The notes under the pieces were generated by a model that was given only the letters and a program-made list of their open reading frames with translations, searched no databases and had not been told where the DNA came from. Of a DNA stretch of 22,803 nt, positions 1-22,803 are shown piece after piece (position 1 is the first letter of the stretch; every line of letters begins with the position of its first letter). Source of the stretch: a virus; the IMG/VR virus record IMGVR_UViG_3300024518_003008, positions 1 to 22,803 of that record. One strand, given 5' to 3'. Position numbers and translations under genes: made by a program.

Positions 1-42
1 GCCATTTAAAAATAATAATAATGCTGTTACAGTTTCGATCAT
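1..42 (-). CDS. 5' end of a small hydrophobic phage protein (cut by window edge)
   Basis: An ATG at 42-40 overlaps the TGA stop of the preceding gene (39-41) as ATGA. It opens a frame that stays open to the window edge, giving 14 residues, MIETVTALLLFLNG. The leucine-rich start suggests a short signal or membrane segment, but too little is visible to assign a product. It follows a chain of coupled small genes (969 down to 39), so it is probably the next member of that operon. No stop codon lies within the window, so the true length is unknown. Confidence 0.6.
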   Translation of the reverse strand, partial: MIETVTALLLFLNG

Positions 43-446
43 GGGCTTTTATGGTTTCCATTTGCAAACGTTCTTTGCTTATCTTTTAATTTTTCAATAT
101 CACTCAATACCTTTTCAACATCTTTTTGTAAACGTTCAATATTAACGCTATTTGACATCATGTTTTCCATACGATCTTCCATCTTTGTAATTTGTCCTGC
201 CATGTGTTCCACTAACATGAAAAGCTCGGATTCTCCTGATGACTGGCCCAGCTCACCCCTGGGGTATTTGATTCTAAATTCTGAATTTTGATCTAAGTCT
301 TTGGTATGCATTTGAAGAAGCGTGTCGTGTTGGTTGAGCTTCTCCTGGATTTGAAAGTAGCCGAAGGTCCCGAGTGCGACCATGATAATTAAAGAGATCA
401 CGGTTTTCATCGGCATCTGTACCGATTGTTCAGGTCCGAGTTTCAT
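39..446 (-). CDS. Membrane-anchored coiled-coil protein, unknown function
   Basis: A 135-residue protein. Residues about 13-31 (MKTVISLIIMVALGTFGYF) form one hydrophobic segment after a short N-terminus, consistent with a single inner-membrane anchor. The rest is hydrophilic and heptad-like, especially residues 75-125 (MEDRMENMM, IERLQKDVEKVLSDIEKLKDK), suggesting a coiled coil in the periplasm or cytoplasm. It starts one base after the stop of a tiny lipoprotein gene and its stop overlaps the next start as ATGA. No Shine-Dalgarno is evident, so translation is probably coupled. A membrane anchor plus coiled coil beside a small lipoprotein recalls the i-spanin/o-spanin arrangement, but no sequence signature confirms that. 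It could be any small envelope protein. Confidence 0.7.
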   Translation of the reverse strand: MKLGPEQSVQMPMKTVISLIIMVALGTFGYFQIQEKLNQHDTLLQMHTKDLDQNSEFRIKYPRGELGQSSGESELFMLVEHMAGQITKMEDRMENMMSNSVNIERLQKDVEKVLSDIEKLKDKQRTFANGNHKSP

Positions 447-447
447 A

Positions 448-609
448 TTAGTTACAATTGTTTTTGTCTAAATCAATTGGCTTGTCACCATTATAAAACC
501 ATACATAAGACGAAAGTTTCGTTCCATCTTGTGTATAGGTGCATTTTTTGCCTACCGAGCAGGCGCTTAATGCAAATAATAATGCAAGAACTAAATATAA
601 TTTATTCAT
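448..609 (-). CDS. Small lipoprotein (53 aa, lipobox LSAC)
   Basis: The gene starts at ATG 609 behind a strong ribosome site (GAAGGAG, 5 bases upstream) and ends at TAA 448-450. Residues 1-16 (MNKLYLVLALLFALSA) are a textbook lipoprotein signal peptide: Lys3, a hydrophobic core, then lipobox Leu14-Ser15-Ala16-Cys17. Lipidation at Cys17 would leave a mature protein of only 37 residues with two more cysteines (23 and 52), which could form a disulfide in the periplasm. It overlaps the upstream 59-aa gene by 8 bases and sits 1 base before the membrane coiled-coil gene. Proposed roles, both inference, are an o-spanin-like lysis partner or an entry-exclusion lipoprotein. It lacks the proline-rich character of Rz1, so a spanin role is uncertain. 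Confidence 0.8.
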   Translation of the reverse strand: MNKLYLVLALLFALSACSVGKKCTYTQDGTKLSSYVWFYNGDKPIDLDKNNCN

Positions 610-781
610 GTTTCTCCTTCGTTTCATCCATATATACCATAGAATGGACTTTATTCACAAAGCTTTGTTCATACGTTAATGCTTCTGCGTTTTCTTTTGC
701 GTTTCCTACCTGACAACATGTACCGGATTCTTCTTTTTCTTTGGTATGCGTATTGCAAGTTTTTTTTGGGTCTATTGGCAT
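602..781 (-). CDS. Small hydrophilic protein with a Cys-Cys pair, unknown function
   Basis: A 59-residue protein from ATG 781. A GTG at 790 in the same frame would add three residues. The ATG overlaps the TAG of the metallothionein-like gene (772-774), which favours a coupled start. The N-terminal half has three cysteines (TCNTH, GTCC) amid Lys/Glu; the C-terminal half is polar and probably helical. There is no signal peptide or membrane segment. Lying directly after a Cys-rich metal-binding-type gene, it may act with that product, but this is only inference from position. I recognise no family. No strong Shine-Dalgarno is present at either start. Confidence 0.55.
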   Translation of the reverse strand: MPIDPKKTCNTHTKEKEESGTCCQVGNAKENAEALTYEQSFVNKVHSMVYMDETKEKHE

Positions 782-918
782 GAGAGACACTCATCGTTGT
801 TTACTGTAGCCCCTTGAGGATTACAATTACATTTTTCGCACGCACATACACCATTGGCATCTGAATGTCCGCTTACATTACAGTGACAATCACACAAACA
901 ATCTTTACACTTTGTCAT
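772..918 (-). CDS. Metallothionein-like Cys-rich metal-binding protein (48 aa)
   Basis: A 48-residue protein with 11 cysteines (4, 7, 9, 11, 13, 25, 27, 30, 32, 44, 47) and two histidines (12, 18). The N-terminal cluster is CKDCLCDCHCNV and the central cluster is CACEKCNCN. The latter is the CxCxxCxC pattern typical of bacterial metallothioneins such as cyanobacterial SmtA (CACEPCLCNV). Three CxxC pairs and five CxC pairs suit a polynuclear Zn/Cu/Cd-thiolate cluster in the cytoplasm. There is no signal peptide. Known bacterial members are around 55 residues, so size fits. The start overlaps the TGA of the 17-aa peptide gene as ATGA; the ribosome site is weak, implying coupling. A viral metal buffer or redox protein is the likely role; the metal is unknown. 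A structural zinc-knuckle protein is an alternative, though the cysteine density is high for that. Confidence 0.82.
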   Translation of the reverse strand: MTKCKDCLCDCHCNVSGHSDANGVCACEKCNCNPQGATVNNDECLSCQ

Positions 919-968
919 TTGTACTTAAAAAGCCATTCCGCAAATTTTTTCCATAATTTTTTAATCAT
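915..968 (-). CDS. 17-residue cationic amphipathic micro-peptide
   Basis: The micro-ORF reads MIKKLWKKFAEWLFKYK then TGA. It has a strong ribosome site (GAGGAG, 7-base spacing to ATG 968), better than that of most long genes here. Its start overlaps the TAA of the 217-aa gene and its TGA overlaps the next ATG (918) as ATGA. The peptide has six lysines, one glutamate and regularly spaced Ile/Leu/Trp/Phe/Tyr, so a helix would have one hydrophobic and one basic face, a membrane-active profile. It may be a functional membrane peptide, or a leader whose translation drives the metallothionein-like gene. The ribosome site and double overlap support translation; the function is inference. Confidence 0.6.
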   Translation of the reverse strand: MIKKLWKKFAEWLFKYK

Positions 969-1614
969 CCTTAGTCTCCTCAATACTATAGAAGAATTTA
1001 TTGCTATCTTCTGTTTTCCATTTACGACTATCTTCAACATTCCATTCACTGGTTTGAACTTTCCAGTCGAAGGGAATTTCATCCTTCACAGTGAAAGATG
1101 GAATACTCCAGATTAGTCTATTGTTTGGCTGAGCCGCATAATTGCCATTTTCTAATGCCAATACATGAGCGCACTTATGTTCGTGCGGAATTTCCGAATG
1201 ATCGGTGTCCACTATATTACTCTCTGGGTGACCCCAGTCAACCGTAAAAAGGTACGCACCGGCGTACCATTTTTTATCTTTTCCTATGAATTTACCGGAC
1301 TGACCGTCCAAGACATCAAAAGAAGTAACGCTAGGATAGTAACTAAAGCAATTCCATAGCTCCAGCTCGTCAAGTCGCATCCTAGGAACCTCTTTGACAT
1401 CAAAGCCTCTTTGTATGAACGCAGAGATTGGCAAGCGGTAGAATACAGCTCCGTTTTCCATAATTGCATGGAAGAGTATCGGACGCCCTGTAATCGATGC
1501 AAACCCAAAAAGTAAGCAGTCTTCCACTTCTCCATGATGTTCTTTAAGATCATAGAGATATTCTCTCCTTACCTGCGCATAAGTTGCAGGTATATTTGCA
1601 TTCAGATAGGCCAT
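961..1614 (-). CDS. Conserved-looking phage protein of unknown function (217 aa)
   Basis: A 217-residue soluble protein starting MAYLNANIPATYAQVRREYL, with no signal peptide or membrane segment. It is rich in aromatic residues (many Trp, Tyr, Phe) and has an acidic C-terminus. Notable stretches are EDCLLFGFASITGRPILFHA (30-50), LFTVDWGHPESN (around 120) and HEHKCAHVLALENGNYAAQP (145-165), the last two carrying His/Cys residues that could bind a metal or form an active site. I do not recognise a named domain. A ribosome site (TAGGAG) lies about 10 bases before ATG 1614. It sits between a 33-aa membrane peptide gene and the small-gene chain. Confidence 0.85.
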   Translation of the reverse strand: MAYLNANIPATYAQVRREYLYDLKEHHGEVEDCLLFGFASITGRPILFHAIMENGAVFYRLPISAFIQRGFDVKEVPRMRLDELELWNCFSYYPSVTSFDVLDGQSGKFIGKDKKWYAGAYLFTVDWGHPESNIVDTDHSEIPHEHKCAHVLALENGNYAAQPNNRLIWSIPSFTVKDEIPFDWKVQTSEWNVEDSRKWKTEDSNKFFYSIEETKDD

Positions 1615-1628
1615 TTAACATAAAACTC

Positions 1629-1730
1629 CTAGTTAACTAAAAAATAAATGGCAACAATAACTACCACGATAGCGGCAGATATCTTGGGATTAGCTTTTGC
1701 TAATGTCCAAACTTGTTTCACTTTTTCCAT
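1629..1730 (-). CDS. 33-residue single-pass membrane micro-protein
   Basis: It starts at ATG 1730 behind AGGAGG, spaced 4 bases (GAGGACATATG), one of the strongest ribosome sites in the window, and ends at TAG 1629-1631. The N-terminal half is basic (MEKVKQVWTLAKANPK); residues 17-33 are one hydrophobic helix (ISAAIVVVIVAIYFLVN). This predicts a protein with a cytoplasmic N-terminus and a C-terminal membrane anchor. The AGGAGG overlaps the stop codon of the polymerase gene, so the two are probably coupled. Function is unknown; small phage membrane peptides include holins, antiholins and host-enzyme inhibitors. The ribosome site makes a chance ORF unlikely. Confidence 0.65.
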   Translation of the reverse strand: MEKVKQVWTLAKANPKISAAIVVVIVAIYFLVN

Positions 1731-1738
1731 ATGTCCTC

Positions 1739-3589
1739 CTAATGTATTTCGCCCCAGTTTTTACCCGATTCATAGTCTACCTTATTTGGTATCTCTAGTT
1801 CAACTGCAGCTTCCATTATATCGACTATGTGTTGTGCCTGTATATCATTTTCTACAGAAATATCCAGTTCATCGTGTATCTGAATATGAGGAATAATTCC
1901 CTCTTTATACAAATTTAACATAGATTGTTTTGTCATATCAGCAGCGGATCCTTGGATGAGTCTATTCAAAGCTTTGTATGTGAAAGCTCTTTTGATCCCT
2001 GGTCCGTGTTCCTTGATCGCTGTTTCATGATCCAAAGGTTTATGAATCCCGAACCTCATGGGTTCCCACAAATGAAAACGACAACGTCTACCCAACAACG
2101 TACGAATATGTCCGGCATCTTGGGCTCGGTTCGATGCAACATCCATCAGTTGTTTAACAAAGGGTACCCGACTGTGATACATTTTAAAAAGTTCGTTCGC
2201 TTTATCTTTACTCACACCTAATTCTGCTTGAAGTTTATTTTTTCCCATTCCATAAAATAATCCAAGATTAATAGTCTTCGCTTGGATTCTAGGGATGTCT
2301 GCCATCTTTGCAACAATGCCATGGAAATCTGGTTCTGTTTCCTTATAAGCTTGGACTACATCGTTCACACCATATAGGTTTTCCATCTTGGCATAGTGGA
2401 CCACGAGCCTGGGTTCTTGTTGGTTGTAATCAAAACAACCCCACTTACACTTTTCTTCAGGCAAGAAAATAGAACGAATCAAAGGTCCGAGTTCCTTGTT
2501 CCGTGCAGGAATTTGTTGAAGGTTTGGGTTATGATAACTAAATCTCCCCGTCACGGTTCCTCCATTGTCCGATCGAAGTTGATTGATTTCGGCATGGATT
2601 CTTCCCTTATGGGCATATTTTAAAATAGAATCTATAAAGGTCGTGTGTGCTTTATTAATTTCACGAGCCTTAGCTATCTTTTTTACAATAGGATTAGGGT
2701 GATTGACTAAAAAATTCTTAGTAAAACTAGGAGCTTTGGTTTTTTCTGTGCGTTCATAAACTAGCTTCAATTTTTCAAAGACTTGTGCTATACTTCTGGC
2801 CGCCCAAATCTGCACATCGATACCCGTTTCTTTCTTGACATCCCCTAGTAATTGGTTTTCCATAATTGCCAAGTTTTTTTTATGTTTATGGGCTGCTGCT
2901 TCATTAACTCTTACCCCCTTCATACGCATGTCTATTAAACAGGGTAAAAGATCTGTTTCTAATTCAAAAATAGAGTCACAATCCTCATGATAAATTTCAT
3001 ATTTCATTTCTTTCCATAAGCGTAAAGTAAGATCGGCGTCTTTTTCTGCATACTCCCCCACGTACATAGCTGGCAGCTTATACATCTCGGACTTGGGATC
3101 AACGCCCAGGGCACTCGCCGCCTCTCTTAAAGCTGTTTCATTTTTTCCTTCTTTTAGATACTCCCTGGATAAAGAATTAAGGTCATATTTAAATCTGTTT
3201 TCGTTCACAATTCCCGCAGCAATCATAGTATCAATAATTTTTCCGTTAAGTTTCATGTCGGGAAGTGTTTTAATCCAACAGACATCATACATCGCATTGT
3301 GAAAAACTTTAGAGGCATCGGTCTTTAGAATTGTTCTAAACCAATCAAGAACTTTCTTTTTATCCATATTCCCGCCCCCTTCATGGGCGATAGGGTAATA
3401 ACCTTTCCATCCTTCTACTGCGACCGCAATACCCGTTATACATCCATCATTAGTAGCGGACCCGGAGCCTCGAGTTGTTAAGTTGGTATCTTTAGTTTCT
3501 AAATCAATCGCAATTTCCTTGGCTTCTTTTAGGTCAGGAAATTCAGTGGGTTCTAACCATTCTGTTTGAGCTTTATAAAGTGTTATCAT
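1739..3589 (-). CDS. Family A DNA polymerase with 3'-5' exonuclease
   Basis: A 616-residue replicative polymerase, smaller than T7 gp5 (704). Residues 1-200 are a 3'-5' proofreading domain with Exo I D29/E31 (AIDLET), Exo II N98-D102 (HNAMYD) and Exo III Y180-D184 (YAEKD). The polymerase domain has the TGRFSYHNPNLQQIP segment (347-361), motif A D387 (FDYNQQEPR), motif B R434/K438/Y446 (RIQAKTINLGLFYG) and motif C H572-D573-E574 (IHDE). All catalytic acidic residues are present, and there is no 5'-3' nuclease domain. The residue aligning with E. coli Phe762 is Leu442, the Leu762 type. The ATG overlaps the TGA of the SET-domain gene (ATGA) with no ribosome site, so it is probably translated by coupling. 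Confidence 0.97.
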   Translation of the reverse strand: MITLYKAQTEWLEPTEFPDLKEAKEIAIDLETKDTNLTTRGSGSATNDGCITGIAVAVEGWKGYYPIAHEGGGNMDKKKVLDWFRTILKTDASKVFHNAMYDVCWIKTLPDMKLNGKIIDTMIAAGIVNENRFKYDLNSLSREYLKEGKNETALREAASALGVDPKSEMYKLPAMYVGEYAEKDADLTLRLWKEMKYEIYHEDCDSIFELETDLLPCLIDMRMKGVRVNEAAAHKHKKNLAIMENQLLGDVKKETGIDVQIWAARSIAQVFEKLKLVYERTEKTKAPSFTKNFLVNHPNPIVKKIAKAREINKAHTTFIDSILKYAHKGRIHAEINQLRSDNGGTVTGRFSYHNPNLQQIPARNKELGPLIRSIFLPEEKCKWGCFDYNQQEPRLVVHYAKMENLYGVNDVVQAYKETEPDFHGIVAKMADIPRIQAKTINLGLFYGMGKNKLQAELGVSKDKANELFKMYHSRVPFVKQLMDVASNRAQDAGHIRTLLGRRCRFHLWEPMRFGIHKPLDHETAIKEHGPGIKRAFTYKALNRLIQGSAADMTKQSMLNLYKEGIIPHIQIHDELDISVENDIQAQHIVDIMEAAVELEIPNKVDYESGKNWGEIH

Positions 3590-3888
3590 ATATTATAGAA
3601 GGTATAACGCAGGGTTATCTCTTCTCCTTTTTTTATGTCTTGGGTTGTCATGAGATTCCATTTCTTGCGATGAGAACCCTCGCTAAGTAAAAGTTCTACC
3701 TTCACACAGTTGGGAGTATTGGAATGATTAATAAATCCTCCCAAAGGAGTTCGAATGATGGCGTCATCAATCTTAATATGCGTAGTCCCCAGAGTCGTTG
3801 CTTTGTTAATCTTTTGATTGGCAAAGAGTCCTAGACCATTGATACCACTTTCTTTAATCGTTACGGATTCCGGTAGAGGTTTATACAT
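3586..3888 (-). CDS. SET-domain protein, putative protein-lysine methyltransferase
   Basis: A 100-residue protein from ATG 3888, behind AAAGGG. A TTG start at 3906 would add six residues. It carries SET-domain landmarks in order: the SAM-binding turn GINGLGLFANQKI (about 16-28), the signature GGFINHSNTPNCV (about 51-63, with NHS), and the C-terminal LMTTQDIKKGEEITLRYTF (about 79-97), matching the usual RDI..GEE.T..Y. It lacks pre-SET and post-SET parts, so it is a minimal SET similar in size to the chlorella-virus vSET (119 aa). The expected reaction is methyl transfer from SAM to a protein lysine; the target here is unknown. It overlaps the DUF3310 gene by 8 bases and polA by 4, placing it inside the replication operon. 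Confidence 0.85.
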   Translation of the reverse strand: MYKPLPESVTIKESGINGLGLFANQKINKATTLGTTHIKIDDAIIRTPLGGFINHSNTPNCVKVELLLSEGSHRKKWNLMTTQDIKKGEEITLRYTFYNI

Positions 3889-4093
3889 CTTTGTAATCCC
3901 TTTCAATAATCATTTCACAATAATGAATTGCTTTTAGTATATCTTGCTTACCATCTTTAAATGGATGCCTAGAAATATACTTAATTATATTCCCTTCTGC
4001 AAATAACATTTTATTTTCATGGACAAAAGTGCTGGGTTGAATCTTCATTTTTTTATAGTGTGATCCTCCAATTTGTTTTTCATAGATACTCAT
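3881..4093 (-). CDS. DUF3310 (SaV-like) phage protein
   Basis: A 70-residue protein from ATG 4093; an upstream in-frame GTG at 4111 would add six residues. The start MSIYEKQIGGSHYKKMKIQP followed by FAEGNIIKYISRH, KDGKQDILKAIHYCEMIIE is the typical DUF3310 pattern (GGSHY..M.IQP, then N.IKY..R...K.....DL.KA..Y). Family members are common in phages beside replication genes; some have been linked to nucleotide kinase activity like T7 gp1.7, but no kinase motif is visible in this short protein. The GTG start has no ribosome site, and the ATG overlaps the stop of the 23-aa micro-ORF as ATGA, which supports the shorter form. Confidence 0.85.
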   Translation of the reverse strand: MSIYEKQIGGSHYKKMKIQPSTFVHENKMLFAEGNIIKYISRHPFKDGKQDILKAIHYCEMIIERDYKDV

Positions 4094-4161
4094 AGTGCTA
4101 TAAAGATCCACATACAGGTTAGTATGGTTATAAATAATAAATCACTTTTCATTTCACTCAT
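4090..4161 (-). CDS. 23-residue membrane micro-ORF between helicase and DUF3310 genes
   Basis: The ORF starts at ATG 4161, overlapping the TGA of the UvrD-like helicase (4158-4160) as ATGA. It ends at TGA 4090-4092, which overlaps the ATG of the DUF3310 gene, again as ATGA. It encodes MSEMKSD followed by a 16-residue hydrophobic run (LLFITILTCMWIFIAL), enough for one membrane helix. The nearest GGAG is about 17 bases upstream, too far for normal use, so translation would rely on coupling. The exact fit between two stop/start overlaps supports a real gene or a coupling leader, but so short an ORF could arise by chance. Confidence 0.42.
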   Translation of the reverse strand: MSEMKSDLLFITILTCMWIFIAL

Positions 4162-5669
4162 ATCTGATAAAAATTATTCTCCTTTGGTGAAAGAATATAT
4201 AAGGTATGTTGAGTCCTTGTAATTCCTGTATAAAACTGTCGATGAACAGGATCAGGATTACGTTCATAAGATTTAGAAGCATTCCAAGATAGATCGGGCA
4301 TCAAAGTAACTTTTCTTGACTCTCCTCCTTTGGCTCCGTGAATAGTGGATAAGGTAATTCTCGGAGGTTTACTTAAATCCTCTCCATTTCTTTGCATCGA
4401 TTCAATATAGTTAACTGTTTTGTGATCACACTCAAGGGCTTGAGACCAGGGCCGGTTTTCAAGAAGACCATGCTGTTGTTTACAGTCCTCCATTGTATAA
4501 CTTTTATCAGGCATCATCGTTTTGCAGGTTTTGAATCCTCTCCGTAGTTGTTTTTTCTTAACGCCCAGATAACTATAGATTCTTTTAACGGATTCAAACG
4601 GGAGCTTGCCCCCTTTCCTCCATTCTTCCCATTCTAATAGGGCTGTTAAAAAATTTTCTGAAACACGGTTATTTCCTTTTGTTTGATAAGGATAGCCCCA
4701 TGATTCTAAATAATCTTTGACTCTGTCCAACATGTAATTAGCACTAGCTAACACTAACATCTTGCCTTCTTTAAAATCTACGGAACGTAAACTATGTACC
4801 CAGTGTACTTCTCCTTCTTCATCTCTAGGTTTCCATATTTTAGGTTGTCTTTTAGAAAGTCTATTTACTATTAGATCGGCCAGTTTATGTACTTTAGAGG
4901 GAACTCTATAAGATTGGGTAAGAACTGTTCTTTTCCCTTGTAATCCTAAGAAGTGATCTACATCTGCACCTTGAAAAGTATAAATAGCTTGGTCATCATC
5001 CCCGGCTATAAAAGATTTATGGGAATTCTTTTCCAGCAGATGCACCATTTGCCATTGAAGCCAGTTTAAATCCTGGGCCTCATCAACGAACAGTACATCT
5101 AACTGCGGAGCAAGTTGCTTTTGAACAACTATTTCGATGAAATCAGTAAAATCATATTTATGATTATTTTTTTTAAATACAGGTAAGGCTTTGGCAATTC
5201 GTTGTAGCTTTAACCAATTAATCTTTCCTCTATGTTCATTACGATCATACTGCTCTTCAATACTAACTCCTCGATATCGAGCGAGATTAATTTGATTTAG
5301 ATATTCATTTTTCGAGATAACCATTCCTGTTTCATCTACACTGGTTTCTGTATTAAAATTAATTACTCCAATCCACTCAGCAAATTCTTGATAATCTGCA
5401 GTTTTCATTAGTTGGGTAGAAGGATCAATTCCTAACAATCTGACCGCCATAGAATGAAGTGTGCGAAAATAAGGTAAGTCTTTTTCATTCAAGTCAAAGC
5501 CTTCAATTTTTTGAGCTCTAACAATAGCCTCAACGTTGGCTCTTTTACTAAAGGATACATAGCCAATGCGATCAGGCTTAATTCCTTCTTGTAAAGCTTC
5601 GGTTACTTTTTGTAATAATGTCTGTGTTTTTCCTGTGCCTGGAGGGCCAAATATAATTTCTCTATTCAT
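4158..5669 (-). CDS. UvrD/PcrA-like superfamily 1 DNA helicase
   Basis: A 503-residue SF1A helicase, shorter than UvrD (about 720). Motifs are in order: Walker A GPPGTGKT (8-15), motif Ia YVSFSKRANVEAI (37-49), TLHSMAVRLLG (70-80), Walker B FVDEAQD (194-200), motif III GDDDQAIYTFQGA (223-235), motif IV LTQSYRVP (250-257), motif V TLSTIHGAKGGE (439-450) and motif VI TGITRTQ (481-487). It should unwind duplex DNA 3'-5' using ATP; the accessory 1B/2B domains are reduced. Its ATG overlaps the stop of the primase gene as TAATG, so primase and helicase are produced together. With no DnaB-type helicase visible, it may be the main unwinding motor at the phage fork; that is inference. Confidence 0.95.
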   Translation of the reverse strand: MNREIIFGPPGTGKTQTLLQKVTEALQEGIKPDRIGYVSFSKRANVEAIVRAQKIEGFDLNEKDLPYFRTLHSMAVRLLGIDPSTQLMKTADYQEFAEWIGVINFNTETSVDETGMVISKNEYLNQINLARYRGVSIEEQYDRNEHRGKINWLKLQRIAKALPVFKKNNHKYDFTDFIEIVVQKQLAPQLDVLFVDEAQDLNWLQWQMVHLLEKNSHKSFIAGDDDQAIYTFQGADVDHFLGLQGKRTVLTQSYRVPSKVHKLADLIVNRLSKRQPKIWKPRDEEGEVHWVHSLRSVDFKEGKMLVLASANYMLDRVKDYLESWGYPYQTKGNNRVSENFLTALLEWEEWRKGGKLPFESVKRIYSYLGVKKKQLRRGFKTCKTMMPDKSYTMEDCKQQHGLLENRPWSQALECDHKTVNYIESMQRNGEDLSKPPRITLSTIHGAKGGESRKVTLMPDLSWNASKSYERNPDPVHRQFYTGITRTQHTLYILSPKENNFYQI

Positions 5670-7180
5670 TAAAAACTTCCTTTCTTTATTGTTGGTAATG
5701 GTTCGTTAGTATTTTTAGGACGTTCAAAAGCCTTGACCACCATTACTCTAACATTCATCTCATATATTCGGAATCTTCTTTCTTCCACTCCAAAATATTC
5801 TTTAAGACGATGAGCTGTTTTGTTGTGTTCAAGTGCTTTCCATTTAGCACGTTCTAAAAATTTCCAAAAATCTTTATACCTAAAATATGTTTCTCCCTCT
5901 TCAGTATAAGGGACACCTCTATTTAAATCTTCTTTAACTCTTCCTTTAGCTCGGTTGGTACAAAAATCTTCTAAGTAACCCCTTAGCTGTTCTTTAATGG
6001 ATAAACTTTCAGGAGCTTCTATTTCTTCGAGGTTTTTATAAAGTTGTTTTAAGAGTTTAGTCCAAATAATTTTAGAAACTCCAGGAACAATTAAATTGAT
6101 TTGATCCATGCATGCTTTTTGAAATTTATCTTGTTTTTGTAATTCTTCTGTATCTAATTCTATTGGTTTACCATTTACATTTAAAAACCATATAGGAGGA
6201 AAACATGTTAGCTTTCTTAAACTATTTAGATCTGGCATTGAAGACCCTTCCCCAATTCCAAATTCTCGAGTCTGACAAGTCATAGAATCGCAATGAGCAC
6301 AAATGGGTTGATCTTTACAGGTATAATTATAATCTTTTTTTCCTAGGGATTTAATGATGGTCATAACTTCTTGAGGATTGAGAGGAGGATTCATATATTT
6401 AGAGTTATAAATTCCTAATTGATCTTGCCAGTTATCTGGATGTGCTTTCTTAAGATAAACCCCTAAATTATACAGACCATTATTCCGTGATCCCTCAGGA
6501 AATCCTTCATTACATAAAATATCTAAACACGGAGGTCCCTTCTTGATAGGTGAATCTTCGGTTTTAATATGAATGGAATTAAAATCTTTTCTCTCAATAC
6601 CATATTTTTCATACATGAGAAAAAACTCTTCTAGAGTAGCTGCTTCGCCATTGTCTTTAATAGCATATCGTGTTGTTTGATTTCCGTGATGATAAGGAAG
6701 ATTTAAAAAATTTCCTGTATCCCCTCGATCAACTAATATTTTGGTTTGTTTTGGAAAAATTTCACATTCAGAATAACCTAACGCAGCTGCTAACTCTTTT
6801 AATTTAGCTTGCATTGCTTCGGCTTCTATAAATTCTTTCGTAAATAAAAATACATGAGCCCCTCCACTTTTGGACCTACATAAAATAAAGGGAATATTCT
6901 TTTTTCGAATTCGTGTTATAAAAGTTTTATGATCAAAATTATATTGATCAATATCAATACATCCCCATTTACATTGACTATCTGCATTAATAGGAATGAT
7001 TCCTAAGGCTGGATCTTTTCCTTCAAGATGAGCGTGCCAGAGTCTATCTGTCACTATATCTTTTTTAATAAATGCTTTTCCTTTGACTTTTTCACCGTTG
7101 GTGAGAGAAACTTTAGAGACATACTGTCCGTATGCACTATTAAGACCTTGAAATATATTTTTAAATCTTTCTACTGTCAT
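5669..7180 (-). CDS. AEP primase-polymerase (TOTE-type) with PriCT-like and Zn-binding regions
   Basis: A 503-residue protein. Residues 60-165 carry archaeo-eukaryotic primase signatures: catalytic CIDID with D76 and D78, then CRSKSGGAHVFLF (101-113) with His109 for nucleotide binding, and EIFPKQTKI/GNFLNLPY (140-163), typical of TOTE-like phage primases. Residues 222-282 (EGFPEGSRNNGLYNLGVYLKK to PPLNPQEVMTIIKS) resemble the helical PriCT module. A four-cysteine cluster follows (C288, C294, C297, C302), a probable zinc or Fe-S site. The C-terminal 180 residues are unassigned and helical. It likely makes primers for the family A polymerase. The gene is preceded by a GC-rich hairpin in a 63-base gap, the largest gap in this operon, and overlaps the helicase start by one base. 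Confidence 0.88.
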   Translation of the reverse strand: MTVERFKNIFQGLNSAYGQYVSKVSLTNGEKVKGKAFIKKDIVTDRLWHAHLEGKDPALGIIPINADSQCKWGCIDIDQYNFDHKTFITRIRKKNIPFILCRSKSGGAHVFLFTKEFIEAEAMQAKLKELAAALGYSECEIFPKQTKILVDRGDTGNFLNLPYHHGNQTTRYAIKDNGEAATLEEFFLMYEKYGIERKDFNSIHIKTEDSPIKKGPPCLDILCNEGFPEGSRNNGLYNLGVYLKKAHPDNWQDQLGIYNSKYMNPPLNPQEVMTIIKSLGKKDYNYTCKDQPICAHCDSMTCQTREFGIGEGSSMPDLNSLRKLTCFPPIWFLNVNGKPIELDTEELQKQDKFQKACMDQINLIVPGVSKIIWTKLLKQLYKNLEEIEAPESLSIKEQLRGYLEDFCTNRAKGRVKEDLNRGVPYTEEGETYFRYKDFWKFLERAKWKALEHNKTAHRLKEYFGVEERRFRIYEMNVRVMVVKAFERPKNTNEPLPTIKKGSF

Positions 7181-7191
7181 AATTTTCTAAT

Positions 7192-7220
7192 GGGGACGTC
7201 CCCCGCTAGGTTGACGTCCC
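7192..7220. repeat. GC-rich palindrome and 8-bp inverted repeat before the primase gene
   Basis: The plus strand has the perfect 12-bp palindrome GGGGACGTCCCC (7192-7203), followed by GACGTCCC (7213-7220). That second copy pairs with GGGACGTC (7193-7200), so two mutually exclusive hairpins are possible in the minus-strand RNA. It lies 12 bases before the primase ATG, in the only real gap of the replication operon, and is strikingly GC-rich against its AT-rich surroundings. Possible roles are a partial terminator, an RNA-processing or attenuation structure between the SSB-like and primase genes, or an operator. No T-run follows on the minus strand. On the plus strand ACGTTTTTAC follows, but no gene there needs ending. 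Confidence 0.65.
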
Positions 7221-7243
7221 ACGTTTTTACCCTCGAGTAAAAC

Positions 7244-8029
7244 TTAGAAAGAAGTAGCGGCCTTTTGTGCTTCTTCATCAGAAGACACATTAGTCTTGAT
7301 CGCTCCTTCTTTAAATTTGTTAGAAAAATCTGCTGCCATCTTAAACAGATTTCCATCTTGATTATAACCATCTCTCGTAACTTTCCATCCAAACCAACTT
7401 CCTTTCGAATTTGATTGTGGTACAGAAGTTAAACGATAAATGTGGCTATAAATAGACGGAACGTACATACCTTTAGCACCTTTTTCCGTCCAACCATTCA
7501 TCTCGGCCATCCAATCCTTGCTTACTCTATTTTGAGAAGCTTTCATCGTAATGACAGAAATAGTAGGCACTCCATTCAAAAGAATTACAAAATGATAAGA
7601 AGTTCTTTCAAGATAATTACCATTAGATAATCTATCTTTAAATCCTTTATCTCTTGTAGTTTCATTTTTTAAAGGAGTATCTTCAGGGTGAACTACAGGT
7701 CTTCCAACAGAAGATCCTCGTTCGGCCCATTCAAGATATTTTCTTTCGTAATGACAAGGAACGACTTTTATTCCTTCAGTTCCGCTATAAACTTTTTTAG
7801 TGGCACTATTTAATATCATTCCAGGTTCTGCTCCTTGAATGTATCTATTGTCACTTTTGTTTACTTGCGGAGATAAAGGCATCAATATCTTTAAGAAAGG
7901 CATTGATAAATCTTCCTGTTTCAGGTTTTCCAACCCTTTACCCGCATGTTCTTCCATTAAATTTGCTGGAAGTTTTGCGTTTGGATCCACCTTTGTTACT
8001 GATCCTTGGTTCGTGTTTTCTTGTTTCAT
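7244..8029 (-). CDS. Candidate single-stranded DNA-binding protein
   Basis: A 261-residue soluble protein with a strong ribosome site (AAGGAAAC before ATG 8029). The N-terminus is low-complexity, then GLENLKQEDLSMPFLKILMPLSPQV (32-56), EGIKVVPCHYERKYLEWAERG (85-105), HFVILLNGVPTISVITM and KGSWFGWKVT in the middle, suggesting beta-strands of an OB-like fold. The C-terminus ends SSDEEAQKAATSF, a short weakly acidic tail with a terminal Phe, reminiscent of SSB tails. Position just upstream of the primase and helicase fits an SSB. I know similar proteins from marine podophages but cannot name a characterised homologue. The ssDNA-binding role is inference; another replication or recombination accessory is possible. 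Confidence 0.75.
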   Translation of the reverse strand: MKQENTNQGSVTKVDPNAKLPANLMEEHAGKGLENLKQEDLSMPFLKILMPLSPQVNKSDNRYIQGAEPGMILNSATKKVYSGTEGIKVVPCHYERKYLEWAERGSSVGRPVVHPEDTPLKNETTRDKGFKDRLSNGNYLERTSYHFVILLNGVPTISVITMKASQNRVSKDWMAEMNGWTEKGAKGMYVPSIYSHIYRLTSVPQSNSKGSWFGWKVTRDGYNQDGNLFKMAADFSNKFKEGAIKTNVSSDEEAQKAATSF

Positions 8030-8589
8030 GTTTCCTTTTTCTTGATTGTGGTTCGGTTTCCTACGAACACGTTAAATAAATTCGCGGGTATATCTTTTTT
8101 CTTTTCGATACGCTCGCGAACGAGTGCTTTAAGAGTCATGGGCTCAACCTTCAACTTTTGTGTCGGCTGATACCCCTGACTCTTTGCAAGGTTAGCATAT
8201 TCCGCCGCCTTGTTATCTTCATTCCGTCCAAAGGAAACGACAACATCATTTTTAATAATGTCGCCTAGGCCATTAGAACGAAGCCAATTATGTGCAGCAT
8301 CTCTATTTTTCATAGAAATATTTGCACTATAATACGGTTTAACTTCGACGTGTGATCCGTCTGCAAGTTTCAAAGAAGCTAATCCTGTTTCAGCTAAAAG
8401 AGTAGGAATGACTTCTCCCGAAAGTCTTTGTTCCTCTCGTTTCATTTCAGCTATATGATCTTCTTGAGTTTTAATTCTGGTTTGTAAATCGTCTAAACGA
8501 TTTATTTCGGTAGCTAGCTCTCCAACATTTTTCGTTTTATCAAACGAATTAGATCCGTGAGCTTCCCGTAGTTCCGTTATCGTTTTCAT
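8026..8589 (-). CDS. Coiled-coil phage protein in the replication operon, unknown function
   Basis: A 187-residue protein. Residues 22-58 (VGELATEINRLDDLQTRIKT to REEQRLSGEV) form a clear coiled coil; residues 65-130 look compact (GLASLKLADGSHVEVKPYY, then helix NRDAAHNWLRSNGLGD), and the C-terminus is basic (RERIEKKKD, TTIKKKET). There is no membrane segment. The ribosome site AAGGTG lies 8 bases before ATG 8589. The start is inside the upstream gene (41-base overlap) and the TGA overlaps the SSB-like ATG as ATGA. I do not recognise the family; tight coupling to the SSB-like gene suggests a partner in replication or recombination. Confidence 0.78.
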   Translation of the reverse strand: MKTITELREAHGSNSFDKTKNVGELATEINRLDDLQTRIKTQEDHIAEMKREEQRLSGEVIPTLLAETGLASLKLADGSHVEVKPYYSANISMKNRDAAHNWLRSNGLGDIIKNDVVVSFGRNEDNKAAEYANLAKSQGYQPTQKLKVEPMTLKALVRERIEKKKDIPANLFNVFVGNRTTIKKKET

Positions 8590-9094
8590 CTATATCACCT
8601 TTCTCGTGTAAGTTTATGACGATGGGATAGTATCGTCGTTCTTGTTTATCCCACTTAAGTAATTTATACTTTCCATTGGTTATATCAGAAACAATAGAAC
8701 ATGCAACACCTATTATTGCAGGATCACCTGTTAATAATAAAAAATCTCGGGGTGTATAATTTTTTAAAACTTTTCTTAATTTAAATATTAAAGGACCGGG
8801 AGAAAAAATAATTTGTGCCATCTCTGGTAAACAGAACACAAATTTGCCATATTTCTGCGCCCCCATAATATTAATTTTAGGAGCACCATGACGAGTTCCT
8901 GAAATTTCCTGTATTACATATACAATAGATTGGGGCTCTTCAATTTCTACTTTTATATTGCCAGTGTTGTGATCAGTTTCCATCGTTAAAGGAGGATTTT
9001 TTAATTTATAAAGTGTACTTTTTTCTCCTGTTTTTTCAATTTTATTAATTAATGAAGGAAACCAGTCAGGCATGGTTATATTTTTTGTATTCAT
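8549..9094 (-). CDS. First gene of the replication operon, unknown function (181 aa)
   Basis: I chose ATG 9094 (MNTKNITMPDWFPSLINK). A longer reading to 9178 would run through the divergent promoter and add residues unlike the rest. The protein is soluble, with an N-terminal helix, a beta-rich centre (SIVYVIQEISGTRHGAPKIN) and the stretch LKNYTPRDFLLLTGDPAIIG VACSIVSDITNGKYKLLKWD, which looks like a folded core. No known motif is recognised. The predicted transcription start near 9103 leaves a leader of only about 9 bases (AAGAAAGAA), so translation would be nearly leaderless. Its 3' end overlaps the coiled-coil gene by 41 bases, an unusually long dual-coding overlap for this window. Confidence 0.78.
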   Translation of the reverse strand: MNTKNITMPDWFPSLINKIEKTGEKSTLYKLKNPPLTMETDHNTGNIKVEIEEPQSIVYVIQEISGTRHGAPKINIMGAQKYGKFVFCLPEMAQIIFSPGPLIFKLRKVLKNYTPRDFLLLTGDPAIIGVACSIVSDITNGKYKLLKWDKQERRYYPIVINLHEKGDIDENDNGTTGSSRI

Positions 9095-9101
9095 TTCTTT
9101 C

Positions 9102-9131
9102 TTGACAGTAATATATGTTGTCCTATATAAC
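9102..9131 (+). promoter_or_regulatory. Sigma70-type promoter for the SNF2/oxygenase pair
   Basis: A consensus -35 TTGACA (9102-9107) is followed after 16 bases by TATATA (9124-9129), or after 18 bases by TATAAC (9126-9131). Transcription would begin near 9136, some 50 bases before the SNF2 ATG. The -10 lies inside the spacer of the opposing promoter and the -35 covers that promoter's start point. Confidence 0.7.
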
Positions 9132-9138
9132 AAGTCAA
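9110..9138 (-). promoter_or_regulatory. Sigma70-type promoter for the replication operon
   Basis: Read on the minus strand, TTGACT (9138-9133) is followed by exactly 17 bases and then TATATT (9115-9110), close to consensus with ideal spacing. Transcription would start near 9103, about 9 bases before ATG 9094. It overlaps the plus-strand promoter completely, so polymerase could occupy only one of the two at a time. TTGAC and GTCAA cap the shared 37-bp element as inverted ends. Confidence 0.7.
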
Positions 9139-9185
9139 TAGAAAGACTAAAGTAGAAATGGGTGGCGGGATGGCACAAGAAAGTT

Positions 9186-10616
9186 ATGGATTATAAATTT
9201 AAAACAGAACCCTATGGGCATCAGCTCAAAGCGTTAGATATGTCGTGGCATAAGGACACTTTTGCCTATTTCATGGAAATGGGAACAGGTAAAACCAAAG
9301 TTCTTATTGATAATATGTCCATGCTTTATGATCGAGGAAAAATTAATGGAGCGTTAATTATCGCCCCTAAAGGGGTGATTGGAACTTGGTTTAATCAAGA
9401 ACTGCCTGCTCATTTAGTGGATCATGTGCGATGTAAAGCTGTGCTCTGGCAAGCTAACATCAATGAAACACAACAACTGAAATTAAATACCTTATTTGAA
9501 TCCGGGGAAGATCTTCATATTTTAATTATGAATGTGGAAGCATTAAGCACTCCCAAAGGAACTTCTTTTGCTTATAAATTTTTAGCTTCTCATAGGACCC
9601 TCATGGCCGTCGATGAAAGTACTACCATTAAAAACCCGAAAGCAAAGAGAACAAGGAATGTTTTAAAACTTTCTAGATTTGCACCCTATAAAAGAATTTT
9701 GACCGGTTCGCCGGTTACAAGAAACCCTCTTGATCTTTATTCGCAATGTGAATTTTTAAATCCAACCCATTTAGGATTTGAGTCTTACTATTCTTTTAGA
9801 AATAGATATGCTGAAATGTCCACGGCTAATTTTGGGGGAAGGCAAGTTCAGATCGTTAAATTTTTTAAAAATCTCAAAGAACTCGCAGAAAAGTTAAAAT
9901 ACTTTTCTTACCGTGTATTAAAATCAGAATGTTTAGATTTACCTGAAAAAATATATATGAAACGGAGTATTACTTTAACTCCTGAGCAAAAGAAACTTTA
10001 CAAACAAATGAAAGAAACCGCCATTGCGGAATTAAACAGTAAAAAAGTAACCAGCACTATTGTGTTAACTCAGTTAATGAGACTTCAACAAATTGCTTGT
10101 GGTCATTTTAAAGCGGATGATGGTAGCGTTCAACGAATTCCCAATAAACGAATGGATGAGCTGCTTGAGGTTTTGGATGAAACAGAAGGTAAATGTATTA
10201 TATGGGCCCATTGGCAACATGATATTAAATATATTATTGAAACCCTCTCGAAAGAATTTGGAAAAAATTCTGTGGTTGATTATTATGGCTTAACGCCCCA
10301 AGACCAAAGACAGAAGAATCGTGATGCTTTTCAGAATGATTCTAAAGTACGATTTCTCGTTGGAACGCCACAAACGGGGGGATATGGGATAACTCTTACA
10401 GCAGCAAGTAATGTGATTTACTATTCGAACGGATATGACCTCGAAAAGAGATTACAGTCCGAGGACCGTGCTCACCGGATCGGGCAAAAGAAGAATGTGA
10501 CCTATATTGATATTTTAGCCGAAGACACGGTGGACCAGAAAATTGTTAAAGCTTTACGTAAAAAAATAAATATCGCTTCTCAAGTAATGGGTGAAGAACT
10601 TAAATCTTGGATATGA
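9186..10616 (+). CDS. SNF2-family (superfamily 2) helicase/ATPase
   Basis: A 476-residue protein from ATG 9186 (MDYKFKTEPYGHQLKAL). An in-frame GTG at 9162 would add eight residues, but the shorter start fits the usual beginning of phage SNF2 proteins and has AAGAAAG upstream. Motifs: Q-like PYGHQLKAL (9-17), motif I EMGTGKT (31-37), motif II VDEST (142-146), motif III TGSP (173-176), motif V region TPQTGGYGITLTAA (394-407), and motif VI QSEDRAHRIGQ (424-434). This is a compact, stand-alone Swi2/Snf2 ATPase without extra domains, expected to translocate on dsDNA and remodel protein-DNA complexes or replication/recombination intermediates. It heads the only plus-strand transcript and its stop overlaps the oxygenase ATG. 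Confidence 0.94.
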   Translation: MDYKFKTEPYGHQLKALDMSWHKDTFAYFMEMGTGKTKVLIDNMSMLYDRGKINGALIIAPKGVIGTWFNQELPAHLVDHVRCKAVLWQANINETQQLKLNTLFESGEDLHILIMNVEALSTPKGTSFAYKFLASHRTLMAVDESTTIKNPKAKRTRNVLKLSRFAPYKRILTGSPVTRNPLDLYSQCEFLNPTHLGFESYYSFRNRYAEMSTANFGGRQVQIVKFFKNLKELAEKLKYFSYRVLKSECLDLPEKIYMKRSITLTPEQKKLYKQMKETAIAELNSKKVTSTIVLTQLMRLQQIACGHFKADDGSVQRIPNKRMDELLEVLDETEGKCIIWAHWQHDIKYIIETLSKEFGKNSVVDYYGLTPQDQRQKNRDAFQNDSKVRFLVGTPQTGGYGITLTAASNVIYYSNGYDLEKRLQSEDRAHRIGQKKNVTYIDILAEDTVDQKIVKALRKKINIASQVMGEELKSWI

Positions 10617-11221
10617 TGAAACTTTTAAATCTTAAAGCTATTCCGGTTGCACAGGAGAGAAATTTTTATTCCATCAATAAAAAAGAATTAGATGTGGTAA
10701 GAAAAATTAAATATAGAAAATCTAGAAAAGGATTCTATTTATCAGAGACTGTAACTTTATTAGAAGATAAAGATTTCGCCCCGCTTAAAAAAGTTATTGT
10801 TGAAAAAGCTAAGGAGTACGCCTTAGATATATTAGGGATTAAAGATAAAATTTATCTTACGCAAAGTTGGTCTACTATTAATACTACTGATGCTTTTCAC
10901 AAAACACACACTCACCCCAATACTTTTATAAGTTTAGTTTATTATGCGCAATGTGAGAATGCGTGTCTCTTTTTTGATCTAACCACCAGCTCCATTAGAG
11001 AATGTTTTAATTTTTCTTATACCATCAAGAAGTATAATATCTACAATAGTGAAAGTTGGCAGCTTCCAGTGAGGACGGGGGATATAGTTTTATTTCCAGG
11101 ACATATTCGTCATGGTTCTGTAGTCAATGAGTCAAAGACTCCGCGAATTATAATAGGAGCTAATTTCTTCCTTAAAGGAAAGCTTGGAACCCAAAAAGAA
11201 GTTAGTAATATAGTCCTCTAA
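10613..11221 (+). CDS. 2-oxoglutarate/Fe(II)-dependent oxygenase (TIGR02466-like)
   Basis: A 202-residue protein from ATG 10613, which overlaps the SNF2 TGA (ATGA). A TTG at 10607 in frame would add two residues. The family layout is visible: SWSTINTTDAFHKTHTHPNT (85-104) with His96, His99 and His101 as candidate iron ligands, FISLVYYAQCENACLFFDL (105-123) matching the SGVYY...G.L.F.D strand, GDIVLFPGHIRHGSVVNES (156-174) with distal His167, and PRIIIGANFF (177-186) whose Arg178 would bind 2-oxoglutarate. The predicted reaction is hydroxylation of a protein or small substrate using O2 and 2-oxoglutarate. Such genes are frequent in marine phages; the substrate is unknown. Pairing with an SNF2 ATPase hints at DNA or chromatin-like targets, which is inference. 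Confidence 0.82.
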   Translation: MMKLLNLKAIPVAQERNFYSINKKELDVVRKIKYRKSRKGFYLSETVTLLEDKDFAPLKKVIVEKAKEYALDILGIKDKIYLTQSWSTINTTDAFHKTHTHPNTFISLVYYAQCENACLFFDLTTSSIRECFNFSYTIKKYNIYNSESWQLPVRTGDIVLFPGHIRHGSVVNESKTPRIIIGANFFLKGKLGTQKEVSNIVL

Positions 11222-11232
11222 AATGTAGGATA

Positions 11233-11247
11233 TACGCGCGACGCGTA
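11233..11247. repeat. GC-rich hairpin between converging transcripts
   Basis: TACGCG-CGA-CGCGTA is a perfect 6-bp stem with a 3-base loop in the 40-base gap where the plus-strand island (ends 11221) meets the minus-strand lysis genes (end 11262). Its GC content contrasts with the AT-rich flanks. No T-run follows on either strand, so it is not a standard rho-independent terminator. It may still stall or protect the ends of both transcripts. Confidence 0.5.
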
Positions 11248-11261
11248 GTAAAATTCAATTC

Positions 11262-11378
11262 CTATTTTAAATAAATTACAACCAGCATGATAAAAAGAAT
11301 TAATCCTTGGTATCTATTGAAAGTAGTTACGAAGAGAGTTTCTTTAAATGCTTTAAGTTTTTCCCATATGAAATTCAT
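11262..11378 (-). CDS. 38-residue membrane micro-protein after the endolysin
   Basis: ATG 11378 overlaps the TAA of the endolysin gene as TAATG and has a good ribosome site (TTAGGAG, 7-base spacing). The product begins MNFIWEKLKAFKETLFVTT, an amphipathic basic helix, and ends with YQGLILFIMLVVIYLK, a membrane helix reaching the C-terminus; the stop is TAG. It is the last gene of the virion/lysis transcript. A holin, antiholin or other lysis helper is plausible from its position and form; no family signature is visible. Its ribosome site and overlap argue against a chance ORF. Confidence 0.65.
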   Translation of the reverse strand: MNFIWEKLKAFKETLFVTTFNRYQGLILFIMLVVIYLK

Positions 11379-11854
11379 TATGCATCTCCTAACATAGGTT
11401 TATATTGAGTCTTATTATCTTCGTCTTTATACGCTCTAAGATTCTGCTTTATATTCTCTGCTTGATCGGGATTGTACGCCACGTGAATCCAGCCCGAGTT
11501 GGGCTCGTCTAAATTCCAGTACTCGAGAATCATTTGATCATACAGGAGGTTGTGCTTGATCCAGTTAAAGACCTCGTTGTTGGGCGTGCCATAAATTTCG
11601 AAGTCTGCCGCCATCCCCTTGCAGTGCTGCGAATCTGAGCTACTACCGATGGCTTGGGACAACTGCGGACTGCGATAACCCGAGGATACACTCACAACGT
11701 GATTAAAATGGTCCCTAACAGGCTGTAAGACGCGCTCACAGAGCAATCTTAGGTTCTCTAAGTGGTCAGGACTAGGCTCGTTCGGAATGCCCTTCCTCTC
11801 AGCTGTCTGTGACTTAGTCAGCTCCACTAAGCTAAAATTTTTTGATAGTTGCAT
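11378..11854 (-). CDS. Endolysin, peptidase M15 (zinc D-Ala-D-Ala carboxypeptidase type)
   Basis: A 158-residue cell-wall peptidase. It starts MQLSKNFSLVELTKSQTAERKG, the usual M15A opening. Catalytic features are SSGYRSPQLSQAIG (57-70), SDSQHCKGMAADFEI (73-87) giving zinc ligands His77 and Asp84, Glu111 as a candidate general base, and GWIHVAY (121-127) giving His124. It cleaves peptide bonds in peptidoglycan to release virions. No signal peptide is present, so it should need a holin. It lies 3 bases after the holin-like gene. No clear ribosome site is seen, so coupling is probable. Confidence 0.93.
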   Translation of the reverse strand: MQLSKNFSLVELTKSQTAERKGIPNEPSPDHLENLRLLCERVLQPVRDHFNHVVSVSSGYRSPQLSQAIGSSSDSQHCKGMAADFEIYGTPNNEVFNWIKHNLLYDQMILEYWNLDEPNSGWIHVAYNPDQAENIKQNLRAYKDEDNKTQYKPMLGDA

Positions 11855-11857
11855 ATA

Positions 11858-12070
11858 TTATGCTAGGAAATGTTGAAACAATTGTAAAGCTATAGTCCCC
11901 ACCATAGCTAAAAGAACCCAATAGATTTTGTCTATCTTGCCACCCAAGTCACGAATACGTAAACTCATATGTTTCAAATGGTTGTTCTTGATACTCGCCA
12001 CATCTTTTTTAAGCCCGGTGATATGGCCTTGTAAACTGATAATGTTTTCTCTTACGCTTTTAGGGGTCAT
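11858..12070 (-). CDS. Holin-like / XhlA-like small membrane protein
   Basis: A 70-residue protein: an N-terminal amphipathic, coiled-coil-prone part (VRENIISLQGHITGLKKDVASIK), a basic middle (LKHMSLRIRD) and one C-terminal membrane helix at about 49-69 (IYWVLLAMVGTIALQLFQHF). This layout is that of XhlA-type proteins associated with phage holins. It directly precedes the endolysin gene and overlaps the stop of the large virion gene by 4 bases. Membrane permeabilisation or holin assistance is inferred from topology and neighbours, since holins have little conserved sequence. Confidence 0.7.
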   Translation of the reverse strand: MTPKSVRENIISLQGHITGLKKDVASIKNNHLKHMSLRIRDLGGKIDKIYWVLLAMVGTIALQLFQHFLA

Positions 12071-15000
12071 GTTGTTTTTAAATTTTGTTTCCGTGCAATC
12101 TCTTGATCGCTTGGAGATAATAGAGCGGATTGATTGGCTGTCAAGCCTTCTTTATTAAGCGTTAATGATGGCCGAGTATAAATCTGTGGGTTAAAGCCGG
12201 TCGTATCTCCTGGTGCTTGTTGACCCATGTTAAAGAAACTTTCTTTTTGTGGTCTGAAGTCAAAGATATCTGTTAGGTCTGGCCATTCAGGTGATGACAA
12301 TGTAATACCACTCATGGTTTGAGCTAACGATTGAAGCGCTCTTTCCGCTACTCGATATGGATTTTCTGTGCCTAATTTTCTAGCATTATCTTCAAAGACT
12401 TGTTGTACATTTTCAGATATTGTAAATGGAATAAATTGATTTGTTAACAAAGCCGCGCCATCTTTTCTAGAAATTCTTCCAAGCACATTCATGATCTGAT
12501 TTTCAGAGGTACCTAAGATCATACCGGCTGTAAGATCTCGAGACATTTCTTTCATCTCTTCCCACTTTGCTTTGTTGGCAATGATATATCTATCCACGAC
12601 ATCTTGAGGAGAGATAGGATCTCCTCTTAAAAGTTTAGAATTAAATTCTCTACGAGCATCACGAATACCTCTTTGGTATCCACTCATCTTAAAGTCTAAG
12701 CTTCGTGCAGGATCTACTGTCACCGGTCGGTAACCTGTAAATCCTAGTGCTTCATCGGTTAGATTATATGTCTGTCCTGTTCCCTGGTAAGGTCCGATCG
12801 TTCTGCTTGGTTCTCCTGTCGCAGCAAAACCTAAACGAATTAACTGTTGTAAAGAAAAAGGTGCTTGAGATCTAACGAGGTGAGCGATAATATTAGATAC
12901 CTTTTCTCCAGTCGGAGTAGCATCGGTATATAAAACTTTGCCATCTTTAGTTTTTCCGCCTCCTCTTACCACATCCAACATAGCTTCGGTCCAAATGGAT
13001 TCAGATATAAAAGGCTCACCGAGTTCGGCTGTAGATGTGGCTAATCCTTTCATGAAGCTTTCCATTAAAGCTTCTTCATTCGTCTCTCCCTCCGCTACTT
13101 TATTAAGAATGGTTTGAATAGGTCGAGTTAAAGTATCGTAGGCAAAGCCATGACTGAAGTCGATGTATTTTAAGTCTCCAGTTTCTTCATCTCTCATGGG
13201 TAAGATGGTGGAGTTCTTGGACCATGAAGGTAAGAATCTTTTCAACGCTGCCAATTCGTCGTCGGTATAGTCGTAGATGGTTTTAAACATCTCTACAGTA
13301 GCCGCAGGTACTATAGCTGTGGTTGCTGCCAACCCCGCTAGTCTTTTCATCCCAATCGTTCTTAAAATAGGATCATTAATTTCTTTAATAGATTGTTGCA
13401 CAATCCCGGTACCAGTTCTTAATATTTCTGCAGGAAAAGAAACGAAATTTCCAACGGGAAATCTTCTTAAAGTTCGAATAAATTCAGGGACATATTCATA
13501 GTTAGGTACGGTATTTCTTACAATATCAGCGGCCTTTTCTTTAATCTCTCGAATGCTCGGCATCTTTTTAATTAAACCTTTATCGAAGGCTCGTTTATAG
13601 GCGTTGCCATAACGATAATTTTCCATGACAAAGTTACTAATTTTCCAGAAGTCATCTTCCATGACGTACATGTCCTGACTAAACTTCGCAAATTTCTTAG
13701 CCCAGTTCGGTTGCAGCATCATTCGAGCCGCACGATCGGTAGTCAATCTTTGACCAAAATTAATATCGCCCATTAGTCTAGAGATATCTCCATACCTTAC
13801 ATTGGTATTCACTACTCCGAGCTCTAATAATTCTCTATAGAAAGCCTGAGCTTCGGGAGCATTCGCCTTGAACATTTGAGGTTGAACAGAACCCACAGCT
13901 TTCTTCCACGCTTGAGCTAATACTTTAGGGTTTTCAAACCAGATTCCATTAGCGGTTTGAAAAGTAGCCGCACTGAAAAAGTTTCTGGCATGAGTAACCG
14001 GTGACAACACCGTCTTTGCAAACTGTGATGTTGCCTTAGGAAATAAAAACAAACTGTCATAAATAAAGCTGGCAGTTTTATTATTAATAATATTTTTTTC
14101 TGCTCCCTCGAGGGCTTCCATTAAAGATCGTTCGCCCCAGGCTCCATCAGGAAAGGCACTTCGTATAGGGTTTTCCATAGCCGTTTCTCCCCAAGGTCTG
14201 GCTACTCGTACTCCAGTTTGTGGATCCGTGACCACGCTTCCTTTATAAAGAGCAACGTCCGCTTCGCCTAAGGCATTTCTGGCAGCCGATTCAGTTCCAT
14301 AAAAAAATCCTCTTCCTCCTGCTGCAATGTTGGTAGCAGATTTATCAACTAACTTTTGTAAAAATTCTCCCTTACGGGCAACCATGGATAATCGTTGAGT
14401 ACCATGAATCATTTTTGCTCGTACATCTTTGACTTCTCCAAAAAGTTCTCTAAAAGCTTTGCTTCCTCTCCCGATGGTCGTCGGTCCAGGAATCCCTTCT
14501 GCTCCAGGGAGAGCATACCTTCCTTTAGTGGCGACTTGTTCTAATCTTTTTACAAAGGTTCCATTTTGAACCAGGTCAGCAGCCACAGAGTCTTTTACAA
14601 AACTCGCAGGAACTTTAAAGGTAGGAGCGGAGGGAGCTTTAAACTTATCCGCTTCTCTCATTAATCTAACTAAGCTATCCTGGGGTTTAATATTTTTAAG
14701 AATGTAATCGACTTGCGTCTTGGCATTTTCATAGGTCAAGGGCGCTGGAACATCTACCATCTCGCCGGCAGTTCTTTTCGCTTCAGCTCTCGAGATGGCT
14801 CTTCTATTCTGTCTCATGAATATACTCGCTACCTTTTCAACGGCTTCGGCGGTTGGTTTAAAATTTAAGAAAGGAATTAAAGATTTATTTTGAAATACAT
14901 TATAGGTTCGACTCAACCACCCTCTAAATTGATCTCCCATAATATTTTTAAAAACAGGCTGCGCTTCGATCGGAAGATTGGATCGAATGAGTGTTGCCAT

Positions 15001-16128
15001 ATCCCCCCATTTATTTCTCATCATGCCCATGTTGTTGAAAATATTCATGACATGTTCTGACTTGGCTCCATTGTTCATGAGCTTCTCACCAATATTCTCC
15101 ATCATTTTTGCATCCATTTCACCCATGGTCACTCGACCGGCCTTATCAAGGCCGGATTTACCTGAGAATAAAAGTTCATCTAAATCTTCATAGAGTTTAA
15201 ACTTTTCTGCTCGGGTTGTTTTATTGAAAGTTGATTTGATATTAGGAAAAATTCTATCGAGGTCTTTATCTACAGCTCTCGATAATTCGTAGGCTCGATT
15301 CATATCGGCCCCTCTTTTTCCAATTTGTTCTCGTCTGGTTAAGAAAGCATCTTCAGGAATATCTCCTCTCGGTCTGCCTCCTGAGGCTACTTTATTTAAA
15401 GCTCTATCCCATAAGCTGTTAGAATATTTTAATTCTTTTCCTCGTGTGGCTAACTGTTTAATGATGGAGCCCGTTCCTCCAATAATTCCTGTAAGTAAAG
15501 CTCCTTCTGTTCCAAATTTAATTCGGTTAACAATTTCTCTGACCGCTTGTTCTTTTCCACCCTCATCAGATTCCGTATCTAAAGCAGTGGGTCCTCCTAA
15601 AAGATCTCCAATGGTTCCAAACTCTCCAACGTCTGCAACAAAAATTCCTTCAGCGATACCACCCGACACAGCACCCGCCATAAATTTTGCCGTCTTGCCT
15701 TTGGCATTTAATTGAAGAGCTTCCTGTGCTCCTTTAGCCAGGGTTGGATTGCTTAGAGTAAAGTAATTACCCTTCTTCGCAGCCATGATTGCTTTGGTTG
15801 CTGCCTTGGTTCCATATCGGAACGCCATGGTTGCTGGCACACCAATGTTAACTAAGGCTGCTGCAATTTTTCCAGCGGTCGTGGACTCGGCTTTCTCTTC
15901 TATGTTTCCTAATTTTTTATAAATGTTTTCATCAAACCACTGTTCAACTTCTGTGGCTTTGTCAGTGTCACCGGTAAGATCTAAAAGGGTTGCGCCTAAT
16001 GAAACAGCGCCTTCAGGTATTCGAATTAAACCGGTAGCAATACCGGATAGAACTGAGGAGATAAGACTTGGGTCATTAGATTGTTCAGAGGGAGAAAGTT
16101 TAGAAGGATCCCATTCACGAATAGCCAT
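12067..16128 (-). CDS. Very large virion protein, probable internal/ejection protein (1353 aa)
   Basis: A 1353-residue protein with a good ribosome site (AAGGAG, 7 bases before the ATG). After an acidic start (MAIREWDPSKLSPSEQSN) comes a small-residue hydrophobic stretch (LISSVLSGIATGLI, PEGAVSLGATLLDL, about 22-51) and another near 82-112 (AGKIAAALVNIGVPATMAF), which could insert into or cross membranes. The rest is mainly helical with many basic patches and no recognised enzyme motif; no lytic transglycosylase signature was seen. Size and position, last virion gene before lysis, are like T7 gp16 (about 1318 aa), an ejected core protein. That comparison rests on size and context, not sequence. 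Confidence 0.82.
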   Translation of the reverse strand: MAIREWDPSKLSPSEQSNDPSLISSVLSGIATGLIRIPEGAVSLGATLLDLTGDTDKATEVEQWFDENIYKKLGNIEEKAESTTAGKIAAALVNIGVPATMAFRYGTKAATKAIMAAKKGNYFTLSNPTLAKGAQEALQLNAKGKTAKFMAGAVSGGIAEGIFVADVGEFGTIGDLLGGPTALDTESDEGGKEQAVREIVNRIKFGTEGALLTGIIGGTGSIIKQLATRGKELKYSNSLWDRALNKVASGGRPRGDIPEDAFLTRREQIGKRGADMNRAYELSRAVDKDLDRIFPNIKSTFNKTTRAEKFKLYEDLDELLFSGKSGLDKAGRVTMGEMDAKMMENIGEKLMNNGAKSEHVMNIFNNMGMMRNKWGDMATLIRSNLPIEAQPVFKNIMGDQFRGWLSRTYNVFQNKSLIPFLNFKPTAEAVEKVASIFMRQNRRAISRAEAKRTAGEMVDVPAPLTYENAKTQVDYILKNIKPQDSLVRLMREADKFKAPSAPTFKVPASFVKDSVAADLVQNGTFVKRLEQVATKGRYALPGAEGIPGPTTIGRGSKAFRELFGEVKDVRAKMIHGTQRLSMVARKGEFLQKLVDKSATNIAAGGRGFFYGTESAARNALGEADVALYKGSVVTDPQTGVRVARPWGETAMENPIRSAFPDGAWGERSLMEALEGAEKNIINNKTASFIYDSLFLFPKATSQFAKTVLSPVTHARNFFSAATFQTANGIWFENPKVLAQAWKKAVGSVQPQMFKANAPEAQAFYRELLELGVVNTNVRYGDISRLMGDINFGQRLTTDRAARMMLQPNWAKKFAKFSQDMYVMEDDFWKISNFVMENYRYGNAYKRAFDKGLIKKMPSIREIKEKAADIVRNTVPNYEYVPEFIRTLRRFPVGNFVSFPAEILRTGTGIVQQSIKEINDPILRTIGMKRLAGLAATTAIVPAATVEMFKTIYDYTDDELAALKRFLPSWSKNSTILPMRDEETGDLKYIDFSHGFAYDTLTRPIQTILNKVAEGETNEEALMESFMKGLATSTAELGEPFISESIWTEAMLDVVRGGGKTKDGKVLYTDATPTGEKVSNIIAHLVRSQAPFSLQQLIRLGFAATGEPSRTIGPYQGTGQTYNLTDEALGFTGYRPVTVDPARSLDFKMSGYQRGIRDARREFNSKLLRGDPISPQDVVDRYIIANKAKWEEMKEMSRDLTAGMILGTSENQIMNVLGRISRKDGAALLTNQFIPFTISENVQQVFEDNARKLGTENPYRVAERALQSLAQTMSGITLSSPEWPDLTDIFDFRPQKESFFNMGQQAPGDTTGFNPQIYTRPSLTLNKEGLTANQSALLSPSDQEIARKQNLKTT

Positions 16129-16139
16129 CCATTATCTCC

Positions 16140-17234
16140 TTAAATTTTCTTTTGTTTACGTAATTTAATAAGCTCTTCTATAGAAGTTACTTCTTTTCCT
16201 AAACTTGGAATTATATAAACCTGTTTCTCTTCATCAAAGATAATTTTAAATTGACCAGGATTTTCTGAAAAAGCTTCTCGAATAGTTTTTCCTGATGGTC
16301 CTCTAGCCATTTGTGTTATATCTTCTCCAAAATAAACTGACTCTTTGGCTCTTTTTGGACCGGCTCCTTTAGATATGAGTTGTTTAACTAACATATCATC
16401 GGAGTACATCGCTTTGTCTCTATTCGCTTGAGCTTTTCCCCACGCTTTATATTTTGCTAACATTTCTCTTCGCTCTGAAGGATCTGCTATTTTACGAATG
16501 TCACCGATCGCTCCTGAAATATTTTTCATTTGAGCGGTGCTTCCCCATTTATCTCTGGAACCACCAATCAATCGTTCAGCCATGGACAACATCATTTGAC
16601 TTCTTTTTTCTTTTTTTTCTTCGTCCGTGTACAATTGATCACTGTCTGGATCTGTAGGTAAACCGTCACCTGCGGGGTCTTCAATTTCTGCTTTTTCTAT
16701 CACTTCATCTTTAGTATATAGATCTTTATCCTTATCCTTATACCCACCCGTGGTTAAAATTTTCTCTTGTTCTATAGCTTTTTTCTTATAAGGGTCCGAG
16801 AACTTCTTAAAATAATCCTTATAAGCTTCAGGATTTTCTTTTAATAATTTTCGTGTTCTCCTTTCCAACTTATTTAAAATTGGTCTTCCTTCAAGATCAT
16901 AATCTGCTGTAGTGTCAATCATACCTTGCATACCAGCGATAGGAATTCCTTCGGTTCCTTCCTCCGTATCTAGATAATAGTCTCTTTCAAACATATCTGT
17001 AATATAAGGTTTAGTATATAAAGGACCTTTTAAAATTTCTTCGGCTGTAAGTTGAGCTTCAGGATCATAATACGTACGACCTTTTTGATTTCCACCAATG
17101 TCATACCCCACTCTTCCACCATAATTAAATCGTTGTCTTTCTTCATCAGTAACCAAATTACTAGCAATCCCTCTGCCGTAAGCAGAGTTATGTTTATTGA
17201 ACATCGGTCTGTTTAAAACTTTAGAATATGCCAT
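16140..17234 (-). CDS. Virion protein with N-terminal GGRVG motif (364 aa)
   Basis: A 364-residue hydrophilic protein. The N-terminus has RPMFNKHNSAYGRGI and then FNYGGRVGYDIGG (36-48), a motif shared with the 446-aa virion protein two genes upstream. The middle is highly charged (YKDKDKDLYTKDEVIEKAEIED); the C-terminal part (YSDDMLVKQLISKGAGPKRA, FKIIFDEEKQVYIIPSLGKE) looks folded. No membrane segment or enzymatic motif is seen. The ATG overlaps the TAA of the preceding gene as TAATG. Lying between two probable internal virion proteins, it is likely a minor structural or ejected protein; the assignment is from context. Confidence 0.72.
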   Translation of the reverse strand: MAYSKVLNRPMFNKHNSAYGRGIASNLVTDEERQRFNYGGRVGYDIGGNQKGRTYYDPEAQLTAEEILKGPLYTKPYITDMFERDYYLDTEEGTEGIPIAGMQGMIDTTADYDLEGRPILNKLERRTRKLLKENPEAYKDYFKKFSDPYKKKAIEQEKILTTGGYKDKDKDLYTKDEVIEKAEIEDPAGDGLPTDPDSDQLYTDEEKKEKRSQMMLSMAERLIGGSRDKWGSTAQMKNISGAIGDIRKIADPSERREMLAKYKAWGKAQANRDKAMYSDDMLVKQLISKGAGPKRAKESVYFGEDITQMARGPSGKTIREAFSENPGQFKIIFDEEKQVYIIPSLGKEVTSIEELIKLRKQKKI

Positions 17235-18154
17235 TACCCAAACATACCCTTGACACCTTTGTATGCAGCCAGTCCTCCAAGTCCGGTCATCAATCCTTGT
17301 TGTAAAGGACTTGCCGTTGGAGTAGCTTGCATTCTCGTGCCACCAGGGTATCCTCCCATTAATCCTGTTAATTGTTCACCGAAGAAACCGTATCGTTGAT
17401 ATGGTTCGTAAGCTCCAAGTTTCTCACCTTGCGCAGCAGCATCGGTAACTGCTTGTCTATAACCCAATCCTGCTTGACCCATTTGACCGAGTTGTCCGAT
17501 CTCTTGGCCAGCTAATTGAGGTTGTAGTTGAGCGAGTCCTTGTAAATTTCTTAAGTCTCCTTGTCTTGCAGCGGATGCCTGTTGGAATCCCTGCATGTCC
17601 ATTTGTGCTTGCATGGCTGCTAAATTTTGTGCGTATTGAGAGTCCGCTACTGCGCTCTCTGCTCCGAATCTTCCTCCACCGAAAGCTCCTGCGCCCACCG
17701 CCTGAGCCGCTCGTGCTGTATCTTGTCTGTTTTTTTCTTGGAGCATTTGAGTTTCCATCGCTGACTTCACAGCATCGGTATAAGGACTTTGATAGGATGC
17801 AATAGAACCTGCTCCAGTTCCTGCTCCTGTTCCTGTTAAAGCCGCTGCATCATCTAAAAAGCCTTCGTACCCTGAGATGCCTGTGCCGGCTCCCATTCCT
17901 GAAACCGCTCCAGTTGTTGCATCAAATTGTAGTGCTCCTAATCCTGCTTGCGTTGCGGCTGCCTGTTGGGCTGCCTGAGTAAAGCCTCCAGTAATTTGTG
18001 GAGCAACACTTGGTGCAAATTTACTAGTATCAATGGCCGTACCAATCCCTACACCACCTGCTGTTGTGGGTTGTAATAATCCTTCTCCAAAAGTTTTACC
18101 GAGACCTTCTATAAACGGTGCCGGTAAGGCTTGTGTTTTAGTTATATCTGCCAT
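17234..18154 (-). CDS. Ala/Gly/Gln-rich internal virion protein (306 aa)
   Basis: A 306-residue low-complexity protein very rich in Ala, Gly and Gln. The marker stretch is ASYQSPYTDAVKSAMETQML, then QDTARAAQAVGAGAFGGGRF, a helical segment known to me from short-tailed marine and T7-like phage structural proteins; the following QNLAAMQAQMDMQGFQQASA looks like a long coiled or amphipathic helix. The C-terminus is glycine-rich and hydrophobic (GLMTGLGGLAAYKGVKGMFG), suggesting membrane contact. A GTGAGTGAG run is encoded by a short 12-bp tandem repeat. It is probably an internal or ejection protein; there are no enzymatic features. Confidence 0.72.
   Translation of the reverse strand: MADITKTQALPAPFIEGLGKTFGEGLLQPTTAGGVGIGTAIDTSKFAPSVAPQITGGFTQAAQQAAATQAGLGALQFDATTGAVSGMGAGTGISGYEGFLDDAAALTGTGAGTGAGSIASYQSPYTDAVKSAMETQMLQEKNRQDTARAAQAVGAGAFGGGRFGAESAVADSQYAQNLAAMQAQMDMQGFQQASAARQGDLRNLQGLAQLQPQLAGQEIGQLGQMGQAGLGYRQAVTDAAAQGEKLGAYEPYQRYGFFGEQLTGLMGGYPGGTRMQATPTASPLQQGLMTGLGGLAAYKGVKGMFG
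17808..17837. repeat. 12-bp tandem repeat within the Ala/Gly-rich virion gene
   Basis: CCTGCTCCAGTT, CCTGCTCCTGTT and a half unit CCTGTT lie in tandem. On the coding strand they give the TGTGAGTGAG run. The repeat preserves frame and may change length by slippage. Confidence 0.7.
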
Positions 18155-19494
18155 TATGCCATTGCCTCCAAGTTGTGCATTACATCATACATTTTTTTCG
18201 CGCCGGCTTCCCGGTCGCCTCCGCCTAATCCCTTAACGGCATCAGACGTCATAACAAATTCTCCTTGTGCAAGTAAAGCTCGCACGTCATCGTGTTTTTC
18301 TTTAGCTCCGTGAGGCTGATAGCCTCCTGTGTCTCTCATGTCTAATTGTTTTCCATCCTTGGATGGAATGATTGGATGTTCTGTACCCATCGCATAACCT
18401 GTTCTCATCAATCCACCTTGATTAGCCATAGTGGGTGATTGAGCGGGCATTGCGCCCTGATCATTTAATATTTGAAGTTCTTCGTCTGTTAATTCATGTA
18501 TAGGCTTCCCAAATAACATCAAAGACATTTCATTTCGTGAATCCTCTAGGCTTGGATCAGACGCCACTTCTATATTTTCTGTTTCATCCACCACTGAATC
18601 TCCATCTTGTCCTCCTCGAATTACTTCCGAGGATTCTTCTAAAAATAAACTGTTGTCTCCACCCGTTCGTAATCCAACTCTTCCACCTTGAGCGGCAGCC
18701 ATTTGATTTCCACCTTGTTGACTTCCCATTTGAGAAGAAAGATAAACCATCATCTCAACTAATTCTTGTTCCGTTCGTCCTCTTAATTGTTCCATTGGAA
18801 TTCCTAGTGCCGCTAGTTGCTGGATCAATTGAATTAATTTTGCATCATCAGATTGTTCCGTGGTCCCTGAATCAAGGACCCCTTGATCTACAGGCTGACT
18901 CACATTATCTAAATCCGTTTGACTTTGTAAACTTTCAATTCCTTGTCCTGCATACATTCCTTCTTGTGCTCTAACTCTTCCACCTTGGTTTGCATTCCAC
19001 ATCGGTGCTGTGTAATGGGGTGAACTCTCATCTCCGAAAGGCATATAACGTCTAGCATTTAAATAAGCTTGATGTCCTTTACCTTCATCTCCAAAACCTT
19101 GAATCTCATCGACCTTCGGTTGGCCAGCTGCAGCTGCAGCTGTTCCGAGACCAGCGATCCCGGCCCATCCTAAACCTGTCGGCATCATGGATCCTGCACC
19201 TTTAGTTAAACCCCATTTACCTAATAGTCCTTGGGTACCTGCACTTCCTGTTCCTAATATTCCTTGAACTGGTCCAGCAATATTTTGCGCCTGCGTTCCA
19301 AATAATTTTGCCATCATGGAACCTTTACCTCCACCAGCAAAAACTCCTTGAGGACCTGTCCATCCTGCTTTGCCCATCATAGATGGTCCATAATAAGCTC
19401 CTAGTCCTAGTAAAGCTGCTTTACCAATAGGACTTTTAATAACCTTCTTGATTGGTTTGGTGATGGCTCGAGTTATTTTGCTAAAAAATCCCAT
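18154..19494 (-). CDS. Virion protein with repeated QGGRV motifs and conserved EFVMT tail (446 aa)
   Basis: A 446-residue protein. It begins with a basic amphipathic segment (MGFFSKITRAITKPIKKVIK), then a Gly/Ala-rich hydrophobic region to about 125, including an AAAAA run. Three related motifs follow: NQGGRVRAQEG (169-179), AQGGRVGLRTGG (268-279) and NQGGLMRTGYAMG (358-370). An acidic stretch separates the latter two. The C-terminus, DDVRALLAQGEFVMTSDAVKG then GGGDREAGAKKMYDVMHNLE, is a compact module I recognise from many marine phage structural proteins (DGEFVM...AV.G.G...GA..M). The function of the module is not established. It is likely a minor head or ejection protein by position. Confidence 0.75.
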   Translation of the reverse strand: MGFFSKITRAITKPIKKVIKSPIGKAALLGLGAYYGPSMMGKAGWTGPQGVFAGGGKGSMMAKLFGTQAQNIAGPVQGILGTGSAGTQGLLGKWGLTKGAGSMMPTGLGWAGIAGLGTAAAAAGQPKVDEIQGFGDEGKGHQAYLNARRYMPFGDESSPHYTAPMWNANQGGRVRAQEGMYAGQGIESLQSQTDLDNVSQPVDQGVLDSGTTEQSDDAKLIQLIQQLAALGIPMEQLRGRTEQELVEMMVYLSSQMGSQQGGNQMAAAQGGRVGLRTGGDNSLFLEESSEVIRGGQDGDSVVDETENIEVASDPSLEDSRNEMSLMLFGKPIHELTDEELQILNDQGAMPAQSPTMANQGGLMRTGYAMGTEHPIIPSKDGKQLDMRDTGGYQPHGAKEKHDDVRALLAQGEFVMTSDAVKGLGGGDREAGAKKMYDVMHNLEAMA

Positions 19495-19748
19495 TACTTA
19501 TTTGTCATTCCTACTATTCGTATTGGTTGGACGGTAACCGTTAAATCTTTTCTTAAATCATTTTCAATGGTAGCAGTGTTAGGATCAGCGACATCAGCTA
19601 AAAATGCTTTCATATCAGCATATTTTTTGCCTGTTCGTATATTAGATATGGTTTCTTTGGGATCAGCTTTTAACACTGGGATCTTCTGACCCTTATACAT
19701 CATATATCCTATTTCACTTTTACCGTTTTTTTTCTCTTTATTCAACAT
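19494..19748 (-). CDS. Small phage protein in the virion operon (84 aa)
   Basis: I chose ATG 19748 (MLNKEKKNGKSEIGYMMYKG) because AAGGA lies 7 bases upstream. The open frame extends back to an ATG at 19811, but that would overlap the previous gene by 61 bases and adds an unusual Cys-rich stretch that looks like an out-of-frame shadow. The 84-residue protein is basic at the N-terminus, then KIPVLKADPKETISNIRTGK and KADMKAF-like helix, ending in a beta-rich tail (DLTVTVQPIRIVGMTNK). There is no membrane segment and no recognised family. It probably belongs to the virion assembly set. Confidence 0.68.
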   Translation of the reverse strand: MLNKEKKNGKSEIGYMMYKGQKIPVLKADPKETISNIRTGKKYADMKAFLADVADPNTATIENDLRKDLTVTVQPIRIVGMTNK

Positions 19749-19750
19749 TT

Positions 19751-20089
19751 TTATGTCCTTGTCATTTCCAAGACCGCAACAGTCACCTTGATCACATCCG
19801 CCGTGGCACATTGCATCTTTAATATATCTCCTGCCTCCAGGACTACCACATTATTAAAGTTAAGTACATCTACTGAATCAGTAGCTAAAACACTGGAGTT
19901 ATCAAATATATAGTCAGCACTTCCAGAAGTGTCTGTGATCGTAGTTTGTACTGTACGTGCACTGGAGTCGGTATTATATAATCGAATCGATTTAACGACC
20001 GACGTTGTTTCACTGGGCACTGTATAGATCGGATCGTCCGAGCCAGAAGATGTAATAGTAGCTTGTACATTTTTATAAACATTTGCCAT
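19751..20089 (-). CDS. Small beta-rich virion protein (112 aa)
   Basis: A 112-residue protein starting MANVYKNVQATITSSGSDDP. Alternating hydrophobic residues (IYTVPSETTSVVKSIRLYNT, TVQTTITDTSGSADYIF, DVLNFNNVVVLEAGDILKMQ, VIKVTVAVLEMTRT) suggest an all-beta sandwich. The pattern of nucleic-acid-free, Ser/Thr-rich strands plus VLEAGDILK is familiar from minor virion proteins of marine and T7-like phages. The exact role (decoration or tail-associated) is not determined. It starts immediately after the stop of the 56-aa gene, with no gap. Confidence 0.75.
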   Translation of the reverse strand: MANVYKNVQATITSSGSDDPIYTVPSETTSVVKSIRLYNTDSSARTVQTTITDTSGSADYIFDNSSVLATDSVDVLNFNNVVVLEAGDILKMQCATADVIKVTVAVLEMTRT

Positions 20090-20260
20090 TTAACTTATGA
20101 ACCATCCCACTCTCTCCGATTCATTCTCAGGAATCTTGTTGGAAAAAGTATTATTCAATTGTAATACGGTTTGTTCCAAGGATCTAATCAGTTCATTGAT
20201 CTGAGTTTGTTGATACTGTTGGGGTGCATTAGGAAATCGGACTGTTAGTTTTGATGCCAT
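20090..20260 (-). CDS. Small phage protein (56 aa), probable virion or assembly factor
   Basis: ATG 20260 overlaps the TAA of the upstream 278-aa gene (TAATG) and has GGGAG 8 bases before it; TAA is at 20090-20092, abutting the next ATG. The 56-residue product opens MASKLTVRFPNAPQQYQQTQ, continues with a helix (INELIRSLEQTVLQLNNTF) and ends SERVGWFIS. Similar short proteins with RFPNAPQQY and a WF(L/I) end occur beside tail genes in marine podophages, as I recall them. Size and helix suggest a small structural or adaptor peptide; the function is unknown. Confidence 0.75.
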   Translation of the reverse strand: MASKLTVRFPNAPQQYQQTQINELIRSLEQTVLQLNNTFSNKIPENESERVGWFIS

Positions 20261-21096
20261 TAAAATGCTCCCAAGATTCCGCCTCTAGAACGCCAATCTC
20301 TACTTGCGCTTGCTGTTCCAGGAGCTCCTCCTGCTTTAGATTCTTTACTACCAATTCCTGCAGTACTTGCATGATCACGGCCTGAAGGACTTTGCCAATT
20401 AGCATAGTCTGCCTGCCATTGTTGTTTAGCTTGTGCAGCTGCTTTTTCTTTGGCAATTCGTTCTTGTTCTTTAATCTGATTAACTAGATTAATATGATCG
20501 AGTTGTTTTTGGTGCCAACCTGTTTTTTTATATGTTCCTCTTAATTTTTGAGACTCAAGAATCTCAGCTAGTTCGTCTTCTCTTTCCCCTAATCGATCTT
20601 CATACGTTCGACTCGGGTCCATTAAACTTTGTCCCACTAACATACCAAATTGATCTCGTTGAGTTCCTTGTCCATAACCTGCCCCATCAACAGCCCATCG
20701 TTGATTAGCTGCGGCCTCCGGACTCATCTGTGGTAGAGCACCTCCTATCAAACTAGCTAGGCTTCCTACACCTTTTTTTATTAAATTGCCGGCACCTGCG
20801 AAGAATGGTTTTCCCCAAAAATCCTGAGCTTGATTAGTTTGAGGAAGACCTGTGGTATATTCTCTAAGACCCTCAGATGTCATACTCCTAACAGGAGTAC
20901 CCAGATTGGGAGCTTTATAATAATTTTGAGGCAACTGGAATCCTCCACCTCCACCACCTTGTGGTGGATATTTAATTGTAGGGGTCGCAAGTTGTGTGAT
21001 CCCGGTTCCTTGGTTCGTGGTCCCTGTTCCTTGGTTTCCCCAAGGCATCATACTTGAATAATAATTGTAAAAATCGTCGCCTGTTTCTAATGCCAT
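20260..21096 (-). CDS. Gly/Gln-rich virion protein (278 aa)
   Basis: A 278-residue protein with a good ribosome site (GGGAGAAG before ATG 21096). The N-terminal third is low complexity: NQGTGTTNQGTGI, encoded by a 20-base direct repeat of GTTCCTTGGTT (21005-21015, 21025-21035), then a GGGGGG run and QLPQNYYKAP. Residues about 175-230 are a charged helix (YEDRLGEREDELAEILESQK, IKEQERIAKEKAAAQAKQQW), consistent with a coiled coil. The C-terminus is again Gly/Ser/Ala rich (SRDWRSRGGILGAF). No enzymatic motif is present. Placement directly after the tail protein suggests a minor tail or internal virion component. Confidence 0.72.
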   Translation of the reverse strand: MALETGDDFYNYYSSMMPWGNQGTGTTNQGTGITQLATPTIKYPPQGGGGGGFQLPQNYYKAPNLGTPVRSMTSEGLREYTTGLPQTNQAQDFWGKPFFAGAGNLIKKGVGSLASLIGGALPQMSPEAAANQRWAVDGAGYGQGTQRDQFGMLVGQSLMDPSRTYEDRLGEREDELAEILESQKLRGTYKKTGWHQKQLDHINLVNQIKEQERIAKEKAAAQAKQQWQADYANWQSPSGRDHASTAGIGSKESKAGGAPGTASASRDWRSRGGILGAF

Positions 21097-22803
21097 TATC
21101 TTCTCCCGCTAGGTTGTATCCCAGCTCTAAACGTTCCAAATCTCCAACTGTCATTAACTCCACTACTATTTAATTTTAAAGCGACCTGTCTTCCTCTCGC
21201 TCTGGTACTTACATACGTTGTTGTTGAGTCCACGGTAAACGGACCTAAAGGACTACCTGCTTTAGCATCACCCGGATAATCTCTCAGTTGAATTGTAACA
21301 TCAATGTCACCGCTTAAAGCTTTAAAATCTGGAATGAATCGTGACATGGAAAGTAAATCATTTCCGGATCCATCTAAAGTAAAATCTCCGGAAGTTAAAC
21401 TGGCTGTCATGGTAGAACCATTGTCACTGTTCCCTGTTTCTTGAGCGTAAAGATAACCTCGTCCCGCTGTGACTCCCTGCACCGTTGGAGTAGAGGCGCT
21501 CGTATCATCCACCACGTAGCTTGTCGCATAAGGTCTATCAAAGGCTCCTTGATCTGCCCAGGTTGTTCTGGCTAACGTGCCCACGGACCAAACATTTTCT
21601 AAATAATTAAAAGTCACCACTCGATTAATTTCATTGGAGTCCGCTGTTGGATAGTACCAACTCACTTCATTAAAATCCGCATTAACTCCCGTATAAATTT
21701 CAGGAACTAAACGAATATCATTAAAAATATAATCCTCTACCGTACATGGAAGTGTTTTAACGGCTCCATCAAAAGCTAAAAATCCACCTGCAGAGTTCAT
21801 CCAATAGACAACTCCATCGACATCAACCGCTGCATGCTGGCCCACCACTCCACATTGTCTTCCAAGTTGTTGAAAGCCAAACGTGTAGGGTGGTCCAATA
21901 AATTGCATTGAATGAGCTGAGGTATCAGTCAATACAACGATTTGTCCCTTCGATCTAACTGCGGCTCTGATTTCAGTTCCGTCAGAAAGTCTTTGGGACC
22001 CTGCTGTGTTATCAGCAGTAATAACAAAATCGGTAATTGTTTCTTGATCCGAAAAACGAATCAACATAGGATCATACGTGGATGAAGTTCCAATTGTAGT
22101 TTCAGTTCCAAAGACACATAAGTGTCTGTCTGGAGTTGAAACTAAAGCAATTCCATTTTTAGTAGGAACCTTACTCGCATTCACCCCTCGACTAAAACCT
22201 CCAGTACTTCTATTATAATCTAGAAGATTAATCATAGGAAGCATACTCGCTTTATTAACACTGGTATCCCAAATATAAAGTCCACCTTGATAACGACAGG
22301 CAATAACATCTTCTCCATACATGTCTGCTGTCCAGTTCACCGCATCGACTTCAACCGTTGTAGGTCTTGCTGTTCCCCATGTGGATTGTCCCCAGAGTCC
22401 TGCACCCCAACCAAATCCTAACACGGAAATAGCATCTCCGGTTACAATAGATAAGGTAGCTGTAGCAGATCCATTTCCTGAAATAGTTCCTGTAGCAGCT
22501 GTAGCCATGGTAATGGTAAAACTATTAGTAGCCACCGTTTGAATTTCAAATTCTTTTTCAAAATCAGAATCCACATAACCCACTCCTGTGGGAGCGGTTA
22601 CTGATGCAAAAGTGACAAAGTCGCCTACCCCTGCTCCATGAGAAGTCCAATTCACTGTCACCTCAGTTGTCGCATTAGTATCAAAAGCTGAAGTTAAACT
22701 TTTGGCTACTGCTGTAGTTCCATAAGCTCCATATCGTTGAGGACTCACATCATTAACAGAGTTATCTGTTTTCTGATAGATGTATTGTTTTTTATTGGTG
22801 GCT
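21096..22803 (-). CDS. Tail/DNA-stabilisation protein resembling P22 gp10 (5' end outside window)
   Basis: The frame stays open to the window edge: 18 further codons precede the GTG at 22748 (YIYQKTDNSVNDVSPQRYGA across the junction), so that GTG is internal and the gene is truncated at its 5' end by the window. At least 568 residues are visible. TEVTVNWTSHGAGVGDFVTF and IQTVATNSFTITM look like inserted beta domains; the later body repeats short beta strands (DVDGVVYWMNSAGGFLAFDG, FNYLENVWSVGTLARTTWAD), typical of beta-propeller tail-hub or gp10-like stabilisation proteins. It likely forms part of the short tail or neck that closes the portal. The family match is from pattern memory, so medium confidence. 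Confidence 0.75.
   Translation of the reverse strand, partial: ATNKKQYIYQKTDNSVNDVSPQRYGAYGTTAVAKSLTSAFDTNATTEVTVNWTSHGAGVGDFVTFASVTAPTGVGYVDSDFEKEFEIQTVATNSFTITMATAATGTISGNGSATATLSIVTGDAISVLGFGWGAGLWGQSTWGTARPTTVEVDAVNWTADMYGEDVIACRYQGGLYIWDTSVNKASMLPMINLLDYNRSTGGFSRGVNASKVPTKNGIALVSTPDRHLCVFGTETTIGTSSTYDPMLIRFSDQETITDFVITADNTAGSQRLSDGTEIRAAVRSKGQIVVLTDTSAHSMQFIGPPYTFGFQQLGRQCGVVGQHAAVDVDGVVYWMNSAGGFLAFDGAVKTLPCTVEDYIFNDIRLVPEIYTGVNADFNEVSWYYPTADSNEINRVVTFNYLENVWSVGTLARTTWADQGAFDRPYATSYVVDDTSASTPTVQGVTAGRGYLYAQETGNSDNGSTMTASLTSGDFTLDGSGNDLLSMSRFIPDFKALSGDIDVTIQLRDYPGDAKAGSPLGPFTVDSTTTYVSTRARGRQVALKLNSSGVNDSWRFGTFRAGIQPSGRR

Follow-up and report, generated by a model that had tools for sequence, protein, structure and literature searches.

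What does a 48-residue protein with eleven cysteines do for a marine phage? The question is raised by the window analysed here, a stretch of 22.8 kb that makes up the whole of one virus record (G000), in which a preliminary description had picked out an unannotated Cys-rich ORF and proposed a phage-encoded, metallothionein-like protein. Reverse-strand translation confirmed the ORF itself. The minus strand of 772..918, with the ATG at 918-916 and the TAG at 774-772, encodes MTKCKDCLCDCHCNVSGHSDANGVCACEKCNCNPQGATVNNDECLSCQ-stop, 48 residues of which 11 (23%) are Cys, including CKDCLCDCHC and CACEKCNC; the plus strand of the same interval is interrupted by stops. The best 45-residue stretch holds 11 Cys, whereas in 40 shuffles of the whole window that preserved dinucleotides the maximum was 5-8. 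The ORF is a real gene, far beyond chance. The protein had been described as having two clusters. The motif CKDCLCDCHC is indeed present, but it makes up the N-terminal portion of a single core rather than a separate cluster, and a third element, the C-terminal DECLSCQ, had gone unremarked. As we divide it, the protein consists of a predicted metal-binding core (C4-C32; 823..909, minus strand), a variable linker of 10 residues in the window (793..822, minus strand), and an ECLSCQ tail (residues 43-48; 775..792, minus strand).

A family of Cys-rich phage genes

The window is a fragment of a relative of the HTVC023P-like pelagiphages. Its family A DNA polymerase (1739..3589, minus strand) is 53-62% identical to its closest counterparts, those of 023Pt_psg01 and Pelagibacter phages HTVC027P and HTVC023P, and its structural proteins likewise resemble the HTVC023P group. 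The placement follows from these polymerase and structural protein matches, and we infer the host of the window phage from that of the isolates of the HTVC027P/HTVC023P group. Elsewhere in the window we observed a SET-domain protein (3586-3906, minus strand; PF00856, E=8.8e-11), which is unexpected for a marine phage, and a primase (5669-7180, minus strand) that combines an archaeo-eukaryotic primase domain (PF22548 AEP-TOTE) with a Cys cluster and has a UvrD-type helicase next to it.

The Cys-rich gene lies within a tight minus-strand string. Upstream is the PHROG 3704 protein (961..1614), followed by a 17-residue ORF (915..968; MIKKLWKKFAEWLFKYK), the Cys-rich gene, and a gene for a small protein containing CC (602..790) that overlaps the end of the Cys-rich gene. 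The start of the 17-residue ORF overlaps the PHROG 3704 stop, and at its other end its stop codon and the ATG of the Cys-rich gene share the sequence ATGA; this suggests translational coupling. The encoded microprotein is short, cationic, Trp-rich, unannotated, and probably amphipathic; similar microproteins are present in relatives, and it recurs right after PHROG 3704 in other contigs (L317, L321, L340, L357). The PHROG 3704 protein of the window gave no Pfam match despite the labels 'PurM' or 'ferredoxin' that are attached to it in phage records and PHROGs, and the name looks wrong.

Genes related to the 48-residue ORF are numerous. A first scan of viral contigs returned 78 related loci, a profile scan at least 238 confirmed loci, and a core-pattern scan at least 120 stretches. 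The first pooled pattern set contained 187 distinct proteins and a later pooled set 253 distinct cores, both among the matches listed. At 132 of the 187 loci (among the matches listed) PHROG 3704 was the nearest upstream marker, which is the arrangement of the window's group, and at 81 of the 187, with the same scope, a homologue of the 602-790 gene was the nearest downstream marker. The gene stands between the scaffold and capsid genes in Autographiviridae pelagiphages, where it is unannotated or listed as 'hypothetical'. Among 84,980 prokaryote genomes the core pattern matched a single one, on a phage-derived contig with a phage polymerase and PHROG 3704 alongside, and the family profile matched no other genome among 297 Pelagibacterales. 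The phage origin that had been proposed is borne out. Searches of Pfam, PHROGs, NCBIfam, and PDB sequences returned no match that stands, no structure of the family was found among the solved structures searched, and a PADLOC search for defence and counter-defence systems gave no match for the window protein. The lack of annotation noted at the outset thus extends to the whole family, which is without name or profile in the libraries searched and is frequent in phages of SAR11-type hosts.

The family evolves under constraint. The dN/dS ratio is ~0.14 over 2,810 pairs, indicating purifying selection, and both Cys codons are used at the invariant Cys positions. The preliminary description had named loss of the Cys pattern in related phages and frame breaks in homologous genomes as grounds for doubt; the pattern is conserved throughout a large family, and no frame breaks were seen among the homologues read. 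A further sample of 80 loci was chosen through PHROG 3704 only, without requiring any Cys motif. The strict motif lay just downstream in 40 of the 80, and 28 further loci had a variant containing CxxCx3CHC (a count from the listed ORFs); of the 12 that remained, 3 were cut off. Reduced Cys/His-rich ORFs also occur directly after PHROG 3704 in HTVC023P (L260; 28768-29175, plus strand; CFECHHDCHCDKICPKCSC, unannotated) and in HTVC027P (L259; 8812-8970; CEFCGHKISHHVHEGINKCAHCDC), and three single contigs (L032, L038, L139) each hold two different copies of the Cys-rich gene.

The Cys/His core

The core follows the pattern C-x2-C-x-[CH]-x-C-H-C-x4-H-x6-C-x-C-x2-C-x-[CH]. The search pattern dictated most of these Cys positions, so that their invariance does not count as evidence of its own. 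Positions 9 and 32 were left free, and each of the 175 distinct cores has C or H there (125/50 and 164/11), with no Tyr or Arg intermediates. A change from Cys to His requires two base changes. Exchange confined to C and H is the behaviour of metal ligands, unlike that of disulfides. The ligands at positions 9, 18, and 25 are gained or lost together, with all three in 202 cores, none in 38, and few mixed. Minimal variants (CxxCNKMCHC...CxxCxC), in which the three are missing together, retain 7 Cys and 1 His. This is enough for two tetrahedral sites, and the minimal form is predicted to hold two metal sites and the full form about three. The substitution patterns make it very likely that the microprotein binds metal, as the preliminary description had predicted, and the metal is probably zinc.

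On the PHROG 3704 tree the distribution of full and minimal cores needs 16 changes, of which the well supported branches force only 1. Repeated independent origins of the two forms are therefore not shown, and the minimal type may go back to a single origin and have spread by exchange. A Pfam match to GASA (E 0.04-0.16) was discarded, as it reflects Cys composition only and is far below the cutoff.

The ORF had also been called very close in form to the core of the bacterial metallothionein SmtA. This holds for the 8-residue word CxCxxCxC and for nothing beyond it. A search against the PF02069 profile (gathering score 33 bits), which the preliminary description had suggested, found no match for the window protein or for 16 relatives (E up to 10/5), and hhalign against PF02069 members plus SmtA gave a probability of 6.4% over 20 columns, only around CxCxxCxC. 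The order of the clusters differs as well: PF02069 proteins have an N-terminal CxCxxCxC, then YCxxxCAxxH and a C-terminal GCxHxxCxC, whereas the phage core has CxxCx[CH]xCHC first and CxCxxCx[CH] second. Profile searches, hhalign, and cluster order together rule out membership of PF02069. A spacing shared with the C-terminal half of SmtA (H-x6-C-x-[CH]-x2-C-x-C) we take as coincidence, because PF02069 members vary there. In the open-licence literature we found nothing relevant on phage or viral metallothionein, and no paper there dealt with metallothionein together with pelagiphage, auxiliary metabolic gene, or megavirus.

In a more general sense the protein is metallothionein-like, with Cys at 11 of 48 positions and C/H-only exchange at positions 9 and 32. 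It might then buffer zinc or another d10 metal, with the terminal CxxC as two extra ligands and the likeness to NrdA described below as convergence. The 23% Cys content, the several CxC motifs, the 11 ligand positions of the full core, and the Cys/His exchange would all suit such a buffer. The AlphaFold2 model of the window protein has no secondary structure (pLDDT 55.6), and absence of a predicted fold is what metal-thiolate proteins would show. The 297 Pelagibacterales genomes contain no PF02069 gene, so the host is without that type of buffer. In L357, moreover, the CHC protein after PHROG 3704 is replaced by a zinc ribbon with a His-rich tail (HTHDDGVTHAHENGDVPHTHEENN), with the Trp-rich microprotein next. 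Against these points stand the exclusion from PF02069 and, above all, features of the tail that buffering leaves unexplained, and we consider a metal buffer a rather unlikely account of the gene.

Conservation outside the ligands bears on another possibility, namely a zinc-finger adaptor or regulator of a host protein or nucleic acid whose tail is a general thioredoxin-docking or anchoring motif. The main group shows good conservation of residues K3, D20, Y22, and G23, with D20 and G23 partly imposed by the search pattern, and the position of the gene beside replication genes, or between the scaffold and capsid genes, would be in keeping with an adaptor. However, relatives sampled with no motif imposed differ at D20 and G23 and in loop length, so that conservation centres on the ligands and the tail. 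No zinc-finger family was matched, and the core is replaceable, as the tail-bearing proteins below demonstrate. An adaptor role appears improbable to us.

The C-terminal tail

The comparison of the tail with ribonucleotide reductase (RNR) was prompted by HTVC008M and Mosig, in which PHROG 3704 is flanked by nrdA and nrdB. The NrdA proteins of these phages end in CESCAI and CESCTI. The C-terminus of SAR11 class I NrdA is YEECLSCQ in 10 of 10 sequences, and ECL[SAT]CQ ends 19 of 20 other alphaproteobacterial class I NrdAs; the ECLSCQ-stop of the window is identical to the SAR11 NrdA terminus. Within the phage family, a CxxC followed by one residue ends 177 of 253 distinct members among the matches listed, nearly all of them as E-C-[LE]-x-C-Q, behind linkers of 2-35 residues. 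The CxxCQ tail is missing in the other 76 of the 253 (~30%, among the matches listed), which have other C-termini.

In host genomes this ending is nearly exclusive to NrdA. The ECxxCQ-stop DNA pattern had 21 matches in 40 SAR11 genomes, consisting of 20 nrdA ends and 1 phage-contig copy of the Cys-rich gene. With a TGA stop the pattern had 4 matches in 76 alphaproteobacterial genomes, 4/4 at nrdA positions. As a background, 1 of ~23,500 other ORFs (at least 40 residues) in the fetched viral loci ends in CxxCQ. A Pfam search found no RNR domain in the 48-residue protein, which is thus not part of an RNR catalytic subunit. SAR11 bacteria differ in their reductase: the large subunit read in 20 genomes was class I NrdA in 10 and class II NrdJ of 1,200 residues in 10, and NrdB was present in 15 of 30 genomes sampled. 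The SAR11 NrdJ C-terminus, CPECGSFTLVRNGTCLKCDTCGATTGCS, is unlike the phage pattern, nor does the phage protein qualify as a class II RNR Cys-rich domain.

Judged by its identity and distribution, the tail is probably a functional mimic of NrdA. We found no description of such a mimic in the libraries or open-licence literature searched. The proposal of a metal-buffering auxiliary gene overlooked this copy of the NrdA tail, the most informative feature of the protein, which points to ribonucleotide reduction. A buffer leaves unexplained why the terminus is exactly [DE]-C-x-x-C-Q behind linkers of such different length, why it is restricted to NrdA in host genomes, and why it has been reused on MazG and on another zinc core.

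This reuse emerged when viral contigs were scanned for ECxSCQ-stop and ECESCQ-stop and each ORF was read. The scans returned 145 distinct members of the Cys-rich family and also phage NrdA, zinc-ribbon-like microproteins, MazG, and other small ORFs. The zinc-ribbon-like microproteins end in SDECLSCQ (e.g. L551, L605), the same tail, whereas their core of 4 Cys (CxxC...CxxxC or CxxC...CxxC) is unrelated. In 3-4 contigs (L552, L581, L588, L605) such a protein lies directly after PHROG 3704; in this slot the core has been exchanged and the tail kept. MazG nucleotide pyrophosphohydrolases ending in DPECESCQ were identified by PF03819 (E=1.8e-10), and MazG proteins whose linker is DDDD-rich and whose C-terminus reads (D/E)PECESCQ were seen in L644, L661, L668, L673, L695, L696, L708, L711, L714, and L715. 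In L307 the CHC protein has no CxxCQ tail and the next gene, a homologue of the 602-790 gene, ends in DDTNDCEWCQ; here the tail seems to have moved onto the neighbouring gene. We suggest tentatively, and with somewhat less than even confidence, that ECxxCQ is a portable C-terminal module on at least three unrelated cores, which would provide detachable redox tails that act in trans and let phages without RNR control or boost the host enzyme.

Among the members without the tail are those of Gjalp, Eyrgjafa, and HTVC041P, which were grown on cultured SAR11 strains; isolates on HTCC1062 and HTCC1063 also belong here. Mimicry of NrdA predicts a match between the phage tail and the RNR class of the host, and the role of the tail-less members is unaccounted for unless their hosts use class II RNR. 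Tail-less proteins often share another terminal motif, such as KDHGTDMSFENEVKYD (L171, L174, L183, L214, L222, and others), and similar stretches occur in unrelated pelagiphage proteins (HTVC033P, 13915-14214; HTVC103P, 16000-16422). The Autographiviridae members have a shared C-terminus of their own, [KE]DFWK[IV]M[ST]xRxxK (L080, L081, L162, L189, L208, L253). SAR11 NrdB C-termini were compared as a source of the alternative tail ...SFENEVKYD and did not match.

Host ribonucleotide reductase and related systems

The supply of dNTPs limits phage DNA synthesis, and in the usual account phages either encode an RNR themselves or recycle the DNA of the host. A search of 12 phage records for the large subunit of RNR found none; among these records the 3 complete genomes of the group are tail-less and the tail-bearing records are 37-60 kb contigs that may be incomplete. 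With no RNR gene in the records searched, the phages examined would depend on the enzyme of the host. The explanation that we favour, with slightly better than even confidence and from sequence comparisons, is a metal-scaffolded mimic of the NrdA tail that acts in trans on the redox relay of host RNR. The small cytoplasmic phage protein would comprise two modules. The Cys/His core (residues 4-32) would bind metal, most likely zinc, as a compact scaffold, and a flexible linker would lead to ECLSCQ (residues 43-48), copying the terminus of alphaproteobacterial class I NrdA. In NrdA the CxxC pair, once reduced by thioredoxin or glutaredoxin, re-reduces the active-site disulfide. In the preferred version, the phage tail would accept electrons from host thioredoxin/glutaredoxin and hand them to host NrdA, and the re-reduction of NrdA would raise the dNTP supply for phage DNA synthesis. 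Alternatively, the phage tail may compete with the host NrdA tail; we regard the chances that the relay helps RNR rather than blocks it as evenly balanced.

Competition could also be the whole function, making the protein an inhibitor or decoy that rivals the NrdA tail for access to thioredoxin/glutaredoxin or to the active site of NrdA and shuts down host dNTP synthesis. Yeast Sml1 is a precedent for RNR inhibition, the same evidence of tail mimicry applies, and a detached tail without an enzyme could compete. When the Cys-rich domain of NrdJ was expressed separately, activity was not restored in trans (PMC5704485), a failure to sustain turnover that favours a decoy and weighs against the favoured relay. 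On the other hand, phages without RNR in the records searched need dNTPs, and blocking host RNR would be harmful unless host DNA is recycled; a pure blocker, moreover, would not need a conserved shuttle Cys pair. We judge a dedicated decoy to be improbable. Three further points count against the relay: a six-residue motif can converge, PHROG 3704 was not seen adjoining nrd genes in the cyanophages checked, and the AlphaFold2 model is of poor quality.

If the relay reading is true, mimicry of the host NrdA tail by a six-residue terminus would be a third route to dNTP supply. SAR11-type bacteria are among the most abundant in the sea. The reading also supplies an easily searched rule, namely small phage ORFs with a final ECxxCQ, and turns in-trans regeneration of RNR into a directly testable question.

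Among known systems, alphaproteobacterial class I NrdA shares with the phage protein the terminal [DE]ECL[SAT]CQ-stop behind a variable, poorly conserved linker. In NrdA the tail belongs to the catalytic subunit, whereas in the phage it belongs to a 48-residue predicted metal-binding protein. At its C-terminus class I NrdA carries two Cys that thioredoxin or glutaredoxin reduces and that then restore the active site (PMC5704485). In class II NrdJ, zinc is bound by a domain rich in Cys that has a redox pair at its end; some bacteria encode this domain in a separate gene, and electrons can move between subunits (PMC5704485). The Cys-rich domain of NrdJd, or nrdJb of the NrdJa+b type, resembles the phage protein in its zinc-binding Cys, its extreme C-terminal redox Cys pair, and its possible existence as a separate polypeptide, but it has 150-220 residues and six conserved terminal Cys (PMC5704485), compared with 48 residues and another Cys spacing in the phage protein. 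SmtA/BmtA (PF02069) are likewise small and Cys-rich with CxCxxCxC and a similar number of Cys/His ligand positions, and SmtA binds 4 Zn(II) (PMC10612145). Their cluster order is reversed relative to the phage protein, with no profile match between them, and the phage protein has the NrdA-like C-terminal tail that SmtA and the PF02069 proteins compared lack.

Follow-up and report, generated by a model that had tools for sequence, protein, structure and literature searches.

The window analysed here is the whole 22,803-nucleotide stretch (positions 1 to 22,803) of IMG/VR virus record IMGVR_UViG_3300024518_003008, in which a run of genes is transcribed in the order primase, helicase, DUF3310, SET and polA (Table 1). 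The SET gene starts with an ATG at position 3888 on the minus strand and encodes a product of 100 residues; a start at an in-frame TTG at 3906 would add six residues. As a first-pass annotation of this DNA had reported, the SET ORF overlaps polA and the DUF3310 gene. The three lie on the same strand, and the overlap is 4 nt with polA (start at 3589) and 8 nt with DUF3310. Its reading of the product as a SET-domain protein beside polA is borne out by the Pfam SET family PF00856, which matches residues 51-95 of the single sequence at E=7e-11 (score 42.9 bits; cut-off 22.4), and by fold comparisons with Z values of up to 12.5. The motifs described as intact are all present within the 100 residues, namely GLG at 18-20, FINHSNTPN at 52-60 and GEEITLRY at 88-95. 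The full length of the protein is matched by PHROG 28741, a family with no assigned function, at E=5e-30. With the single SET sequence as query, MLL3 structure sequences are matched at E=2e-5; with a family profile searched against PDB sequences, the MLL family is matched at E=6e-10 and vSET at E=5.7e-7. The solved structures closest to it in sequence belong to lysine methyltransferases (MLL family, vSET, NSD and SET8).

Table 1. Features of the SET locus and of the gene run around it, with positions in the window.
Feature	Position	Strand	Evidence
Minimal SET-domain protein, 100 aa	3586..3888	minus	Pfam SET; AlphaFold2 pLDDT 91.8; MLL1 Z 12.5, vSET Z 11.6
AAAGGG, Shine-Dalgarno-like, 5' of the SET start	3898..3903	minus	by eye from the sequence, without statistics
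G18-L19-G20, GxG-type turn of SET-N	3829..3837	minus	G20 in 160/160 and G18 in 138/160 relatives
N54-H55-S56, NHS cofactor/active-site motif	3721..3729	minus	N54 in 160/160 and H55 in 155/160 relatives; aligns with MLL FINHS
Y95, predicted catalytic tyrosine	3604..3606	minus	159/159; profile position 93 aligns with vSET residue 105
Residues 31-46, beta hairpin (E32-40, E43-46) at the SET-I site	3751..3798	minus	DSSP of the model; HMM gap
Residues 63-75, hairpin-tip loop	3664..3702	minus	greatest length variation in the family (alignment)
DUF3310 protein, upstream cistron	3881..4093	minus	Pfam PF11753 E=2e-10
Family A DNA polymerase (polA), downstream cistron	1739..3589	minus	Pfam DNA_pol_A E=4e-63
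UvrD-like helicase, same replication gene run	4158..5669	minus	Pfam UvrD-helicase E=1e-29
AEP-type primase with PriCT-1	5669..7180	minus	Pfam AEP-TOTE E=1.5e-14; PHROG primase

Searched as a whole by megablast against phage isolates, the window gave zero matches. The best isolate matches of its polA are phage 023Pt_psg01 (62%) and Pelagibacter phage HTVC027P (60%). Assignment to an HMO-2011-type class was dropped, the nearest isolate polA genes being those of 023Pt_psg01 and of Pelagibacter phages HTVC027P and HTVC023P; no joint mention of HMO-2011 and a SET domain was found in the literature searched. Elsewhere in the window, homologues of cyanophage Pam3 gp33 (PF23984, 8026-8589) and gp34 (PF23977, 7244-8029) adjoin the primase, and a SNF2-type helicase followed by a 2OG-Fe(II) oxygenase lies on the plus strand at 9162-11221, most other genes being on the opposite strand. 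This helicase matches the helicase parts of several PADLOC defence systems, probably through a shared helicase domain only.

SET enzymes are known mainly for the marks they place on eukaryotic chromatin and histones, and the SET-I and post-SET segments are used by most lysine methyltransferases to hold the peptide substrate. By superposing a model of the phage protein on such enzymes, the extent of its SET fold may be judged. The AlphaFold2 model, built without ligand from 44 natural sequences, has a mean pLDDT of 91.8 and a pTM of 0.81. Foldseek returned 230 PDB matches at E<=0.001, and the 50 listed are SET enzymes. In VIA-align superpositions the model reaches Z 12.5 against MLL1 (2.5 Å, 92 residues), Z 11.8 against SET8 and Z 11.6 against vSET (2.3 Å, 87 residues), and residues 1-99 are covered by SET structures, so that the SET fold extends along the whole predicted chain. 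The structure prediction that had been suggested as a check on the annotation, made here without ligand, thus places the protein among SET folds. The aligned span comprises 95 residues against 123 in MLL1 (28 fewer) and 92 against 105 in vSET (13 fewer). This shortfall falls at the SET-I site, where strands 32-40 and 43-46 are linked by a tight turn and where the alignment of the profile with MLL3 jumps from profile position 32 to 43. Consequently, in both the model and the profile alignment the SET-I helical insert is absent, and the hairpin at 32-46 takes its place. The chain ends five residues past Y95 and therefore lacks a post-SET or C-flanking segment that closes the lysine channel. Within the family, length varies most in the loop between the two strands that follow NHSxxPN, and this loop is longest in the chromosomal members from SAR11.

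Among known proteins, vSET (A612L of chlorella virus PBCV-1, PDB 1n3j/3kma) is likewise a viral, stand-alone, minimal SET protein; it trimethylates histone H3K27 and has been termed the smallest histone methyltransferase (PMC7019647). The annotated closeness in length to vSET stands in so far as the phage protein is vSET-sized or smaller, but at 100 residues against 119 it is 19 residues shorter, and its SET-I region is shorter too. Moreover, the host of vSET is a eukaryote, whereas the hosts of the phage SET proteins are prokaryotes without histone H3. The SET domains of MLL1-4/KMT2 are the top matches by both sequence and fold, and their FINHS and GEELT..Y motifs align with those of the phage protein; however, they come with a SET-I insert, a post-SET segment and partner proteins, and Gly51 of the phage protein stands where the ARFINHS motif usually has its Arg.

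Conservation was followed in 160 distinct relatives. The residues G20, R46, G50, N54, N60, E90 and Y95 are invariant, H37 (159 sequences), H55 (155) and T47 are nearly so, and the hairpin at 31-46 holds two of them, H37 and R46 (residues E90, Y95 and Y98 correspond to profile positions 88, 93 and 96). Such a pattern is that of a selected active site. Between SET alleles, pairwise dN/dS values of 0.08-0.29 indicate purifying selection, although the figures are rough because dS is near saturation. With hardly any variation at the cofactor and catalytic positions, the protein is likely to be an active, SAM-dependent methyltransferase, and sequence and predicted fold together give good support for its catalytic competence. 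A SET fold that has lost catalysis and serves as a scaffold or binding protein might be imagined from its unusually small size and from a model in which the usual substrate groove is gone, but near-invariant catalytic positions in 160 sequences are not expected of a dead enzyme, and this explanation is hardly credible.

The first-pass annotation had held SET proteins to be rare in small phage genomes, which does not fit the environmental record: relatives occur in at least 112 IMG/VR contigs with the single-sequence query and in at least 540 with the profile, though in only 7 of 50,697 isolate records. The isolate carriers are Pelagibacter phage Kolga, Prochlorococcus phage P-SSM7 and cyanophage P-RSM6 (two records each for the latter two), Marine virus AG-345-P14 and one distant podovirus. 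The PHROG 28741 members of P-SSM7, P-RSM6 and Kolga belong to one family with the SET protein of the window (45-49% identity over the full length), yet they are annotated merely as hypothetical and have other gene neighbours. The gene comes after nrdB and a small ORF in P-SSM7 and after an AAA gene in Kolga, and in P-RSM6 it lies ahead of the gp25 baseplate gene. The family is thus common in ocean phages, and it is traded between them.

The junction at which the gene lies in the window was surveyed in 74 contigs carrying DUF3310 and a related polA. In 57 of these the two genes are separated by no more than 110 bp, which leaves too little space for SET. The SET gene occupies the junction in only three contigs, including the window itself; another small ORF or spacer is found in six, and an insert of more than 1 kb in eight (L100, L101, L102, L105, L106, L115, L120 and L151). 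The inserts read hold an ORF with cytosine-5 DNA methylase motifs that overlaps a second long, repetitive ORF; one insert ORF run against Pfam matched PF00145 at E=4e-51. SET is absent from entire contigs of 53 kb and 31 kb with related polA, and in related phages elsewhere it lies several kb downstream, amid small accessory genes. The DUF3310-polA junction is therefore an accessory slot, and SET is an exchangeable accessory gene.

Two further gene types were seen near this slot. A small ORF of about 98-121 residues fills or shares the slot between DUF3310/SET and polA in L007, L015 and L148; it has a possible nuclease-like D...E.LD.KT pattern and matches no Pfam family above cut-off. In two related phages (L111:6030-6420 and L114:3177-3560), the place between polA and the gp961 homologue is taken by another SET type, which is more canonical and has a longer region ahead of NHS.

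Another finding comes from five phage contigs, a small sample made up of the window, L008, L020, L088 and L089. Their proteins are 96-99% identical for the primase, 94-99% for the helicase and 92-98% for polA, and DUF3310 is 99-100% identical save in L008 (63%), but their SET proteins share only 51-81% identity. Between the window and L020, DNA identity is 99-100% across DUF3310, falls to 83, 73 and 64% across SET and rises again in polA. The simplest reading of these sequences is that SET has been replaced repeatedly by divergent alleles; the low dN/dS and the sharp edge make rapid divergence in situ a less likely explanation.

These observations bear on the annotated suggestion that the position of the gene points to a replication or DNA-binding protein as substrate, which is not upheld. 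The overlap of the DUF3310, SET and polA cistrons in the window and a few relatives would suit an enzyme whose target is another product of the same gene run (polymerase, DUF3310 or helicase), methylated so as to tune replication. On the other hand, the neighbours of SET differ between phages, so position names no partner; most phages with a related polA have no SET at this place, the slot may hold a DNA methylase instead, most SET-bearing phages carry the gene away from polA, and its allele switches while DUF3310 remains 100% identical. Methylation of a phage protein is accordingly very unlikely, and an assignment of function from phage gene neighbours was rejected because they vary.

The changing neighbours argue instead for action in trans. 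One such action would be to methylate, and so inactivate, a protein of an anti-phage system or of a stress response of the host, with allele swapping as the mark of an arms race. The accessory presence of the gene, the exchange of alleles among near-identical genomes and the cytosine-5 DNA methylase in the same slot of relatives are consistent with this. However, no direct link to defence systems was found, the SET protein has no match in the PADLOC defence-system library, and the bacterial relatives are stable chromosomal genes with no visible defence context; counter-defence, which is a special case of action on a host protein, is therefore improbable.

Among 84,980 prokaryote genomes scanned, 29 SET loci were found, several of which are phage contigs binned with a host, others being plainly chromosomal by gene content. 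Of the hits in MAGs labelled SAR11, Euryarchaeota, Synechococcus and others, several (L166-L169, L173, L183, L192, L299 and L300) were not accepted as cellular genes, since their neighbours or tree position are phage-like. In Porticoccaceae the order is fabA-fabB-SET, beside a redoxin, ssb, an MFS gene and a protein of about 940 residues (L188:4109-8763; also L172, L175, L178, L184 and L186), and within the order of the Porticoccaceae genome SET occurs in 3 of 244 genomes at the cut-off used. The same Porticoccaceae locus is present in L194, but with no full SET ORF picked. In flavobacteria SET lies in an arginine biosynthesis operon, argG-argC-SET-proC-argD-argF-argB-argE; argC-SET-proC was seen in three genomes (L182:1873-9642, L189 and L190), and 12 of 249 genomes of the flavobacterial family carry SET. 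SAR86, Saccharibacteria and Verrucomicrobia have one locus each.

In the order to which one Pelagibacteraceae MAG belongs, 31 of 247 genomes carry the SET family. In 16 of 18 SAR11 loci (L301-L318) an M24 gene lies directly downstream of SET; the best NCBIfam match of its product is DddP, at 350 bits, under the cut-off of 600. Longer SAR11 loci contain a Rieske protein like GbcA (glycine betaine monooxygenase), a homocysteine S-methyltransferase (PF02574), a DAO/GCV_T protein like dimethylglycine dehydrogenase, Methyltransf_11, SET and M24, and some SAR11 SET loci have an SBP56/MtoX-like protein as well. The SAR11 relatives in this conserved glycine-betaine/one-carbon run, 122-146 residues long, were read at L319:1016-11949 and L320-L322. 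No earlier description of this linkage was found in the literature searched. The phylogeny that had been proposed was run: it resolves SAR11, Flavobacteria and Porticoccaceae as separate clades with phages between them, but with many forks left open (28, on 113 columns). Direct descent of the SET gene of the window from a SAR11 chromosome is unsupported in that tree of 113 columns and 28 open forks, the SAR11 chromosomal members forming a separate clade.

The chromosomal contexts raise the main rival to a protein substrate, a small-molecule methyltransferase acting on a free amino acid or osmolyte precursor, such as methionine or an amine. The SET protein BurB makes S-methylmethionine from free Met (PMC12542666). 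Like the phage protein, BurB (PDB 9L4T, 9L4V) is a prokaryotic, stand-alone, small SET enzyme, and its chemistry bears on the methyl metabolism genes adjoining the SAR11 relatives; it differs in its length of 172 residues and in its gene cluster, bur. The phage would then carry in SET an auxiliary metabolic gene linked to how SAR11-type hosts manage methyl groups and osmolytes, a role which the SAR11 gene run, the flavobacterial position between argC and proC and the missing SET-I and post-SET segments would suit. Against this, the nearest solved sequences are protein lysine methyltransferases, BurB is not among the best 60 of 162 PDB sequence matches to the family, and the NHS Asn is kept throughout. 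The absence of BurB from the fold matches listed bears neither for nor against kinship. Furthermore, the bacterial contexts vary by clade (fabAB, arg, P450, thiolase), so no one pathway is implied. A small-molecule substrate is thus possible but rather unlikely, and the more specific proposal, that the phage and SAR11 SET family of less than vSET size methylates methionine or an osmolyte precursor rather than protein, as a SET-type auxiliary metabolic gene, is doubtful.

Based on the results presented above, the gene, its family and conservation, the predicted fold, the accessory and swapped status and the chromosomal relatives are established, and the preferred explanation is that SET works in trans and methylates a lysine in some host protein, counter-defence being counted as one form of this; we would give it an even chance. 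The protein would be a catalytically competent, minimal SET-fold methyltransferase in which a compact core (GxG turn, NHS knot and GEExT..Y strand) holds SAM and the catalytic Tyr95. Without a SET-I helix or post-SET segment, substrate choice would be left to the 32-46 hairpin (H37, R46 and T47) and the variable 63-75 loop, as the model suggests. Since the gene is read within the replication run, the enzyme is probably made early in infection. Its target is most likely shared by several marine bacteria and is most probably a protein lysine, an acceptor that kinship with MLL and vSET favours, and methylation would alter the physiology of the host or one of its defences. The lack of SET-I and post-SET, the replacement of the ARFINHS Arg by Gly51, the SAR11 relatives amid small-molecule methyl-metabolism genes and the BurB precedent (PMC12542666) count against a lysine acceptor.

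Viral SET-fold enzymes are already known from vSET; the smaller, SET-I-less family of marine phages and some host chromosomes is undescribed in the literature searched, which names no function for a phage SET protein and does not link a SET domain to cyanophages either. In one paper on a Stenotrophomonas phage, a SET protein appears in the list of proteins of unknown function. That a 100-residue core without the substrate-gripping parts persists in hundreds of ocean phages and in some of their hosts implies that little of the domain is needed. The SAR11 operon linkage provides a concrete functional lead, and if the substrate is a small molecule, the marine-phage SET would act on host methyl and sulfur metabolism. 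In general, the family is a compact model, open to experiment, for how proteins or metabolites are methylated when phages infect the most abundant bacteria of the sea.
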